Below, in pieces: positions 1 to 64,000 of a stretch of DNA of 64,000 bases. Source of the DNA: Polyangium fumosum (GTDB lineage Bacteria; Myxococcota_A; Polyangia; Polyangiales; Polyangiaceae). The position numbers were made by a program, and so were the translations under genes. The notes beneath the pieces are model-generated. The model had not been told where the DNA came from, searched no databases, and saw only the letters and a program-made list of their open reading frames with translations. The DNA is taken from contig NZ_SSMQ01000017.1 of NCBI RefSeq assembly GCF_005144585.1, positions 1 through 64,000 on the forward strand, given 5' to 3'. Positions within the stretch are counted from its first letter, which is position 1, and every line of letters starts with the position of its first letter.

Positions 1-2
1 CT

Positions 3-251
3 GCGGCGCGCCCTGCGCCTGCGCCTGCACCGGCGCGTCCTGCGCCTGCGCCGCGGCCTGCCCCGGCGCGCCCTGCGCCTGCGCCCGTCGCGCCGCCTCC
101 TGCGCCTGTGGCCGAGCCTGAGCTCGCGGCGGGCGAGGAAGCGCCGGAGAGCGCGCCCGCCGAACATTCGGGCGGCCCCCCGCCCCCGGTCGTGCCTGCG
201 GTGCCCAAGGGTGCCAAGGCGCAGATCAGGCGCGGCAAGGGCGCGAAGTGA
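3..251 (+). CDS. C-terminal tail of a Pro/Ala-rich protein (5' end outside window)
   Basis: An open frame enters from the left edge and stops at 249-251. The visible 82 residues are low-complexity: about 34 residues of alternating Pro/Ala with occasional Arg, then an acidic stretch (AGEEAPES) and a basic end rich in Lys/Arg/Gly. The DNA is a degenerate direct repeat of CCTGCGCCTGCGC-like units. Nothing catalytic is visible, so the function cannot be told from this fragment. Its stop codon overlaps the GTG start of pyrE (GTGA at 248-251), so the two genes are very probably co-transcribed and translationally coupled. Confidence 0.6.
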   Translation, partial: AARPAPAPAPARPAPAPRPAPARPAPAPVAPPPAPVAEPELAAGEEAPESAPAEHSGGPPPPVVPAVPKGAKAQIRRGKGAK

Positions 252-808
252 GCAAAACCGAGCGCGAGCGGCTCGTCGAGCTGCTCCGCGAACGATCGTT
301 TGAGCGTAAACGAGTCGTGCTCGCCTCCGGGCGCGAGAGCGACTTTTTCATCGACTGCAAGCAGACGGCCTTGACCGCCGAGGGGCACTTCCTCCTCGGC
401 GCGCTCATGTTCGACGCGCTCGACGGCCTGCCGCGATGCGACGCGGTCGCGGGCGTGGAGCTCGGTGGCTGCCCGCTCGCGAGCGCCGTCTCGCTGACGA
501 GCTTCGTCCGCGGCCGCCCGCTCCCGGCGCTCTACGTGCGCAAGGAAGCGAAGGACCACGGCTCAAAGCGGCTCATCGAGGGGGATCGCGCGCTCGTGCC
601 GGGGATGGCGGTCGTGATGCTGGAGGACGTGATCACGACGGGCGGGTCGACGCTGAAGGCCGTCGACAAGATCACGGCGGCGGGCGCGCGCGTGGTGGGC
701 GTGGTGGCGATCGTGGATCGGCTCGAAGGTGGGGCCGAGACGATCCGCGCGGCGGGGTTGCCGGTGGTCGCGATCTGCACGCGGCGGGATTTCATTCCGG
801 ACGCGTGA
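248..808 (+). CDS. pyrE: Orotate phosphoribosyltransferase
   Basis: PyrE makes orotidine 5'-phosphate from orotate and PRPP in de novo pyrimidine synthesis (cytosolic, homodimeric in known members). The 186-aa product has the PRPP-binding motif VMLEDVITTGGST (residues 123-135). It also has the flexible catalytic loop YVRKEAKDHGSK (96-107), with the lysines and histidine that contact pyrophosphate, and an N-terminal SGRESDFFIDCKQ segment typical of the family. Length is at the short end of the usual range. The GTG start overlaps the stop of the upstream gene by 4 nt. Downstream lies the tandem-repeat region and a hairpin terminator, with no other pyrimidine gene in view. Confidence 0.93.
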   Translation: MSKTERERLVELLRERSFERKRVVLASGRESDFFIDCKQTALTAEGHFLLGALMFDALDGLPRCDAVAGVELGGCPLASAVSLTSFVRGRPLPALYVRKEAKDHGSKRLIEGDRALVPGMAVVMLEDVITTGGSTLKAVDKITAAGARVVGVVAIVDRLEGGAETIRAAGLPVVAICTRRDFIPDA

Positions 809-812
809 CGGC

Positions 813-1268
813 GTGGACGCCCTCGCGAAGGGTGCGGACACGTTCGTGGAGGGCGCGGACACGTTCGGGGAGGGCGTGGACACGTTCGCGAAGGGCGTGG
901 TCACGTTCGCGAAGGGCGTGGTCACGTTCGCGAAGGGCGTGGTCACGTTCGCGAAGGGCGCGGTGACGTTCGCGGAGGGCGCGGACACGTTCGCGGAGGG
1001 CGTGGTCACGTTCGCGAAGGGCGTGGTCACGTTCGCGAAGGGCGTGGTCACGTTCGCGAAGGGCGTGGTCACGTTCGCGAAGGGCGTGGTCACGTTCGCG
1101 GAGGGCGCGGACACGTTCGCGGAGGGCGCGGACACGTTCGCGAAGGGCGTGGACACGTTCGCGGAGGGCGCGGTCACGTTCGCGGAGGGCGTGGTCACGT
1201 TCGCGAAGGGCGTGGACACGTTCGCGGAGGGCGTGGACACGTTCGCGGAGGGCGTCCTAGCCCTCGCC
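813..1268 (+). repeat. 21-bp tandem repeat, about 22 units
   Basis: The unit is GGCGTGGTCACGTTCGCGA plus AG or an equivalent ending. Variants differ at fixed places (GTGG/GCGG, TCAC/ACAC, GAAG/GGAG), and identical GVVTFAK-type units occur in runs of three and four. Conserved variant blocks suggest expansion by slippage or unequal recombination. The array lies between the pyrE stop and a 14-bp-stem hairpin. Confidence 0.97.
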
Positions 1269-1271
1269 TGA
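813..1271 (+). CDS. Possible 152-aa heptad-repeat protein (uncertain)
   Basis: From GTG 813, four bases after the pyrE stop, an open frame runs to TGA 1269-1271 and is almost wholly made of a seven-residue unit G-[VA]-[VD]-T-F-[AVG]-[KE]. There are 22 units, counting degenerate first and last ones. Position 7 alternates Lys and Glu, giving a charge-patterned repeat. No Shine-Dalgarno sequence is visible before 813 and no ATG exists, so translation is doubtful. Because the unit is 21 bp, every frame on both strands stays open and openness is not evidence of coding. The complementary strand would read a repeated ANVTTPF-like unit. It could be a real repeat protein, a pyrE read-through remnant, or non-coding repeat DNA. 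Confidence 0.3.
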   Translation: MDALAKGADTFVEGADTFGEGVDTFAKGVVTFAKGVVTFAKGVVTFAKGAVTFAEGADTFAEGVVTFAKGVVTFAKGVVTFAKGVVTFAKGVVTFAEGADTFAEGADTFAKGVDTFAEGAVTFAEGVVTFAKGVDTFAEGVDTFAEGVLALA

Positions 1272-1273
1272 CC

Positions 1274-1305
1274 GCGAGGACGCGTTCCCCCGAACGCGTC
1301 CTCGC
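1274..1305. terminator. Perfect 14-bp hairpin between convergent genes
   Basis: Bases 1274-1287 pair perfectly with 1292-1305 around a CCCC loop. It sits between the end of the repeat frame (1271) and the end of the minus-strand TPR gene (1308). There is no T-run, so it may act as a bidirectional transcription barrier or mRNA 3'-end protector rather than a classical intrinsic terminator. Confidence 0.6.
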
Positions 1306-1307
1306 CC

Positions 1308-2555
1308 TCACTCCGTCGCTTCCTCGTCCGGACGCGTGAGCTCGTCGAGCTGCGCGATGAGGTCGTCGCGCCCGATGCCGGACCAGGCGGCGCGGGCGGC
1401 TTCGAGGTGGTGCCGGCGGAGGGCTTCGGTCGGGGCGAGGTTGGCGAGACGCTTGTGGGTCCAGCCGATGGAGAACGGTTCGGCGATGCGCTTGTAAAGG
1501 TGGAGGGCCTGCTCGAACCGGGCGCGCGCCGTGTTGTCGTCGCCGTCCGCGCGCGCGATGCCGCCGAGGCGTTGGATGCAGTTGGCCTCCCCGAGGACGG
1601 AGCCGACCTTTCGGAAGAGCGGGAGAGCCTGTTCGTAGCGAGCGCGTGCGGCGTCGTGATCGGAGCGTTGGAGGGCGATGTCGCCGAGGCTCTGGATGCA
1701 GTTGGCCTCGCCGAGGACGGAGCCGACCTTCCGGAAGAGCGGGAGGGCCTCCTCGTAACGAGCGCGGGCCGTATCGTGATCGGAGCGCCAGAGCGCGCTC
1801 TGCCCCAACCGGAACAACCCATCCGCCTGCTCCGCGTCCCGCCCCTCCGCCTCGAACGCCTGCACTGCCCGCGAAAGCTCCTCCTCCGCCTCCGCGTACC
1901 GGTACGCCCGCGCGAGCGCCGTCCCCAGCCGAAGCCGCAACCGCGCCGCCTCGATCGCCGAATGCCCCGTCTTCCGTTCGAGCACCCCCTGCAAGATCCC
2001 CGAGAGCCTCTCCACCTCCGCCGCGGCGTCCGGGTCCGGTGGCTCGTACGGCAACATTCTCGCCGGTGGTTCGCTCTTCGGCCCCCCGTCCGCCGCGTGC
2101 ACCTTCAATTCATACGCCCGCCAGCTCACCAGATCCGGCGCGCTCAACGAGAGCGCCACGAACGCCTCGTCCGAAGCCACGATCACGAGCGGCCCCGGGA
2201 TCCATGTCGGCAGAGCGTCCCGCGCGAAATTGAAGCTCGCCAGCGGCGGAGACGCCTGATCCCCCACGATATGCTGCTCCAGCCCCGTCAGCGCCACCAT
2301 CGTCCGCTCGGCATCTTCGAGCCCGAGAGCCCTCAGCCGATAGTGCGGCCACTCGCCTGGTTGAAGCTCCACCTCGACGAGCGGCGGCACCTCGTCCTGT
2401 CCTGCCCACCCCCGCAGCCGCGCCAGGATCTCCTCCCGCACGGGCCCCGGCGGCGCGTGGAGGAAGATCATCGTGAACCCGAGGCTGCCCGCGAGCGCCT
2501 CGCGCAGAATCTCCGCTCGACCGTTCGAATCGATGTCGAGCGAGATGCGGTTCAT
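1308..2555 (-). CDS. TPR-repeat protein paired with a P-loop ATPase
   Basis: A 415-aa protein with two parts. Residues 1-190 form an unrecognised N-terminal region that includes a hydrophobic strand ([16 protein letters not shown]). From about residue 195 there are at least four tetratricopeptide-like repeats; two are near-identical ([20 protein letters not shown] and [20 protein letters not shown]), a sign of recent internal duplication. The ATG overlaps the stop of the ATPase gene by 4 nt (2552-2555), so the two products are probably made in a fixed ratio. TPRs normally bind proteins, which fits a sensor or scaffold for the ATPase. The function of the N-terminal region is unknown to me. Confidence 0.8.
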
Positions 2556-3913
2556 GCAGGCGCCTTCGCGGGATCCGCCTCACGAAATGCCCGCGTCCGC
2601 CGCGCGAACGGGTGCACGTCGTACCAGGTCTCGCCGTTGTATTCGAGCACCACGAGCTGATACAAAAGCCATTGCTTCCTGTCGTCGTCGAACTTCTCCG
2701 GGAAGGAGCCTGTCTTCACGATATGATGCAGATCCCGTAGAAATCCGCGCCCCTGGAGCAGCCGCTCCATGCTGCTCGCGAACTCCTTGACGACGTCCTC
2801 CACGTCGGCGCGCGTCAGCGAGAGCGTCCGCTTGTTCAGCACGCCCGTCGTCACGATGCGGAAGAGATCTCGAAGGCAACCGCCGGATTGGAGGATCGCG
2901 TGCCGGAGCGCGTCCTCGTCCGCGAACACGACCGACGTGTCGATCCGGCGCTGGAGCAATCGCGTCAGCGCCTGAATGCCAGCCTCGTCCGGCGTGTCCG
3001 TTCCCCGCTTGTGCACCGTGACCATGGGCAACACCACGTCGGTGATGCCCTGGAACTCCTGGCGCAGCCGGCACTGCGTGAAGTGCAATGTAACAGGGAT
3101 CGTGATGACGAAATGGGCGGGGACGTTTTGAATGTGAGGGAGCTGCTCGACGAAGAGAAGATCGTGCGTCGTCCGCTCGCTGCCGTCGTTCAGCGGGAGC
3201 CGCTCCACGCGATCGAGCTTGTCCACGATGATCACGAGGTCGTGGACGTCTTGCTTGACGAGGTAGGTGCGGACGTCCTGGATGAGATCACTCAGCGCCT
3301 CCATCAGCCCTGTCACGTGATCCCAGCTCACCTCGCGATATCGCTTCTGGAGCCCGGGGGATGTCTTGAGGGAGAGCTTGAGCTTGGCGACGCCTACGGG
3401 GATCTCCGCGTCGAGCGTGACGCCAATGGACTTCAGCCAGCCGAGTACGTCCTTCCAGACCTTTTTCGCCGTCGCGGATGCGCGCGCGTGCGGCCCGATC
3501 GCAGGATCATCGAGGATGGCCGAGATGATCGCCGTGAGGAGCTCCGGGATCTGGACGTCCCGCACGTCGAGGTAGTCCTGGATGTCGATGAAGACCGCAT
3601 GGTAGACCCGGTCTTCCTTGTTCGTTTGGAGTTCGCGCGTGAGCCACCGCAGCTCGGTGGACTTCCCGCTCCCGACGTGACCGCTGAAGAGCTGGACCTG
3701 GTAGTTCCCCCGGAGCGAATCCCGGATGCACTCCTCCATCCGTTCGACCCGGTCTCCGCCGCGTACGCTCGAGAGGTCCACGCGGAGCTGGACGAGGTCT
3801 TTGCCCTCCAGGTCGAACCACGGGTTGCAAGCGGCACGCACGTCGCGCGCTGTGCGCGCCGGGAGCTTCAGCTCTTCCGTCAAGACGATCCGAGGTCGAA
3901 CGCCGAGAGCCAT
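2552..3913 (-). CDS. AAA/STAND-like P-loop ATPase
   Basis: This 453-aa product (ATG 3913; an in-frame ATG 39 bp upstream is less likely) has a Walker A motif GHVGSGKS at 78-85. A Walker B-like segment [11 protein letters not shown] lies near 226-236, with Asp231 followed by Lys where many AAA proteins have acidic residues. Between them is an insert rich in charged helices, and the C-terminal half (about 330-450) is helical. The shape resembles AAA_16/STAND-type ATPases used in signalling or conflict modules. The overlapping downstream TPR gene strengthens that reading. It is not recognisable as MoxR, KAP or DnaA. The specific role is unknown. Confidence 0.75.
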
Positions 3914-3964
3914 ACGCCCGCCACTGTGCCCCAACCCCCCCGGCGCTGCCAACCTCCGCGCTTG

Positions 3965-4921
3965 TTACTCCGCCGCTTCGGCCACCTTCGGCATCAGCGG
4001 GTACCCGAGCGCTTCCCTCTGCGCCAGGTAACTCTCCGCCACGAGCCTCGCGAGCGCGCGCACGCGGCCGATGAACCTCTGCCGCTCCGTCACGCTGATC
4101 GCGCCGCGCGCGTCGAGCACGTTGAACCGGTGCGCCGCCTTCACCACGAAGTCGTACGCGGGCAGCACGAGCGCCTTCTTCGGGTCGGGCTTCGCGCCCT
4201 TCGCCGTCGCGTCCACGCCGCGGAAGAGCAGCCGCTTCACCTCGGACTCGCACTTGTCGAAGGCCGCGAAGTGCTCCTCCACGTCGGCCTCCTCGAAGTT
4301 GTACGTCGACCACTCCCACTCCGCGCGCTGGTAGAGCTCGCCGTAGCGCACCACGTGCCCGCCGGCGCGCGAGTAGTCGAGGTCGTACATGCTGTCCTTG
4401 TCCTGCAGGTACATCGCGATGCGCTCGAGCCCGTACGTCAGCTCGCCCGAGATCGGCTTGCAGTCGATGCCGCCGATCTGCTGGAAGTAGGTGAATTGCG
4501 AGATCTCCTGCCCGTCGAGCCACACCTGCCAGCCGAGGCCCCAGGCGCCGAGCGTCGGCGACTCCCAGTCGTCCTCGATGAAGCGCACGTCGTGTTGCAG
4601 CGGGTCCGTGCCGAGCGCGCGCAAGGACTCCAGGTAGAGCTCCTGGATGTTCAGCGGGCTCGGCTTCAGGATCACCTGGAACTGGTGGAACTGCTGCGCT
4701 CGGTTCGGGTTCTCGCCGTAGCGGCCGTCGGAGGGCCGCCGCGAGGGCTCCACGAAGGCCACGTTCCACGGCTCCGGTCCGAGCGCGCGGAGGAACGTCG
4801 CGGGGTTGTACGTGCCTGCGCCGACCTCGGAGTTGTAGGGCTGCACGATGAGGCAACCACGCTCGGCCCAGAAGCGCTGGAGCGTCAGGATGATGTCTTG
4901 GAACGTCATGGCGACGGGCAA
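3965..4921 (-). CDS. glyQ: Glycyl-tRNA synthetase alpha subunit
   Basis: GlyQ is the catalytic subunit of the bacterial alpha2-beta2 glycyl-tRNA synthetase, which activates glycine with ATP and charges tRNA-Gly. The sequence is very typical: [20 protein letters not shown] near the N-terminus, then [48 protein letters not shown] and [12 protein letters not shown]. Length is 318 aa from ATG 4921, or 314 aa from the in-frame ATG 4909, which better matches the usual N-terminus (MTFQDIIL). The beta-subunit gene glyS, normally immediately downstream, is absent; the next gene downstream is the unrelated ATPase. Confidence 0.95.
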
Positions 4922-5127
4922 GCCATACCCCAGGCCCGGGCGCTCGTCGACGCCGTCCTCGCGCCTCTGGTGGGCGCCCGCCGGTCCGATGCCGCACGTT
5001 GAACAAACCGCCCGGTCTGGAAAACGCCCTTGACGCCCCAGCGGAGGAACAGTACCCGCAATGATCAGGTGCCATACAACTGACGCCCGTTCGGTGAGCT
5101 ACCTCGGGGTCGGGAGGGGACGGTCCG

Positions 5128-5505
5128 ATGCCGCGCATCCTGATCATCGACGACGACGCGGCCTTCGGCGCCAGCGCTGTGCGCACCCTGGAGAGCGCGG
5201 GTTTCTCCGCACGGTTTCACCGTGGCCCCTTCGGCAGTTTGCAGGCGATTCGCGAGACGGTCTGCGATGTCGTGTTGCTCGACGTCAACATGCCGAAGCT
5301 CGACGGCCCCTTGCTCGTCCGCATGATCCGCGACGCCTTTGGCCGCGGCGCGGTGAAGGTGCTGCTCTGCAGCAACATGGAGCCCGGGCCGCTCGAGCGC
5401 CTCGCGAAGGTGATGGGCGTGCACGGCGCGGTCCCCAAGCACCTGCCCGAAGCGCACCTCGTCGATCAAGTGCGCGCCGCGCTCCCGCCGCGCGCCACCG
5501 CCTGA
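5128..5505 (+). CDS. Single-domain response regulator (receiver only)
   Basis: A 125-aa CheY-like receiver with no output domain. It shows the acidic pocket IIDDD (residues 6-10), the phospho-acceptor Asp52 in LLDVNMP, and the conserved Lys104 in VPKHLPE. The usual Thr/Ser before the beta4-alpha4 loop appears as CSNM (81-84). Such stand-alone receivers act as phosphorelay intermediates or bind partner proteins. No histidine kinase is next to it, so its partner is elsewhere. It is divergent from glyQ across a 206-bp gap and convergent with the acyl-CoA synthetase. Confidence 0.88.
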   Translation: MPRILIIDDDAAFGASAVRTLESAGFSARFHRGPFGSLQAIRETVCDVVLLDVNMPKLDGPLLVRMIRDAFGRGAVKVLLCSNMEPGPLERLAKVMGVHGAVPKHLPEAHLVDQVRAALPPRATA

Positions 5506-5518
5506 TCACGCGCGGCGC

Positions 5519-7051
5519 TCAGCCGTGCTGTTTTTCCAGCGCCTTTTTGTCGATCTTGCCCGCGCCCGTGCGCGGCAGCGCGTCGACGAACACGACCGAC
5601 TGCGGGACCTTGTACTTCGCGAGCCGCGCGCGGCAGTGCGCGAGGATCGACTCCGCGTCGGGCGGCGCGCCCGGGGCGAGCACCACGATCGCCCGGCCCA
5701 CCTGGCCCCATTTTTCATGCGGCACGCCGAGGAGCGCCGCCTCCGCGACCGACGGGTGCCCCGCGAGCACCGCCTCGACCTCGGCCGGATACACGTTTTC
5801 CCCGCCGGAAATCAGGAGATCCTTGCTGCGGCCCGCGATGTAGAAATGCCCCTCGTCATCACACCGCGCGAGATCCCCCGTCCGTAACCAGCCGTCCACG
5901 ACCACCTTCGCCGTCTCCTCGGGCCGGCCCCAATAACCGCCGAAGACGTGCGGACCACGCACCTCGAGCTCGCCTACCTCGCCCGGACGAACCGGCTCGC
6001 GCGCCGCATCGACGACCCGCGCCTCCACGAAAAACAGCGGCGCGCCCACGGATCCCACCTTGCGACGCACATCCGCGGGCGGCAGCCAGAAATTGTTCGG
6101 CCCCGCCTCGGTCAGCCCGTAGCCCGTCTTCAGGTCGATCCCTCGCTCCCAGTACGTGTGGAAGAGCGGCTCCGGGCACGGCGCGCCGCCGCTGATGCAG
6201 ATGCGCAAGCTCCCGAGCTCGCCCTCGGCGAACCGGCGATGCTGCGAGAGCGCGAGGAACATCGTTGGAACACCAAAGAACACCGTCACGCCTTGATCCC
6301 GCACGCCCGTGTACACCTCGTCCGGATCGAAGGCGCGACAGACCACGGACGTGCCACCCGCGAGCACGAGCGGCGCCGTGAACACGTTCAGCCCGCCCGT
6401 GTGGAAGAGCGGCGCGTTGAGCAGCGCCACGTCGGAGGACGACAGACCCCAGCTCGAGATCGTGTTCACCGCGTTCGCCGTGATCGACCGGTACGTCAGC
6501 ATCGCGGCCTTCGGCGTGCCCGTCGTCCCGCCCGTCCCGCAGAGCACCCAGGGTTCGTCCCAGCCGATATGCAACGCCGGCGGCGGCCTGTCCGTGGCCG
6601 CGTCGCGCTCGCCGAGATCCACGTCGTCTCCGCGCGCCCGCGACGCGCCGTGCGTCGCCACGAACACGCGCGGGACGAAGCTCGCCTCGCGCCGCAGCGC
6701 CTCGATCGTGGCGGCGAACGCGGGCCCGTAGACGAGCACCTCGGGCGTCGTCGCGGCGAGGTACTGACCGAGCTCGCCGGGCGTCAGCCGGTAGTTCAGC
6801 GGCGTGAAGATCGCGCCGAGCTTGCCGCAGGCGAACCAGAGATCGAGCATCACGACGTCGTTCATCGCGAGCGCCGCGACCCGGTCGCCGCGCCGCACCC
6901 CGAGCCTCTCCCGGAGGAAATGCGCCGTGCGGTTCGCGGTGTGATCCCAGGCTCGGTACGTCAGGGGCCGCCCGCCTGCTCCATTGTCGAGCAGCGCTAC
7001 CTTGTCGGGCGTTAACGCCGCGCGTCGTCCGAGCCAGTCGCCGAGATGCAT
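5519..7051 (-). CDS. Acyl-CoA synthetase (AMP-forming, ANL superfamily)
   Basis: A 510-aa ANL enzyme expected to activate a carboxylic acid to its acyl-CoA via an acyl-adenylate. The AMP-binding motif CGTGGTTGTPKAA is at 171-183, a YGLTEAGPN segment follows in the middle, DGWLRTGDLA marks the hinge region, and the catalytic lysine lies in PRTGAGKIDKKAL at the C-terminus. ATG 7051 (MHLGDWLGRRA) is preferred because longer in-frame extensions carry non-family sequence; the second synthetase at 8162 starts the same way (MYIGDW). It is divergent from phaR, with a phaR-type palindrome between them, so a link to PHA or fatty-acid storage is likely. Substrate chain length cannot be read. Confidence 0.9.
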   Translation of the reverse strand: MHLGDWLGRRAALTPDKVALLDNGAGGRPLTYRAWDHTANRTAHFLRERLGVRRGDRVAALAMNDVVMLDLWFACGKLGAIFTPLNYRLTPGELGQYLAATTPEVLVYGPAFAATIEALRREASFVPRVFVATHGASRARGDDVDLGERDAATDRPPPALHIGWDEPWVLCGTGGTTGTPKAAMLTYRSITANAVNTISSWGLSSSDVALLNAPLFHTGGLNVFTAPLVLAGGTSVVCRAFDPDEVYTGVRDQGVTVFFGVPTMFLALSQHRRFAEGELGSLRICISGGAPCPEPLFHTYWERGIDLKTGYGLTEAGPNNFWLPPADVRRKVGSVGAPLFFVEARVVDAAREPVRPGEVGELEVRGPHVFGGYWGRPEETAKVVVDGWLRTGDLARCDDEGHFYIAGRSKDLLISGGENVYPAEVEAVLAGHPSVAEAALLGVPHEKWGQVGRAIVVLAPGAPPDAESILAHCRARLAKYKVPQSVVFVDALPRTGAGKIDKKALEKQHG

Positions 7052-7100
7052 GGCGCCCTGCGTAGCAAAGCCGCGCGCGCGCTGGAATGGCTCGCGTGCA

Positions 7101-7121
7101 TTGCTGCGTTGCAACAAGCAA
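7101..7121. promoter_or_regulatory. Probable PhaR operator in the acs-phaR divergent region
   Basis: The core GTTGCAAC (7108-7115) is a perfect 8-bp palindrome. It is flanked by TTGCT (7101-7105) and its complement AGCAA (7117-7121). It lies 50 bp from the synthetase start and 37 bp from the phaR start. PhaR-family repressors are known to bind TTGC/GCAA-type dyads, so autoregulation of phaR and control of the synthetase is a reasonable inference. Confidence 0.5.
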
Positions 7122-7157
7122 TTGCGATCTGGACGATCGGGGTGTACGACCGTCCGC

Positions 7158-7691
7158 ATGGTCGTGAAGAAGTACGGCAACCGGAGGCTGTACGACACCG
7201 AGGCGAGCCGTTACGTCACGCTCGAAGAGGTGGAGGCGCGCGTCCGGCGTGGCGACGACGTGGAGGTCGTCGACGCGAAGACGGGCCGCGACCTGACGCA
7301 GGCGACGCTCGCGCAGATCATCCTGGAGAGCCGCGGCGCTGCGCGCCTCTTGCCGGTGCCGCTCCTGCGCCAGCTCATCCGCATGGGCGACGACGCGCTG
7401 GCCGAGTTTTTCGAACGCACCGTGATCTGGGCGCTCGACATCTACTTGCTCGCGAAGAAAGGCGCGCGGGTCTTTCCGATGGGTCCCCTCGGCGCGCTCC
7501 CTTTCCTCAACGCGATGCTCGGCGGTGGCAAGAGCGCGCCCTGGTCCTCGCCGCGGGATCCCGAGCCCGAGGAGCAGGTCCCTCCGCCCGACACGAACGA
7601 ACGCGAGGAGCAGGCCGAGGAGATCGCCGCGCTCCGCCGCGAGCTCGACGAGCTCAAGCGCATCGTCTCCAAGAAACGCCGCGAGCCTTGA
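7158..7691 (+). CDS. phaR: Polyhydroxyalkanoate synthesis repressor (PhaR family)
   Basis: A 177-aa protein whose first 60 residues match the PHA/PHB accumulation regulator DNA-binding domain: VKKYGNRRLYDTEASRYVTLEEV, then DLTQATLAQIILE. The middle is a helical segment and the tail is charged, probably coiled coil (EEQAEEIAALRRELDELKRI). In known systems PhaR binds both DNA and PHA granules, and it represses phasin and synthase genes until polymer forms. ATG 7158 is chosen because the family starts exactly here; upstream codons in the same frame cover the putative operator. The phasin-like gene follows 121 bp downstream behind a matching palindrome and promoter. Confidence 0.9.
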   Translation: MVVKKYGNRRLYDTEASRYVTLEEVEARVRRGDDVEVVDAKTGRDLTQATLAQIILESRGAARLLPVPLLRQLIRMGDDALAEFFERTVIWALDIYLLAKKGARVFPMGPLGALPFLNAMLGGGKSAPWSSPRDPEPEEQVPPPDTNEREEQAEEIAALRRELDELKRIVSKKRREP

Positions 7692-7695
7692 GTGC

Positions 7696-7712
7696 TTGTT
7701 GCAGTGCAACAA
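7696..7712. promoter_or_regulatory. Perfect palindrome, probable PhaR operator for the phasin gene
   Basis: TTGTTGCAGTGCAACAA is a perfect 8-1-8 inverted repeat. It lies 4 bp after the phaR stop and 7 bp before a TTGACA -35 box, where a bound repressor would block RNA polymerase. It shares TTGCA/TGCAA half-sites with the 7101-7121 element. Confidence 0.65.
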
Positions 7713-7719
7713 AGTCCGC

Positions 7720-7747
7720 TTGACACAGCAAAAGGCGGGGTTTAGGT
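7720..7747 (+). promoter_or_regulatory. Sigma-70-type promoter for the phasin-PHA genes
   Basis: A consensus -35 TTGACA (7720-7725) is followed after 16 bp by a weak -10 TAGGTT (7742-7747). The phasin-like gene starts 65 bp downstream. The adjoining palindrome suggests repression by PhaR. Confidence 0.55.
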
Positions 7748-7812
7748 TCGGCTCCCAACAGACGGGGTTCGCCTGAAATGCAAGGCGGTCCTTCCGGGGT
7801 GAGGAGCACGCG

Positions 7813-8070
7813 ATGAGCGAACAGGTGGATTCGCAGGTGCAGCAAAACCGCGAAGTCTTCCCGGGACACCGCGCGTACGCGGACTTGTTCGAGGGGCTCG
7901 ACGCGCTGGAGACGGCGGGCGCGGCGCAGATCGGGCTCGTGCTGCGGGGCATGGCGCGCATCGGCCAGGCGTCGCTCCTCTACGGCGCGCGTATCGCCGC
8001 GGAATGGCAGCGGATGGCGCGCGAAGCGACAGAGCGCGCGGGCGACACGTTCGGCGCGCCCTTCCTTTGA
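7813..8070 (+). CDS. Small phasin-like granule protein
   Basis: An 85-aa, largely helical, amphipathic protein with no signal peptide or membrane segment; its second half (QASLLYGARIAAEWQRMAREATERA) has the alternating hydrophobic/charged pattern of phasins. Phasins coat PHA granules and control their size and number. The call rests on composition and on position: behind a PhaR-type operator, directly after phaR and ahead of the PHA synthase genes. A GAGGAG ribosome site precedes the ATG by 6 bp. It is shorter than classical phasins (about 110-190 aa), so it could be a minimal or lineage-specific form. Confidence 0.6.
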   Translation: MSEQVDSQVQQNREVFPGHRAYADLFEGLDALETAGAAQIGLVLRGMARIGQASLLYGARIAAEWQRMAREATERAGDTFGAPFL

Positions 8071-8161
8071 GCGGCCTTCCAAGCCACGTCGAGCTCGCGT
8101 AAGCTCGGCTCTGTCCGGGCGAACCACCGAAAGCACGCGCCGGCGAGCGGAGAAAAAGAGC

Positions 8162-9703
8162 ATGTACATCGGGGACTGGATGGAGCGCGGTGAGCGGTAT
8201 TTCCCGGAATCGCTCGCCGTCGTCGACGTGGCCAAGGGGGACGCGGGCCGCTTTTCGTATCGCGAAATGAACCGCCGCGCGAATCGGCTCGCCGGCTTCC
8301 TGCGCGACGAGGCCGCGGTCGCGAAGGGCGATCGCGTCGGAATCCTCGCGATGAACGGCGTCGAGTTCCTCGACGCGTTTTTCGCGTGCGCCAAGCTCGG
8401 CGCGGTGCTCGTGCCGTTCAACTGGCGCAGCCATCCGCGCGAAATCGCCGAGCTCGTCTACCAGACCGAGCCGAAGGTCATGCTCTTCGGCGACGATTTC
8501 CGCGCCGGGATCAGCGAGATCGCGGGTCTCTCCGCGTGTGCGTCCGTCAAGACGTGGCTGCACCTCGACGGCGAGGGCATCGAGGGGAGCCGCCCCTATA
8601 CGGAGACGGTGCAGGCGCGCGAGGCGCGGCCCGTGAAGAACGACGCGGTGGAGGCCGAGGACATCGTTTGCCTGCTCTTCACGGGCGGCACGACGGGCCT
8701 GCCGAAAGGCGCGAAGATCTCCTACCGGATGATCGCGTGGAACACGCTGAACACGGTGGTCCACGAGCTCTCGCGCGGGGACGTGACGCTCACGCACACG
8801 CCGATGTTCCACACGGGCGCGCTCTTCGTCTACACGTTGCCCCTGCTCACGCTCGGCGGGACGGTGGTCATCATGCGCAAATGGACCGCCGACGACATGC
8901 TCTCGCTCATCGAGCGCGAGAAGGCGACGGTGCTCTTCTGCGTGCCGACGCAATACCAGATGATGATGCAATCGCCGAGCTTCGAATCGGCGAAGCTCGC
9001 GTCCCTGCGCTTCCTCACGAGCGGCGGCGCGCCCTTGCCCGTGCCGATCCTCCGCGCGTACCGGGAAAAACACGGGGTCGTGTTCAAGCAGGGGTTCGGG
9101 ATGACCGAGTTCGGTCCGGGCATCTTCTCGATGGACCCCGAATATGCCGAGGCGAAGGCTGGCAGCATCGGCAAGCCGAACTATTTCATCGACGCGCGGA
9201 TCGTCGACGACGACAACCGCCCCTTGCCCGTGGGCGAGGTCGGCGAGCTCGTGCTCAAGGGCCCGAGCGCGTGTTCGGGGTATTTCAACAATCCCGAGGC
9301 GTCGGCGGCGTCCGTGGACGAAGAGGGCTGGTTCCACACGGGCGACATGGCCCGCGTCGACGAGGACGGCTTCTATTACATCGCCGACCGCAAGAAGGAC
9401 ATGTTCATCTCGGGCGGCGAGAACGTCTACCCCGCCGAGATCGAGAAGGTCCTTTACGAGCACCCGGCCGTGGCGCAGGTCGCGGTCATCGGCGTTCCGG
9501 ACGAGAAATGGGGCGAGGTCGGCCGGGCGATCGTGATCACGAAGCCCGGAGCGAGCGCGACCGAGGAGGCGCTCCTGGCCCATTGCCGCGATCACCTCGC
9601 GAAATACAAGGTGCCGAAATCGGTCGTCTTCGTGGAGGCGATGCCCATTTCGGCGGCCGGCAAGATCTTGAAGAGAGAGCTGAAGGAAACGTACGCGCGG
9701 TGA
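8162..9703 (+). CDS. Acyl-CoA synthetase (AMP-forming) in the PHA cluster
   Basis: A 513-aa ANL-superfamily enzyme with AMP-binding motif [14 protein letters not shown] (172-185), FGMTEFGPG, the hinge segment [16 protein letters not shown], and the C-terminal catalytic lysine in [13 protein letters not shown]. It is clearly related to the synthetase at 5519-7051 (MYIGDW versus MHLGDW starts, same length), so the pair are paralogues flanking phaR and the phasin gene. Between the phasin and the PhaE/PhaC genes it would be well placed to supply acyl-CoA precursors for polymer synthesis or to reactivate acids released from it. Its stop overlaps an upstream alternative start of the next gene. Confidence 0.9.
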
Positions 9704-9713
9704 ACGCGCGAGA

Positions 9714-9722
9714 GGGAGAGGA
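9714..9722 (+). promoter_or_regulatory. Ribosome binding site deciding the PhaE-like start
   Basis: GGGAGAGGA lies 4-5 bp before GTG 9727. The alternative GTG at 9700, overlapping the upstream stop as GTGA, has no comparable site; this favours 9727. Confidence 0.5.
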
Positions 9723-9726
9723 TGCC

Positions 9727-10155
9727 GTGGCGAAAAAGGAACCCAAGCTCTTGACCCGCGTGGTGAAGGGCCTCGGGCACTGGCTCGGGCCCGAGACGCC
9801 GACGGGCAAGGCGTTCGTCGCCGCCGAGAAGGGCATGACCAAGGCGTTCGATCGCCTCGGCGGCAGCGAACGGTACCTGAACCTCGCGGGCGGCGTCTTG
9901 AACCGCGCCCTGCGCGCCCGCGCCGCGTATGTCGAGGCCCAGGAGAACTGGCTCCACCTCTTCCGCCTGCCCACCTCGACGGAGATGGACGATCTGCGCG
10001 AAGAGGTGCGCGACGTCAAATACCAGATCGAGGCGCTCTCGTACCAGCTCGAAGCCGTGATCGAGGCGCTCGAAAAGAGCCGCGCCCTGGCGCAAGGGGG
10101 CGAGGCTCCGCGCCCGCCCGCTCCCGGCAACACGGCGACCGATCGCCCCTCCTGA
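9727..10155 (+). CDS. PhaE-like / phasin-type PHA synthase subunit
   Basis: A 142-aa protein (GTG 9727; a GTG at 9700 would add nine residues) sitting 23 bp before phaC. Its C-terminal half contains LFRLPTSTEMDDLREEVRDV followed by heptad-like hydrophobics (YQIEALSYQLEAVIEALEK). That pattern of LP-x-S/T-x-E-M-D-x-L plus coiled coil is typical of PhaE subunits and granule-associated proteins. Class III PHA synthases need PhaE for activity, and the neighbouring PhaC is class III in length and motif. It is much shorter than classical PhaE (about 360 aa), so only the C-terminal module is present. It may be a minimal PhaE or a phasin. Confidence 0.65.
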   Translation: MAKKEPKLLTRVVKGLGHWLGPETPTGKAFVAAEKGMTKAFDRLGGSERYLNLAGGVLNRALRARAAYVEAQENWLHLFRLPTSTEMDDLREEVRDVKYQIEALSYQLEAVIEALEKSRALAQGGEAPRPPAPGNTATDRPS

Positions 10156-10178
10156 CGAGGAGAAGGACGGAACAAGCC

Positions 10179-11309
10179 ATGACGACGCAATCGACCACAG
10201 CGCGCCTCCGCGCCTTCGTGAATGGCCAGATCGAACTCTCGCGCGAGCTCCTGCACGCCGCGCAGAAGGGCTCGATGAGCCCGTACCACTACGTCAAACC
10301 GTTCCTCCTCCGCGCCGCGGACATCGGCGAGCCCCCGCTCGCCCCGACCCCGCACAAGGTGGTCTACACGAACGGCAAGATGCGCCTGCTCCGGTTCGAG
10401 CCCGCCGTGCGCAAGCACGCGACGCCGATCCTCTTCGTCTACTCGCTCATCAACCGGTATTACATCCTCGACTTCCTGCCCGGCCGGAGCCTCATCGAAT
10501 TCATGGTCGGTCAGGGCTTCGACGTCTACGCGATCGACTGGGGCACGCCCGGCTCGGCCGAGCGGCGGATGGGCTGGGACGACGTGCTCAACGTGCTCGT
10601 CAAGAACGCCGTGAAGTGGGCGCTGCGCCTCAGCGGCGCGAAGGACCTCACGATGTACGGCTACTGCATGGGCGGCACGATGGCGCTCGCCTATGCGGCG
10701 CTGCACCCGCAGGGGCTCCGCAATTTCGTGGCGCAGGCGACGCCGGTCGATTTCCACGAGGGCGGCGTCTTCGCCGAATGGACGAAGCCGAACCGCTTCG
10801 ACGTGGACGCGCTCGTCGACGCCTACGGCAACGTGCCGATCGAGCTCATGGAGACGGGCTTCTCGTCGATGGCGCCCGTCCAGCGCATGACGAAATGGCT
10901 CGAGGTCTGCCGCCGGATCGACGACCCCGACTTCGTCACCACGTTCCTCGGCATGGAGCACTGGGCCTCGGACAACGTGCAGTTCCCCGGCGAGATCTAC
11001 CGGCAATACATCAAGGATTGCTACCAGTACAACAACTTCTGCACCGGCCGCATGAAGGTCGCCGGGCAGGCCGTGGACCTCTCGACGATCCAGGTCCCGC
11101 TGCTCAACATCATCGCCGACAACGACACGATCGCGCCCCCGAAATCGAGCGAGGTCTTGAACACGATCGTGCGCTCCACCGACAAGGAGATCATGCGCTT
11201 CCCCGTCGGTCACATCGGTTTGTCGACGTCGAGCAAAGGCCCGAAGCAGATCTGGCCGAAGGTCGCCGGGTGGATCGCGAAGCGCTCCGATCCGTGGACG
11301 GCGACCTGA
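10179..11309 (+). CDS. phaC: Class III-type polyhydroxyalkanoate synthase catalytic subunit
   Basis: A 376-aa alpha/beta-hydrolase-fold polymerase that joins (R)-3-hydroxyacyl-CoA units into PHA at the granule surface. The lipase-like box is YGYCMGG with nucleophile Cys163. The catalytic Asp is most likely Asp316 in ADNDTIAPP, and the His is His345 in FPVGHIGL; the 29-residue Asp-His spacing matches characterised class III enzymes. The ~360-residue length, FVYSLINRYYILDF and DVYAIDWGTPG segments also fit class III rather than the ~590-aa class I. ATG 10179 has AAGGA upstream. It is the last gene of the PHA group and is convergent with the gene at 11323, 13 bp away, with no clear terminator. 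Confidence 0.95.
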   Translation: MTTQSTTARLRAFVNGQIELSRELLHAAQKGSMSPYHYVKPFLLRAADIGEPPLAPTPHKVVYTNGKMRLLRFEPAVRKHATPILFVYSLINRYYILDFLPGRSLIEFMVGQGFDVYAIDWGTPGSAERRMGWDDVLNVLVKNAVKWALRLSGAKDLTMYGYCMGGTMALAYAALHPQGLRNFVAQATPVDFHEGGVFAEWTKPNRFDVDALVDAYGNVPIELMETGFSSMAPVQRMTKWLEVCRRIDDPDFVTTFLGMEHWASDNVQFPGEIYRQYIKDCYQYNNFCTGRMKVAGQAVDLSTIQVPLLNIIADNDTIAPPKSSEVLNTIVRSTDKEIMRFPVGHIGLSTSSKGPKQIWPKVAGWIAKRSDPWTAT

Positions 11310-11322
11310 GCTTACGCTTCGA

Positions 11323-12027
11323 TCAGGGGTTCGGCGGCGGGGCGTGGAACTGGAACTGGCCCTGCCGCTGGACCGGGGGGGTTTCGCCGAGGCGAGGCGG
11401 GTAGGGCGCGAGGGGCTCGAGCTCCGCGAGGAGCGAGTCGACGAACGGGTCGGGCCCCTGCTGCTCGCGGATCCGACGCAGCGCTGGCAGGTTGTGCGCG
11501 CAGACAGGGAAGGTGCCCCAGGGGCAGCTCTTGCACGGGTCGTCAAGGCGTTTGGCGCGGAGGCGTAATGCCGCCGTGCCGAGGCCGAGGGTCGCCACGA
11601 CGACCGCGGCGCGGATGGCCCAGCCCAAAAGGGTGTTCGGCAGGAGCCAGGCAGCGCCCGCGACGAGGCCAAAGCCCACGCCGAGGACGAAACGCGCGGG
11701 GATTTTGTACCAGCGGCGCTGGATGAAGGGCTGAAAGAAGGTCGGCACGGCGCAGCCGAGGGCCGCCATGGCGACCTTGAAAGCGGTCGCCACGTCGTGC
11801 GCAGGTGAAACGAAGAAAAGGGCGATGAGCGCGACCGCGATGCCCGGGTACATGCAAGCGCAGCCCAGGCACAAGGGCACGCCAAACGGGCGGACGAGGT
11901 GATGATCGTGCCGCCCGCAGGTCGGATGATGAGCGAAGGAAGGATAACGGCCGAGCTCGCTCAGCGCGAACGCAGCCGGAGGCACCCCCGCGAGCTCGAG
12001 CCTGCGCGGGGATGAGCGATCAGCCAC
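11323..12027 (-). CDS. Cys/His-rich small membrane protein
   Basis: About 234 aa from GTG 12027, which overlaps the end of the upstream gene by 8 nt. Near residues 26-50 there is a dense metal-ligand-like cluster, FAHHPTCGRHDHH then PLCLGCACMYPG. Three or four hydrophobic segments follow (VALIALFFV; AALGCAVPTFFQPF; VLGVGFGLVAGAAWLL; AAVVVATLGLGTAAL) and a second motif CKSCPWGTFPVC. The H..C..H plus C..C-x-C-M-Y-P-G layout recalls DUF2085-type membrane proteins, but I am not certain. The C-terminal 60 residues are Pro-rich and hydrophilic. A role in metal or redox handling is only a guess. Confidence 0.6.
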   Translation of the reverse strand: MADRSSPRRLELAGVPPAAFALSELGRYPSFAHHPTCGRHDHHLVRPFGVPLCLGCACMYPGIAVALIALFFVSPAHDVATAFKVAMAALGCAVPTFFQPFIQRRWYKIPARFVLGVGFGLVAGAAWLLPNTLLGWAIRAAVVVATLGLGTAALRLRAKRLDDPCKSCPWGTFPVCAHNLPALRRIREQQGPDPFVDSLLAELEPLAPYPPRLGETPPVQRQGQFQFHAPPPNP

Positions 12028-12262
12028 GCTTGAAGACCAGCACGGCACAGCGCTTCGGGCAGAACGGGCCGAACGCGCTCCGAACGTCCATGAACACCTT
12101 GTCGAGCACGAAGCCCTGCGCCGCCATCTGGTTCGACAGATCGGCGATCTTGCTGTGCTCGATGGTGCCGCCGCAGCCGGCATCGATCGTCAAGACCTGG
12201 AACGAAGCGCCGCCCGCCTGCGCACCAGCGTAGCCACCACCATAACCGGGATTCTGTTGCAC
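12020..12262 (-). CDS. Small DUF4177-like protein
   Basis: An 80-aa protein from GTG 12262, preceded by AAAGGA 7 bp upstream. After a Gly/Tyr-rich N-terminal 20 residues it reads VLTIDAGCGGTIEHSKIADLSNQMAAQGFVLDKVF. This resembles the small DUF4177 fold (a beta strand, then a helix ending in a G-W/F-x-L turn). The C-terminal half has two extra cysteines (FGPFCPKRCAVLVF) that might bind metal or form a disulfide. It is the first gene of a two-gene unit with the Cys/His-rich membrane protein. Function unknown. Confidence 0.55.
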   Translation of the reverse strand: MQQNPGYGGGYAGAQAGGASFQVLTIDAGCGGTIEHSKIADLSNQMAAQGFVLDKVFMDVRSAFGPFCPKRCAVLVFKRG

Positions 12263-12533
12263 GACCGGATCCTTTCCTGAAAGGAGACCAGGCGCACGCT
12301 ACGTCCGAGACGGGGCGCAAGTCAACACCCTCGCGCGACGATCTGCGTCACGTCGTTCGCGCCGAACCGTTCGTCCGTCCGGTTTGTTCCTGGCAGGGTC
12401 TGCGTCTCCCGGAGGAGCCTCCGGCACGTCCCCTCCTCACCTCCTACAATGAGTTCCGCGATACGGGGCTCGCCGACCTGTGTTCAGAGGCCGTCGGTGC
12501 AAACTCCGCCCATCCCATCCGCCGATCGTCATG

Positions 12534-13517
12534 TCACTTCGGCGGCTCCAGCGGCGCGCACGTGGAGACGCCCGCCCCGACGATCCGGAAGCCGATGTTC
12601 GTCATGTACGCATTGTCGATGGTGTTCGTCGCGGGGTCGTATTTCGTCACGTTCGAATTGTTGAGGCTCGCGGCGGCATAGAGGTAAAACGAGCCGCCCC
12701 AGAACGAGAACGCCCACGCCGAGGGCGTCTCCAGGCCCGTGATCACCTTGGTGTTCGTCACGGCGCCCGTCACCTTGTCGATCTGGCCGACCTGCACCGG
12801 GGTCGTCGTGTAATACCCGAAGAGCCGGCCGTCGCCCGTGCCCGTGAGCTCGGCGCTCTGGCCCTTGAACGTGGAGGGGGAGAAGTTCGCGATCGTCTCC
12901 ACGCTGAACGAGAGCGGGTTGATCTTCCCGAGCCCGGGGCTATCGCCGCCGCCGATCGTGCCCGTGCCCGTGATGTAGAGCGTCTCGCCCATCCCGCCGT
13001 CGTTCGTGGAAAAACCCATCCCGAGGCGGAACCAATTCGAGATGAGATTCACCGTGGGCGCCGGATCGCAGCTCGCGTCCTTCGTGCTCACCTTGTAGAT
13101 CACGCCGTTCGTATCGTCCCCGAAGAACGGGTCGGACTCGACGTAGTTCACCCACGCGACCGCGTTCCGGTCGACGGCCATCGAGTTCGGCTGCATCGTC
13201 GTCTGGCAGCCGAGCTGGCCGATCTTCGTGAACTTCTTCGCCGGCGGATCGAAGCTGTAGAGATCGTTCGCGTCGGAGAGCACGTAAATCAGCTTGGCCG
13301 CGTCGCTGCAATCGTCGCCGGGCCCGAACCCGCCGCTGCCGCCCGAGCCGGGGATGAAGCCGCCGCCGCTGCCGCCCTGGCTCCCCGCGCCCTGGCCGGA
13401 GCCTCCTTCCCCCGAGCTCCCGCCTTCATTGTCGAATTGACTGCCGCCCCCCGTCGCGCTGCAGCCGACGGCAAGACGGATCGCAAGCAAACTCAAGCAA
13501 ACACCGAAAAGCTTCAT
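12534..13517 (-). CDS. Secreted lipoprotein with Gly/Ser-rich linker
   Basis: A 327-aa protein with signal peptide MKLFGVCLSLLAIRLAVGC and probable lipidation at Cys19, then about 45 residues of Gly/Ser (EGGSSGEGGSGQG-like). The rest (about 70-327) looks like a beta-propeller or strand-rich domain: repeated short hydrophobic strands such as KLIYVLSDANDLYSFD, RLFGYYTTT and AWAFSFWGGSFYLYAAA. A strong ribosome site (GGAGGTG, complement of 13524-13530) precedes ATG 13517, and a plausible -10 TATACT is at the complement of 13541-13546. Outer-membrane or periplasm-facing. No enzyme motif seen. Confidence 0.8.
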   Translation of the reverse strand: MKLFGVCLSLLAIRLAVGCSATGGGSQFDNEGGSSGEGGSGQGAGSQGGSGGGFIPGSGGSGGFGPGDDCSDAAKLIYVLSDANDLYSFDPPAKKFTKIGQLGCQTTMQPNSMAVDRNAVAWVNYVESDPFFGDDTNGVIYKVSTKDASCDPAPTVNLISNWFRLGMGFSTNDGGMGETLYITGTGTIGGGDSPGLGKINPLSFSVETIANFSPSTFKGQSAELTGTGDGRLFGYYTTTPVQVGQIDKVTGAVTNTKVITGLETPSAWAFSFWGGSFYLYAAASLNNSNVTKYDPATNTIDNAYMTNIGFRIVGAGVSTCAPLEPPK

Positions 13518-13590
13518 GTCACGCACCTCCGAGCCGGGGCAGTATATCCGAGCGCGCCGTCCGCGAGAGGCGCGGGTGGTCATAAAATCG

Positions 13591-15276
13591 TCACCAGGTC
13601 ACGGCCGTGGGGGCGCCCCGATCCGAGGTCGTGCCGTCGCCGACCTCGCCGGCGCCATTTCCGCCCCAACATCGCACCGCGCCGCCGTCGAGCATCACGC
13701 ACGTGTGCGCGCCGCCCGCGGAGAGAGCGCGCACGCCCGCGAGGCCGGGCACGAGGACGGGAGAAAGCCGCGCCTCGGTGCTGCCGTCGCCGAGCTGGCC
13801 ATGATCGTTCTTGCCCCAGCACGTCACCGCGCCGCCCTCCGTCCGCGCGCAGCCGTGCTCAGCGCCGAGCGCGATCGCCGTCGCGCCGGCCACGCCTTTC
13901 ACGACCACCGATTCCGCCCGCGTGTCCGTCGTGCCGTCGCCGAGCTGCCCCGCCGTATTGTCGCCCCAGCAGCGCACGGACCCGTCCGCGAGCAGCGCGC
14001 ACCCAAACGTGGCGCCGAGCGCGATCGCGATCGCCCCCTCGATCCCCTTGACGGAGACGAGGCGCGGCGTGGGGCGCGGGCCGGGCCGGGGTTTGGTGGG
14101 GGACGAGGGCGGGCGGACACGGCCGAGCTCGCCGCTCTCGTCCTCGCCCCAGCAGGCGACCAGGCCCCCGGGCCCGAGCGCGCAGGCGTGGCGGCCGCCG
14201 AGCGCGATTTTCGTGGCGCCGAAGAGGCCCGCGACGGCCGAAGGCGCGCCGCCGCCCGGAGACGCCGGCAGAGGCGAGGGGACCTCGGTCGCCGGGGGTT
14301 TGCCCGCGGGTCCCGGGGGTTTGGCGCCGAGCTGCCCGCGGTCGCCGCGTCCCCAGCAGACGACCTTGCCGCCGCCCACGATCGCGCAGGTGTGCGCCGC
14401 GCCCGCCGCGATCGCCGTGGCGCCCGCGAGGCCGAGGACCTGGGTCGGCGGGCGAGGCCCTTCGGTCGTGCCGTCGCCGATCTGGCCGAATGCATTGTGA
14501 CCCCAGCAAAGCGCCGTCCCGTCGGCCCGCCGCGCGCAGGCGTGCGCGCCCCCGAGCGCGAGCTCGACCGCGCCCACGACGCCCGGGACCGGCGGCGCTC
14601 CATACGCGCCGCGCCGCACGCCCGCCGCGCCGAAGCAACGCGCCGACCCATCCTCGAAGAGCGCGCAGGTATGCGCCCCGCCGGCCGCGATTTGCCGGAT
14701 CCCCACGCATGCCTTTCCCGCGCAGATCGGGCGTCCCTCGGGGCAGGCCGCTGTCTTCCACGCGCCCTCCTCGCTGCACGTCGCGACCGCGTTCCCCTCG
14801 CAGCGCTCGGCCTCCGGCAAGCACGCGCCGCACGCGCCTTTGCCGTTGCACACGCCGTCTTCGCCGCACGACGCGCCGACCGGGCCTGGCTCGTGCACGC
14901 CCGCGCTCTCCTTGCACATCGCTATCGTGCACTCGTTGCCGTCGTCGGCCGGGACGTCGACCTCGTCGTCGATCTCCATCACGTGGCCATTGCCGTCGCA
15001 TACCTGCATGCGGCAATCGCCTGCTTTTTGCTCGCGCACCACCGTGTTCTGCGCCGCCGCGACCATCGCGCACTGCTGCTCGAAGCAGGTGGAGACGACA
15101 CACGGATCGTCCGAGGGCGGGCAGTCCATCGCGTGGAAACACGGGATCGGCTGCGTCGGGCTCTCGGCGACCCGGAGCCCACATCCCGAGGCTGGAAACA
15201 ACGCTCCAGCGAGCACGAGCGCAGCCGCGCGCGCGAGGGCGCCCGGCAGAGAGGAATTTTGCGCTCGGGCCCACAT
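13591..15276 (-). CDS. RCC1-repeat lipoprotein
   Basis: A 561-aa secreted protein. The N-terminus is a signal peptide ending PASGC (probable lipoprotein). A Cys-rich region follows (about 35-185, including FHAMDCPPSDDPCVVSTC and CGEDGVCNGKGACGACLPEAERC), similar to the Cys-rich preludes of myxobacterial surface proteins. From about 190 to the end there are seven RCC1-type blades of the form ALGxxHxCAL..DG.V.CWG.N..GQLGDGTT. RCC1 repeats fold into a seven-bladed propeller, so the count fits one complete propeller. Predicted role: protein-protein or surface interaction. It is divergent from the membrane protein at 15409. Confidence 0.88.
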   Translation of the reverse strand: MWARAQNSSLPGALARAAALVLAGALFPASGCGLRVAESPTQPIPCFHAMDCPPSDDPCVVSTCFEQQCAMVAAAQNTVVREQKAGDCRMQVCDGNGHVMEIDDEVDVPADDGNECTIAMCKESAGVHEPGPVGASCGEDGVCNGKGACGACLPEAERCEGNAVATCSEEGAWKTAACPEGRPICAGKACVGIRQIAAGGAHTCALFEDGSARCFGAAGVRRGAYGAPPVPGVVGAVELALGGAHACARRADGTALCWGHNAFGQIGDGTTEGPRPPTQVLGLAGATAIAAGAAHTCAIVGGGKVVCWGRGDRGQLGAKPPGPAGKPPATEVPSPLPASPGGGAPSAVAGLFGATKIALGGRHACALGPGGLVACWGEDESGELGRVRPPSSPTKPRPGPRPTPRLVSVKGIEGAIAIALGATFGCALLADGSVRCWGDNTAGQLGDGTTDTRAESVVVKGVAGATAIALGAEHGCARTEGGAVTCWGKNDHGQLGDGSTEARLSPVLVPGLAGVRALSAGGAHTCVMLDGGAVRCWGGNGAGEVGDGTTSDRGAPTAVTW

Positions 15277-15408
15277 GGTAGCCGCGACTCTATCGAAGTC
15301 GGGCCCTTCGTCGCAAGGCGGTTCGCCCCGGGCGCGTGGCGGCGCTTGGCACTCGAAGGACGTTTCTGTATCGTTTCCGCCCCGATCCCGGGGCAGAGAG
15401 CGCGAGCC

Positions 15409-16131
15409 ATGGAAGAGACGACGAGAGCCGAGCGCGGCGGCTGGGGCAAGGTGGCGACGGCCGAGGAGGGCGACGCCGAGCCGAAAGCGCCGCGGATCAA
15501 GGACCGCGCGAAGACGCTCGCGCGGGACGTGGGCGCGGCGATCGAAGGTCGCGTCGCGCCCGCGGCGGACCGGGCGGCGCGGGCCGTGAAGAGCGGCGCG
15601 GGCACGGCCCTGCGCGCGCTCGAAGATCCGACCGCGGCCCAGGCCTCGGAGATCCTCGCGCAGGCGGATCTGCCCGAGGTCGTGGGCGAGGACCCGCTCG
15701 CGGAGCTCGCCGTTCGGCTCGATCGCGAGGCCGATCTGCACCGCGGGATCGCGATGCGGCAGCACGCGCGGGCGGCGTGGATGGATCGGCTCGGCGCGAT
15801 CGGCGCGGTCGTCGCGCTCGTGGGGATCGTCGTCCTCGCCTCCATTGCGGGGTTTCGGGCCCTCTTCGCCCCGGAGGGCGCGCTCCTCGCGTCGCTCCTC
15901 CTCGGCGTCGGCGCGCTCCTCCTTTTGCTCGGCGTCTTCGCGCTCGCCCGCGCGACCGCGCGGATCCGCGCAGGCCAGGCGCAATCGGCGCGCGAGGCGC
16001 TCGTGCGGTCGGACCTCGCGGAGGCACGCCTGCACCGCGTCGCCGCGCTCCTCGCCTTGCGACAGCTCGATCCGGAGGCCTTCGGGCGGGCGATCCAGGA
16101 CCTCGAACGCGACACGCGCGCCGCTGGATGA
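15409..16131 (+). CDS. Membrane protein, first gene of the radical SAM operon
   Basis: A 240-aa protein with a charged, Ala-rich N-terminal half of about 120 residues (predicted helical, cytosolic). Two transmembrane helices follow (IGAVVALVGIVVLASIAGF and LLASLLLGVGALLLLLGVFALA), then a helical C-terminus (ARIRAGQAQSAREALVRSDLAEARLHRVAALLALRQLD). No enzyme motif. Its stop overlaps the next start (ATGA at 16128-16131), placing it in one operon with the 125-aa protein and the radical SAM enzyme. It may anchor or export something for that system, which is inference from position only. Confidence 0.75.
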   Translation: MEETTRAERGGWGKVATAEEGDAEPKAPRIKDRAKTLARDVGAAIEGRVAPAADRAARAVKSGAGTALRALEDPTAAQASEILAQADLPEVVGEDPLAELAVRLDREADLHRGIAMRQHARAAWMDRLGAIGAVVALVGIVVLASIAGFRALFAPEGALLASLLLGVGALLLLLGVFALARATARIRAGQAQSAREALVRSDLAEARLHRVAALLALRQLDPEAFGRAIQDLERDTRAAG

Positions 16132-16505
16132 GCCCCATGCCCGAACCCGACGTGATGCAACACCTGGCCGACGCGCTCTCCGCGGCCTTCACCCGTGATT
16201 TCGGCGGCCCCGCCTTCCCGAACCCCGAGGGCTGGCGGAACAAGGGCGCCCGCCTCCGCACGTTCCGCCGCACCGTGCCCGTCGTGGAGCTCGAAATGGA
16301 GGGACGAACCCTCTCGTTCATCGTCACGCCCACGGATCCGGCCGAGCCCGCGTACCGCCGTTCGTCCCGGTACGATATCGTGTATTTCTCCGAGGACGTG
16401 CCCGACAACGAACAGTCACGCATTTATGCCCGCGACCGCGCCACGATCGATCGTTTCGCGGCGTGGGTGAAGGCCTGGGACCAGGCCGGCGAGGGAGCTG
16501 TTTGA
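16128..16505 (+). CDS. 125-aa protein coupled to a radical SAM enzyme
   Basis: Unrecognised protein, starting at ATG 16128 inside the upstream stop (ATG 16137 is a second option). Predicted layout: an N-terminal helix, three or four beta strands (PVVELEMEGRTLSFIVTPTD; YDIVYFSED), and a C-terminal helix (ATIDRFAAWVKAWDQ). That strand-strand-helix pattern recurs twice in the N-terminal half of the radical SAM protein encoded next. Overlaps at both ends (16128-16131 and 16502-16505) show tight translational coupling. It could be a substrate, a recognition element or a chaperone-like partner; no RiPP-like leader/core is evident. Confidence 0.7.
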   Translation: MSPMPEPDVMQHLADALSAAFTRDFGGPAFPNPEGWRNKGARLRTFRRTVPVVELEMEGRTLSFIVTPTDPAEPAYRRSSRYDIVYFSEDVPDNEQSRIYARDRATIDRFAAWVKAWDQAGEGAV

Positions 16506-18283
16506 GCACGAACGAGACGGCGCTGGCGCGGCCGGAGGCGTCGGGGATGGAGATGGCCCTCGTGCCCCTGCGGCTCGGGGGGTTTTCCTGCAAGGCCATC
16601 CTGCTCGAAGGTGACGACCGGCTCACGGCGCGGTTCGAGGCGAAAGGAAGCGCGGACTGGGTCGAGGTCACGGTCCTGCCGCACGGCGCGCCCGGCCCGG
16701 TGTTCCGGCGGCTCGCGTGCTGCGCCGTGAGGTACCGCGGCGCGATCGCCGAGCGCACGCCCGAGCGGCGGGACGAGGTCTCGCGGCTCGTGATGGCCGT
16801 CGCGGCCTCGATCGACGCGCTGCTCGAACGGAGCCCGGGAAAGACGATCGCCGAGGCCCTCGGCCGCTCCCGCGAGCAAGGCCGCTTGATCTTCGGCCGC
16901 GACGGCCTCCGCGCCTTGCTCTCGCCGGAGATCGTCGAGGGCGCGCCCGCCGCCGCGGGGTTTTCCCTCGTCGATGTCTATCCGAGCTCGTACCTGCAAA
17001 AATCCCACGAAGGAGGCCTCGAGCTCGTGCTGGATTTCCGCCGGGAATCGGACGCGCGCAGGCTGCTCCTCCTCGTCGGGCACCGCGACGATACGAAACC
17101 CGCGTTCGCCACGACGGCCCATTTCTCGATCAAGCACCTCGCGCTCGGCTCGGCCGATCCTCCCGGCGCGGACGAGCTCCGCGCGCTCGTCGCGTTCGTC
17201 CTGCAATTGCGCGATCACGAGGGGCTCGACGTCGTTTTTCCGGACATCCTCTCGGACGTCGCCCCGGCGCTCCTCTTGCCCTCCGCGCCCGAGGAAGCGG
17301 AGCCCTCGGCCGACGGCGAGGTGCTGAACCTCGCGATCGACGCCGATTGCGAGCAATCCTGCGCGTTTTGCTCGATCAAGGAGACGGCCCCTCCCGAGGA
17401 CGGCGGCGACCGCGTGCTCGCCCGGCTCTTCGCCGACCTCGAATCGAACCGGCGGCGCGGCGTCCGCGCCGTCCGCATCAATGGCTACGACCCGCTCGCG
17501 CATTCGCGGATCCTCGACGTCCTCCGCCGCGCGAAGGACCTCGGCTACCGCACCGCGCACGTCTTCTCCCCGTGCACGCGCCTCGCCGACCCGGCCTTCT
17601 GCGACGACGTCGTCGCGGCCCTCCCCGAGGAAAAACGCTTCCACGTGCCGCTTTATTCGGTTTCACCCGACGCGCACGACCGGATCGTCGGCCGCCGCGG
17701 CGCGCACGCCCTCGTCTCCCGCGCCATCGACAACCTCCTCGCCCGCGTCTCGCCCGAATCCGTGTGGATCCTCTGCGTCGCCACGCGCGAGGGCCTCGGC
17801 GAGCTCGAAGGCGTCGCGCGATTCGTCGCCGACCGGGGTTTGTCCTTCTACCCGCACATGCCCTACCCGAGCTTCGAATCACGCGCCGATCGATACTTTT
17901 CGTCCGCGCCGCGCATGACCGACGTGGCCGAGGTGATGTCCCGGGCGCTCACGCGCGGCGCGCGCATGAACGTGCAGGGCGTCGTCCCGTGTGTGGTTTT
18001 TCGCCGGATGCGTGAGGGCGGCGCGCCGCCCCGGGCCTGGCTCGACGCGCCCGCCGAGCGGCCTCCGCTGCCGGGCACCGAGTACCGCGACCCGCGCTTC
18101 CGCCACCGCGCCGGCGAGGCCGAACACGCGGCCTTCCATGCTTCCGCGATCCCCTGTCCTCACGAGGCCCGCTGTGTGCTCGCCTCCGCTTGCCCGGGGG
18201 AGGTCCTGCGCAGTTATGCCGAGATCCACGGCCTCGCAGAACTCTCGCCCGTCTCGCTGCGGGAGCTCGTGGAAGCGACGTAA
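16502..18283 (+). CDS. Radical SAM enzyme with N-terminal accessory domains
   Basis: A 593-aa protein starting at TTG 16502 within the upstream stop, with GAGGGAG upstream. Residues 1-265 hold two accessory segments with the same predicted fold as the 125-aa neighbour. The radical SAM domain begins at about 275 with the cluster motif CEQSCAFC (Cys283, Cys287, Cys290; C-x3-C-x2-C), followed by TIM-barrel strands (VRINGYDPL, AHVFSPCTR, FHVPLYSVSP). The C-terminus has further cysteines (CPHEARCVLASACPG) that could bind an auxiliary Fe-S cluster. It should cleave SAM to a 5'-deoxyadenosyl radical. The substrate is unknown. It is not a clear match to MiaB, HemN, BioB or known RiPP maturases. Confidence 0.85.
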   Translation: MSTNETALARPEASGMEMALVPLRLGGFSCKAILLEGDDRLTARFEAKGSADWVEVTVLPHGAPGPVFRRLACCAVRYRGAIAERTPERRDEVSRLVMAVAASIDALLERSPGKTIAEALGRSREQGRLIFGRDGLRALLSPEIVEGAPAAAGFSLVDVYPSSYLQKSHEGGLELVLDFRRESDARRLLLLVGHRDDTKPAFATTAHFSIKHLALGSADPPGADELRALVAFVLQLRDHEGLDVVFPDILSDVAPALLLPSAPEEAEPSADGEVLNLAIDADCEQSCAFCSIKETAPPEDGGDRVLARLFADLESNRRRGVRAVRINGYDPLAHSRILDVLRRAKDLGYRTAHVFSPCTRLADPAFCDDVVAALPEEKRFHVPLYSVSPDAHDRIVGRRGAHALVSRAIDNLLARVSPESVWILCVATREGLGELEGVARFVADRGLSFYPHMPYPSFESRADRYFSSAPRMTDVAEVMSRALTRGARMNVQGVVPCVVFRRMREGGAPPRAWLDAPAERPPLPGTEYRDPRFRHRAGEAEHAAFHASAIPCPHEARCVLASACPGEVLRSYAEIHGLAELSPVSLRELVEAT

Positions 18284-18369
18284 AACTGCGCTAGAACGCG
18301 CCCAAGCGGCCGGACGGACCGGTCCTGTGTGCCAGAACCCCTTTCAACGCGCGGCGCATTTGGTCTAGG

Positions 18370-19977
18370 ATGCGCGAGCCGGTCTCCTCCATGCTCGTCA
18401 CAGGCGTCTTGTTCCACGACCGTTACCGCGTCGTCCGCAGCATCAAGTCGGGCGGGATGGGCGCGGTGTTCGAGGTGCACGACGAGCCGACGAACCGAAG
18501 GCGGGCCCTCAAGGTCATGCACCCGGCCGTGCTGGAGAATTCGGTGATGCGCGGCCGGTTCGCGCAGGAGGCCACGGTCACGGGGGGGATCGAGAGCGAG
18601 CACCTCGTGCAGGTCCTCGACGCGGGCGTGGACACCTCGACGCAGCTCCCGTTTCTCGTGATGGAGCTGCTCGTCGGCGAGGAGCTCGGCGGCATGGTCA
18701 AGCGCCGCGGCCCATTGCCCGAGCCCGAGGCCGTGCTCTACCTCTCGCAGGTCGCGCTCGCCCTCGACAAGACGCACGCCGCGAACATCGTCCACCGCGA
18801 TCTCAAGCCGGAAAACCTCTTCGTCACGACGCGCGACGACGGCCGATCCTGCGTGAAGATCCTCGACTTCGGCGTCGCCAAGGTCGCCGTCGCGACGACC
18901 CTCGCGCACACGACCGCTGTCGTCGGTACGCCCCTCTACATGGCGCCGGAACAAATCAGCGGAGATGCTGGGATCCGGGCTTCGGCCGATATTTATTCGC
19001 TGGCGCACGTCGCGTATACCTTGCTCGTCGGCGAGGCATACTGGCGGCCTGAGCTTTTGCAGCTCCCGAGCGTGTATGCGCTCTTCGGCAAGATCATCGC
19101 GCCGGAGCTGCCCGAGGCCCCCACGCTCCGCGCGGCGAGGCGCGGCGTCCAGCTCCCCGCGGGATTCGACGACTGGTTTCGGAGGGTCGGCGCGCGTGAG
19201 CCCAAGGAGCGGCCCGAGCGGGCGACCACGGCGATCGGGCTCCTCGCCGACCTCTTCCGTGTCCCGCTCAGCGTGCCCCCGTCCGGGCCGATCCTGCCGC
19301 TCTCCGAGCTGCCTCCGCCCTCGCAGGCGCCGCGGCGTATCTCCCAGCGCCCGCCCGTCCCGTCCGTTCCCGTACCCCTTCCCATTCCCATCCCTCGCCC
19401 GAGCCGCGATCGGCTGCGCGACGATCCGACGCCGCCCCCGAGCGCGCCCGCGCCCGGCAGCCAGAAGCCGCGGTCGCGGTTCAGCGACATCCCCGCGTCG
19501 TACGAGCCGACGTTGCGGAGCGAGGTGAAGGGCGTGCTCGACCAGCAAGGGCTCGTCGATATCCTCGAGGTCGAGTATCAATTCAGCGCGAACACGGGCA
19601 TTCCTTTTTCGGTGCTCCTGTTCCAGGTCCAGGAGCCGCCGCGCGCGGAGGGCCCACGCGCCCGGCCTTTCGCCGGGTGGGGGCTCGAGCGCACGATGGC
19701 CGAGCTCATCCACCTCGCCCGCGCGCTCGGCCCGGAGAAATCAACGATTGGTCGCTGGCCAAGCAACACGATCGTGGTCGTCGTCCGGGCCTCGCTCGGC
19801 ATCACGCTCTCGCCGAGCGAGGCCCGCGACATCCTCGCATTCGTCGGCAAACAGCTCGCGGGCCGGGACGAGCTGCCCGAGATCCGCAGCGGTTATTCGC
19901 AATGCTGGCTCACGGACCGGTCGGGCATGGACGCCGTCGACCGCGCCCGCTTCGCCTTGAAGCCCTTCAACCGCTGA
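18370..19977 (+). CDS. Ser/Thr protein kinase with degenerate GGDEF-like C-terminal domain
   Basis: A 535-aa soluble eukaryote-type kinase. Gly-loop IKSGGMGAVFEV, ATP-anchoring Lys48, catalytic HRDLKPEN (Asp144), DFG at 166-168 and MAPEQ at 191-195 are all intact, so it should be active. Residues 300-378 are a Pro-rich linker. Residues 382-530 look like a GGDEF fold: a helix-strand start (VDILEVEYQFSANTGIPFSVLLFQV), IGRWPSNTIVVVV where cyclases have R-x-GGDEF-hhhh, then a final Asp..Ala..AL-type helix (MDAVDRARFALKPF). The active-site GGDEF is lost, so it is likely a sensor or pseudo-domain. No transmembrane helix. Confidence 0.88.
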   Translation: MREPVSSMLVTGVLFHDRYRVVRSIKSGGMGAVFEVHDEPTNRRRALKVMHPAVLENSVMRGRFAQEATVTGGIESEHLVQVLDAGVDTSTQLPFLVMELLVGEELGGMVKRRGPLPEPEAVLYLSQVALALDKTHAANIVHRDLKPENLFVTTRDDGRSCVKILDFGVAKVAVATTLAHTTAVVGTPLYMAPEQISGDAGIRASADIYSLAHVAYTLLVGEAYWRPELLQLPSVYALFGKIIAPELPEAPTLRAARRGVQLPAGFDDWFRRVGAREPKERPERATTAIGLLADLFRVPLSVPPSGPILPLSELPPPSQAPRRISQRPPVPSVPVPLPIPIPRPSRDRLRDDPTPPPSAPAPGSQKPRSRFSDIPASYEPTLRSEVKGVLDQQGLVDILEVEYQFSANTGIPFSVLLFQVQEPPRAEGPRARPFAGWGLERTMAELIHLARALGPEKSTIGRWPSNTIVVVVRASLGITLSPSEARDILAFVGKQLAGRDELPEIRSGYSQCWLTDRSGMDAVDRARFALKPFNR

Positions 19978-21174
19978 TCAAGCGCCGGCGGCTGCGTCCA
20001 TCGCCTGCAAGAGGTCTCCGACCACGTCCTCGGTCTCCTCGATTCCCACGGCGAGCCGCACGAGCCCCGGCGCGATCCCGACCGCGACGAGCTCCTCCGG
20101 CCCGAGCTCCGAATAACTCATGATCGCGGGCTGCTCGATGAGCGTCTCCACGCCGCCGAGGCTCGGCGCGATCCGCGCGAGCTTGCACGCGTCCACCACG
20201 CGCCGCGCTCCGTCCTTGCCGCCGCGGACCACGAAGGACACGACGCCCCCGCCGCCCGCGAGGTGCTTCTTGGCGATCGCGTGATCCGGGTGGGATTCGA
20301 GCATCGGGTAGTAGACGCGCTCCACGGCCGGGTGCGCTTCGAGGGCGCGCGCCACCTCGAGCGCCGTCTGGTTTTGTCGGGCGACCCGGAGCGAGAGCGT
20401 CTTCATGCCGCGCCCGATCAGCATCGCCGCGTGGGGATCGGACACGCCCCCGAGCACGTCGCGCGCCTCGTGCACCACGGAGAGCAGCGACGACGGCCCC
20501 GACACGCTCCCGCCGAGCACGTCGTTGTGCCCGCCGAGGTACTTCGTCGCGCTGTGCACCACGAGGTCGATGCCCATGGCCGAGAACATGGCATTGATGG
20601 GCGTGGCGAACGTCGCGTCGACGAGCGTCTTCGCCCGCGTCTTCTTGCAGATCTCCGCGAGCCGCTCCACGTCGACGCAGCGGAGGTAGGGGTTCGTCGG
20701 CATCTCGGTGATCACGAGCCGCGTCTTCGGCCCGATCGCGGCGGCGAGCCCGTCGAGGTCGCCGGGCTCGAGCAGCGTGTGCGACACGCCGAGGCGAGAG
20801 AGCATCTTCACCACGAACTGCCGCGTCCTCCGGTACGTGTCGCGGAAGAGCACCACGTCGTCGCCGGCCTTCACGAGCGCGAGGATCGTCGTGGTCAAGG
20901 CGGCCATGCCGCTCGGGAAGAGCAGCGCGTCCTCGGTCCCGTCGAGCGCGGCGATGCGCGCCTCGACCTCGCGCACGGTGGGGTTTCCGTAACGCCCGTA
21001 GTCGAGCCGCCCGGGGTCCGGATCCTCGCCGCGCATGAACCGCTCGAGGTCGTCCGAGTCGGCGAACGTGTACGTCGCCGTGAGCGCGATCGAGGGCGCG
21101 AGCGTGTGGTCCGGTCGATCGACGCGTTCGCCTGCGTGAACGGCGTCCGTGCTGGTCGGGAGGGCGGTTTTCAT
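19978..21174 (-). CDS. Cystathionine gamma-synthase/beta-lyase family PLP enzyme
   Basis: A 398-aa trans-sulfuration enzyme of the Cys/Met metabolism PLP family. The PLP lysine is Lys211 in SATKYLGGH, the cofactor Tyr segment is YGRYGNPTVREVE, and FPSGMAAL and TEMPTNPYLRCVD are conserved. It could be cystathionine gamma-synthase, beta-lyase, gamma-lyase or an O-acetylhomoserine-type enzyme; the sequence alone does not settle this. The end SLGGVETLIEQPAIMSY is typical of gamma-synthase/lyase members. It is convergent with the kinase, their stop codons directly abutting, and is transcribed in the same direction as the three-gene operon 8 bp upstream. Confidence 0.88.
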   Translation of the reverse strand: MKTALPTSTDAVHAGERVDRPDHTLAPSIALTATYTFADSDDLERFMRGEDPDPGRLDYGRYGNPTVREVEARIAALDGTEDALLFPSGMAALTTTILALVKAGDDVVLFRDTYRRTRQFVVKMLSRLGVSHTLLEPGDLDGLAAAIGPKTRLVITEMPTNPYLRCVDVERLAEICKKTRAKTLVDATFATPINAMFSAMGIDLVVHSATKYLGGHNDVLGGSVSGPSSLLSVVHEARDVLGGVSDPHAAMLIGRGMKTLSLRVARQNQTALEVARALEAHPAVERVYYPMLESHPDHAIAKKHLAGGGGVVSFVVRGGKDGARRVVDACKLARIAPSLGGVETLIEQPAIMSYSELGPEELVAVGIAPGLVRLAVGIEETEDVVGDLLQAMDAAAGA

Positions 21175-21182
21175 GGGGGAGT

Positions 21183-22583
21183 TCAGGGGAACGGCGCCTG
21201 TAGCCTCACGTCGGTTCGGAGATCATGGAAGACGATGTCTTGGCCGCCGGAGGGGGAGGCGATTACGTCCGCAAAATCGGAAATCTGGGGATGGGTCCCC
21301 GTCTCGAAGAGGATGATCGGGACACCTTGCTCGCGCAGGACCCGTGCGAGCACCATGCAGGCTCGTCGGATCCCATCGGGATCACGGAATGTACGAATCA
21401 CCTGCAGATCTCCGACGAGGACGCGCCGGATGGACTTGCCCTCGTGGATGGCCTTGTTGCAAAGATCGAGGGTGATCGCGAGGAGCCAGTCCCCGCTGAG
21501 GAAGGGTCCTTGACAGTCGACAACGAACCTCCCCTGCTGGGGTTCGTCATCATCTACCGCACGGGTGAAGCTCAGCCGCACGTCGACGCCGGCCTCCTCC
21601 GCGTCGCCGATCGACATGGCAGCGCGACGCACACCGTGAGGACCGCTCACGGCCACCACACTACCCCGCAATGCGGGCCAGGCTGCCGGAGGACTCCATC
21701 CGGAGCCCCACGCTTGCATCCCCGGTCCCCCCTTGGGCCAGCCTGCGAAGAGGATACCTTTGGCGGTCGTCGACTCATACACCCAAGGACGCGGATAAAC
21801 CCGAAGGCCACGCGCTGAGCCTATCGTGAAGGAGTGTCCACCCGGCACCGAAGGCCCCAGCCGATTTTTCGAGACGACCATCCGGCGCGCGGCGCGATGC
21901 GAAAGATCGTTTGGCGAATCCTCGAGCACCGCTCCCAGCTCGATCACGACGTCCGTCGCGAAGCTCCATGCCGAGTGCCGGTGCTCCATGGTCTCCTCCA
22001 GCAGAATGAGGATCATCCCCCGCTCCGCGGCCATCTTGCATAGCTCGTCCGCCAGGATCCGTGGCGCCTGCGCGCCGAGGTTGTATCCATCGGAGAGCGA
22101 GTCCACCACCATCACCCGCGGATAACCTCCCGCGCGCGCGATTTCGTCGAGCAGGCCAAGGAGAGCAGCTACGATGCCGTCTTGCTCCTGCCCTGAAGCG
22201 CCGATATCGAGTGTTCCGGCGAAGATGTCGCTTCCTCGATCTCCCTTGGGATGTACGGGAAACGGCGCCACGGCGTCTGCTGCGTGCGCATCCGCCAGGA
22301 TCACGCGCGATTTTGCGTGTTCGCGCAAGATCCCCGCGTACTGCGCGGCGAACTCTGTCGGCAGGACCTCCACGCAGCCGTAAGCAACATCGGTATCCAA
22401 TGCGCGCGCGAGCGACTCCGCGAGCAGCGTGCCGAACACGGTTTTCCCCGAGCCAGGTGGCCCTCGGAAGAGAATCGTGGTGCTCTCTGCGTGATCCGTG
22501 GAGCGTTTCAGGACGTGAATGCCTCCACCGAGGAGCAAATTGAGCCCCGGAATGTCGACCGGTATCGTCCGCGCTTGTATCAC
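21183..22583 (-). CDS. KaiC/RecA-superfamily ATPase (double domain)
   Basis: A 466-aa protein from GTG 22583, overlapping the upstream stop by 4 nt. It opens like KaiC-family proteins (VDIPGLNLLLGGGI), with Walker A GPPGSGKT at 41-48 and Walker B RVMVVDSLSDG (Asp161). The second half (about 275-466) looks like a second, degenerate RecA lobe: the Walker A position reads SGPHGVRR, which lacks the lysine, and a Walker B-like RRVLVGDL follows. KaiC-like proteins act in signalling, clocks and gas-vesicle or conflict systems; there is no KaiA/KaiB here. It is the last gene of an operon with two unrecognised proteins, and it is the only part with a clear catalytic signature. Confidence 0.8.
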   Translation of the reverse strand: MIQARTIPVDIPGLNLLLGGGIHVLKRSTDHAESTTILFRGPPGSGKTVFGTLLAESLARALDTDVAYGCVEVLPTEFAAQYAGILREHAKSRVILADAHAADAVAPFPVHPKGDRGSDIFAGTLDIGASGQEQDGIVAALLGLLDEIARAGGYPRVMVVDSLSDGYNLGAQAPRILADELCKMAAERGMILILLEETMEHRHSAWSFATDVVIELGAVLEDSPNDLSHRAARRMVVSKNRLGPSVPGGHSFTIGSARGLRVYPRPWVYESTTAKGILFAGWPKGGPGMQAWGSGWSPPAAWPALRGSVVAVSGPHGVRRAAMSIGDAEEAGVDVRLSFTRAVDDDEPQQGRFVVDCQGPFLSGDWLLAITLDLCNKAIHEGKSIRRVLVGDLQVIRTFRDPDGIRRACMVLARVLREQGVPIILFETGTHPQISDFADVIASPSGGQDIVFHDLRTDVRLQAPFP

Positions 22584-23389
22584 GCAGCCCTCACGAGGGA
22601 GCGCTTGCGCATCCGGTCGCGGAAGCTCGTGCACACGGGACCCGGCGGCGACGCGTTCTTCGTCCCTGAATGTTTCTCCAGGACCGCCGCGGCCTCTTCC
22701 GCCCCGCGCCTCCTCTCCTCCTCTGTCCGATTTCGCAACCCCGCCCTGAGCAGCGCCTCCACGTGCGGCGACCCTGCCCGCGAAAGCCCCGCCGCCGCCA
22801 GGTACATGCTCCGCTCCGCCACGCTCGCCCTTGACAACCAGAAACTCGCGTTCACGAGGGACTGTTTGTCCCGCCCGAGCGCCCGGACGAGCTCCTCCTC
22901 GGCCACCGCTTCGATCCGCTTCCAGAGCGCGAACGCCTCGTCCGGCGAGCACACCCAGGCGACCACGTCATCCACGCGCTCGCAGCGAAGACGCTCCGAG
23001 CGCGGCTCCGTTCCCCCCAGCCAGGCGACGAACTCCTCCACGCATGGCGTACGCGTCTCCGAGGTCTGCGGCGTGAGACGCCACGAGGAGCGCCGCTCGC
23101 GGTCCCCCACGATCACGACCCTATCTCCGAACAACGCAGGGACGGAGGAGAGCCGCGTGCCAATCCCGGGAAGCTCGCCCTCCGGGAGAGGCTCGGCGTC
23201 GATCTCCACGAGGACCTCTCGTGGAGATCGCTCTCCTTCAAGAACACGTACGAGCCGTCCGTGCTCGTCGGCCAGCACGGGGCCACGGCGCGCAGGCGTT
23301 TGCTCCGTACCCACCTTCCCGTGAAACCCGACGACCCGAATCCCGGGCAGGCGGCCATCCGTCCCGAGGCGCAAGACATTCGTACTCAT
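22580..23389 (-). CDS. Unrecognised protein, middle gene of the KaiC-like operon
   Basis: A 269-aa protein overlapping both neighbours by 4 nt (22580-22583 and 23386-23389). The N-terminal ~115 residues look beta-rich (RVVGFHGKVG, PVLADEHGRLVRVLEGE, REVLVEIDAEPL, GDRVVIVGDRERR). The C-terminal half is helical and charged, with an Arg/Glu-rich stretch RNRTEEERRRGAEEAAAVLE. No signal peptide, membrane helix or catalytic motif. Its coupling to the ATPase suggests a partner or substrate-binding role, but I do not recognise the family. Confidence 0.7.
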   Translation of the reverse strand: MSTNVLRLGTDGRLPGIRVVGFHGKVGTEQTPARRGPVLADEHGRLVRVLEGERSPREVLVEIDAEPLPEGELPGIGTRLSSVPALFGDRVVIVGDRERRSSWRLTPQTSETRTPCVEEFVAWLGGTEPRSERLRCERVDDVVAWVCSPDEAFALWKRIEAVAEEELVRALGRDKQSLVNASFWLSRASVAERSMYLAAAGLSRAGSPHVEALLRAGLRNRTEEERRRGAEEAAAVLEKHSGTKNASPPGPVCTSFRDRMRKRSLVRAA

Positions 23390-24195
23390 TCGTCTTTCAC
23401 CAGCTCTCGTAAAACCCTACCTGAATCTTCGTAGAGCGTCTGAGAGTGCGCCGCCACCTCGGGGGCCAGGGTCTCGATCGTCGGCGTCTCTCCGGTGCTC
23501 CACCGCAGCTTTTCTGCCACTTCGAGGGCTTGCTGGAGCGCGTCGAACGGCACGTGCAGCGCACGGACGTGCTCGAACGGGAGTCTCCAGGCGATCCGGA
23601 CCTCCCACGTCCAGGCTCTGCGGTCCCCGCATTCGTTCGGGCCGTACTTCTCCCGCCCGCGGCTGCCGTTGTGTTCGAGGAGCTCGGGAGGATCCAGCCG
23701 ATCGGGTTCGCCGGCGGCGCACCGATCGGAGGCGGTCTCCAGATACCGATCGGGCGCATCGTAGGCGCGCGAGAGCCATGTAGCGAAGTGCTCCCGCCAG
23801 CCGGCGAGCGGTATCATCTGCCGTTCCAGAAACGTCCACCGGGCCTCGATGGATTGCTGGGCCCAGGGCATGAGCTTGGGAGACGGATCTTCGAGCGAGC
23901 CGGAGTCGAAGGGGGTCGTGCTGCCCGTACGTCCGTTCTCGGCGGCGGGATCGAAGTAAAGGAGCGCGTCGCCGATGCATTGCTTGCTGTAGAAGCAAGA
24001 CGGTCCGGCATAAGCGAACACGTGATTTCCCCGAAGCCGGCCGAAATCGTCGTCGGGAATGGCCAAGCCCCGCGCCGCCTTGCTCTCGAGGCCCGACCAG
24101 GACGCGCTCCACCCCTCGAATCTCACGCTCACCGGGAAATGAACGAGCGGCATCCGTCCGGCCAGTCGTCTCGCGCAGGCGTCTCGGTCTTCCAT
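23386..24195 (-). CDS. Unrecognised protein, first gene of the KaiC-like operon (possible ADP-ribosyltransferase-like fold)
   Basis: A 269-aa soluble protein starting at ATG 24195. Three features recall the ADP-ribosyltransferase/DarT-like fold: MPLVHFPVSVRFEGW near the N-terminus, then NHVFAYAG and DALLYFDPA in the middle, and near the C-terminus WEVRIAWRLPFEHVRALHVP, where an E-hxhx(5)PxExh-x-hhhh pattern matches the usual last strand with its conserved Glu. Trp and charged residues are frequent. This is weak pattern matching and may be wrong. A 7-bp inverted repeat lies just upstream at 24206-24232, and beyond it the 43-bp hairpin array. Confidence 0.65.
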   Translation of the reverse strand: MEDRDACARRLAGRMPLVHFPVSVRFEGWSASWSGLESKAARGLAIPDDDFGRLRGNHVFAYAGPSCFYSKQCIGDALLYFDPAAENGRTGSTTPFDSGSLEDPSPKLMPWAQQSIEARWTFLERQMIPLAGWREHFATWLSRAYDAPDRYLETASDRCAAGEPDRLDPPELLEHNGSRGREKYGPNECGDRRAWTWEVRIAWRLPFEHVRALHVPFDALQQALEVAEKLRWSTGETPTIETLAPEVAAHSQTLYEDSGRVLRELVKDE

Positions 24196-24205
24196 CGCGT
24201 GTCCT

Positions 24206-24232
24206 GTGGGGATGCTACCTCAACGTCCCCAC
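24206..24232. promoter_or_regulatory. Inverted repeat upstream of the three-gene operon
   Basis: GTGGGGA (24206-24212) and TCCCCAC (24226-24232) form a perfect 7-bp dyad with a 13-bp spacer. It lies 11 bp upstream of the ATG at 24195 on the minus strand. It could be an operator or an mRNA hairpin that covers the ribosome site. A second hairpin, GGGGCG-GCTG-CGCCCC, is at 24256-24271. Confidence 0.4.
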
Positions 24233-24312
24233 GTGCGGAAAGCGCCGAGCCCTCCGGGGCGGCTGCGCCCCGCCGATCCCTCTCCCTGGACGCCTGCACG
24301 CGCACCGGACCG

Positions 24313-24569
24313 GCGCAGAGAGACCTCCCCCCGGGGACGCGCCCCCTCCTGCGCGCCGCAGACATCCATCCGACGTCCCCCCCGAGGACCTCTGCGCCGC
24401 GCAGACGTCCTTCCGACCGTGCCCGGGACCGTCTCTGACGTGTGCAGACTGTGCCCAAGCACACCCGCGTGCATCTCTGCACTGCGCAGACGCCCTTCAG
24501 ATCGTGATCTGGACCGCTTCTGATCCGCGCAGACGCCTCCCCTGCCTCGCTGGGGCATCCTTCTGCGGG
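24313..24569. repeat. Array of six 43-bp hairpin units
   Basis: Within the 464-bp gap between 24195 and 24660, a GCAGAC/GCAGAG hexamer recurs at 24315, 24358, 24401, 24444, 24486 and 24529 (steps 43, 43, 43, 42, 43). A complementary CTG/TCTG end recurs at matching steps: 24348, 24391, 24434, 24476, 24519, 24562. Each unit therefore opens GYGCAGA and closes TCTGYGC or similar, an outer stem; unit 4 is perfect over 7 bp. Inside, several units contain a different short stem: TCCCC/GGGGA, GTCC/GGAC, TGTGC/GCACA, CAGATC/GATCTG, CCCC/GGGG. Sequence differs but pairing is kept, which suggests selection on structure. No coding or known element explains it. Confidence 0.75.
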
Positions 24570-24621
24570 CATCCGAGGATGTCCTGGTCGTTCCTGCGGG
24601 GGCTTCGAAAGATTGTCACAC

Positions 24622-24649
24622 TTGACGCGTCGGAAAAGTGAGGGATAAA
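24622..24649 (+). promoter_or_regulatory. Sigma-70-type promoter for the nitrite/sulfite reductase
   Basis: TTGACG (24622-24627) and GATAAA (24644-24649) are spaced 16 bp apart. The predicted transcript start, about 7 bp past the -10, falls only a few bases before the ATG at 24660, so the mRNA would be leaderless or nearly so. No Shine-Dalgarno sequence is visible, which agrees. Confidence 0.55.
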
Positions 24650-24659
24650 GTTCGCTGCC

Positions 24660-26324
24660 ATGTCTGACGCAGCGTCACGTATGCAGGCCACGCTCGACGA
24701 GTACGCGGAGAACATCCAGCGGTTCAAGCGCGGGGAAATCACGCCGGACCAGTTTCGCCCGCTGCGCCTGGGGATGGGCGTGTACGCGCAGCTCGCGCAC
24801 GTGAAGCACATGCAGCGCATCAAGGTGCCGGGCGGGCGCATGACGGCGGCGCAGCTCGATGCGGTCGCCGAGGTGACGGAGCGCTGGGCGCTCGGGCTCG
24901 CGCACATCACGACGCGTCAAGACATCCAGCTCCATCACCTGGAGATCGAGGAGACGGTGGAGCTGCAGCGCGTCCTCGCGAAGGCGGACGTGACCACCGT
25001 GGGCGCCTGCGCCGACACGGTGCGCAACGTGACCGCGTCGCACCTCGCGGGCGTGGTCGCGGACGAGGTCTTCGACGTCACGCCACACGCCCACGCGATC
25101 ACGCAATACTTCCTGTTCCACCCGCACAACCGGAAGCTCCCGCGCAAGTTCAAGATCGGCCTCTCGGGCAGCACGCGCGACCACGCGCAGATCATGATCA
25201 ACGACCTCGGCCTGCTCGCGCGCGTCACGGACGCGGGGCGCGGGTTCGCGGTGTACGTCGCAGGCGGACTCGGATCGACGCCGGAGATCGCGCACCTCTG
25301 GCGCGACTTCGTGCCCGAGCGGGACGTGCTCGCCGCGTGCGACGCGGTGATCCGGGTCTTCTGGCGGGACGGCGAGCGCAAGAACCGCAAGAAGGCGCGC
25401 ATCAAGTTCCTCCTGCGCAAGCTCGGCGAGGCCGAATTCATGAAGCGGCTCGACGACGAGCTCGCGAAGGTCAAGGCCGAGGAGGGCGCGAAGATCGAGG
25501 CGGAGCTCGATCGTTACCTCGGCGAATACAAGGACGAGGAGGCGCCCCCGCCGGCCCCGGGCGGCGAGGCGATCGGCGACGCCGCCTTCGCGCGCTGGAA
25601 GAGGACGAACACGCTCGCGCAGACGCAGCCTGGCTACCGGGTCGTAACGGTAAAACTCCCGCTCGGCGACATCACGGCCGAGCAGATGCGCAGGCTCGCG
25701 GCGCTCGCGCGGGGCCACGGCAACGGCGAGGTCCGCACGACGAACACGCAGAACTTCGTGATGCGCTTCGTCCCCGAGGGCAACCTCGTGGCCTTGCACC
25801 GCGCGCTCTCGCAGATCGGCCTGGCCGAGCCCGACGCCGGGCACATCACGGACATCGTGGCCTGCCCGGGCGCGGACTATTGCTCGCTCGCGATCACGAA
25901 GAGCATGGGCGTCGGCGCCCGCGTGCGTGAGCACCTGTCGGAGGGCGGCAACCGCGCCGAGGCCGACGATCTCGTGCAGCAGATCGGCGCCTTCGAGATC
26001 AAGATCTCCGGCTGCCCGAACTCGTGCGGCCAGCACCACGTGGCCGACATCGGCATGACGGGGCTGATGGTGAAGGGCAAGGACGGCGTGGAGCGCCCGC
26101 ATTACTCGCTGCGCGTCGGCGGCGGCTGCGGCCCGGACGCGAAGATCGGCGACCGCCTCGACGGCCGCGTGCCCGAGGAGGAGACGCCCAAGGTGATCGC
26201 GGCGATCGCGAGGCATTACGTGCAAGAGCGCGCCGAGGGCGAGAGCTTCCGCGAATTCGTGGCGCGCAAGGGCGCGGGCGACATCGGTCGGATCGGATTC
26301 GCGGCGGCGACCGACGTGATCTGA
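24660..26324 (+). CDS. Assimilatory nitrite/sulfite reductase (sirohaem, 4Fe-4S)
   Basis: A 554-aa enzyme that reduces nitrite to ammonia or sulfite to sulfide by six electrons, probably from ferredoxin. The coupled 4Fe-4S/sirohaem ligands are Cys402-x5-Cys408 (ACPGADYC) and Cys452-x3-Cys456 (GCPNSCGQ). The two ferredoxin-like halves are visible: RLGMGVYAQ and TTRQDIQLHHL in the first, TTNTQNFVMRFV in the second. A Lys/Glu-rich insert at about 240-300 lies between the halves. Nitrite and sulfite reductases cannot be told apart with certainty here. The ATG at 24660 fits the near-leaderless promoter. No siroheme-synthesis or APS reductase gene is adjacent. Confidence 0.9.
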   Translation: MSDAASRMQATLDEYAENIQRFKRGEITPDQFRPLRLGMGVYAQLAHVKHMQRIKVPGGRMTAAQLDAVAEVTERWALGLAHITTRQDIQLHHLEIEETVELQRVLAKADVTTVGACADTVRNVTASHLAGVVADEVFDVTPHAHAITQYFLFHPHNRKLPRKFKIGLSGSTRDHAQIMINDLGLLARVTDAGRGFAVYVAGGLGSTPEIAHLWRDFVPERDVLAACDAVIRVFWRDGERKNRKKARIKFLLRKLGEAEFMKRLDDELAKVKAEEGAKIEAELDRYLGEYKDEEAPPPAPGGEAIGDAAFARWKRTNTLAQTQPGYRVVTVKLPLGDITAEQMRRLAALARGHGNGEVRTTNTQNFVMRFVPEGNLVALHRALSQIGLAEPDAGHITDIVACPGADYCSLAITKSMGVGARVREHLSEGGNRAEADDLVQQIGAFEIKISGCPNSCGQHHVADIGMTGLMVKGKDGVERPHYSLRVGGGCGPDAKIGDRLDGRVPEEETPKVIAAIARHYVQERAEGESFREFVARKGAGDIGRIGFAAATDVI

Positions 26325-26394
26325 CGGGGCGCACCGGCGCGTATCGGCCGGGGGGTCCTCCGTGATAGCTTCGCGGGCCACGGAGGACCTTCCA

Positions 26395-29082
26395 ATGCGT
26401 CGAACTCGTCTTGCCTATGCGCTCGTGCTCGCCACCCTCGGCGGGGCCGGGTGTGGCTCGAATCCCGTCATCGAAATCCCCCCGCCGTCCGCGTCGGCCA
26501 CCGAATACACCCTCGGAGGCACTGTCAAAGGCCTCGAAGGGAAGGGCCTCGTCCTCGAGGTCGCCCTCCCCGACGAGCTCTACTCGACCCTCACGATCGC
26601 GGCGGACGGCGAATTCACGTTCAAGCCCGCGCTCGAAGGCGGCGACAGCTACGACGTCACGGTGGCCGTAGCGCCCGGGGATCCTGCGCAGAGCTGTACC
26701 GTCACGCGGGGCAAGGGCGTCGTGGCCGGCGCCGACGTGAAGGACGTCGCCGTCGATTGCACGACGCTCCCGCCGAATCCGCGCTGGATTGGGGGCACGG
26801 TCTCGGGCCTCGCGGGCACGGGCCTCGTGCTTCAGAACAACGGCAAGGACGACCTCCCCGTCGTGATGGACGGCGCCTTCCAGTTCATGACGCCGGAGAC
26901 CGACGGCGACACGTACGACGTGACCGTCTCCGCGCAGCCCACGAATCCCGCGCAGACGTGCGTCGTCGAGGCGGGGAAGGGGACCGTCGAGGGCGCCGAC
27001 GTCACGGGGATCCTGGTGAAATGCACGAACGATCCCCCGGTCTTCAACGTCGATCCGAATACGATCGACGTGACGAACGCGGATCGTTGTGACTTCCTCG
27101 ACGCCGCCCATTGCCTCTTCCCCTGGCCGAACGACCATTTCACCGTCGCCGACCCCACGACGAGCACGGGCCGCCGCGTCGCGCTCCACCCGATGTCGAT
27201 GCCCGTCAATGCCGAGGTCGACCTCTCCCCGGCGGTGGGAGCCCCGGCGGGGACCGTCGTGAGCCCCGGCGGGATCGGAATGGATCCGACGGACTGGAAC
27301 CGCGCCGACGGGTTTTCCCCGGGCCAGATGCTGCTCACGTACGTGCCGGGGCTCGACCTCGGCAAGACCGGGATCGGCCCGATCACGCACATGGAACGCT
27401 CGCTCGAAGCCGATTCGCCGCTCGTCGTGGTCGACGCCGAGACCCTCGAACGCCACCTCGTCTGGGGCGAGCTCGATTCGTATGCGACGAGCGACGCGAC
27501 GCGCGCGCTCATCCTCCGCGCGGGCATGAACTTCCGCGAGGGCCACCGGTACGTCGTGGCGCTGCGCAACTTGAAGGACAGCGACGGGCAGGGGATCGAG
27601 GCCTCGGACGCGTTCCAGGTCTACCGCGACGCGATCCCCTCGGACGTGCCGGCGATCGAGGCGCGGCGCGATGCGATGGAGAAGGTCTTCGACGTCCTCG
27701 CGGGCGCGGGCGTCGAGCGCAAGGAGCTCTACCTCGCCTGGGAGTTCACCGTGGCCAGCGCGAAGAGCCTCGCCGGCCGCATGCTCCACATCCGCGACGA
27801 CGGCTTCGAGAAGCTCGGCAATGCCGCGCCCGCGTTCACGATCACGCAGGTCCTCCAGAACCCCGACGCGAACCGCTCGCGCCGCATCACCGGCACGTTC
27901 ACCGTCCCGAACTACCTGAACCAGGCGAACGGCATCGCGGGCTCGTCCTTCCATTACGCGGAGCCGAACGACGGGTTGCCCGATCAATTCGACGGCAATG
28001 GCACGCTCCAGGCGAACTTCATCTGCAACATCCCGCGCGCGGCGCTCCCGGACGGGAACGATCCGACGGCGGCCGTCGTGCCCGGCCGCGCGGCGCTGTA
28101 TGGCCACGGCCAGCAGGGCGCCGCGAGCCAGGTGAACGGCGGCTCCGCCACGGGCGAGCTTTCGAACGCGTACAACTTCGTGTTCTGCGCGACGGACTTC
28201 ATCGGCATGTCCACGAGCGACAACGAGAACATCCTGCGGCTCGTCACGCAGTTTGGCAGGATGAACACGCTCGCCGACCGGCTCCAGCAGGGCCTCCTGA
28301 ACAACCTCTTCCTGGCGCGGCTCATGATCCACCCGCAGGGCTTCATCGCGGACCCGGCGTTCCGCGGCGGCCCGCAAAACCAGCCGCTCATCGACACGAG
28401 CGACGTGTTTTATTACGGCATCAGCCAGGGCGGCATCCTCGGCGGCGCGCTCGTCGCGATCTCGCAGGACATCCGCCGCGGCGTGCTCGGCGTCACGGGC
28501 ATGAACTACAGCGTCCTGCTCGACCGCGCCACGGGCTTCGATCAGCTCCGGGTCTTCTTCGACCAGGCGTACACGAACGAGCTCGACCGGCGGTTCGTCT
28601 TCTCGTCCATGCAGATGTTATGGGATCGCGGCGAGACGAACGGGTATGCCTGGCACGTCGGCAACGATCCGCTCCCGAAGACGCCGCCCCACGCGGTGCT
28701 CATGCAGAACGCGTTCGCCGACCACCAGGTCACGCAATGGTCGGCCGACATCGAGGCGCGCACGATCGGGGCGGGCATTCACGTGCCCGTCCTGAATCCG
28801 GGCCGCTCCATCGACACGACGCCGTATTTCGGCATCGAGCCGCTCGGTAGCTACCCGCACTTCGGCTCGGCCGTCTTCGTGTGGGATACCGGGCCGTTCG
28901 ACGCCATGCTGAACAAGGGCACGCCGCCGCCGCCCGTCGAGAACAAGCCGCTGCGCGACGGCGTCGATCCCCACGGCGCTCCGCGCGTGCAGCCCGGCGC
29001 GCGCCTGCAGATCTCCGAGTTCCTGCGCTCGACCGGCAAGGTCATCGATCCCTGTGGGGAGACGCCCTGCCTCGTGCCTTAG
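26395..29082 (+). CDS. Large lipoprotein with alpha/beta-hydrolase-like domain
   Basis: An 895-aa secreted lipoprotein (lipobox GGAGC, Cys21), preceded by GGAGGA 8 bp before ATG 26395. Residues about 35-205 hold two Ig-like repeats, each with YTLGGTV or WIGGTV openings, a T/D-Y-D-V-T-V strand and a CTV/CVV..GKG.V.GADV end. From about 220 comes a hydrolase-like region. It contains AALYGHGQQGAAS (oxyanion-type loop) and the nucleophile elbow YYGISQGGILGG with its G-x-S-x-G serine, and a His-containing C-terminus (GSYPHFGSAVF). Myxobacteria carry many such large lipoproteins; substrate unknown, with esterase or lipase activity plausible. Confidence 0.82.
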   Translation: MRRTRLAYALVLATLGGAGCGSNPVIEIPPPSASATEYTLGGTVKGLEGKGLVLEVALPDELYSTLTIAADGEFTFKPALEGGDSYDVTVAVAPGDPAQSCTVTRGKGVVAGADVKDVAVDCTTLPPNPRWIGGTVSGLAGTGLVLQNNGKDDLPVVMDGAFQFMTPETDGDTYDVTVSAQPTNPAQTCVVEAGKGTVEGADVTGILVKCTNDPPVFNVDPNTIDVTNADRCDFLDAAHCLFPWPNDHFTVADPTTSTGRRVALHPMSMPVNAEVDLSPAVGAPAGTVVSPGGIGMDPTDWNRADGFSPGQMLLTYVPGLDLGKTGIGPITHMERSLEADSPLVVVDAETLERHLVWGELDSYATSDATRALILRAGMNFREGHRYVVALRNLKDSDGQGIEASDAFQVYRDAIPSDVPAIEARRDAMEKVFDVLAGAGVERKELYLAWEFTVASAKSLAGRMLHIRDDGFEKLGNAAPAFTITQVLQNPDANRSRRITGTFTVPNYLNQANGIAGSSFHYAEPNDGLPDQFDGNGTLQANFICNIPRAALPDGNDPTAAVVPGRAALYGHGQQGAASQVNGGSATGELSNAYNFVFCATDFIGMSTSDNENILRLVTQFGRMNTLADRLQQGLLNNLFLARLMIHPQGFIADPAFRGGPQNQPLIDTSDVFYYGISQGGILGGALVAISQDIRRGVLGVTGMNYSVLLDRATGFDQLRVFFDQAYTNELDRRFVFSSMQMLWDRGETNGYAWHVGNDPLPKTPPHAVLMQNAFADHQVTQWSADIEARTIGAGIHVPVLNPGRSIDTTPYFGIEPLGSYPHFGSAVFVWDTGPFDAMLNKGTPPPPVENKPLRDGVDPHGAPRVQPGARLQISEFLRSTGKVIDPCGETPCLVP

Positions 29083-29159
29083 GCGTTTTTCCGTTTCGTC
29101 GAGCTTCCGTGATGGGCTAGCCTCGCACTGCGTATTGCCGCGGAGGAGGAAAGCCCGTC

Positions 29160-29939
29160 ATGGATCTCGACACCGTCCTTTCGACCCTGCGCGAGAAGGG
29201 CAAACCGAATACGGCCAAGACCTACGCCCGCCACGGCGCGAAGGATCCGACGCTCGGCGTCTCGTACGGTGACCTCGACAAGCTCGTCAAGGCCATCAAG
29301 CAGGACCACGCGCTCGCGCTCGTGTTGTGGGCGACCGGCATCCACGACGCGCGCGTGCTCGCCACGAAGATCGCCGATCCGGAGGCGTTCACCGCGGACC
29401 AACTCGACGCGTGGCTCGCCGTGGCCCTGGACTACGTGATCGAGGGCGCTGTCGCCACGCTCGCCGCGCGCCGCAAGGACGCGCTTTCGATCGGGCTGCG
29501 CTGGATCGAGCTGCCCGGCGAGTTCGCGAGCGCGGCCGGGTGGTTCGTCCTCTCCGGCGTGGCGGCGCGGGGCGATCTCCCCGAGAAAGAGGCGGCGCGC
29601 CTCTTGAAGCGCATCGAGAAGAACATCCACGGCGCGCAGAATCGCACCCGCTACGGCATGAACGGTGCTCTCATTTCGATCGGCGGGTACATCGAATCGC
29701 TCCGCCCGCAGGCACTCGAAGCGGCGCGCGTGATCGGCAAGGTCGAGGTCGATCACGGAGAGACGAACTGCAAGACGCCCGACGCGGCCGAATACATCGC
29801 CAAGATGGCCGCCCATCAGGCGAAACGCGCGGGCGGCGCGAAGTCCGCGGCCCCGAGAGCCGCGCCCGCGAAGAAGGCGCCTGCGAAGAAGACCGCGGTC
29901 AAGGACAAACCGAGGGCTTCCACGTCGCGCGGGGCGTGA
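29160..29939 (+). CDS. AlkD-like DNA alkylation repair protein with Lys-rich tail
   Basis: A 259-aa HEAT-like-repeat protein of the DNA alkylation repair (AlkC/AlkD) superfamily, glycosylases that remove 3- and 7-alkylpurines without base flipping. Helical repeats are clear across residues 1-220 (KTYARHGAKDPTLGVSYGDLDKLVK; HALALVLWATGIHDARVLAT; RIEKNIHGAQNRTRYGMNGALISIG). The last 40 residues are a basic, Pro/Ala/Lys-rich tail (APAKKAPAKKTAVKDK) like histone H1 tails, which may add non-specific DNA binding. GGAGGAGGAAAG precedes ATG 29160. It is convergent with the Mug-like glycosylase, leaving 4 bp between stops. Confidence 0.85.
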   Translation: MDLDTVLSTLREKGKPNTAKTYARHGAKDPTLGVSYGDLDKLVKAIKQDHALALVLWATGIHDARVLATKIADPEAFTADQLDAWLAVALDYVIEGAVATLAARRKDALSIGLRWIELPGEFASAAGWFVLSGVAARGDLPEKEAARLLKRIEKNIHGAQNRTRYGMNGALISIGGYIESLRPQALEAARVIGKVEVDHGETNCKTPDAAEYIAKMAAHQAKRAGGAKSAAPRAAPAKKAPAKKTAVKDKPRASTSRGA

Positions 29940-29943
29940 ACGT

Positions 29944-30474
29944 TCACGCGCGGTCGAGCGCGCGGGCGACGACGCGGTAGTGCTCGAGCATCTCGGCGTA
30001 CGAGAAATGCGCATTGCGGCCGCTCGGGTTGGGGACCACGAACACCCGCGCGCCGCAGATCTCCTCCGGCTGCTCGCCGCAGGGGATGGGCTCCGAGGCC
30101 TTCTTGTTGAAATAACTCCGACAAACCGTGATGCCCACGAAGACCACCATGCGGGGGCGAAACGTCCGGATTTTCGTGGTGAGCGCGCGCCTGCCCGCGT
30201 CGTAGTCCTCTCGCCCGAGGTCCATCACGCCGCGCGTCGCGCGGGCGACCAGGTTCGTCAGGCCGAGGCCGTGGTCGAGCAAGCGCGTCTCCTCCTCGGG
30301 CTTGAGGCGCCGCGGGACGAGGCCGCTCTCGTGGAGCAACTTCCAGAACGCGTTCGCCGGATTGGCGAAGTTGTGCCCTTTTTGCGCCGAGAGCAGCCCG
30401 GGGTTGATCCCGATGAACAGGGCGTCGAGGTTCGGAGCGAGGATGTCGGGGGTGGCTTGCTTGGAGGACGGCAT
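29944..30474 (-). CDS. mug: Mismatch-specific uracil/thymine DNA glycosylase
   Basis: A 176-aa member of the Mug/TDG branch of the uracil-DNA glycosylase superfamily, which excises U or T from mismatches. Motif 1 is FIGINPGLLSAQ and motif 2 is VVPNPSGRNAH, both well preserved; N18-type and H-type residues in them act in catalysis and strand insertion. ATG 30474 (MPSSKQATPDIL) is preferred to the in-frame ATG 45 bp upstream, which adds non-family sequence. It is divergent from the pantothenate kinase (71 bp apart) and convergent with the AlkD-like gene. Confidence 0.88.
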   Translation of the reverse strand: MPSSKQATPDILAPNLDALFIGINPGLLSAQKGHNFANPANAFWKLLHESGLVPRRLKPEEETRLLDHGLGLTNLVARATRGVMDLGREDYDAGRRALTTKIRTFRPRMVVFVGITVCRSYFNKKASEPIPCGEQPEEICGARVFVVPNPSGRNAHFSYAEMLEHYRVVARALDRA

Positions 30475-30545
30475 GACGAGAAACACCTCGATTCTAGTCG
30501 CTCCGGCAGGTTTGTCCACGGGAAGTGTGATATCGTGGGTCGACC

Positions 30546-31367
30546 ATGCCGCCCGCCCCTCCCGTCCTCGGCCTCGACCTCGGCGCGACCCTCACGAAGA
30601 TCGCCTTTCGCCAGGGCGACCTTCACACCGAGCGATGGCCCTCGAATGACCTCGAGGCCGTCCGCGCGCGCATCGTCGAGCTTGCTCCCGCGCGCATCGT
30701 GACGACGGGTGGCGGCGCGGCCGTGCTCGGCGCGAGCGCGCTTGGCGTGGCCGTGGAGGGCATCTCCGAGTTCGAGGCCTGGTCGCTCGGCGCCGCGGCC
30801 CTCGCGGCCGAGGAGGGCATCATCTTGCCCCGACGGCACCTGCTCGTCTCGGCCGGCACGGGGACGTCGGTGCTCGTCGTGGAGGCCGGTTCGGCCGTGC
30901 GCGCGGGCGGCACGGGGCTCGGCGGCGGCACGCTCGTCGGGCTCGGCAGGTTGCTCGTGGGCACGGGCTCGTTTGCCGATCTCTCGGCACTCGCGGCGCG
31001 CGGCAAGCGCGGGTCGGTGGACCTGCTCGTCGGCGACGTGTATTCGCAGGGCGCGCCCATTCCGGCGTATCTCACGGCGGCCAATTTTGCGAAGCTCGCG
31101 TCGACGGAGCCGGCCGACCTCGCGCATGCGCTCGTCGGGCTCGTCGGGGAGAACATCGCGCTCGTGTGCGCGGGGATTGCGCGCCTCGCCGGCGCGGACA
31201 CGGTCGTGCTCGGCGGCTCTACGCTCGCGGAAAACCCGGCGCTCGTCGAGGTCCTCACGCAGACGCTCGGGTTCACGGGGCTCTCTGCATGTTTTCTCGG
31301 ACGCGGCGCGTATTGCGGCGCCGTGGGGGCCCTCGTGGCCGGCGAGCGCCTCGCGGAATCCGCCTGA
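30546..31367 (+). CDS. Type II pantothenate kinase-like (Fumble/CoaW family)
   Basis: A 273-aa ASKHA-fold kinase expected to phosphorylate pantothenate in CoA synthesis. The N-terminal phosphate-binding loop GLDLGATLTKIA, the second-subdomain glycines HLLVSAGTGTSV, the signature GGTGLGGGTLVGLGRLL, and the adenosine-binding VVLGGSTLAENP are present. This enzyme type is eukaryote-like and, in bacteria, best known from staphylococci and related groups; it is resistant to CoA feedback. It is in a single-gene unit, divergent from mug. Confidence 0.8.
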   Translation: MPPAPPVLGLDLGATLTKIAFRQGDLHTERWPSNDLEAVRARIVELAPARIVTTGGGAAVLGASALGVAVEGISEFEAWSLGAAALAAEEGIILPRRHLLVSAGTGTSVLVVEAGSAVRAGGTGLGGGTLVGLGRLLVGTGSFADLSALAARGKRGSVDLLVGDVYSQGAPIPAYLTAANFAKLASTEPADLAHALVGLVGENIALVCAGIARLAGADTVVLGGSTLAENPALVEVLTQTLGFTGLSACFLGRGAYCGAVGALVAGERLAESA

Positions 31368-31441
31368 GCGCGGTTGAGCGATACGATGCGCCCCGCGATC
31401 GAGGAGCGTACGTCGATGAACCGCAAAGGGCAGGGTCCGGG

Positions 31442-33022
31442 TCAGCCCCCGGCGAACACTGTCCGGAGTTCGCCTTCGCGCGTGAAATAGGTGACGCAGG
31501 ACGACGAACGATTGCCCCGCAGCATCCGGAGCGCGTGCTCCAACGTGGCGCGGCGTGCGTCGTCGTTTTCGATGGCCGGCAACGCGAGGCCGAGCGCCTC
31601 CTCAGCGGCATCCGCGAGCAGCCACGGCGCGCGGCGCATGAGCTCTTTCCAGGCCGTGTCGCGCGCGTCGGCGTGCTCGAGAGCGTCCTCGACGAGCCAG
31701 AGGTTCACCCAGGCGCTCACGCGGGAGGGTGTGTCGCGGCACGTGCGCGTGAGGTCTTCCACGGCCGCCGGCAGGTCCCCGTGCAATCGATGGGCCTCGG
31801 CACGCACGCCGTACAGCGTGGGACCCACGACCGCGGGCGCGCAATCGATGCTGCGCTGAAAACAGGCGAGCGCGGCGGCTGGTTCGCCCCGGAGCACGTG
31901 GACGGCGCCCATGCCGATGTGCAGCCACCGGGCGCGGGGCCTTTGGGCGAGGCCGCGGCGGAAATCCTCTTCGGCTTCGTCGACGCGCCCGAGCCAGAGG
32001 AGCAATTCACCCCGGTAGGCGTGGGGGTGATGCGAGGGCGGATGATCGCGCAGAATGGCGTCGAATTCGCCGAGCACCTCCGCGGGGGACCGGCTGCGGA
32101 TCGACCATTGCAAAACCTTCGCGCGGTGCCGCGCCGAGCTGCGGAGCGGGGGCGGCGTGTGGTGCTCCGGGTCGCCGAGCCGCGCGAGCATGGCCTCCGG
32201 AAAGACGCGCGCGAGGAGGCGGAGCCGCAGATCACGCGGGGCCGGGAGCTCGCCTTCTTCCTCGCGAAATCGGTCTCCGAGCCGCCAGGCGAGCGGCGCG
32301 AGCGCGGCCTCCGGCAGCGCGTCCCAGGCGCGGTTTGCGAGGCGCGCGGCGTGATCGAGGGCGGGGGCCACGAATCGCCGATGGAGCGCGCGCTCGATTT
32401 CTGCTTTGCGGCCGGGTTCGTCCGGGCCGCGGCCGATCGCCGTGAGCGCCTCGACGTCGAGGAACCCGAAATGCTGCCGGCCGAGCACGACGAGCTCGAG
32501 ATCGATGCGCCAGATCTGGTCCTCGTCCGCGATGTGTTTGGCCGCGAGCAGATCACGAATCGCGCCGTGTGGGTCCCCGATCGCGCTCTTCTCCCGGGCG
32601 CGGCGCACGAGCGCTTCGGCCTCCTCGGTCAAACCCGTTTGGCGCGCCGTACTACTTTCGATTCGCTGGCGCGCGCCGAACGCATGAAGGAGATCCGCCG
32701 CGCGCTCACGCAAGCCGGCGTCGTCGGGCGCGAGCGCGAGTGCGCGCTCGACGTGCTTCTGGCAGCCGGAAAACCGCCCCGCCCCGCGATCGACGCTCGC
32801 CGCGGCGAGGTGAACCTTGGCCGTCTCGCGCGGTCCCTCCGCCGACGCGAGCGCGAGCGCCTGCATGATCCACGCATCGACGAGCCGTCGATCGCCGAGG
32901 CGAAACGCGAGGCGTGCGGCCTCGAGCGCGTGATTCACGTCGCGGGCCGAGGCGGGATCATGGCGCCCGAGGGCCTCCCAGGCCGCGCGTATCCCTCCTT
33001 TGCGCCCCTCATCGATCGTCAC
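31442..33022 (-). CDS. Tetratricopeptide-repeat protein
   Basis: A 526-aa soluble, all-helical protein from GTG 33022. TPR-like units occur throughout, for example near residues 30-100 (LEAARLAFRLGDRRLVDAWIMQAL), 340-385 (AYRGELLLWLGRVDEAEEDFRRGL) and 385-420 (LHIGMGAVHVLRGEPAAALACFQRSI). The C-terminus holds a TPR-related helical block and a strand (SSSCVTYFTREGELRTVFAGG). No membrane helix or signal peptide. Myxobacteria use many such TPR scaffolds; the partner is unknown. It is convergent with the pantothenate kinase and divergent from the beta-lactamase-like gene. Confidence 0.8.
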   Translation of the reverse strand: MTIDEGRKGGIRAAWEALGRHDPASARDVNHALEAARLAFRLGDRRLVDAWIMQALALASAEGPRETAKVHLAAASVDRGAGRFSGCQKHVERALALAPDDAGLRERAADLLHAFGARQRIESSTARQTGLTEEAEALVRRAREKSAIGDPHGAIRDLLAAKHIADEDQIWRIDLELVVLGRQHFGFLDVEALTAIGRGPDEPGRKAEIERALHRRFVAPALDHAARLANRAWDALPEAALAPLAWRLGDRFREEEGELPAPRDLRLRLLARVFPEAMLARLGDPEHHTPPPLRSSARHRAKVLQWSIRSRSPAEVLGEFDAILRDHPPSHHPHAYRGELLLWLGRVDEAEEDFRRGLAQRPRARWLHIGMGAVHVLRGEPAAALACFQRSIDCAPAVVGPTLYGVRAEAHRLHGDLPAAVEDLTRTCRDTPSRVSAWVNLWLVEDALEHADARDTAWKELMRRAPWLLADAAEEALGLALPAIENDDARRATLEHALRMLRGNRSSSCVTYFTREGELRTVFAGG

Positions 33023-33118
33023 GGCGCTCGTCGATACGTCGAGCGTTCGCCGGCGTAAAGCGGGAACCGCCCTTTTTCGTTGTCACGCCCGCGCCGGCAG
33101 GGCGAAGATGCGCCCGTG

Positions 33119-35023
33119 ATGGTGCTTGTCCGCCGTAGTCTGCCCCTCGTCGCGTTGCTCGCCTCGGCTTGCGGATCCTCGAAGCCGCCCGAGGTCGCGA
33201 AGGCCGAGGGCCCCGACATGCAGTTCGTCCGCCCCACGATGCAGCCGCCCGTGTTCCTCGATCCGCAACGAAAGGAGAAGCTCAAAGAGGCTTTCCCTGC
33301 GATCGAGCGATATGTCGCGGACGAGGTGGCGCGGCGGGGGGTTCCCGGGGTGGCCGTGGGTATCGTGATCGATGGGGAGCTCGTGTATGCCAAGGGGTTC
33401 GGCGTGGCCGATGTCGAGGCGAAGGCGCCCGTCGACAAAGATTCGGTTTTCCGCATCGCCTCGCTGACGAAGAGCTTCACGGCGATGGCCGTGTTGCAGC
33501 TCCGGGATGAAGGAAAGCTCTCGCTCGACGATCCGGCCGCGCAATACGTCCCCGAGCTCGCCGGCCTTCGTTATCCCACGCGCGACGCGGCGCCGATCAC
33601 GCTCCGGCACCTGCTCGGCCACGGCGCCGGGTTCCCCGAGGACAACCCCTGGGGCGATCGACAACTCGGCCTCTCCGACGCGGATTTTTCGAGGATGATG
33701 CGCGAGGGGTTCCCCTTCTCGACGTCCCCCGGCTCGGCGTTCGAGTATTCGAACACCGGATTCGCGATCCTCGGGCGCGTGATCACGAACGTGTCGGGGA
33801 TGGATTACGCGGACTATCTGCGGGCGCGGATCCTCTCGCCGCTCGGGATGAACCGGACGGTCCTCGATGAACGGATGGTCGAAAAGGGGCACCTCGCGCG
33901 GGGATATCGAAAGGAGGGCGATCGGCTCGTGCCCGAGGTGAACCTGCCGCACGGCGCGTTCGGGGCCATGGGGGGGCTGTATGCATCGCTCGCCGATATG
34001 GCGCGCTACGTGGCGTATCATCTCTCGGCGTGGCCGCCGCGCGACGAGCGGGAGGACGGTCCGGTCCGGCGGAGCACGCTGCGCGAAATGCACGTGACGG
34101 GCCGCGCGACGGGCCTCTTCGCCTCGCCGGGGCTCGGGGACGAGCCGCCGTCCGTTCGCGCGACCGGCTATTCGTTCGGGCTCGGCACGTTCGAGACGTG
34201 CGAATTCACGCGAGGCGTCTCGCACACGGGAGGTTTGCCCGGGTATGGGTCGGTGATCCAGTTCTTGCCCGACCACGGCGTCGGCGTGATCGCGATGTCG
34301 AACCTCACGTACGCGCCCATGTGGCGGGTCGCGCGCGAGGCGTTGCGGCGCCTGCACGAGACGGGCGCGCTCGTGCCGCGCGCGTTCGTGCCCTCGGAGG
34401 CGCTCGTGCGGGCGAAGGAAGCCTCGAGCCGCCTCGTCGCGAAATGGAGCGACGCCGAGGCGGACGCGAACTTCGCGGATTCGATCTTCCTCGACAAACC
34501 ACGCGAGCGATGGGCGGCGGACCTCGACGCGCTCCGCGCGGCGCACGGCGCGTGCCGGGAGGAGGGGACGATCGAGGCGGAGAACGCGCTTCGCGGCACG
34601 TTCCGGCTCGGATGCGAGAAAGGGTGGATCGGCGTTTCGTTCACGCTCGCGCCGACCTCGCCGCCGCGGATCCAGTACCTCGATTTCCACAGCGTGCTGC
34701 CGCCGCCGAGCGCGCTCGCGTCGGGCGGCGACAAATTCGTCCGGCTCCTGAACCGATGGGACGACGCCGCCGCGGCCGATCTCTTCGACACGAGCGTGGA
34801 TGTGGCGCGCATGAAGGCATCCCTCGCGAGCCTGAAGGAGATTCGCGGGGCGTGCCAAATCGGCGACGTGATCGGGAGCGACGGCGCCACGCGGGCGAGC
34901 TTCCGCCTTGCCTGCGAGCGATATCCGCTCGCCGTGGAGGTCATGCGGAAGGCGGGGGCCGAGAAGATCGATGGCGTGCGGTTTTTCCCGGTGCCCGGGG
35001 AAGCCGCGCGGTGCGCGCAATGA
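33119..35023 (+). CDS. Class C beta-lactamase-fold serine hydrolase lipoprotein
   Basis: A 634-aa lipoprotein (signal MVLVRRSLPLVALLASAC, Cys18). The hydrolase domain at about 60-400 has the class C/esterase triad of motifs: SLTK (Ser115, Lys118), YSN (210-212), and HTG (369-371) followed by GLPGYG. Residues about 430-634 hold two copies of a small module (AKWSDAEADANFADSIFL...GACREEGTIE and LLNRWDDAAAADLFDTSV...GACQIGDVIG), resembling a DUF3887-type domain repeat. Such proteins are often esterases, D-aminopeptidases or beta-lactamase relatives; true penicillinase activity is not implied. It is divergent from the TPR gene. Confidence 0.88.
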   Translation: MVLVRRSLPLVALLASACGSSKPPEVAKAEGPDMQFVRPTMQPPVFLDPQRKEKLKEAFPAIERYVADEVARRGVPGVAVGIVIDGELVYAKGFGVADVEAKAPVDKDSVFRIASLTKSFTAMAVLQLRDEGKLSLDDPAAQYVPELAGLRYPTRDAAPITLRHLLGHGAGFPEDNPWGDRQLGLSDADFSRMMREGFPFSTSPGSAFEYSNTGFAILGRVITNVSGMDYADYLRARILSPLGMNRTVLDERMVEKGHLARGYRKEGDRLVPEVNLPHGAFGAMGGLYASLADMARYVAYHLSAWPPRDEREDGPVRRSTLREMHVTGRATGLFASPGLGDEPPSVRATGYSFGLGTFETCEFTRGVSHTGGLPGYGSVIQFLPDHGVGVIAMSNLTYAPMWRVAREALRRLHETGALVPRAFVPSEALVRAKEASSRLVAKWSDAEADANFADSIFLDKPRERWAADLDALRAAHGACREEGTIEAENALRGTFRLGCEKGWIGVSFTLAPTSPPRIQYLDFHSVLPPPSALASGGDKFVRLLNRWDDAAAADLFDTSVDVARMKASLASLKEIRGACQIGDVIGSDGATRASFRLACERYPLAVEVMRKAGAEKIDGVRFFPVPGEAARCAQ

Positions 35024-35035
35024 AGGCGTACCGGC

Positions 35036-36145
35036 TCATTGCGTCGCGACGCCCTCTTGCTTGACGCGCAGGACCACCTTGCCCGGCCCGTCGGCTGTCG
35101 CGCCCTCGAAGCGGTCGAAGACCAGGAGATACCGCGAAACACCGTCCGAGGCCGATTGCACGAGCCACGAGGCGTCCGCCGGCGCGGGCGTGGCCGCCGC
35201 CCGATCGATCCAGTAGTCCGAGAACGCGCTGAAGATGCCGTCGCCCCGCCAGATGAGCTTCGGATCGGACAATTCCGTATGCCCGACCGCGTCGAACCGC
35301 GCGAGCTCGGAGTCGTCCGTGCGCGTCTTGACGATATCGAGCGTCTCGTCTTTCGTCTCGCTCGCGTGCAGATCCACGGCGGTCACGCCGCGCGGCCCGC
35401 CGAGATCGCCGTTGACGCTGATCGAGGCGCGGCGGAAGCAGAGGTGCCAGTCCTTCGTGGTGAGCGCCTCGGCCGGCGTGTGTTTCGTCCGCGCGCCCGT
35501 GCCGAGATCGAGGCATTCGCTCGGCACGTCCTCGGGCGCCTGCGAGCCCCCCGCGGTGCCGTCGAGATCGGCGAGCGTCTGCGTGGCGCCCACGCCGGCG
35601 GACGTCACCTCGGCCCAGCGGATGCGATAAATGGCCGCCACCGGTGCGCCTTGTTGCTCGGCATAATACCCGAGGACCTGCACCTTCCATTGCTTGTCCG
35701 CATCACGCACGCCGAAGACGTGGTAACGCACCCAGAGCACGTGGACGCTCGGGTCGTACGCCCAGAAATCGCGGAACGCGCCGCCCGCTTCGTCCTTCGT
35801 CAGGAACGGGATCGCCGGCGCGATCCCTTCGTCGTACGTCGCCGCGTCGAGCGGACCGAACGCCCCGCCCTCGCCGGACCCGGACGCGCCGCTGTTCGTG
35901 AAGACGTTGAATTTTTCGAATGCGAGATCCCAGGCGGTCGAGGCCGAAGTGTCGCCTTCGGGCACGACGATCTCGGGTTTTTCGAGCGCGACGTAGACAC
36001 GTCCCTGCGCGGGGACGGGCACTTCCAGCGTCGCGCCCGTGTCCTCGTTCGGGGGGGGTTCGCCCGTCGTGGAAGGTTTGCCCACCTCCTCGCTGCAGGC
36101 GCAAAGAAGGAGCGGAAAAGCTGCGGCCCAAATGGATCGTTTCAT
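35036..36145 (-). CDS. HmuY-like haem-binding lipoprotein
   Basis: A 369-aa lipoprotein (signal ending LLLCAC). The HmuY-type signature WDLAFEKFNVFTNSGASGSGEGGA is clear near residues 73-96, and strands typical of the family follow (YHVFGVRDADKQWKVQVLGYY, IYRIRWAEVT). HmuY proteins are haemophores that hand haem to a TonB-dependent receptor. This one is longer than classical HmuY (about 215 aa) because of extra C-terminal strand-rich sequence (residues 215-369). It overlaps the receptor stop by 4 nt (36142-36145), a strong sign of joint function, and is regulated with it. Confidence 0.85.
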   Translation of the reverse strand: MKRSIWAAAFPLLLCACSEEVGKPSTTGEPPPNEDTGATLEVPVPAQGRVYVALEKPEIVVPEGDTSASTAWDLAFEKFNVFTNSGASGSGEGGAFGPLDAATYDEGIAPAIPFLTKDEAGGAFRDFWAYDPSVHVLWVRYHVFGVRDADKQWKVQVLGYYAEQQGAPVAAIYRIRWAEVTSAGVGATQTLADLDGTAGGSQAPEDVPSECLDLGTGARTKHTPAEALTTKDWHLCFRRASISVNGDLGGPRGVTAVDLHASETKDETLDIVKTRTDDSELARFDAVGHTELSDPKLIWRGDGIFSAFSDYWIDRAAATPAPADASWLVQSASDGVSRYLLVFDRFEGATADGPGKVVLRVKQEGVATQ

Positions 36146-38142
36146 GGTTCCTCCGCGGGAATGTCGGCCGTGAGGCCAAAGTAAAGGGTCCGCCCCTGGA
36201 CCGGCCGCTGGTCGCCCAAGCGGGTCGGGTCTTTCTGAGCGCCGAGCGCATTGAGCACCCCAGCATAGGCGCGGGCCCCACGAAAAATCGGACGCGCGAT
36301 CCGCGCGTCGATCGTCTGGAAGCCAGGCGTGCGCAAGCCCTCGTCGAGGAAGGCGTCGGTGACCATTCGATACCGGAGCACGAGCTCCAGCCGGAGCGGC
36401 AAATCGGCCCGGAGCGCGGTGACCACCGTGTGCGGCGGGCGCCCTTCGAGCGGACGCTGGTTCTCGTCGTCCCGCGTCCACAAGTAGGAATACCCGGCCT
36501 CCGCGCGCAGCACGCCCGCGATGGTGCAAGCGCCGTCGATCTGCGCGCCGAACGTGCGCGCCCGGCCGATGTTGCGGTACGTGTAATCGTCGATGCCGCC
36601 CTGGCTCGCGGCCGGCCGGATGTCGATGTCGATGAGGCCGTCGATCCAGTTCGCGAAGACGCTGCCCCGGACGAGAAAGCCGTTTTTCGAGCGATAACTC
36701 ACGTCGCCGCTCGTGCCCCACGACGTCTCGGGGCTGAGGTTCGGGTTGCCGAGCACGCGATACCCGAGGGCGCCGTGATCAAAGGCGAACCCGATCTCCT
36801 TCGCCGCCGGCGCGCGAAACCCGCGCCCGACGGAGGCCCGCACGGTCACGCTGGGCAAGGGCTGGTACGAGAGCGCGAGCCGCGGCACGGCGACGCCGCC
36901 ATAACGCAGGTGCATCTCCGCGCGGCCGCCCGCGAGCAGGGTGAGCGAATCGAAGAGCTTCCACCCGAGCTGCGCATACCCCGCGATGCTGCCGAGCGTG
37001 ACGGGGACGAGCTCCTCGATCGTGCTCGTCTGCACGCTGCCGCTGATGAGCTCGGCGCGCGTGAGTGATTGCGAGAGTTTTTCCACCTCGGCGCGCATGC
37101 CCACGACCCACGTGCGCCGTCCGTCCGCGATGGTGCCCGTCGCCTCCAGGCTGGAGAGCGAGGCCTCGCGATCACGGGTCTCGTCGATCGGCGATTCGTA
37201 GCGGTCTTTTTGGGTCGTGTCGAACGCCCATTGTTGCCCGAGCGCGAGGCGCAGGGTCGAGCCTTTGCCGAGGTCGACGAGCTCGACGAGGTGGACGGCG
37301 AATCGATTCGTGCGCTGCGGCAGGTCGATCCGGTACGTCCCGAGGCCCGGGACGACCTGGCTTTGCCGTCCCTCCGATGCGTCGTGGAGCCAGCGCACGC
37401 GGGCTTGCACGCGCGTGCGGGCGTTGAGCTCGGCGCCGAGCCGCATCCCGAGCATTCCTTGCAGGCGCGAGGGCATCGCGAGGTCGACCGCGTCTTCGAG
37501 GAGCGAGACCCCGTCCGTGCGGAAGAAATTGCCGTCGAGCGTGGCCCACGTCCGCTCCCCGCGCCACGCGGCATTGCCCTGCGCGATGACCCCGCGGCGA
37601 TTGCGGCCTTCGAGGCGCACCCGCCCGCTGAAGCCCGGGTGCAGGGGTTGTCCCGTGACGACATTGACGACCCCGCCGATCGCGCTCGTGCCATACAGCG
37701 AGCTCATCGGCCCGGCGACGACCTCGACGCGGGCGACGTCCGAGAGTGGCATTCTCGAAAGATCGATCGCCCCGCCCACGTCGCCGATGACGCGCTCGCC
37801 GTCTTCGAGGACGAGCACGCGTTGCCGGTCGAGGCCCTGGATCTGGATGGCGCTCGGATTGCCGATGTCGCCGTAGGCCGAGGGGTTGATCTGGACGCCG
37901 GGTTGCCCCGCGATGGCCTCGGCCACGTTCGTCGCGCCGCGCCGCTCGGCTTCGTCGCGTGTGACGACGTCGACGCGCACCGTGGCACGCTGGCTCTGCT
38001 CCGGCATGCGCGTCCCGGTGACGACGACCTCGGCGCCCTTGTCCTTGTCTTTCCCGCTCGGCGCAGGCTCCTCGGCGCGCGCCACCGCCGCAGGCAGCAG
38101 CGATGCCCCAAGGAGGAGGACGGCCGAGGTCGAAAGTCTCAT
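36142..38142 (-). CDS. TonB-dependent outer-membrane receptor (haem/iron uptake)
   Basis: A 666-aa receptor with signal peptide (LLPAAVARAEE), a TonB box-like EVVVTGTRMPEQ, and a plug domain: RRGATNVAEAIAGQPGVQI, IQIQGLDRQRVLVLEDGERV, VEVVAGPMSSLYGTSAIGG. The beta-barrel fills the rest, with alternating hydrophobic strands ending LYFGLTADI near the C-terminus. Paired with a HmuY-like haemophore it probably imports haem, powered by TonB/ExbBD encoded elsewhere. A 7-1-7 Fur-like palindrome lies 13 bp upstream of its ATG. Confidence 0.9.
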   Translation of the reverse strand: MRLSTSAVLLLGASLLPAAVARAEEPAPSGKDKDKGAEVVVTGTRMPEQSQRATVRVDVVTRDEAERRGATNVAEAIAGQPGVQINPSAYGDIGNPSAIQIQGLDRQRVLVLEDGERVIGDVGGAIDLSRMPLSDVARVEVVAGPMSSLYGTSAIGGVVNVVTGQPLHPGFSGRVRLEGRNRRGVIAQGNAAWRGERTWATLDGNFFRTDGVSLLEDAVDLAMPSRLQGMLGMRLGAELNARTRVQARVRWLHDASEGRQSQVVPGLGTYRIDLPQRTNRFAVHLVELVDLGKGSTLRLALGQQWAFDTTQKDRYESPIDETRDREASLSSLEATGTIADGRRTWVVGMRAEVEKLSQSLTRAELISGSVQTSTIEELVPVTLGSIAGYAQLGWKLFDSLTLLAGGRAEMHLRYGGVAVPRLALSYQPLPSVTVRASVGRGFRAPAAKEIGFAFDHGALGYRVLGNPNLSPETSWGTSGDVSYRSKNGFLVRGSVFANWIDGLIDIDIRPAASQGGIDDYTYRNIGRARTFGAQIDGACTIAGVLRAEAGYSYLWTRDDENQRPLEGRPPHTVVTALRADLPLRLELVLRYRMVTDAFLDEGLRTPGFQTIDARIARPIFRGARAYAGVLNALGAQKDPTRLGDQRPVQGRTLYFGLTADIPAEEP

Positions 38143-38154
38143 CTGCGGCGTAGA

Positions 38155-38169
38155 TGAAAGTGACTTTCA
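38155..38169. promoter_or_regulatory. Fur-like palindrome upstream of the HmuY/TonB operon
   Basis: TGAAAGTGACTTTCA is a perfect 7-1-7 inverted repeat. Fur sites are modelled as 7-1-7 (TGATAAT-N-ATTATCA); the half-site here agrees at 5 of 7 positions. It lies 13 bp from the TonB-receptor ATG, where bound repressor would block transcription or initiation. Iron repression of the operon is the natural inference. Confidence 0.6.
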
Positions 38170-38257
38170 ACTTCTAGATGGAAACGCCGAGGAAGTCAAG
38201 AACAAGCCGAGGACGCTCGTTTGCACGGGTCGTCGGCTTGTTCTTGTGGATTCCGTC

Positions 38258-40447
38258 TCAGAGGTTCCGCACAAAATAATCGCGAATGAGCTCTTCCATG
38301 TAGATGCGGTCCGGCGGTCGGCGGGGCATGTGGCGCTCGTCCGGGAAGAGGAGGAGGTCGTACGGCTTGCGGGTGCCGATCATGGCGTTGACGAGCCGCG
38401 CGGTGTGTCGGAAATGAACATTCTCGTCGATGAGCCCGTGCACGAGCATGAGCTTGCCGCGGATGTTCTCGACGTGGCGCATCACGCTGCTCTCCTCGTA
38501 GCCGCGCGGGTTGTCCGATGGCATGCCCATGTACCGCTCGGTGTAATGGGTGTCGTAGCCGTCCCAGTGCGTGACGGGCGCGCCGGCGACCGCGACCTTG
38601 AAGGTCTCGGGCGCGCGCGCGAGGCACATCGCGGCCATGTACCCGCCATAACTCCAGCCATACACGCCGACGCGCGCAGGATCCGCGAGGCCCTGCGCGA
38701 CGAGCCAGCGGACGCCGTCGACCTGATCGTCGACCTCGATCGAGCCCATGCGGTTCTTGAGCGCGCCCTCGAACGCGAGCCCGCGCCGCGCGCTGCCGCG
38801 GTTGTCCACCATGAACACGAGGTAGCCGAGGCTGCGCAGCCATTGCGGACGCATCGTGACCGTCATGTTCCAGCCGTTCGTCACGAGCTGGACGTGCGGG
38901 CCGCCATATACGTACACGATCGTCGGAAACGGGCCGCTGCCGAAATGCGCCGGCGGGCGATAGAGCGCGCCATGCAGGGTTTCGCCGTCCCGCGAGAGGA
39001 ATGAGACGATCTCGGGCGGCGTGAGGCCGAGCGAGGCGATGCGAGGATCCTGCTCGTCGTGGAGCGTCGCGAGCACGGCGCCGTCGTCGATCGAGCGGAG
39101 TTTGACGGTGGGCGGGCGATCCTTGGCGTGATAGACGTCGACGAAGCGGCGGCAGGCGCGGTCGCAGGTGACGACGTGCATCCCGGGCTCGGGGGTGATG
39201 CGGCGCATTTCGCCGCCGTCGAAGGACACGGCATAGAGGTGGCATTCGAGCGCACTCGCGGCCGTGGCCGTGAAATAGACGAAGCGGCCCTTTTCATCGA
39301 CGCCGCGGACGTCGTCGACCATCCACGCTCCGCGCGTCAGCTCGGCGACGAGGGTTCCTTCGCGGTCGTAACGATAAAGATGCCGATAGCCCGTCCGCTC
39401 GGAGGCCCACAAAAAGCCGCCGTCCGCGAGCGGGCGGAGGAGGTCGTGCAGGTTGATCCAGACGTTCGTCTCTTCGCGCAAAAGCCGCGTCCGCGCGCCC
39501 GTCGCGAGGTCGAAGACCACGAGCTCGAGCCAGGTCTGCGCCCGATTCTGGATCTCCGCCGCGAGCCTTTCGCCCGCGAGCCAATGGACGCGGGCGAGAT
39601 ACACCTCCTCGCCGTAGCTCGTATCCATCCAGACGGTCTCGCCGCCCGACGCGGAGACGACGCCGAGGCGCACACGGGCGTTCTCCTCGCCCGCAAATGG
39701 GTAATGGTGGTCTTCCTCCGCCTCGGCGCCGACCTGGGCCTTGCCCTGGTGGACGATCCGATAGATGGGGATATGCGTCTCGTCGACCTCGGTGAACGCG
39801 AGCCATGTTCCGTCGGTCGACCACCAATACCCGTGGTGCCGCGCCATTTCCTCCTGCGCCACGTATTCGGCGAGGCCGTGCGTCTTGCCCGTGCCCCGCG
39901 CGCCCGAGGTGAGCTGTCGCGGCGCACCGCCGGTCGCGTCAATGACGTACAGCTCGGCCTCCTGGACGAACGCGACCGCGGCGCCGTCGGGCGAGAGCTT
40001 CGGGTCGAGGATCGGCGCGCCGCCGGACGCGACGAGCTTGCGCAGCGAGGCGGAAGGCCCGTCTTGCACGTACAGATCGCCCTTGATGGGCACGAGCACG
40101 CGGCTCGCGCGGGTCGCCCACGCGTACGTGGTGACGCCGATCTCGCGCTGGCGCTGCCGTTCGCGGCGAAGCGCCTCCGCGAGCGAGACGTTTTCCTCCG
40201 TCGTGCCGCCGTCGGGCGGCGAGACGAAGAGGCTCTCCGACCCCGTCGCCGGGTCGAAGACGAAGAGCTGCCGCACGAGGCTGCGTTCGGGGCTCTTCAG
40301 GTAGGTGATCAGCCGATCGTCGGGGCTGAAAGCGATCTGATCGGGGATCGCCATGCCCGGCAGCGGGTGGCGGGCGACCTCCTCCACGGCGAGGGTGCCC
40401 TCGGCGGCTTCGAAGGCCTTCGGGGCGTCGGTTTTGGTTGCGGACAT
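38258..40447 (-). CDS. Dipeptidyl peptidase IV-type prolyl oligopeptidase (S9B)
   Basis: A 729-aa serine peptidase. The N-terminal ~480 residues form the beta-propeller, including the double-Glu motif [16 protein letters not shown] that binds the substrate amino terminus and [15 protein letters not shown]. The C-terminal alpha/beta-hydrolase domain carries the nucleophile Ser599 in [12 protein letters not shown], Asp674 in GLIDENVHF and His706 in [10 protein letters not shown]. This combination defines the DPP-IV group, removing X-Pro or X-Ala dipeptides. ATG 40447 gives no signal peptide, so it is cytosolic or exported by other means. Longer in-frame starts upstream are not supported. Confidence 0.9.
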
Positions 40448-40796
40448 CGTGGTTCTTCCCGGGTGAGCGTGGCGCGCAACGTATACCATCGCCGCGGGAA
40501 ACTCCACGCGAGCGACCATGCCCAGGGAGACGTCACGACGGGCGGAACGTGAGCATCGGTGATGTTCCCCACGGTTTGACCGGATTGCGCAACGGCCCCT
40601 CCGGCGGCTTGCGCGAATTGCGCAACGGACGTTTCACAATTTGCGCAAGTGGCGCAGAGCGTCAGAGGTTTTCCTGGGGCTTTTCGGGGCTCGCGAGGTC
40701 GGGCATGTTCATTGCCGATCGTCCGGACGAAGTCACGGGACGGCCAGGAAGCTTGTCCCCCCGAGACCCCGCGCAGGTACACAGGCAGGTAACCGC
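40448..40796. other. 349-bp intergenic region with TTGCGCAA cluster
   Basis: This gap between the divergent DPP-IV and beta-barrel genes carries no convincing gene. Its main feature is four TTGCGCAA-type palindromes at 40585-40592, 40609-40616 (TTGCGCGA), 40618-40625 and 40641-40648. The perfect copies at 40585 and 40618 are 33 bp apart, and a 23-bp step leads to the last. A regulator binding site for the downstream gene is a reasonable reading. Confidence 0.5.
40585..40648. promoter_or_regulatory. Cluster of TTGCGCAA palindromes
   Basis: Three perfect 8-bp palindromes plus one near copy in 64 bp, upstream of the beta-barrel gene. Spacing is irregular (24, 9 and 23 bp), so it is not a tandem repeat; repeated operator half-sites are more likely. 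Confidence 0.45.
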
Positions 40797-41456
40797 ATGC
40801 GAATCTCCCTCATCGTCGCCTCGAAGCTCGCGCTCCTTGCAACCCTCGCGGTGGTCTCTACGGCGAGCGCCGCCGAGAACGCACCCGCGGACGCGCCGGC
40901 CGTGCCCGCGAAGCCCCGCCGGTTTCACGTGGGCATCTCGGGCGGCGTTGCATACCATACCGTGCGCATACCGACGGTGATCCCCACGGAGTACGCGGCC
41001 GCGACGCTCGGCATCCATGCGGGCTACAACGTGACCGAACGCCTCTCGATTGGTTTCGATCTGTCGACCATCGAGAAAGACATGGGGCGCAACGGGCCCT
41101 TTCAGATGTTCGATCCGGGGCTCGCGCCGCAGGCAGGGTGCAACAACTGCGAGCCGCCGCCGTTCGGCGGATGGGTGAAGAACACGACGGCGGTGTTCGG
41201 CACGCTCGGGCCGCGGGTCGAGTTTACTCCCTTTGGCAAGGAGGGCCTTTACATCGGCGCCACGGCCGGGCTCGCGTTCCTCTGGGGCGTCGACTCGATC
41301 TACGGATTCGGCGGCTCGGGGCGGCTCGGGTATCGGGTGAACATCGCCGACGTCCTCGGTCTCGCCCTCGAAGCCGGCGCCCAGGCCCAAACCTTCGGCA
41401 GTGGCGCGTACACGACCGCGCCCTACGGCATGGTGCTCTTCCGGCCTTATTTCTGA
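40797..41456 (+). CDS. Outer-membrane beta-barrel protein
   Basis: A 219-aa exported protein with a clear signal peptide (ALLATLAVVSTASAAE). The mature part is made of alternating-hydrophobicity strands with frequent Gly (RFHVGISGGVAYHTV, AATLGIHAGYNVTERLSIGFDL, GLYIGATAGLAFLWGV, RLGYRVNIADVLGLALEAGAQ), ending LFRPYF; terminal Phe is typical of barrel assembly. A short loop with CNNCEPPPFGGW may form a disulfide. Porin- or OmpA-barrel-like; ligand unknown. Confidence 0.75.
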   Translation: MRISLIVASKLALLATLAVVSTASAAENAPADAPAVPAKPRRFHVGISGGVAYHTVRIPTVIPTEYAAATLGIHAGYNVTERLSIGFDLSTIEKDMGRNGPFQMFDPGLAPQAGCNNCEPPPFGGWVKNTTAVFGTLGPRVEFTPFGKEGLYIGATAGLAFLWGVDSIYGFGGSGRLGYRVNIADVLGLALEAGAQAQTFGSGAYTTAPYGMVLFRPYF

Positions 41457-41522
41457 GGCGTTCCGAGGCCGCCCTCGATCCCGGATTGACGAGGGAAAGT
41501 GGAGGGCGGTAGCCTTCGGGCA

Positions 41523-42866
41523 ATGCACGATGTGGTGGTGCTCGGCGGTGGGCCGGCAGGGCTCGCCGCCGCGATTGCGCTCGGCGCGCGAGGCCGTAGC
41601 GTGGTCGTCCTCGAACGGGGGCGGCTCGGGCGGCCGCGCGTGGGCGAGACGTTCGGGCCCGAAATCGAGCCGCTCCTCGCCACGCTCGGGGTCTTGCAGG
41701 CGTTTCGGGCCGAGGCGTGCGTGCCTTTCCGAGGCGTACGTTCGGCCTGGGGCTCGGCGGAGATCACGGCGCGCTCGTCGATCGTCGATCCGCTCGGCGA
41801 GGGGTTTCACGTGGACCGCGCGCGCTTCGACGCGATGCTCGCGGGCGCCGCGGCGCGCAATGGCGTCGTGCTCCGGGAAGAGACGGGCGTCCCGACGATC
41901 GAGGAAGCCGCGGGGGGCTTTCGCGTGCTCTCGCGCGAGGGGGACGAATTTTCGTGCAGGTTCCTCGTGGACGCGAGCGGCCGCGGCGCGCCTGCGGGCG
42001 CGGTAGGGTCGAGCGCGCGGCGCTGGGTCGCCTGCGATCGAGCCATTGCGATCGTCGGGCGGATGAAGGTGCCCGCGGGCCGGGGCGTGGAGCCCGAGCT
42101 GCTGCTCGAAACGACGGAGGCGGGGTGGTGGTACGTCGCGCCGCAGCCGGGACAAACGCTGCTTTTCGTGTTGCTCACGGACGCGGATCTCGGGGCCACG
42201 ACGCCTCGCGCGGAGCCGATCGAACGATTTCTCCAGGCGCTCGAGCGGACGCACCACGTGCGGGCGCTCGCCGAAGGATGCATTCTGGAGGAGCCGCCGC
42301 GTGTGGTGCGGGCCGATACGGGAATGCTCCTGCCGGGCCGGGGGGCGCGGTGGTGCGCGGTGGGGGACGCGCTGGTCGCGGGCGATCCGCTGGCGGGGGA
42401 CGGCGTTTCGCGGGGGTTTCGTTCGGCGATCGAGGTGGCGGCGGACATCGATCGGGCGCTCGCGGAAGGGGCCGAGGTGTTGCCCGTGCCGGCCACGGAT
42501 CCTGCGGTGTTTCTCGCGGGGCATCTGGATCGACGGGCGCGTTATTACAGCGTGGAGACCCGTTTTTCCGAGGCGCTTTTCTGGAAGCGGCGCCAGGCGA
42601 TCGATTGGCAAACCGAGGCGATCACGCTGGATCCGCGGGCGATGTTGCAGTGGGATGGGCGCGAGCCCGACCCGCACGTGATGGCGCCGGTCGAGTCGCT
42701 CCTTCCACCAAAGGCGCTCGCCTCTGTGCTCGATTTCCTGCGGAGCCCGCGCCCCGCGCACGAGGCGCTCGCCGCGCTCCAGGCCGCGGCGCCGCTCGGG
42801 GATCGCCGCCTGCTCGTGGGGCTCGAAGGGCTCGTCGACCTCGGAATCCTGGTTCCTACAGGATGA
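41523..42866 (+). CDS. FAD-dependent oxidoreductase (halogenase/LodB-type flavoprotein)
   Basis: A 447-aa flavoprotein. The N-terminal Rossmann FAD motif is VLGGGPAGLAAAIAL (GxGxxG at 8-13), followed by GETFGPEIEPLLATLGVL, an F/L..G region (GEGFHVDRARFDAMLAGAA), and the second FAD motif FLVDASGRG and VGDALVAGDPLAGDGVSRG. The pattern G-E-T..L..LG is shared with flavin-dependent halogenases and with LodB/QhpG, which modify Trp in quinone cofactors. The last 60 residues (PPKALASVLDFLRSPRPAHEAL...LVDLGILVP) look like a winged-helix or PqqD-like tail. The reaction is not determinable. It overlaps the convergent next gene by 11 bp. Confidence 0.78.
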   Translation: MHDVVVLGGGPAGLAAAIALGARGRSVVVLERGRLGRPRVGETFGPEIEPLLATLGVLQAFRAEACVPFRGVRSAWGSAEITARSSIVDPLGEGFHVDRARFDAMLAGAAARNGVVLREETGVPTIEEAAGGFRVLSREGDEFSCRFLVDASGRGAPAGAVGSSARRWVACDRAIAIVGRMKVPAGRGVEPELLLETTEAGWWYVAPQPGQTLLFVLLTDADLGATTPRAEPIERFLQALERTHHVRALAEGCILEEPPRVVRADTGMLLPGRGARWCAVGDALVAGDPLAGDGVSRGFRSAIEVAADIDRALAEGAEVLPVPATDPAVFLAGHLDRRARYYSVETRFSEALFWKRRQAIDWQTEAITLDPRAMLQWDGREPDPHVMAPVESLLPPKALASVLDFLRSPRPAHEALAALQAAAPLGDRRLLVGLEGLVDLGILVPTG

Positions 42867-43650
42867 ACGGGATCAGGGCGCGCCGCTCGGGCGGATAATC
42901 GGGGAATTTCTCGCAGTACCAGGTGTGCGTGGCGAACGCGCGCGGCACGAGGTTCGCGGCGCTGATGGCGAAGATGAAGACGCCGGCGAGCGACCACGTG
43001 CAGAGGGCAAACCCGGCCCAGCCCGTGAGCTCGGCCAGGTAACTCGGGTTCGTGACCCACCGGAAGAGGCCACCACGCGGGATGCGGTAGACCCGTTCGC
43101 CGCTCTGGACCTCCTCGCGGGTGCGCAGGTTCCGCAGGATCGAGTCCGAGTGCAAGGTGGCACCGAACGAAATGTAATAGATCACGAAACCCACGAGGAA
43201 CCGCGGGTCGTGGAGCCATTCGGGGCCGTAATGGGGGCCGAGGCGCGAGATGAAGTCGGCGTGGAGGTAGCCGTGCATCGAGGTGACGAGGACGCCCGTG
43301 CCCACGACGAGGAGCCCGAACGAGGAGCGCTGGCCCTTCGGGACGCGCATCGAGAGCGGAAAATAAAAGCCGCGGTTGCCGTAATGGAGGAGCCACATCC
43401 CGAGGAAGACGAGCGGGACGAGCGCGCCGCGGTTCGGGCCGCGGGTGTAGAAGTAGAGGAACGAGAGCGTCGCGGGCAGCTCCATGAGGAACCAGCCGAG
43501 GCGCGGATCGAGCGCGACGCCGAAGCGCGGGCTCGCGAAGCGGCCATAAGGCGAGGGGACGAACCACGCGGCGACCGCGACGAACAGGGCAAACCCGAGC
43601 GCGATCGAGAGGACGAGGTCGTAGGTGGCGTCGCCGGTGTAGGTGGGCAC
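42856..43650 (-). CDS. Steroid 5-alpha-reductase-like membrane protein
   Basis: A 264-aa polytopic protein (about six or seven hydrophobic helices) from GTG 43650. The C-terminal part closely follows the SRD5A/3-oxo-5-alpha-steroid 4-dehydrogenase signature: YRIPRGGLFRWVTNPSYLAEL, GWAGFALCTWSLAGVFIFAI, NLVPRAFATHTWYCEKFPDYP, ending ERRALIPFIL. In known proteins this region binds NADPH and the steroid A-ring. Reduction of a steroid or related unsaturated substrate is a fair inference, as some myxobacteria make sterols. Its 3' end overlaps the flavoprotein gene. Confidence 0.82.
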   Translation of the reverse strand: MPTYTGDATYDLVLSIALGFALFVAVAAWFVPSPYGRFASPRFGVALDPRLGWFLMELPATLSFLYFYTRGPNRGALVPLVFLGMWLLHYGNRGFYFPLSMRVPKGQRSSFGLLVVGTGVLVTSMHGYLHADFISRLGPHYGPEWLHDPRFLVGFVIYYISFGATLHSDSILRNLRTREEVQSGERVYRIPRGGLFRWVTNPSYLAELTGWAGFALCTWSLAGVFIFAISAANLVPRAFATHTWYCEKFPDYPPERRALIPFIL

Positions 43651-43715
43651 GGTTTCCAGCGTGATACTACAGCCGGCGCGGCGGGCACAAGCCAGCTCGT
43701 GGGGCGGCTGCTAGG

Positions 43716-44465
43716 ATGGGCCCTATGCGATGGATGTCTTTTCTGGCCGGAGCCGCGCTCCTTTCGGGGCTCCTTTGCGCGTGTGAACCGGAGACCGAGA
43801 TCGTGGAGGGCTCGGCGGAGGACCACGGCAAGGCGCTGTTCTCGGACCCGACGATCACGGAGACGAGCGCCAATGCGTTCTCCTGCGCGACGTGCCATCC
43901 GACGTCGAAGCCGTCCGCGGACGGGCCCATCCTTCCCGGCGCGCCGCTCGCGGGCGTGACGCGGCGGGCCTCGTACTGGGGCGGAATGGAGCTCGAGCTG
44001 CTCCGCTCGATGAACCATTGCCTCTATTATTTCATGCTGTCGAGCAAATCCTGGTCGGCCGAGGACGAGCGGGCCGGCGCGCTCTTCGCGTATCTCGACG
44101 CGCTGCCTGCGGGCTCTGCGGACGAGGAAGCCTGGCCGTTCACGGTGCCCGTGCAGGTGTCGGCGCCGCCCCCGGGCGACGCGACCGCGGGTGCGAGCGT
44201 CTATTCGCGCGCCTGCAAGAATTGCCATGGCGCCGTAAAGACGGGCGACGGCCGCCTCGTGGCGCGCGCGCCGGTCCTGCCGGACCAGACGCTCGCCGAG
44301 CACCCGCTCGGCACGTACACGCCCGAGCAACGCAGGCTCGTCTTCGTGCAGAAGACGCGGCACGGCGGGTTTCTGGGGTACGGCGGGCAGATGCCGCCGT
44401 TTTCGCTGGAGGTGCTCTCCGACGAGCAGATGGGGGATCTGCTCGCCTACATGGGCGTGCCTTAG
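43716..44465 (+). CDS. Dihaem cytochrome c lipoprotein
   Basis: A 249-aa secreted protein with signal peptide and lipobox (LLCAC, Cys21 or Cys23). It binds two haems: CATCH at 57-61 and CKNCH at 167-171. The second half matches cytochrome c class I domains (GASVYSRACKNCHG, ending QMPPFSLEVLSDEQMGDLLAYMG, with a Met axial ligand). It is a periplasmic electron carrier. ATG 43725 (MRWMS) is an alternative start. It is convergent with the beta-propeller lipoprotein gene, with stops nearly touching. Confidence 0.88.
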   Translation: MGPMRWMSFLAGAALLSGLLCACEPETEIVEGSAEDHGKALFSDPTITETSANAFSCATCHPTSKPSADGPILPGAPLAGVTRRASYWGGMELELLRSMNHCLYYFMLSSKSWSAEDERAGALFAYLDALPAGSADEEAWPFTVPVQVSAPPPGDATAGASVYSRACKNCHGAVKTGDGRLVARAPVLPDQTLAEHPLGTYTPEQRRLVFVQKTRHGGFLGYGGQMPPFSLEVLSDEQMGDLLAYMGVP

Positions 44466-45688
44466 GGCGCCGCGCCCGGGATGCGCGCAATGGCGTCGGG
44501 ATAGACGCCGACGACGGCCTCGCTCTGCGTCGCGAGCGTCGCGGCGTCGAGCACGAGGGCCTTGCCTGCCGTCACGTGATCACCCTCGCAGATGAGGACG
44601 AGCCGCGTGTCGTCGAGCCGATCGGCGACGTGGGGCCATTTGCATTCGTTGGCCGCGAAATCGCGGCGGGTGACCTCCTGGTCGTTTTCGAGGTCCCACA
44701 GGACGAGCGCGTCCGGCGATTGTGTCGGGATCCAGAGGCGCTTTCCGTCTTCGGAGAAGACCGGGAAGAAGGGCGCGCCGAGCGTGTCGATCTGGCGGTC
44801 CGGGTCCATCACGTTCGCCTCGATGTCGAAGAAACGCACGTCCTTCGAGACCGTGTTGCCGAGCGCCAGGGTTTTTCCGTCGGGGGAGAGGACGACCGAG
44901 TAGGGGCCGTATTTCGGATCTCCGATCGCGCTGCCGGAGGCGTCGACGGGGATCCGATCGACGACCTCGCGTTTGTCGAGGTCGACCACGGCGACCACGT
45001 CTTCCCCATAACAGGCTACATAGGCGCGAGCGCCGTCGGGCCGCGAAAGGACCATGCCGTGCGGCGCGATGCAGGTGGTGATCCGCGCCGGATCGACCGA
45101 GCCGGTGGGGAGGATGGCACCCGGGTCGAGCAGCGCGAGCGTGGCGCGGGCCTTGTCGAGGTTGCCCGCGTTCTTGATCGCGCGCTGGAGATCGAAATGG
45201 GAGACGACGACGCGGCGGCCGTCGTCCGAGGCCACGATGTCGCCGGGATTCGCGTCGACGCGGACCTGGCCGAGGATGCGGAAATCGGCGAGCGAGAGCT
45301 TTTGCACGTAGCCGGGCTGGATGCTGCCGCCGTGCGAGGCATGCGGGCCGCCGGTCGCGACGACGGGATAGGAGAGGCCGATGTAGACGAAGCCGCCAGC
45401 CTTATCGACGGCGACGTGGTGCGGGCCGTCGAGGCCGACCGGGTCGCGGCCGACCGGGACATGCCCGACCTTCTCGCCCGTGCCGAGGTCGAGGAGCGAG
45501 ATCGTGTCCGAGAGGCTGTCCGTGATGATTCCGAGTCCGCCCGGAGGGACGGCGACGGGCTCGCGTCGATCCGGGAATGCGTTGCCCGTGTACGGGTCGT
45601 AGCGATGCTCGACGGGGGCTTCCCCGCATGCAGGCAGGGCGATGAGCAGGGCGGCGCCGGCGAGGGCGCGAAGATGAAATGCGGTCAT
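44462..45688 (-). CDS. YVTN/YncE-type beta-propeller lipoprotein
   Basis: A 408-aa lipoprotein (LLIALPAC) with propeller repeats. Each repeat has a DG-R..Y/V-x-hh strand pattern: GIITDSLSDTISLLDLGTGEKVGHVPVG, FVYIGLSYP, AYVACYGEDVVAVVDLDKREVVDRIPVD, YSVVLSPDGKTLALGNTVSKDVRFFD, LVLWDLENDQEVTRRDF. The start at 45688 overlaps the upstream stop by 4 nt (45685-45688). Such propellers bind metals or electron-transfer partners, and the nearby dihaem cytochrome c fits an electron-transfer or surface-oxidation role. This is inference. Confidence 0.82.
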   Translation of the reverse strand: MTAFHLRALAGAALLIALPACGEAPVEHRYDPYTGNAFPDRREPVAVPPGGLGIITDSLSDTISLLDLGTGEKVGHVPVGRDPVGLDGPHHVAVDKAGGFVYIGLSYPVVATGGPHASHGGSIQPGYVQKLSLADFRILGQVRVDANPGDIVASDDGRRVVVSHFDLQRAIKNAGNLDKARATLALLDPGAILPTGSVDPARITTCIAPHGMVLSRPDGARAYVACYGEDVVAVVDLDKREVVDRIPVDASGSAIGDPKYGPYSVVLSPDGKTLALGNTVSKDVRFFDIEANVMDPDRQIDTLGAPFFPVFSEDGKRLWIPTQSPDALVLWDLENDQEVTRRDFAANECKWPHVADRLDDTRLVLICEGDHVTAGKALVLDAATLATQSEAVVGVYPDAIARIPGAAP

Positions 45689-46314
45689 GGCGTGATCGTA
45701 AAGGTGGTTTTGCTGCCCTGGAAGGGGCCGCCGTCCATGTCGATGCGGTTGTCGACGAGCTGCGCGCCCTGGAGCTCGACCGTGAGGGTCGCCTTGGCCG
45801 CGGTGATACGCGCCCAGACTGAATCCGAGGGCTTCCACGAGGTCTCGCTCGTGAAGACGCGGGCGAGCTTGGGGTCGGCGTCGGAGGAGACGACGAGCCA
45901 GGTCGCATACCCCGTGAACGGCGTGCCGTGGGCGTGCGCCGCGCGGACGGGCCCGAGGAGCGCGGCGAGCGGGGCGAGGAGGGGCTCGGCGCGCGGCTCG
46001 GCGGGCAGGAGCGACGGGGGCGCGGGCGGCGTGAGGCGCGAGGTGGCGCCGACGGCCCAGGAAAACGTGGGAATGGTCGCGGCCGAGAGCGCACCCGCGG
46101 GCGGGTTGAGCAACGTGGGGGCCTGCGAGGGGGCGTTCGCGGGCGGGTTTGCTTCGACGGCGGTGAGGAACGCCGCGAGCGCTTCATCCGTGGTCGTTCC
46201 CCCGTAGACGACGTCCTCGTACCCTGCGGGGACGCTCTCCTCGTCGTCGTGGCAGGCATAGAGGGATGCCGAGGCGAGTGGGATCAGAATGGCGAGATGA
46301 AAAAGGTTTTTCAT
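45685..46314 (-). CDS. Lipoprotein upstream of the beta-propeller gene
   Basis: A 209-aa lipoprotein with signal MKNLFHLAILIPLASASLYAC. The middle (about 35-130) is Pro/Ala-rich (NPPAGALSAATIPTF, APPSLLPAEPRAEP). The C-terminal 70 residues look beta-rich (TGYATWLVVSSDADPKLARVF, ATLTVELQGAQLVD, KTTFTITP), suggesting a small binding domain. Its stop overlaps the propeller gene ATG by 4 nt, so they form a two-gene unit. Function unknown. Confidence 0.65.
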   Translation of the reverse strand: MKNLFHLAILIPLASASLYACHDDEESVPAGYEDVVYGGTTTDEALAAFLTAVEANPPANAPSQAPTLLNPPAGALSAATIPTFSWAVGATSRLTPPAPPSLLPAEPRAEPLLAPLAALLGPVRAAHAHGTPFTGYATWLVVSSDADPKLARVFTSETSWKPSDSVWARITAAKATLTVELQGAQLVDNRIDMDGGPFQGSKTTFTITP

Positions 46315-46384
46315 GGCAAGCTCCGTGCGGCGCGTGAGCGGTGGCCCTTCGGAGCGTAGCGCATCGGGGGCCCGTGGCCAGGCG

Positions 46385-47791
46385 TCAGGGCGCGTGGAAG
46401 CAGGGAACGAGCGCGCTCGCGTGGAAGCTCTCGGTCTTGTCGAGGGGGAACGTCGCGAGCTTGTTGGGTGCGGTTTTGTCGTCCCCGAGAGCGAAGGTGT
46501 CGATGGCGCCGCCATAACCGCTCGCTGCGATGAGCATCTTTCCCCCATAGGCGAGGTAGAGGCGGTTCAGGCCGCCGGTGGCGGGGGTGGCGGTGAGGCA
46601 AGTGGCCTTCTCGCCCGGCGTGAAGCGACACGCGCTCACGTTCGCATCGCTGTGGGAATGGTAGAAGAGATCGCCATCCAGCGCGATCGCGTCGTATCCA
46701 TTCGAGAACCCGGCGCCGCTGTAGGTGGGCGACACGCCGGTGGGGATGTTTCCAGCCTCGGCGAGCTCGTAATTCGCGAACCCGCCACCGCTGTACCCGG
46801 TAAAACCCATGAACTTGCCGTCGGTCGAGAGGAAGGTCGCGTGGAAGAAGCCTTCCCCCGTGTCGGCCGTGACCGAGGGTTGATCCACGGTCATCTTCCC
46901 ATCGGCGGCATAACGCACGAAGGCCCCCACGACCTTGTTTTCGGCCGGGTTGATGCCGCTGGTGGATCCGCCGAACACGTAGAACGCAGGTTGTTGCGGG
47001 TGCATCGTGAAGGCGACGGTATCGAGCGAGCCCACAGGGAAAATGAGCGTCTTGTGGTCGACGTCGACGAGCTCGCCGCTCGGGCCGATCGAATACGCAC
47101 GGACGTCGACCGTGTCCGTGTGGCTCATGACGAAGAGGACGTTGTTTTTCTCGTCGCAGAGGAGCCCGGCCACGTCGGGCACGCTTTTCGTGGCCCCGAC
47201 GGGGAGGAGCTTGCCCGTGGGGGTGACCTCCACGGCCTCGATGGAATCACTCGTCTGGAGAGTGAAATAGACGCGGCGGCCGCATCGCGCCGCGGCCCGC
47301 TGGCGGAAGGGCCAGAGGCCGATGGTATGGGACCCGTCGAGGACGCGCAGATCGGCGAGCGTCATGGTGCCGTCCTGGTCGACGCGAATCGAGCTCACGA
47401 CCGAGGGATCGCCGCCGATGTGGTTGACGAGACAAACCGCCTCGATCTGGCAGGTGGAGCTGCAGCCGTCTTCGTCGACCTTGTTGCCGTCGTCGCAGGT
47501 CTCGCCCTCGTCGATGCTGTCGTTGCCGCAATGGGGGAAGGCGTCGATGCAGGTGCCTTCCTTGCAGGAGAGCCCGGGATTGCACGTGCCGTCCGCCGCG
47601 CAGGGGCAGCCTTCCGCGCCGGGATTCACGCAGCCGGGCTGGCCTCCCTGGCCCCCCTGGCCGCCCTGCCCACCCGCGCCGGCCTGTCCTCCGCTGCCGG
47701 AACTGCTGTAATCGCGGATCTCCACCGCACATCCCCCGCCCAGGGCGGCCGTGGCAATTGACACGAAGAACCACCATTTCTGCAAGTTCAT
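46385..47791 (-). CDS. Lipoprotein with Cys-rich DUF4215-type module and beta-propeller
   Basis: A 468-aa lipoprotein (TAALGGGC). After lipidation comes a Gly-rich linker (GGQAGAGGQGGQGGQGG), then the Cys-rich myxobacterial module CGNDSIDEGETCDDGNKVDEDGCSSTCQ, and from about 130 a propeller-like domain (RRVYFTLQTSDSIEAVEVTPTGKLLPVG; NNVLFVMSHTDTVDVRAYSIGPSGEL; QPAFYVFGGSTSG). A GGAGGTG ribosome site precedes ATG 47791. The architecture matches many surface-exposed proteins of the Myxococcota; ligand unknown. Confidence 0.8.
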   Translation of the reverse strand: MNLQKWWFFVSIATAALGGGCAVEIRDYSSSGSGGQAGAGGQGGQGGQGGQPGCVNPGAEGCPCAADGTCNPGLSCKEGTCIDAFPHCGNDSIDEGETCDDGNKVDEDGCSSTCQIEAVCLVNHIGGDPSVVSSIRVDQDGTMTLADLRVLDGSHTIGLWPFRQRAAARCGRRVYFTLQTSDSIEAVEVTPTGKLLPVGATKSVPDVAGLLCDEKNNVLFVMSHTDTVDVRAYSIGPSGELVDVDHKTLIFPVGSLDTVAFTMHPQQPAFYVFGGSTSGINPAENKVVGAFVRYAADGKMTVDQPSVTADTGEGFFHATFLSTDGKFMGFTGYSGGGFANYELAEAGNIPTGVSPTYSGAGFSNGYDAIALDGDLFYHSHSDANVSACRFTPGEKATCLTATPATGGLNRLYLAYGGKMLIAASGYGGAIDTFALGDDKTAPNKLATFPLDKTESFHASALVPCFHAP

Positions 47792-47907
47792 GAAAGCACC
47801 TCCCCAAGATTCGGGATCATGGCCAGGCGAGGTCTCGCCGCGGCCCGCCCGGGAAGGTGCCCTTCTCCAGGCCCTCCGTCAACCGTGGTTGCCGAAAGGA
47901 CCCGCGC

Positions 47908-49893
47908 TCAGCGGGCGCGAAGGACGAGCGCCGCCGCGTCTGTGGCAAGCGTGAGCGTCTGGCCCGAGAGCCGAGCTTCGCCGAGCGCGAAGAGGAGGGA
48001 AGCGACGGGGAATTCGTCGTCCTCGAGATCCATGTCGACGGGGGAAGCGACATTGACGGCGACGTCGAGGACCTCGCCCTCGTGGGTGCGGCGAAAGAGG
48101 AAGAGGCCGCCCTCGGCGAAGAGGATTTCGAGGGCGCCGCGGCCGAGCGCGGGGTGAGATGCGCGGAGGGTGAGGAGGGAGCGGACGATTGAAAACGCGC
48201 GCTCGCCGGCGGAATCCGGGCGGAGCGGGAGGGGCATTCGATCGGGCCAGACGTCCTCGGGCTCGGCGACGGGGGTTTCGGCGAAGAGGTCGTACTCCTC
48301 GCCATAAAGAAGCGAGGGGACGCCGGGCCACGTGAGGAGGACGAAGAGGCCGAGGAGGCCGGAGCGGGAAGGGCCGCCGTGTTTGCGGGCGATGCTGGTG
48401 AAGCGGGGGTGGTCGTGGGTCGAGACGAACCGAAGCGAGCGTGCGCCGGGCGCGCCTCGATCGAGGTCGAGGAGGGCGAGCCGCTGGGCCGCGAATTCGG
48501 CGGGGATGGCGCGTTTGGCGAGGAAATCGACGAGGACGTCGTGGAAGCCGAAATCGGTGGCGCAATCGAGGGCGCCGCGGCTCGTCCAGCGGTGGGCGTG
48601 GGCCGGGACGAGTTCGCCGAGGACGACGGCGTCGGGAATTTCGCGGCGGAAGGTGTCGCGAATGGAGACGGCGAGGTCGTGCGGGACTTCGGCGGCCATA
48701 TCGAGGCGCAGGCCGGAGGCGCCGCGTTTCGCCCAGCGGGACGTGGCGGAGAGGACGAGGGCGCGGACCTCGGGATGAGCAAGGTTCAGCAAAGGAGCGT
48801 CCTTGCGCCGGCCGTAATGGCGGAGCTTGGGCGCGCCGCGGGACGAGGTTGTCCAGTGAAACCAGGGGGCGAACGGGGAGCCGAGGCCGCGCGCGCGGAC
48901 GTCCTCGTACGGCGGAAAGCCGCGGCCGGCGTGCGAGAAGGCGAGGTCGACGAGGATGCGGATCCCGCGGGCGCGGGCCTCCGCGGCGAGGCGCTCGAAG
49001 GCGGGCTCGCCGCCGAGGGCCGGGTCGATCTGGAGGGGATCGACGAGGTCGTAGCGATGGCAGGAGGCCGCGAGGATCGTGGGGGTGAGGTAAAGGACGG
49101 TGACGCCGAGAGCGGCGAGGCGCGGCAATGCCAGGCGAATGCCGTCGAGGTGCCCGCCGGCAGGACGATCGCGGCCGGGATCGTGTCCCCAGGAGGCGCC
49201 GGGGCGCGGGGCGAAACGATCGACGAAGATCGTATACAGGACGGCGTTTTTCCACCAGGCGGGGAGATCGTCGGCGGGCGCGAGTACGAGGAAAAAGGCC
49301 TCGTTCGGGCCGGGGTCGAAGTGGATGCGGATGGGCCCCGCGGCGGCCGGAAGCTCGGCGCGGAAGAAGAGGTGTTCGTCCTCCTCGGCGGCGCGGGTCA
49401 TTTCGATCGTGCCGCGCGCGTCGTCGGATTCCCATGAGAGTCGCAACGACGTACCGTGGCCGCGGCGCACGCCGGCCGTGACGATGCAATGGTCTCCCTC
49501 GGGCGCTCGCACGACGAAGGGCGGCGCCGGGGCGAAGAGCAGCGGCTCGGGCGCGCCTCCGACGGAGAGGACGCTGTTCCGAATGCGATCCCGCGAGCGT
49601 GTCCGCGGATTGTCGAGGTCGAGCGACCAGGAACCGCCCGCGCGGAGCTTGTACGAATACATGCCGACGGGGAGGTCGAGCGTGGCTTCGGCGATTCGTT
49701 CGTCGGGCTTCGAGGTTGGCGTCGACGCGAGCGGGATCCCCGTTTGCCAGTCGCAGACCTCGCCGAGCAGCTCGACGGGCGCGCCGGGCTTCGCGCCGGG
49801 GAAGGCGCCACGCGCGCGCAGGTGGACGGGACGGAGATCACGCGGTGAGGCGGGATCATGCGGGAGGGGTGTGGTCGGGTCTTGTCGCGGCAC
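47908..49893 (-). CDS. GH13 alpha-amylase-family glycoside hydrolase
   Basis: A 661-aa enzyme from GTG 49893. Residues about 40-110 look like a CBM48-type N-terminal strand domain (VELLGEVCDW, GMYSYKLRAGGSWSLDLDNPRTRSRD). The TIM barrel follows with GH13 region I DLAFSH (DVVxNH in most members), region II nucleophile Asp398 in GLRLDMAAE, acid/base Glu427 in VLGELVP, and Asp494 in STHDHPR. The C-terminal beta domain closes (ASHPALGRGALEILFAE). Likely a cytosolic alpha-glucan hydrolase or maltogenic-type enzyme. The atypical region I suggests altered substrate preference. No signal peptide. Confidence 0.9.
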   Translation of the reverse strand: MPRQDPTTPLPHDPASPRDLRPVHLRARGAFPGAKPGAPVELLGEVCDWQTGIPLASTPTSKPDERIAEATLDLPVGMYSYKLRAGGSWSLDLDNPRTRSRDRIRNSVLSVGGAPEPLLFAPAPPFVVRAPEGDHCIVTAGVRRGHGTSLRLSWESDDARGTIEMTRAAEEDEHLFFRAELPAAAGPIRIHFDPGPNEAFFLVLAPADDLPAWWKNAVLYTIFVDRFAPRPGASWGHDPGRDRPAGGHLDGIRLALPRLAALGVTVLYLTPTILAASCHRYDLVDPLQIDPALGGEPAFERLAAEARARGIRILVDLAFSHAGRGFPPYEDVRARGLGSPFAPWFHWTTSSRGAPKLRHYGRRKDAPLLNLAHPEVRALVLSATSRWAKRGASGLRLDMAAEVPHDLAVSIRDTFRREIPDAVVLGELVPAHAHRWTSRGALDCATDFGFHDVLVDFLAKRAIPAEFAAQRLALLDLDRGAPGARSLRFVSTHDHPRFTSIARKHGGPSRSGLLGLFVLLTWPGVPSLLYGEEYDLFAETPVAEPEDVWPDRMPLPLRPDSAGERAFSIVRSLLTLRASHPALGRGALEILFAEGGLFLFRRTHEGEVLDVAVNVASPVDMDLEDDEFPVASLLFALGEARLSGQTLTLATDAAALVLRAR

Positions 49894-49917
49894 GCGGCTT
49901 CATCTTACCCTCGGGCA

Positions 49918-51039
49918 ATGATCAAGGTGAGGGTGCGAAAGGCGGGGACGGGCGTCGCCGCGGCGTCGGGGCTCATCGCCCTTTCCGGGGCGCAGACGGG
50001 GTGCGTGGCCGAGCCGATCGAGCCGGGCGAGGAGTCGATCGCCGAGGCCGAGGACGAGCTTTCCCCGGGCACGGGCACGCTCGCGCTCGACGGCTTTCCG
50101 GGCAACTTCACGGTGAAGCTCGTCAACGCGAACACGGACGAGTTCCTGCGCGCCGGCCAGGCGCTCTCGCTGGAGCTGCCCGTGTGGCTGCTCTGGGACA
50201 AGCTCTACCCGGGGTCGCCGCTTCCGACGGATCTCGCGCGGCTCAAGCAGATCACGGCGACGGTGACGGTGGGCGCCATCGACAAGGCGACGCCGATCGC
50301 ATCGCTGAAGAGCCCGGTGACGAGCTACAGCGGCGCGGATTCGTATGGCCTCAAAGCGCTCACGAAGACGTTCATCGTGCCGTCGAAGGCCGACTGGCTC
50401 ACGTTCGCGCTGACGATCACGGACCTCGCGCCTGCGGGCGTGAGCGCGAGCATCACGGCGGCGGAGCTTTCGAAGCTCGCGGTCTTCGGCGGGGAGCTGC
50501 CGAACAAGAGCCTGTTCATGGATTGGGCGCAGTCGACGAAACGAAACAAGATCATCGAGGGCGACGATCCGATCGCGGGGGCCGAGCTGCTCCTTGCGGT
50601 GTCGGACTGGCGGGCCGACGTGGTGGTCGACAAATCGCTGATCGACACGCAGATCGGCACGGCGCAGAGCGCGAGCCGGTTCGGGTGGGTGACGATCCCG
50701 ATTTACGGCAAGATCGTGCACGAGGTCGCCTACGGGGTGTATTTCGACGACGGCCTCGAGTGGCGGCCCGAGGTGATGCTCGCGGAGACCCCGAATTCGC
50801 GTTTCCTGGGCGCGGGGCGCACGACGTACGAGGGGAAGATCCAGGTGCCCGCGAAGGCGCGGCGGATGCTGATGTACACGCACGTGAAGACGTACCTCGT
50901 CGCCGATTACACGGGGTACGCGAACGTCACGGCGAAATGGTACGCGGATGGGGAGAAGATGCTGAAGGCCGACAAGTACGACAACCCGAACGGGGCCTTC
51001 ACGAATTATTCGTTCTCGATCTCGAACGCGCTGCCCTGA
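49918..51039 (+). CDS. Secreted protein, first gene of the PHP/membrane/PPIase operon
   Basis: A 373-aa protein with an N-terminal hydrophobic segment (TGVAAASGLIALSGAQTGC) and a possible lipobox (QTGC), then Glu-rich SIAEAEDELSPG. The rest is strand-rich (TLALDGFPGNFTVKLVNANTDEFLRAGQALSLELPVWLLWD, ITATVTVGAID, YANVTAKWYADGEKML), like a beta-sandwich. No catalytic motif. The stop is directly followed by the PHP gene ATG (51040), suggesting co-transcription. Confidence 0.6.
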   Translation: MIKVRVRKAGTGVAAASGLIALSGAQTGCVAEPIEPGEESIAEAEDELSPGTGTLALDGFPGNFTVKLVNANTDEFLRAGQALSLELPVWLLWDKLYPGSPLPTDLARLKQITATVTVGAIDKATPIASLKSPVTSYSGADSYGLKALTKTFIVPSKADWLTFALTITDLAPAGVSASITAAELSKLAVFGGELPNKSLFMDWAQSTKRNKIIEGDDPIAGAELLLAVSDWRADVVVDKSLIDTQIGTAQSASRFGWVTIPIYGKIVHEVAYGVYFDDGLEWRPEVMLAETPNSRFLGAGRTTYEGKIQVPAKARRMLMYTHVKTYLVADYTGYANVTAKWYADGEKMLKADKYDNPNGAFTNYSFSISNALP

Positions 51040-51906
51040 ATGCTCCTCCCGACGGACCTGCACGGGCACACGCTCTTCTCGGACGGCCGCGCGACGCCGG
51101 AGGCGTACGTGGATTTCCGTCGCGAGATCGGGATGCGCGTGATCGCCGTGGCGGATCACGACGTGCTCGCCGCCGTGCCGCGCGCCGCGCGGGCGGCGGC
51201 GGACGCGGGGCTCCTGTTCCTGCCGGCCCTGGAGGTGACGTCGTTTTTGCATTTCGGGACGGACCGGGCCGAGCAGTTCCACGTGCTCGCGTACTTTCCG
51301 GCGCGCTTCTCGATGCTGCCGCTCCTCCGGCAAACGGCGCTCTTCCGGCGGGGCGAGCGGGTGCAGGCGAAATGGAAGGCGTTCGTGCTCGCCTGGATGG
51401 AGGGGATCTCGGAGGCGGAGCGGCGCGCGATCGATCCGGGAGGTGAATTCGAGGCGCTCGCGCCGGCCGATTTTCCGGCGCTGCAATCGATGCTGGACCG
51501 CATCGCCTCCCGGACGGCGTTGTTTCCAGCGTTCCGTGACCACCATGTGCGGTTCTGGGAGGAGGATCGGGAGCTCTTCGGCTGGACGCCGGAGGAGGCG
51601 ATCGAATGCATTCGGCAGGACGGCGCGCTCGACGTCGTGGCCCACCCGGGCCGGTACCGCGACAAGGAGAGGACCCGCGCGGTCCTGCTGCGGGCGAGCG
51701 GGATCGAGGTTTATACGTCGCGCCACAAGGCAGAGGTGGCCGAGTCGTTCCGCGCGTTCGCGGAGGAGCACAAGAAATGCTGGACGGCATCGTCGGACGA
51801 TCACCAGAATGCACGGTACGTGAAGCCCGCCGCGGGGACGCCGGTCTCCACGATCGAGCGGATCCTGGGGCGAGCGCTGCCGATCGAGGCGATTCTCTCG
51901 GCATGA
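51040..51906 (+). CDS. PHP-domain metal-dependent phosphoesterase
   Basis: A 288-aa PHP protein. The metal-binding start DLHGHTLFSDGR (His8, His10), the second ligand region VIAVADHD, ALEVTSF with its Glu, and the later VVAHPGR and SDDH are present, matching tri-metal phosphoesterases such as YciV/TrpH (acting on 3'-phosphoadenosine 5'-phosphate or nucleotide ends). An insert at about 85-155 lengthens it. Its ATG follows the upstream stop directly, and its stop overlaps the next start (ATGA at 51903-51906). Confidence 0.82.
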   Translation: MLLPTDLHGHTLFSDGRATPEAYVDFRREIGMRVIAVADHDVLAAVPRAARAAADAGLLFLPALEVTSFLHFGTDRAEQFHVLAYFPARFSMLPLLRQTALFRRGERVQAKWKAFVLAWMEGISEAERRAIDPGGEFEALAPADFPALQSMLDRIASRTALFPAFRDHHVRFWEEDRELFGWTPEEAIECIRQDGALDVVAHPGRYRDKERTRAVLLRASGIEVYTSRHKAEVAESFRAFAEEHKKCWTASSDDHQNARYVKPAAGTPVSTIERILGRALPIEAILSA

Positions 51907-54089
51907 AGCGGCGCTCGCTCGGGTTGCTCTCGGCGGCGTTGATCCTCGTGCCGGGCGCGGCGCTCGCGGCCGATCCGCCAGCGGCGCCGGCCCCGGTGCA
52001 GCCAGCGCCGACCCCGCCTCCGGGAGGATGGGCGGGCGAGCTCGACGCGTTGTCGAAATGGATCGCGGACCGGGGCAAGGGGCCTTCGTGCGCGGCGCGG
52101 TGTTATACGCTGGAGAGGCTCACGCTCTCGGGGCGGGTCGGGGAGGGGCCGCTCGAATTCGAACTCGTGGGCCGGGTGCTCGCGGACGGGGCCGTCGACG
52201 TGCCGCTGTTCGGTCCGCCGAAAGAGGTGCGGCTCGAAGGCGTGACGGAGAACGACAAGGAAGCGGCGATCGGATTCGAGGGCGATAAGTATTTCCTGCA
52301 CACGTCCGCCCGGCGGTTCGTGCTCAAAGGAAAAATGACGCTCGGGACCGATCTGACGCTCCAGATCCCCGGGCCCTTGAACACGCTGGAGGCGGATCTC
52401 GCGTCGGGCGCGGTGGTCGAGGGGTCCCGTTTGTCCGGGATCGTCGGGACGACGATCCACCTGAACCGGCAGGACAAGGCGGCCGAGGCGGGGCCCACGG
52501 TCTTTCAGCTCTCGCGCGCGGTGCGCGTGGGGCGCGAGATCAGCTTTGAATATCGGCTCGTGATGCGCTCGGGGACGGACCTCGGGGTCGTCCGTTTGCC
52601 GCTCTCGCTCGGCGAGAAGGTGCTCGACGTGACGGGCGCGACGGGGTTCCGGGTCGAGGGAAACGAGCTCGTCTTGCCGACGTCGGGGCGGACGGCGGAG
52701 ATGACGATCACGGGCACGCTCGCGAAGCTCGGGGCGATGGCGCCGGACGCGCGATCGGGGTACGAATGGTGGCTCCTCGAGAGTGATCCGGAGCATCGGG
52801 TGGCCGTGACCGGGGACGCGCGGCAGGTGGATTCGGCCGAGTCGCCCATTCCGCGGTCGCAGCCGACGTCGCGGCTCTTTCTGGTGCAAAAAGGCCAGAA
52901 GATGGAGGCGGCCGTGACGCCGCTCGCGGCCGTGGATGCGCTCGCCGCGGTGGTGCAATCGCACCAGCGGACGGTGGTGCTGACGGCGCGCGGCGACGTG
53001 GTCTCGCAGGATTACGTGACCTACGAGAACAATGGCGTCGATTACCTCGCGTATGCGCCCTCGGGGCGGCCGATCTTCCTGTCGACGTCGGGCAAGGCCG
53101 AGCGGATCATGCGGCAGGGCGCGGATTCCGAGGAGATCCTGGTGCCGCTCCGGACGGGCAGCCAGACGGTGCAGGTGCAATCGCTCTCGCAGACGGGGCT
53201 CAAGCCGCTCTTCGGGACGGTGACGGTGCCAATGCCGTCGTATGCATTGACGGCGAGCCGGACGGATCTGACCGTGGGATTGCCGGCGGGGGTGTTTCCG
53301 CTGGCGTTGCTCGGCGGAGATCGGCCGAAATGGGCGGTGGAGGGCAGTGATCTCCTGGTGTCGGGCATCGGCTTCGCGGCCGGCTGGGCCGCGGTGCGGC
53401 CGGGGCCCGGGACGAGCCCGTCGCGATTGCGGACGATGCGGATCCTCGGGGGAATCGTGCTCGCGTCGTTGTGGTTCTTGTGGCAGCCGGGGTTCGTGCT
53501 TTCGCTCATCGCGCTCGGGCTCTGGGGGCTGATCTGGCTCGTGGGCGTGTTCGCGAAGGGCGCGGCGCGGGCGGCGGCGACGATCGTGCTCGTCGGCGGG
53601 CTCGGGCTCGTGGGGCTCATCGGGCTCGCGGCGATGAGCGCGCGTTCGCCGATGAAATCGTCGGACATCAGCTACGAGCCGCCGCCGCAGCGGGCGGCCG
53701 CGCCTGCATCGACGCTGGGTGGAAAGCTGGAAGATGATCGACTGGGCAATGGTTGGATGGGCAAAGGCGGCGGGGTGCTGGAGGGCGTGACGCCGGTGCC
53801 GCTGCCGCTGCCGGGATATCGACATTCGATGAGCGCGAGCCGGGAGCTCGTGACGAAAGATCGGCCGTTCCGGCCGACGCTGGTGTACGTGACGGACACG
53901 GCCGTGGCGCCGATCGCGGTGCTATGGCTCGTGGGTTTGGTGATCGTGGTGAGCGCGCATCGAGGGCGCATCAAGGATGGCTATCGGCGGCTGCGCGAGC
54001 GGCTCGACCACGCGGCGGCGGCGGCGCCGGCCGAGGCGACGGCGAAGGCCGTCGAGGCGCCGAAGGACAAGGAAGGAGAAGAGGAATGA
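51903..54089 (+). CDS. Large secreted/membrane protein with C-terminal helices
   Basis: A 728-aa protein with signal peptide (LLSAALILVPGAALAADP) and a Pro-rich segment after it. Residues about 60-490 are strand-rich with no recognised motif. Then four hydrophobic helices at about 500-580 (RILGGIVLASLWFLW, GFVLSLIALGLWGLIWLVGVF, AATIVLVGGLGLVGLIGLAAM), and a final helix near residue 670 (AVLWLVGLVIVVSA) with a charged cytosolic tail. Overlaps at both ends place it in an operon with the PHP enzyme and the PpiC foldase. A membrane-anchored sensor or assembly factor is possible; function unknown. Confidence 0.75.
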   Translation: MKRRSLGLLSAALILVPGAALAADPPAAPAPVQPAPTPPPGGWAGELDALSKWIADRGKGPSCAARCYTLERLTLSGRVGEGPLEFELVGRVLADGAVDVPLFGPPKEVRLEGVTENDKEAAIGFEGDKYFLHTSARRFVLKGKMTLGTDLTLQIPGPLNTLEADLASGAVVEGSRLSGIVGTTIHLNRQDKAAEAGPTVFQLSRAVRVGREISFEYRLVMRSGTDLGVVRLPLSLGEKVLDVTGATGFRVEGNELVLPTSGRTAEMTITGTLAKLGAMAPDARSGYEWWLLESDPEHRVAVTGDARQVDSAESPIPRSQPTSRLFLVQKGQKMEAAVTPLAAVDALAAVVQSHQRTVVLTARGDVVSQDYVTYENNGVDYLAYAPSGRPIFLSTSGKAERIMRQGADSEEILVPLRTGSQTVQVQSLSQTGLKPLFGTVTVPMPSYALTASRTDLTVGLPAGVFPLALLGGDRPKWAVEGSDLLVSGIGFAAGWAAVRPGPGTSPSRLRTMRILGGIVLASLWFLWQPGFVLSLIALGLWGLIWLVGVFAKGAARAAATIVLVGGLGLVGLIGLAAMSARSPMKSSDISYEPPPQRAAAPASTLGGKLEDDRLGNGWMGKGGGVLEGVTPVPLPLPGYRHSMSASRELVTKDRPFRPTLVYVTDTAVAPIAVLWLVGLVIVVSAHRGRIKDGYRRLRERLDHAAAAAPAEATAKAVEAPKDKEGEEE

Positions 54090-54643
54090 CGAAGGCAGGA
54101 AAAGGCGGTCTCACGCTCCTCGCTGCGGCGCTTTTCGTGGCGTGCGGCGGCGCAGCCCCGGAGCCCGTGACGCCCGCGGAAAAGGCGCCCGAGAAGGTCG
54201 CCGAGGCGCCGAAGCCCGAGGCGAGCGGGGACGCGGCGGCGGCCGGGCCGGACGCGGAGAAGGCCGAGCAATGTATTGCGACGGCCAACGCGAAGCGCGC
54301 GAAGTTCAGCGGCGAGCCGCCGAAGGTGACGGTCAAACACATCCTCGTGAGATTCAAGGGCACGAAAAACGCGGACGCGTCGATCAAGCGCTCGCGCGAG
54401 GAGGCGTGTCTGCGGGCGATGGAGGCGCGCGACAAGCTGCGCGAGGGCGCGGATTTCGACGAGATGGTGAAGGAGTACAGCGAGGAGCCCGGCGCGGCGT
54501 CGCGCGGCGGCTCCGTGGGGGAGATCGAGCGCGCCATGGTGGTCAAGCCGTTCGCGGACGCGGCGTTCGAGCTCGCCGTCAACCAGATGAGCGATGTCGT
54601 GGAGACCGAGTTCGGCTTCCACTTGATCTTCCGGTCGCAGTGA
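54086..54643 (+). CDS. Parvulin-type peptidyl-prolyl isomerase lipoprotein
   Basis: A 185-aa lipoprotein (LLAAALFVAC) with a Pro/Ala-rich linker, then a parvulin/rotamase domain (about 75-185): KVTVKHILVRFKGTKNAD, ARDKLREGADFDEMVKEYSEEPGAASRGGSVGEIER, and the conserved end VKPFADAAFELAVNQMSDVVETEFGFHLIF. PpiC-like proteins fold exported proteins in the periplasm. AAGGAGAAGAGGA precedes the ATG, which overlaps the previous stop by 4 nt. A strong bidirectional terminator follows at once. Confidence 0.9.
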   Translation: MTKAGKGGLTLLAAALFVACGGAAPEPVTPAEKAPEKVAEAPKPEASGDAAAAGPDAEKAEQCIATANAKRAKFSGEPPKVTVKHILVRFKGTKNADASIKRSREEACLRAMEARDKLREGADFDEMVKEYSEEPGAASRGGSVGEIERAMVVKPFADAAFELAVNQMSDVVETEFGFHLIFRSQ

Positions 54644-54652
54644 CCCGAAACG

Positions 54653-54694
54653 AAAAGGCGCGCCCCCGGTTCTCCCCGGGAGGCGCGCCTTTTT
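54653..54694. terminator. Bidirectional rho-independent terminator
   Basis: AAAAGGCGCGCC (54653-54664) pairs with GGCGCGCCTTTTT (54682-54694) across a GC-rich loop, giving stems flanked by A-run and T-run. It lies between the converging ends of the PpiC gene (54643) and the GST gene (54719), so it should end transcription from both strands. Confidence 0.9.
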
Positions 54695-54718
54695 CATTTC
54701 CTTACGTCGTCGAATGAA

Positions 54719-55336
54719 TCAGCGGGCCTTGCCGATCGCCTTCTGCCAGGACGGGCGCTCGCTGATGCGGCTCCACCACGCCGCGACGTTCGGGCGCTCC
54801 TTGACGATGTCGCCGAGGCCCGTGTCGAAGAGGTATTGGAAGTACGGCGCGTAGGTGATCTCCGCGATCGAGAACGAACCGGCGAGGAACTCCTTGCCGA
54901 CGAGCGCGCGGTCGAGCACGTCGAGGGCCTTCGCCGCCTCCGCCTTGCCCTTCGCGATGACGTCCGGGTCCGGCGTCGTGCCCTTCATCGGCGAGAAGAA
55001 GATCTCGAGGATCGCCTTCATCGCGGGCGGGCTGAAGTACGACTGCTCGACGCTGATCCACTGCTCCATGACCCCGAGATCCTTCGCGTCCGTCGGGGCC
55101 AGGCCGCCGAGCTTCGCGTTGAGGTAACGCAGGATCGCGCGCGACTCGTAGAGCACGAAGCCGTCGTCGTCGAGGACGGGCACGACGCCGAAGGGGTGAC
55201 GGGCGAGGTGCTCGGCGCTCTTCTGGTCGCCCTTCATGATGTCGACGAGCACGAACTCGTAATCCACGCCCTTCTCCGCCAGAGCGCAAAGGAGCTTGCG
55301 CGTGCACGTGCTCGCCGGATGACCGTAGACCTTCAT
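54719..55336 (-). CDS. Glutathione S-transferase family protein
   Basis: A 205-aa GST. The N-terminal thioredoxin-like fold reads KVYGHPASTCTRKLLCALAEKGVDYEFVLVDIMKG, with the cis-Pro segment GVVPVLDDDGFVLYESRAILRYL (Glu-Ser GSH-binding pair). The all-helical C-terminal domain has FLAGSFSIAEITYAP. The conserved Ser in HPASTCTRK is a plausible catalytic residue, as in theta/phi-type GSTs. Probable role: detoxification or thiol conjugation. ATG 55336 is chosen because the family starts at MKVYG. Confidence 0.9.
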   Translation of the reverse strand: MKVYGHPASTCTRKLLCALAEKGVDYEFVLVDIMKGDQKSAEHLARHPFGVVPVLDDDGFVLYESRAILRYLNAKLGGLAPTDAKDLGVMEQWISVEQSYFSPPAMKAILEIFFSPMKGTTPDPDVIAKGKAEAAKALDVLDRALVGKEFLAGSFSIAEITYAPYFQYLFDTGLGDIVKERPNVAAWWSRISERPSWQKAIGKAR

Positions 55337-55456
55337 GAGAATCCTCCTCCCCGTCACGGAACGGGATATTTCGCTCCGCTCCATACTCCCCTTGGATCGC
55401 GTCGTCCACCCTCGCGGAAGGCCGCGCGTGATGGTGCGCCGCGTCGGGCGCGAGCG

Positions 55457-57430
55457 TCACAATCCGTAAACGTGGACGTCGTCGATTCGCCATTCCTCGG
55501 CCAAGGCGTCGCCCGCGGCGGTCTGGTCGTCGTAATGGAAGCGGACGACGAAGGGCTTGCCGGCGACGAGCGCCGAGAGGTCGAGGCGGACATGGCCCGA
55601 GGCGTCGAGCGTGTACGTGGCGACCGGGCTGAAAGGTCCGCCCATCACGGAGATTTCGACGGCGGCGCGGTCCGTGGCCGAGGTCCAGTGGTCGAAGTCG
55701 TGGTCGAATTCGAGGAAGACACGCGTGAAGGGCCCTGCGTCGAGGGTCGGGGAGACGAGGATCTCGCCGTCGAGCGCGACGTTGCTCTCGTCCTTGACGA
55801 GCATGAAAGCGCCGCCGGACGTGCTGCCCGTGGTGTTGTCCTGGGGGCAGCCGAGGAGCGGATCGCAGCGATAGAAGCCCTTGCCGTCGCCGCCGGCGTC
55901 GACGACGGAGAGAGGGGCGAAGTCGGTGGAGAAGTCCTGCGCGAGCAGGCTCGTCGCGGCCGCGCATTTCGGGCCCATGCCGAGATCGACGCAGGCCGCG
56001 CCGTCGGCGCAGCGGTTCGTCTTTCCCGACGGATCACAGGCGAGGCCCGGGGCGAGGACGGGGCGAACCATGGCTTCGAGGCCATACGCGCCGGAATCCA
56101 TGGCGCTGAAGCCGTCGACGACGAGGGAATACGTGCCCGCGGGGAGGTTTGTCAGCGTAAACGATTCGGGGTGGCCGCCGAGCTGGGTGTCCGCGCAGGC
56201 GAGCTCGTTTGCATTCATCGAGCAAGCGTCGAGCAGGTACACGCCGACGTCGAAGAGCGGCGAGGACGGCGCGACGCGGACGGAGAGATCGGCCGGGGCA
56301 GGGAGCGTGATCCTATACACGGCCTCGGGGCCGCCGCCGGTGCAGCTCGCGGAGAGGACGGCGCCGTCCGAGACGAGCGTGGTGCCGGCAAGAGGGCCCG
56401 CGCCGACCGCGGAAGGCATTTCGCAGGTGCCCGAGGCTGCCACGAGGTCGAAGGGCTGCTCGGTGACGCGGAGCTCATAGGGGCCGACGTTCGCCGCCGC
56501 ATACCCGGAGACGACGAGGAAGACGGGCGTCTGGGGCGGCAAGACCGCGGTTTCGAGGCGCGCGAGGGGGCCGTCGCCGCTGTCGTCGTCGCAAGCGTGC
56601 TCCACGCTGGTGTCGAGGCAGTCGAGGTAGGCCCAGGCGACGGTATCGGCGAGCGCGCCGCCGATGTCGGTGGTCTCGAACGTCACGCGCGCGGGAGATG
56701 ATCCTGTGACGTACCGATGCACGACCGCCGGCGCAGCCGTGCCGCCGGCCGAGCAGGTTGGCGTGCCGAACCCTGGGACGGGAGAGCCGAGCGTGGTGCC
56801 GGCATAAACGAGCGTTTCGCCCTGCATTTGGCCTGTGGCGAGGAGATCGACGGCGTCGCCGCAGGTGGTGCCGGGTTCGAGGAGACATTGGGAGGAGCAA
56901 CCATCGGCAGGCATGGCGTTGCCGTCGTCGCAGGTCTCGCCCGGCTCGATGACGCCGTTGCCGCAGACGAACGAGGCGCCGCCTTGGCCGCCGGCGCCGC
57001 CGTTTCCGGCGCCGCCGTTTCCGGCGCCGCCCATGCCGCCCGCGCCGCCTTGGCCGCCCGCGCCGCCCGCGCCACCGCTGCCGCCTGCGCCACCGCCGCC
57101 GCTTCCGCCTTGGCCTCCGAGGCCGCCGCTTCCGCCTGCGCCGCCGCTTCCGCCTTGGCCTCCGAGGCCGCCGCTTCCGCCTGCGCCCCCGACGCCGCCG
57201 GAGCCGCCCGCGCCCCCTTCTCCGCCCGCGCCGCCTTGCCCCCCTGCGCCGCCTTCGCCCGCGACACCACCTTGGCCGCCGGCGCCGCCGTTCCCACCTG
57301 CGCCTTGTCCTCCCGCGCCCGCCGTGCCGCTGCTCGACGTGGCTGTGGTTCCGCCTTCGTCTCCACACGCGGCGAGCGCCACGGTCGAGGCCACCATGCA
57401 GGCAAAAAGAGCGTCGCGGACGTGGGCCAT
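55457..57430 (-). CDS. Gly-rich lipoprotein with Cys-rich DUF4215-type module
   Basis: A 657-aa lipoprotein (VALAAC). A long low-complexity tract of GGAGG/GGSGG/GGQGG repeats (about residues 30-155) leads to the Cys-rich module CGNGVIEPGETCDDGNAMPADGCSSQC. Two pre-peptidase C-terminal-like repeats follow (about 225-345 and 345-460; each ends with a strand such as GPYELRVTEQP or GAYGLEAMVRP), then a Cys-rich spacer and a C-terminal strand-rich domain (FLEFDHDFDHW, RFHYDDQTAAGDALAEEWRIDDVHVYG). Predicted to be surface-exposed; it may bind or process extracellular polymers. No enzyme active site seen. Confidence 0.8.
   Translation of the reverse strand: MAHVRDALFACMVASTVALAACGDEGGTTATSSSGTAGAGGQGAGGNGGAGGQGGVAGEGGAGGQGGAGGEGGAGGSGGVGGAGGSGGLGGQGGSGGAGGSGGLGGQGGSGGGGAGGSGGAGGAGGQGGAGGMGGAGNGGAGNGGAGGQGGASFVCGNGVIEPGETCDDGNAMPADGCSSQCLLEPGTTCGDAVDLLATGQMQGETLVYAGTTLGSPVPGFGTPTCSAGGTAAPAVVHRYVTGSSPARVTFETTDIGGALADTVAWAYLDCLDTSVEHACDDDSGDGPLARLETAVLPPQTPVFLVVSGYAAANVGPYELRVTEQPFDLVAASGTCEMPSAVGAGPLAGTTLVSDGAVLSASCTGGGPEAVYRITLPAPADLSVRVAPSSPLFDVGVYLLDACSMNANELACADTQLGGHPESFTLTNLPAGTYSLVVDGFSAMDSGAYGLEAMVRPVLAPGLACDPSGKTNRCADGAACVDLGMGPKCAAATSLLAQDFSTDFAPLSVVDAGGDGKGFYRCDPLLGCPQDNTTGSTSGGAFMLVKDESNVALDGEILVSPTLDAGPFTRVFLEFDHDFDHWTSATDRAAVEISVMGGPFSPVATYTLDASGHVRLDLSALVAGKPFVVRFHYDDQTAAGDALAEEWRIDDVHVYGL
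56987..57330 (-). repeat. Repetitive DNA encoding the Gly-rich linker
   Basis: Degenerate 9-bp-based repeats encode GG[ASQL/NVE]GG units. A longer 42-bp direct repeat encodes GGSGGLGGQGGSGG twice in a row (around 57100-57190), and a 15-bp unit encoding GAGNG occurs twice near 57000. This is typical replication-slippage DNA within a coding region. Confidence 0.7.
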
Positions 57431-57708
57431 GTCTCCTCCGTTTTCGGCGCGATGAAAGCATGGCGGACGCGGAATTTGGAGCCCGCTTTGCGTCACGAAC
57501 GGCGCGGATCGGGAGAAACGCGCGTCCTTGTCGGGAAAGCACGCACGCCGCGCGCGCTCTCGCCGGAGCCACGAACGGTGGGGTTCACCGGTTGTCCACC
57601 GTTGGTGTTCGAATCATCCTCGATATGTCGCTTTTTGTCCGCGTGATAGAGAGATTCCCGCGGACGAACGAAAGGCGACGGGTGCGGAGACTCCGGGGGG
57701 ATGTTTCG

Positions 57709-58485
57709 ATGCACGACCTTTCGACGTTCTCGCTCGACGACATGATCAGCTTCGGCGCAATGCTGCGCGGCCTTGGAGAAGGCGCCCGGAGCATGGAAGA
57801 CACGGCCGGGCGTGTCGTGCGCGCGCTCTACGAGAACCTCGGGCGCCCCGCGACGGGCGCGCGTTCGTGCGCGCTCGTGAGGTTCTTCGAGACCGAACGA
57901 TTCGACGCGCTCCCGGCGGAGCGGCGGAGGTTCGCGCTGCGGATGGCCGCCTGTGACGCGCTCGCGCCGGACACGACGTGCTTGCAATTGCTGGCGAGCG
58001 CCGGCGACGAGCCGGCGTGGAACGATCCGCGGGCGTCGGCCGGGCACCTCGCGATTCCTCTGCCGAGCGAGGAGGCGCTCGCGCAAATGCCGATGATCGC
58101 GCAGCTCTGCACGCAGCTCGGAATCCCGACGGGCTCGGTGCTGCGGCCGTCCTGGTTCACGGAGAAGGCCGAGCAGACGTACGACGTGTTCCACGTGGAG
58201 CACGCCGCCACGAGCCCGTACGTGCCCGCGAAGGCGAGCTTCGTGGAGCGTCACGGGATCCGCTCGGTCGTCGGTTGTGGGGGTGTCCTGCCGAGCGGGC
58301 AGATGTTCGCCGTGCTCCTGTTCTCGAAGGTGCACGTGACGCCGGCGACGGCGCAGCTCTTCCGGCCGCTCGCGCTCGCGATCAAGCTCGCGATCCTGCC
58401 GTGGTCCTTCGCCGAGCAAGAGGACAACGCGCTGAGCGAGGCGCTACGCGTGATGCGAGAGGAGGTGATCGCGTGCGGCCCGTGA
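57709..58485 (+). CDS. Possible sensor protein paired with a PAS-STAS regulator
   Basis: A 258-aa soluble protein from ATG 57709, preceded by GGGGGG. The N-terminus is helical (LDDMISFGAMLRGLGEGARSMEDTAGRVVRALYENL), followed by GAF-like strands and helices (CALVRFFETERFDALPAE, HLAIPLPSE, SVVGCGGVLPSGQMFAVLLFSKVHV). I read it as a possible GAF-type sensor but cannot confirm the fold. It overlaps the start of the PAS-STAS gene by 13 nt, so they should work together, as sensor and stressosome-like regulator. Confidence 0.65.
   Translation: MHDLSTFSLDDMISFGAMLRGLGEGARSMEDTAGRVVRALYENLGRPATGARSCALVRFFETERFDALPAERRRFALRMAACDALAPDTTCLQLLASAGDEPAWNDPRASAGHLAIPLPSEEALAQMPMIAQLCTQLGIPTGSVLRPSWFTEKAEQTYDVFHVEHAATSPYVPAKASFVERHGIRSVVGCGGVLPSGQMFAVLLFSKVHVTPATAQLFRPLALAIKLAILPWSFAEQEDNALSEALRVMREEVIACGP
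58461..58465 (+). promoter_or_regulatory. Ribosome binding site deciding the PAS-STAS start
   Basis: GGAGG lies 7 bp before GTG 58473 (an ideal spacing). The alternative GTG at 58482, which would overlap the upstream stop as GTGA, has less favourable spacing (16 bp). Confidence 0.6.
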
Positions 58486-59498
58486 CCCTCGACAGCGAGA
58501 CCGCGGTCCTCCGGGCGCGGGTGGCGACACTCGAAGCGTTGCTGGCGGAGCACGAGCGGGCCGCGGCGGAGCGCGTGCAGCGGATGGAGCAGCTCGTCGC
58601 GGATCTCTCGGCGCGCGCGCAGGTCTTCGAGGCGACGTTGCGGAGCATCGTCGACGGGGTGGTCGTGTGCGACACGGCGGGTCGCATCACGCACGTGAAC
58701 GAGGCCGCGGCGTCGATCATGGGGGCGAGCAAGCCCGGTGGCGTCCCCGTCGAAGACTGGGAGGCCACCTACGGAATCTTCGACGCGGACGGCGTGACGC
58801 CGTACCCGAGGGAGGAGATCCCGCTTTATCGCGCGGCGCGCGGCGAGCCGGTCGATCGCGCAGAGATGTTCATCCGAAGCCCAAACAAGCCGCTAGGCAT
58901 CCTCCTCGAGACGAGCGCACGGACCATCCGCGACGAGCGAGGGGAGCGGCTCGGCGCCGTGGTGGTCTTCCGCGACATCACCGAGCGCAGGCGGCACGAG
59001 CGAGAGATGGCGCAGCAGCTCGTGACCGAGCGGGAGAAAAACGAGACGCTGGAGCGGCTGCGGATCGCCGTGCAGGAGCTGTCGACGCCGATCCTCGAGG
59101 TATGGGACGGCGTGCTTGCGTTGCCGCTCATCGGCGTCGTCGACTCGAAGCGGTCGGCCCAGGTGATGGAGACGCTGCTGGAGTCGGTGGTGCAGAGGAA
59201 GGGGCGGTACGTGATCCTCGACGTGACCGGCGTGGAGGTGCTCGACACGGCGACGGCCGATCACCTGCTGAAGATCGTGCGCGCCGTGGAGCTGCTCGGG
59301 ACGCGCTGCGTGCTCAGCGGCGTGAGGCCCTCCGTCGCGCAGACGTTGGTCGAGCTCGGGGTCTCGTTCGGGAAGCTGGTGACGCTCCGCAATTTGAAGC
59401 ACGGCCTCAAGGCGTGCATGCGGTGGAAGCAGGAGGCGGCGGCGAGCGCAGGAACAGGGGCAGCAGCTTCGAACGGATCTCGTCCAGGAACGTCGTGA
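58473..59498 (+). CDS. PAS-STAS regulator (RsbR/stressosome-like)
   Basis: A 341-aa protein. The N-terminal coiled coil (LRARVATLEALLAEHERAAAERV) leads to a PAS domain (about 50-180: LRSIVDGVVVCDTAGRITHVNEAA, ending VVFRDITERRRHE), a linker helix, and a STAS domain (about 200-325: LSTPILEVWDGVLALPLIGVVD, YVILDVTGVEVLDTATADHLL, TRCVLSGVRPSVAQTLVELG). The STAS strand LDVTGVEVLDTATADHL carries the Thr/Ser-rich switch site used for phosphorylation in RsbR/RsbS. It probably controls an alternative sigma factor or c-di-GMP output; no kinase or phosphatase partner is adjacent. The C-terminal codons overlap the convergent TOPRIM gene by 92 bp. Confidence 0.82.
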   Translation: MRPVTLDSETAVLRARVATLEALLAEHERAAAERVQRMEQLVADLSARAQVFEATLRSIVDGVVVCDTAGRITHVNEAAASIMGASKPGGVPVEDWEATYGIFDADGVTPYPREEIPLYRAARGEPVDRAEMFIRSPNKPLGILLETSARTIRDERGERLGAVVVFRDITERRRHEREMAQQLVTEREKNETLERLRIAVQELSTPILEVWDGVLALPLIGVVDSKRSAQVMETLLESVVQRKGRYVILDVTGVEVLDTATADHLLKIVRAVELLGTRCVLSGVRPSVAQTLVELGVSFGKLVTLRNLKHGLKACMRWKQEAAASAGTGAAASNGSRPGTS

Positions 59499-60204
59499 GG
59501 CCGGAGCTTCGGCCGCGCTTCATCAAGGTGGAGAGAGGCGCGGCCTCGTAACACTTTGCCCTTCGTTCGTGGTCGTCTCCCGTGAGTTGCGCGAGCACGT
59601 ATTTCACGCTGCGACGATCCTGATCGTGGGTGGCTCGAAGGGCGTGGGCCGAGGTGCGGGGATCGAGGCCGAGGTCTCGCTTGCAGTGGGCGAGGCGCGT
59701 TTCTTCGGCGGTGTCTGCGGGATCGAATCCGGCGAGGAGCCAGGCTTCGAGTTCTGGATCCGGCAAGCCGAGCACGACACACAAGTCGGGATCCCACGCG
59801 GCTGCTTCTTCGCAGGCCTGCTTGATGCCGTCGGCGCGCTCCGGCTGTTTGTCGATGTCGCGCATCAACACGGCGACGGAGATGGGGCGTCCCTGCTTGC
59901 GGAGCGCTTGGAGGATGGCCAGCGCTTTGCGCGTCGCGAGCGCGTCGGGGGCGCCGGGTCGACCTCCGAAGTGGCCGCGTTGCGGGCGCACGTCGAGCCT
60001 CTTTGCCGTCACGTCGAGGTGATGCCAGTCGAGGAAGGGGCGGTCAGGTTCGAGCGGGACCCAGCTCCGTTGCTCGTCGAGCGAGTGCTCGAAGAGATCG
60101 CGGAGCCAGTCCGTCTCCGTCTCGCGCAGGGTGCGATCGATGATGCAGGTCGCGACGGCGAAGTCTTCCGGAGCCTCGCAAACGACGAGCAGCCCGAGCG
60201 TCAC
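59407..60204 (-). CDS. TOPRIM-like (DUF4276/RloB-like) protein of an ATPase-nuclease pair
   Basis: A 265-aa protein from GTG 60204, overlapping the ATPase stop by 4 nt. It shows a TOPRIM-like layout: an acidic start with Glu10 in LLVVCEAPED, the D-x-D pair Asp116/Asp118 in VAVLMRDIDKQ, then LGLPDPELEAWLLAG with Glu153, a motif frequent in RloB/DUF4276 and OLD-type nucleases. Fold assignment is by motif order, not by search. TOPRIM proteins paired with ABC-type ATPases act as nucleases or tRNA cleavers in anti-phage systems. Its last 31 codons overlap the STAS gene. Confidence 0.65.
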   Translation of the reverse strand: MTLGLLVVCEAPEDFAVATCIIDRTLRETETDWLRDLFEHSLDEQRSWVPLEPDRPFLDWHHLDVTAKRLDVRPQRGHFGGRPGAPDALATRKALAILQALRKQGRPISVAVLMRDIDKQPERADGIKQACEEAAAWDPDLCVVLGLPDPELEAWLLAGFDPADTAEETRLAHCKRDLGLDPRTSAHALRATHDQDRRSVKYVLAQLTGDDHERRAKCYEAAPLSTLMKRGRSSGLTTFLDEIRSKLLPLFLRSPPPPASTACTP

Positions 60205-61214
60205 TGCGCAGCGTCCTCGGCGAGCACCCATGCCTCGGACTCGGCGCTCCACAACTCGCCACTCGAAAGCATGCCCTTCACGCGCTGGGCGTCCGGGTGA
60301 TCGCTGAGGCGCTTCGTGACGATGGTGCCGTCGTCGCGCGGGTAGAAGACGCGGACGTCGGCAGGGTCGACGCCGTCGAGGATGTAGGGCGAGTGGGTGG
60401 TCGCGATGATCTGGAGATTGGGCATCTGGTCGAGCAGGCCACGGAGGTGCTTCATCAGCTCGATCTGGGCCGTTGGGTGCAGCGAGTGCTCGATGTCGTC
60501 GATGAGGACGAGGCCACTCGGGCCGTTGGCGTAGAGCGCCGTGAGCAACGCGAGGAGGACGAGCGTGCCTTCGCTGGCCGCGTGAGCCGGGAGATCGGGG
60601 GCGTTTTTGAAGTCGAAGACGATCTCGTAACCGCTCACCTGACGAGAGCTGTCGATGGTCACCTTTGCAGGCCTGAGGCGGATGCGTTCGATCGCAGGGA
60701 CGAACGAACGTATCGCTCGTACGACGGCTTCGAATGCCGCGTCATTGCCGAGCTTGAGCGCAGCCAGAGCTGTCGCGGTATTCCTTCCGTCCGGCTGTAC
60801 CCGTCCTTGCGCGTCCTCGTCGTAGGCGGGGGCAGCGATGTGCTCGGCGTCGAAACGAAAGCTCGTCGTGGCGCGAAGATCATCCAAAGGGCCCTCACGG
60901 CCGGTCACGTACGCCCACGCATGGGTCTCTTCCGTGGCAGTCACATCGACGTGCCATGGGGCTCGAGCGACGCGCCCCGCAGCGTAGAGCAGGACAGGAC
61001 CAGGTCTCTTGCGGGTCCGGAGGACTTGGGGTGCTAGGCGGTCGCGGAACACGTGCTCCGGAGCTTCGTCGAGGAGCCTCGTGAGCACGCCGAGCGCCTG
61101 GATCACGCTCGTCTTCCCCGACCCATTCGGCCCCACGAGCACCGTGAGCCGACCGAACTCGATCGTCGTGTCCCGGTGACCCTTGAAGTTCTGGAGCCGG
61201 AGCGACTCGATCAT
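60201..61214 (-). CDS. ABC/AAA-type ATPase (OLD/AriA-like) of an ATPase-nuclease pair
   Basis: A 337-aa SMC/RecF-like ATPase. It begins IESLRLQNFKGHRDTTIEFG, with Walker A GPNGSGKT (28-35), a long insert (about 60-200), the ABC signature-like ASEGTLVLLALLTAL, Walker B GLVLIDDIEHSLHP (Asp239, Asp240, catalytic Glu242), and the H-loop THSPYILDG (His274). This short single-domain form is typical of AAA_15/AAA_21 ATPases that partner TOPRIM nucleases (OLD, PARIS AriA, AbiL, Gabija). The overlapping downstream TOPRIM-like gene completes such a pair. No phage or integrase gene is nearby. Confidence 0.8.
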   Translation of the reverse strand: MIESLRLQNFKGHRDTTIEFGRLTVLVGPNGSGKTSVIQALGVLTRLLDEAPEHVFRDRLAPQVLRTRKRPGPVLLYAAGRVARAPWHVDVTATEETHAWAYVTGREGPLDDLRATTSFRFDAEHIAAPAYDEDAQGRVQPDGRNTATALAALKLGNDAAFEAVVRAIRSFVPAIERIRLRPAKVTIDSSRQVSGYEIVFDFKNAPDLPAHAASEGTLVLLALLTALYANGPSGLVLIDDIEHSLHPTAQIELMKHLRGLLDQMPNLQIIATTHSPYILDGVDPADVRVFYPRDDGTIVTKRLSDHPDAQRVKGMLSSGELWSAESEAWVLAEDAAQ

Positions 61215-61251
61215 GGTCCGACTTCTACCACGTCGGCGCGGTGCCCTCGGA

Positions 61252-61974
61252 TCACGCCTCCGCGTCCTCGTTCGTCCCGGTCGCCTCGTCTTCGCTCGTC
61301 CCTTCGCTCGGCCTCTCGCCCTTCAGGAAGAACGACTCCACGAAGTCGCGTTGCCCCGGGAAGAGCGCGCCGAGCGAGCGGTGCACGCGCTCCAGCTCCA
61401 GCCGCAACCGACCCTTCGCGACGAGCTCCTCGGAGCGCTCCTTCGACCAGCCCGTCTGCGCGCCGTCATTGGCGTGGATCGCCTGCTGCGCGCGTTCCGC
61501 ACCTTCCTTCAGCTTGCCCACGAGGCCCGCGCGCTCGCCGAAGTCTTCGCCGGCTTCGAGGCGCCCGGCCGCCTCGTTCGCGAGCTTGGGACGCTTGTCG
61601 ATCGGCGCGCGCGAAAAACCGGTGAGCAGGCCAGGTAGGAAGGAGGTGACGGCCGGGTGCTTCTTCGAGCCTCCGCCAAGGCGGATCGTGACGAGGGCGA
61701 GCGCCTCGTCGACCCTGCGCTTGAGCAAGACGAGCGTCGCGTTTTGCTTGGCCTGCGCGGAGGGGCGGCCGAAGAGCTGGGCCTCCTGCGTGTCGCGCGC
61801 CTCCTTGAGGAGGGAGTCGATGTGGATCTTGAGGGCGTGCGCGAGCTTCTCGATCTCGGCCCGATCGCTGGGCTTGAGGTCCGGAATTTCTGCCCAGGCG
61901 CAGAGGGAAGACCACGTGAAGGATGCAAACGTGAGGAGAACCCAGGAGGAAGCTGTCTCGTTGGGCAGGCGCAT
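61252..61974 (-). CDS. Secreted hypothetical helical protein
   Basis: A 240-aa protein with an apparent signal peptide (SWVLLTFASFTWSSLCAWAEIP). The mature part is charged and helical (SDRAEIEKLAHALKIHIDSLLKEARDTQEAQLFG; LVLLKRRVDEALALV; LRLELERVHRSLGALFPGQRDFVESFF). Glu/Ala-rich C-terminus. It lies upstream of the ATPase pair with a 37-bp gap, on the same strand, so it may be co-transcribed. No motif recognised. Confidence 0.6.
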   Translation of the reverse strand: MRLPNETASSWVLLTFASFTWSSLCAWAEIPDLKPSDRAEIEKLAHALKIHIDSLLKEARDTQEAQLFGRPSAQAKQNATLVLLKRRVDEALALVTIRLGGGSKKHPAVTSFLPGLLTGFSRAPIDKRPKLANEAAGRLEAGEDFGERAGLVGKLKEGAERAQQAIHANDGAQTGWSKERSEELVAKGRLRLELERVHRSLGALFPGQRDFVESFFLKGERPSEGTSEDEATGTNEDAEA

Positions 61975-62165
61975 GGGGAGGACGCTCCGGGAAGGTTGGG
62001 GGATGTACGAGGCGGCGGGAAGGACGCTAACGAAAGCGAGGCGGGAGCGTCAAGGCGGAGTGGAGGAGGCGGACACTCCGTTGCAGGAGGGTCAGGGAGG
62101 CGGGGAGGAGGCGTCCGAGGCGTCGCTGAAGGGTCAGCGCGGCGGCGAGGGGCCGACGTAGATGG

Positions 62166-63263
62166 CTAGTGCAGCAAAAACCGGCTGAGGACGAACAGCG
62201 CGATCATCCCGAGCGCGACGCCCACGCCCGCGGCGAGGAGCAGCACGCCGCGGCCGTTCGATGCGCTGCCCGGCGCGGCCAGGGGAGCCATCGGCGAGGG
62301 CGACGCATGCGACGCCGGCGCCGAGGGGAGGTTCGGTCGCGGCATGCTCTGCGGCACGCTCGGCAGGCGCATGCCGCCGTGCGGGTTTGCCTGCGAGGCG
62401 TAACGCATCGGTTGCATGTCGTGCAGGGCCGCTTCGAGGCGCGCCGCGAGCACGCCGGCCGTCGGACGGCGATCCCGATCGCGGCGCAGGCAGTCGTCGA
62501 TGATCGAGGCGAGCGCGGGAGGAAGGTCCGGCCGGCGTGAGGCCACCGGGTCCGCGTCGCGCGTCATGATGCGGACCATGAGCGCGTTGTAGTTCGGCGC
62601 CTCGTGCGGGAGCGTGGCCGTGAGCGCCTCGTGCATGACGACGCCGAGCGACCAGACGTCGGCGCGGCCGTCGATGTCGTCGCGGCCCGCGGCCTGCTCC
62701 GGGCTCATGTACGCGGGTGATCCGACGACGGTGCCCGTGCGCGTGAGCGTGAGGTGCTCGGGGTTGCCTTCGAGCATCTTGCTGATGCCGAAGTCGAGGA
62801 TCTTGAGCACGGGCTCGCCCGTCGCCGCGCGGTGCGCGTAGAGGTTCGCGGGCTTGAGGTCGCGGTGGATGATGCCCTGCTGGTGCGCGCTGTCGAGCGC
62901 GCGCACCACGCCGACGAAGAGCTCGGTGAGCATCGCCGGGTCGAGCATGCGCTCGCGCGCGATCCACGCGTCGAGCCCCTCGCCGTGGAGGAGCTCGAAG
63001 ACGAGGAAGGGCGAGCCGTCCTCGGCCTGCCCAAGATCGATGATCTCGACGATGCTCGGGCTGCGTACGCGGCCGCTCGCCTTCGCCTCGTTGAAGAAAC
63101 GCTGCAACGACACGGCGTCGGCCGCGACGTCGGGGTGCAGGATCTTGAGCGCGACCTCGCGGTCGATGAGCTCGTTCTTTGCAGCCCAAACGGTGCCGCT
63201 CGCGCCGGAGCCGAGCATCCGGACGAGGCGGTATCGAGATTGGATGAGATCGCCAGGGTTCAA
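62166..63263 (-). CDS. Ser/Thr protein kinase with C-terminal membrane anchor
   Basis: A 365-aa eukaryote-type kinase. The Gly-loop is MLGSGASGTVW, with ALKIL holding the ATP lysine, HRDLKPAN as the catalytic loop, DFGISKM, and a later SPEQAAGRDDIDGRADVWSLG. The kinase domain ends at about 275; a Pro/Ser/Ala-rich linker follows (SVPQSMPRPNLPSAPASHAS) and a single C-terminal transmembrane helix (GVLLLAAGVGVALGMIALFVL), anchoring the kinase to the inner membrane. No ATG is available between glnA and the kinase core; TTG 63263 (LNPGDLIQSRYRLV) is the likely start. Confidence 0.82.
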   Translation of the reverse strand: MNPGDLIQSRYRLVRMLGSGASGTVWAAKNELIDREVALKILHPDVAADAVSLQRFFNEAKASGRVRSPSIVEIIDLGQAEDGSPFLVFELLHGEGLDAWIARERMLDPAMLTELFVGVVRALDSAHQQGIIHRDLKPANLYAHRAATGEPVLKILDFGISKMLEGNPEHLTLTRTGTVVGSPAYMSPEQAAGRDDIDGRADVWSLGVVMHEALTATLPHEAPNYNALMVRIMTRDADPVASRRPDLPPALASIIDDCLRRDRDRRPTAGVLAARLEAALHDMQPMRYASQANPHGGMRLPSVPQSMPRPNLPSAPASHASPSPMAPLAAPGSASNGRGVLLLAAGVGVALGMIALFVLSRFLLH

Positions 63264-63345
63264 CCGGCTGAGGAGGATACCAAAGCTCGGCCCGTCGGCG
63301 TAGCTGAGAGACGCGCCGCGAGCGTGCCGAGCTCGGTCTGCGGAA

Positions 63346-64000
63346 TCAGGTGTCGTAGTAGAGGAAGAACTCGTAGGGGACGGGGCGGAGGCGCACGGCG
63401 TCGAGCTCGCGCTCGCGCTTGTACTCGATCCACGTGTGGATGATGTCCCGCGTGAAGACGTCGCCCCGGAGGAGGAACTCGTGATCGCGCTCGAGGGCCG
63501 TGAGCGCCTCGTCGAGCGAGCCAGGGCACTTCGGCACCTCTTTGAGCTCCTCGGGCGAGAGCGCGTAGATGTCCTTGTCGAGCGGATCACCCGGGTCGAT
63601 CCGGTTCTGGATGCCGTCGAGGCCCGCCATCATCATCGCGGCGAAGGCGAGATAGGGGTTGCACGAGGCGTCCGGGAAGCGGACCTCGATGCGGCGGCCC
63701 TTCGGCGAGTTGCCAGCGGCGACCGGGATGCGGATCGCGGCCGAGCGGTTGCGGCTGGAGTACGCGAGGTTGACGGGCGCCTCGTAGCCCGGGACGAGGC
63801 GGCGGTAGCTGTTCGTCGTCGGGTTCGTGAGGGCCGCGAGCGCCTTCGCGTGCTTGAGGATGCCGCCGATGTACCAGAGGCCGATGTCCGAGAGGCCCGC
63901 GTAGCCGTCGCCCGCGAAGAGCGGCTTGCCGTCCTTCCAGAGCGACTGATGGCAGTGCATGCCGCTGCCGTTGTCGCCGAAGAGCGGCTTCGGCATGAAC
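63346..64000 (-). CDS. glnA: Glutamine synthetase (3' part; N-terminus outside window)
   Basis: The C-terminal 218 or so residues of glutamine synthetase type I, which makes glutamine from glutamate, ammonia and ATP. Motifs include [19 protein letters not shown], the substrate-loop [32 protein letters not shown], and the end [13 protein letters not shown]. The region around the adenylylation tyrosine of type I-beta enzymes (KNLYDLPPEE in E. coli) reads [10 protein letters not shown], so regulation by adenylylation is possible but uncertain. The frame is open to the right edge. Confidence 0.95.

What the first reader, a model, noticed from the sequence alone, without database searches (positions are those of the whole stretch)
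24313..24569. Six-unit, 43-bp hairpin array with covarying inner stems
GCAGAC-type openings recur at 24315, 24358, 24401, 24444, 24486 and 24529, and complementary TCTG/CTG closings recur with the same steps. Each unit can close an outer stem (unit 4 pairs GTGCAGA with TCTGCAC). Inner stems differ in sequence but keep pairing (TGTGC/GCACA, CAGATC/GATCTG, TCCCC/GGGGA, GTCC/GGAC). Conserved period with changing paired bases suggests structure is selected: a repeated RNA hairpin, or a DNA target for a protein. It lies 118 bp upstream of an unusual three-gene operon. No coding or standard repeat class explains it.
Basis: seen in the sequence. Interest (0 to 1): 0.7.

Follow-up and report, generated by a model that had tools for sequence, protein, structure and literature searches.

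The report
Fixed-length 43-bp intergenic tandem repeats
The six-unit array is a worn, old example of a class of tandem DNA repeats between genes whose unit is 43 letters long whatever its sequence, which suggests that some unknown process in these bacteria fixes repeat length.

Summary
The 43-bp periodicity is real (lag-43 identity 0.45, null 0.30). On the minus strand each unit is a degenerate 15-bp palindrome plus a 28-bp linker, about 24277-24576. The covarying inner stem is suggestive only: strong in a naive count, but p 0.05 once relatedness is allowed for, third of 86 centres tried.

Arrays with this core occur at two further loci of the genus; a two-core pattern found no other genus positive among 108 family genomes. 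The array diverges faster than nearby noncoding DNA.

The wider result is unexpected. In 1.2 Mb of a closed congener genome, of lags 10-200 not divisible by 3 only 43, 86 and 172 recur at three or more noncoding loci. In samples of three genomes, 22 of 25 strong noncoding arrays of such periods lie within 1.5 bp of a multiple of 21.5 (17% by chance). Unit sequences are mostly unrelated. Beside a parS-like site six of six congeners have 42-43-bp arrays, in five unrelated sequences.

Best reading: a decayed minisatellite of a fixed-length class; the ruler is unknown. My searches found no earlier description.

The parts
24277..24576 (-). Array: seven units of 43 bp (one of 42), read on the minus strand as core TCTGCG-NNN-CGCAGA plus a 28-bp linker; the outermost two units are degenerate
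   Evidence: Lag-43 identity, unit segmentation, TRF period 43 at relaxed settings 24313-24541; standard settings miss it
24534..24576 (-). unit 1 (weak core TCGGATGCCCGCAGA), 43 bp
24491..24533 (-). unit 2 (TCTGCGCGGATCAGA), 43 bp
24449..24490 (-). unit 3 (TCTGCGCAGTGCAGA), 42 bp; the 1-bp shortening is shared with G005, not with G001
24406..24448 (-). unit 4 (TCTGCACACGTCAGA), 43 bp
24363..24405 (-). unit 5 (perfect core TCTGCGCGGCGCAGA), 43 bp
24320..24362 (-). unit 6 (TCTGCGGCGCGCAGG), 43 bp
24277..24319 (-). unit 7 (degenerate, TCTGCGCCGGTCCGG), 43 bp
24262..24276 (-). Possible eighth core (TCGGCGGGGCGCAGC), in phase
24622..24651 (+). Probable sigma-70-like promoter (TTGACG ... TAAAGT) of the reductase gene, outside the array; similar sequence in three congeners that lack the array
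   Evidence: Judged by eye; sequences and positions
24660..26324 (+). Nitrite/sulfite reductase gene to the right of the array
   Evidence: Pfam PF01077, PF03460
23386..24195 (-). Divergent gene to the left, no Pfam match; not beside the array in G005

Best explanation
The array is an old, mutated minisatellite (head-to-tail intergenic tandem repeat), one member of a class in the window's family in which unit length, not sequence, is fixed: 43 bp and multiples, with a weaker step of about 21.5 bp. Proposed working: a short duplication arises between genes; if its length is close to an even number of helical turns (43 bp is about four turns of 10.75 bp), the copying or exchange step that multiplies units works in register and the array grows to several copies; unit sequences drift, are carried between sites or replaced, and arrays that are no longer recopied decay by point mutation, as here. 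Shown: the period, its independence of sequence, different sequences at one site in sister species, one sequence family at three loci, faster divergence than nearby noncoding DNA. Suggested: units tend to be reverse-complement symmetric, with two dyads half a period apart. Inferred: that the length preference acts at amplification or retention, and the helical explanation. What measures 43 bp is not identified.
For: Same-core arrays at three loci of the genus, reversed-pattern control 0. In 1.2 Mb of G004, separate noncoding loci per lag: 43 at 11, 86 at 10, 172 at 6, none at 38, 40, 41, 44, 46, 47; no other lag in 10-200 that is not a multiple of 3 reaches 3. Of 25 noncoding arrays with TRF score 150 or more, period 20 or more and not a multiple of 3, 22 lie within 1.5 bp of k x 21.5 (17.4% of possible periods do) and 11 are exactly 43; 22 of 29 at score 100. 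Second genus G036, 400 kb: 5 arrays of period 43. 32 unit consensuses of period 42, 43 or multiples form 22 sequence families. At the aroC site six of six congeners have a 42-43-bp array in five families. Arrays of 2.8 copies or more are at 43 or 86 in 8 of 16 cases in G004 and 4 of 11 in G036; two-copy ones at 43 in 2 of 19 and 1 of 22.
Against: In the sample of the window's own genome (464 kb, draft, window included) no locus reaches the lag-43 threshold of 62% (the window array itself has 45%), the only clear extra member has period 87, and no two-copy or multi-copy array at 43 was found; the draft breaks at the aroC array. Multiples of 3 were set aside as possibly coding, but some are frequent in noncoding too (lags 21, 42, 48 at 10, 8, 7 loci of G004). 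The helical idea does not explain why 43 outweighs 21.5 and 64.5. Slower change of the core and symmetry of units are not needed by a purely neutral repeat. Some arrays counted as separate share a sequence family. My coding mask is a heuristic on G+C by codon position, not a gene finder.
Confidence: 0.55

Rival explanations
1. Operator array: the 15-bp palindrome is the site of a dimeric regulator, repeated every four helical turns so that dimers stack on one face between the promoters of the reductase gene and its divergent neighbour.
For: Core changes more slowly than linker: rank 1 of 43 rotations in array 1, 4 of 43 in array 2. Arrays 1 and 2 fill divergent intergenic regions next to likely promoters, judged by eye.
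Against: Cores are hardly more frequent than the reversed control: 3 v 4, 4 v 3, 5 v 3, 5 v 4, 12 v 7, 8 v 7 on one strand in six genomes; 13 of those 37 lie in the arrays, leaving 24 v 28. Three of six genomes of the genus lack array 1 but keep the promoter-like sequence. The array diverges faster than nearby noncoding DNA. Array 3 lies between co-directional genes, where the other species hold unrelated 43-bp arrays.
Confidence: 0.15
2. Symmetry-read DNA: the arrays are kept because they place dyads every 21.5 bp (core centre and linker centre, two turns apart), which a structure-reading protein or cruciform extrusion uses without regard to sequence.
For: Linker-centre dyad exactly half a period from the core centre, 69.1% paired v 59.5%. 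Whole-unit folds beat shuffles, mean z -0.82 (se 0.19) and -1.03 (se 0.20) over 52 units. Units of 18 families have global reverse-complement symmetry z 1.47 (se 0.36), dinucleotide shuffles 1.38 (se 0.35), against 0.32 and 0.22 in 150 random noncoding 43-mers. Step of 21.5 bp in the class.
Against: With related units grouped, the linker dyad has p 0.05, or 0.09 with Watson-Crick pairs only, and two other centres of 86 score as high. Noncoding tandem units of other lengths also show symmetry, z 0.61-0.82 (se 0.16-0.18). Best local inverted repeat only z 0.66 (se 0.27) over 25 arrays; -0.22 in 30 coding units. Two dyads half a period apart: mean z 0.83 (se 0.31).
Confidence: 0.15
3. Structured RNA: the array is transcribed and each unit folds into a selected hairpin.
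For: Whole-array folds z -2.9 and -3.9; three-species consensus fold z -3.4 (0 of 100 shuffles) and -2.4 (1 of 100) for array 1; unit-closing stem 8 two-sided cells v 4.5, 24 of 500 shuffles; linker dyad.
Against: Covariation term within the shuffled range in both arrays and strands; array 2 consensus fold z -1.7 and -0.9; linkers near chance. No Rfam family near cut-off. The likely reductase promoter lies downstream of the array.
Confidence: 0.06
4. Mobile palindromes of the REP/BIME kind moved by a RAYT (Y1) transposase.
For: One sequence family occurs at three loci of the genus; another (GGGGTCG..CGACCCC) at several loci of G004.
Against: G004, rich in arrays, has no Y1_Tnp match; 4 of 7 genomes have one. 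Cores outside the arrays are no more frequent than the control. Unrelated families share the length.
Confidence: 0.05
5. A guide array of CRISPR or TIGR type.
For: Conserved palindrome with more variable stretches at fixed spacing.
Against: Linkers are inherited at the same locus and share a consensus, so they do not look like acquired spacers; Nop-domain proteins in 0 of 7 genomes. cas genes were not searched.
Confidence: 0.02

Closest known systems
Bacterial minisatellites / VNTR loci (for example MIRU-type intergenic repeats; recalled, not from a call)
   Same: Head-to-tail intergenic units of tens of bases, several copies, gain and loss between lineages, decay by point mutation.
   Different: As recalled, known loci in one genome have assorted unit lengths; here unrelated sequences share one length, 43 bp and multiples, in two genera.
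REP / BIME palindromic repeats (recalled)
   Same: Palindromic core, intergenic, clustered.
   Different: No excess of isolated cores, no Y1 transposase match in G004, fixed period with variable sequence.
Satellite DNA of eukaryotes (recalled)
   Same: Unit length kept while sequence turns over; multiples of a base unit (43, 86, 129, 172).
   Different: Arrays of a few hundred bases at many sites of a bacterial chromosome.
Operator arrays with helical phasing (recalled)
   Same: Palindromes about four helical turns apart.
   Different: No regulon of isolated cores found, and the core sequence is not shared by the class.

Membership tests
Bacterial minisatellite / VNTR | Head-to-tail units, tens of bases, several copies | tested here: met
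Bacterial minisatellite / VNTR | Outside coding sequence | tested here: met
   Between ORFs 23386-24195 and 24660-26324; unit not a multiple of 3
Bacterial minisatellite / VNTR | Copy number varies among strains of a species | not testable with these tools
   One genome per species held; between species array 2 has 7-8 units in G000, G002, G004, G005, two in G001, a one-unit remnant in G003
Fixed-length 43-bp class (defined here) | Noncoding period 43 or multiple, independent of sequence | tested here: met
   the window array joins it by period and by its kinship with array 3
Structured RNA family | Compensatory base changes beyond controls | tested here: inconclusive
   within controls; above its shuffles but p 0.05 with relatedness allowed for
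Structured RNA family | Match to a curated Rfam family | tested here: not met
   23900-24900 searched: only mir-933 at 19.7 bits, E 0.31, cut-off 100
REP/BIME with RAYT | Y1 transposase in the genome | tested here: not met
   0 matches in G002, G003, G004; matches in 4 of 7 genomes, the window's own included; G004 is rich in arrays without one
REP/BIME with RAYT | Many dispersed single palindromes | tested here: not met
   24 cores outside arrays against 28 for the reversed control, six genomes, one strand
Operator array | Slower change of the site than of its surroundings | tested here: inconclusive
   Core slower than linker but whole array faster than neighbours
CRISPR array | Near-identical repeats with unique spacers | tested here: not met
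   Repeats degenerate, linkers share a consensus and are inherited in place
CRISPR array | cas genes | not tested
   no search made
TIGR-Tas (definition recalled) | Nop-domain Tas protein | tested here: not met
   0 of 7 genomes

The most novel reading that the evidence does not exclude
These bacteria (probably Polyangiaceae; no call names them) possess a sequence-blind molecular ruler: a replication, repair or nucleoid process that multiplies intergenic DNA in units of 43 bp (four turns of the helix, with symmetric half-units of about 21.5 bp), creating bacterial satellites that carry a new sequence at the same site in each species.
Probability: 0.35. Interest if true: 0.85.

Novelty: new variant of a known kind. 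Interest (0 to 1): 0.62.

Why it matters
Tandem repeats are usually explained by slippage on whatever sequence is there, with no preferred length. Many unrelated arrays sharing one unit length, and one site filled with different 43-bp sequences in sister species, point to a physical or enzymatic measuring step. That can be tested in closed genomes and in culture, and would bear on how satellite DNA keeps its unit length in general.

Tried and rejected
Covarying RNA hairpin: my first verdict was outright rejection. That dyad was chosen, whose two strongest of 1540 column pairs (25-34, z 3.1; 27-33, z 2.6) lie in the linker. With homologous units grouped it is p 0.05 and third of 86 centres. I now call it suggestive, and lowered the main explanation from 0.62 to 0.55 for that reason. 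A 28-nt RNA fold is a weak test of a dyad with a 2-nt gap.

Low indel rate as proof of constraint: by MAFFT the window and G005 arrays differ by 42 substitutions and no gap, but a blastn comparison gives 17 gaps per 240 substitutions in arrays against 40 per 943 in nearby noncoding DNA (Fisher p 0.09, the wrong direction), so I dropped it. Regulon of the core: not supported. RAYT and Nop proteins: not supported. Promoter bias of the class: 13 co-directional, 7 convergent, 3 divergent of 23 arrays with called neighbours, against 141, 55, 89 background gaps of 200-1500 bp. A hairpin in every unit: weak, mean z 0.66 (se 0.27) over 25 arrays, 1.24 (se 0.76) over the 6 aroC-site arrays, against -0.22 (se 0.19) over 30 coding arrays. 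Ten loci of about 3 kb from other genera showed no 43-bp array but hold too little DNA to tell. The exact two-core pattern found nothing in genome contigs, which may leave out near relatives. One Pfam query (the eighth) was out of frame; one search repeats it correctly, still without a match.

Full report
What is there. The array is real. GCAGA words stand at the six stated positions, 43, 43, 43, 42 and 43 bp apart. In 24276-24576 the best self-match is at lag 43 (0.453; lags 85 and 128 follow), the null mean is 0.304, and in 5 of 2000 first-order Markov sequences some lag from 5 to 139 reaches 0.453; the same statistic has its window-wide maximum here. Read on the minus strand, each unit is a 15-bp palindrome TCTGCG-NNN-CGCAGA and a 28-bp linker; seven units cover 24277-24576 and an eighth core-like word lies at 24262-24276. 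Standard tandem-repeat settings miss it; relaxed ones give period 43. It lies between a minus-strand gene starting at 24195 and a plus-strand nitrite/sulfite reductase gene at 24660. A TTGACG...TAAAGT promoter, judged by eye, sits at 24622-24651, outside the array, and a similar sequence is kept in three congeners without the array.

RNA or DNA structure. The whole array folds better than shuffles on both strands, as repeated palindromes would. Over 52 units of 9 arrays (5 of the 8 near-identical units of array 3 used), linker folds have mean z -0.01 and -0.32, whole units -0.82 and -1.03. On ortholog alignments the consensus fold of array 1 beats column shuffles (z -3.4 and -2.4), that of array 2 little (z -1.7 and -0.9), and the covariation term is reached by 54, 64, 9 and 84 of 100 shuffles. 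RNAalifold on the 35-row alignment finds 4 pairs worth -1.3 kcal/mol. The core hairpin shows 7 two-sided pairs against 5.9 and 84.3% paired cells against 83.0% (10 of 500 shuffles); the unit-closing stem 87.1% against 86.2% (48 of 500). A dyad at the linker centre does stand out in the naive count: 69.1% v 59.5% paired, 42 v 23.8 two-sided cells, both 0 of 500. Its rows overlap and are related, and the place was picked. Permuting 15 groups of homologous units gives 0.646 v 0.592, p 0.05; Watson-Crick only p 0.09; among 86 centres it ranks third. Its centre is exactly half a period (21.5 bp) from that of the core.

Relatives of this unit. A two-core pattern at exact 43-bp spacing, up to 3 mismatches, gave 4, 4, 2, 0, 6 and 5 places per strand in G000, G001, G002, G003, G004, G005 and none for the reversed control; in 108 genomes of the family only five of these six are positive. 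A covariance model found one more array, the G004 copy of array 2. Array 1 (reductase locus) is in G000, G005, G001 and absent from G002, G003, G004, which have a short gap there. Array 2, between an 87-aa and a 237-aa gene without Pfam match, is long in G000, G002, G004, G005, cut to two units in G001, and a one-unit remnant in G003. Array 3 of this family lies in G004 between aroC and a shikimate kinase-dehydroquinate synthase gene (named by reading translations), next to a TTTCACGTGAAA parS-like site. Gene names and the parS consensus are recalled knowledge.

Evolution. Window and G005 arrays differ at 42 of 257 sites with no gap by MAFFT; window and G001 at 75 of 257 with one gap; array 2 pairs at 54-128 of 321-344 with 0-2 gaps. 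Core sites change less than linker sites (0.144 v 0.261 in array 1, 0.196 v 0.305 in array 2); among 43 phase rotations the true phase ranks 1, 4, and 3 for both combined. But by blastn the array is more divergent than nearby noncoding DNA (window-G005 15.8% v 9.6%; array 2, G000 with G005 28.7% v 9.8%, with G002 28.8% v 11.4%, with G001 7 of 23 v 13.1%), and its gap rate is not lower. Outside arrays, single cores number 24 against 28 for the control. So selection on the core is possible but not shown.

The wider class. At the aroC site all six congeners hold a tandem array: period 43 in G000, G005, G002 and G004, a mixture of 42 and 43 in G001 and G003. By circular comparison only G001 and G002 share a sequence there, so five unrelated sequences occur at one site. 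In G000 the array is cut by contig ends, so its link to the downstream gene is not assembled. I then took 60 spread 20-kb stretches of the closed G004 genome (1.2 Mb), 20 of G036 (another genus of the family, 400 kb) and 20 of G000 plus the window (464 kb). In noncoding DNA of G004, lag 43 (62% identity over 90 bp) is reached at 11 separate loci, 86 at 10, 172 at 6, and zero at 38, 40, 41, 44, 46 and 47; no other lag from 10 to 200 that is not a multiple of 3 reaches three loci. Multiples of 3, which I set aside because coding repeats leak through my mask, include 129 at 9, 21 at 10, 42 at 8 and 48 at 7. G036 shows 43 at 5, 44 at 4, 86 at 5, 172 at 3 and 22 at 4. G000 shows none at 43; its one clear extra member has period 87. 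From TRF, noncoding arrays with score 150 or more, period 20 or more and not a multiple of 3 have periods 22 x2, 43 x11, 64 x2, 65, 73, 83, 85 x2, 86 x3, 166, 194: 22 of 25 within 1.5 bp of a multiple of 21.5, against 17.4% of possible periods; at score 100 it is 22 of 29; coding arrays give 5 of 32. Dropped before this count: all multiples of 3, which include two of 129 that would fit and others that would not (listed), and weaker arrays. Thirty-two unit consensuses (25 from the samples, of which 6 have period 42 and may be coding; 6 from the aroC site; 1 consensus of arrays 1 and 2) form 22 sequence families; without the families made only of sample units of period 42 it is 17. The commonest hexamer occurs in 7 of 22 families; the best hexamer of random draws averages 7.1. 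Eleven loci in 1.2 Mb would mean roughly 120 in the 13.2-Mb genome (extrapolation).

Symmetry of the class. Scored as circles, one unit from each of 18 families matches its own reverse complement better than shuffles (mean z 1.47, se 0.36; dinucleotide shuffles 1.38, se 0.35). Random noncoding 43-mers give 0.32 and 0.22 (n 150), coding 43-mers 0.06 and -0.06 (n 80), coding tandem units 0.57 and 0.48 (n 37), other noncoding tandem units 0.82 and 0.61 (n 52). A circle with this symmetry has two dyads half a period apart, which would fit the 21.5-bp step. The excess over other tandem units is about two standard errors.

How it may work. Two-copy noncoding duplications have many lengths (43 in 2 of 19 in G004, 1 of 22 in G036, 0 of 8 in G000), while arrays of 2.8 copies or more concentrate on 43 and 86 (8 of 16 in G004, 4 of 11 in G036, 0 of 2 in G000, where one is 87). 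The numbers are small, but suggest that length matters when arrays grow or are kept, not when a first duplicate forms. The step of 21.5 bp is two turns at 10.75 bp per turn, close to recalled values for underwound DNA; that link is inference. Arrays of the class are not biased to divergent promoter gaps: 3 of 23.

Known or new. Intergenic minisatellites are a known kind. I found no report of a fixed unit length across unrelated sequences, nor of these repeats in myxobacteria, in eight full-text searches, of which I saw only listings and abstract openings; most subscription papers are not covered. I therefore call it a new variant of a known kind. The window array alone is a modest, decaying example. 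No call names the organism; 'Polyangiaceae' is inference.

Noticed in passing
L039:9667, L097, L098, L099, L100, L101: A TTTCACGTGAAA parS-like site directly follows aroC in all six congeners, with the 42-43-bp array beside it; three further such sites lie within 6 kb in G004 (L039 12858, 13568, 15528).
   Followed up: partly
L104:18379-19149: Array of period 73 with 10.5 copies and 68% matches, not a multiple of 21.5; possibly a CRISPR array.
   Followed up: no
L136:19697, L141:4229, L124:5270, L167:16090, L164:4548: A recurring short element like GGGGTTTCACCCCTGGACCCCGACCA appears as near-duplicate pairs at several noncoding places in G004 and G000.
   Followed up: no
window 61967-62161: A weak array of period 42 at relaxed settings; coding status not settled.
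   Followed up: no
window 21183-24195: Genes between the Cys/Met-metabolism gene (19978-21174) and array 1 in the window, two of them without Pfam match, are missing in G002, G003 and G004, where that gene starts next to the reductase promoter region, and in G005, where only the array region lies between (by eye).
   Followed up: partly
L098:400-770: In G003 a small gene-like insert separates two blocks of the species-specific 42-43-bp array at the aroC site (by eye).
   Followed up: no
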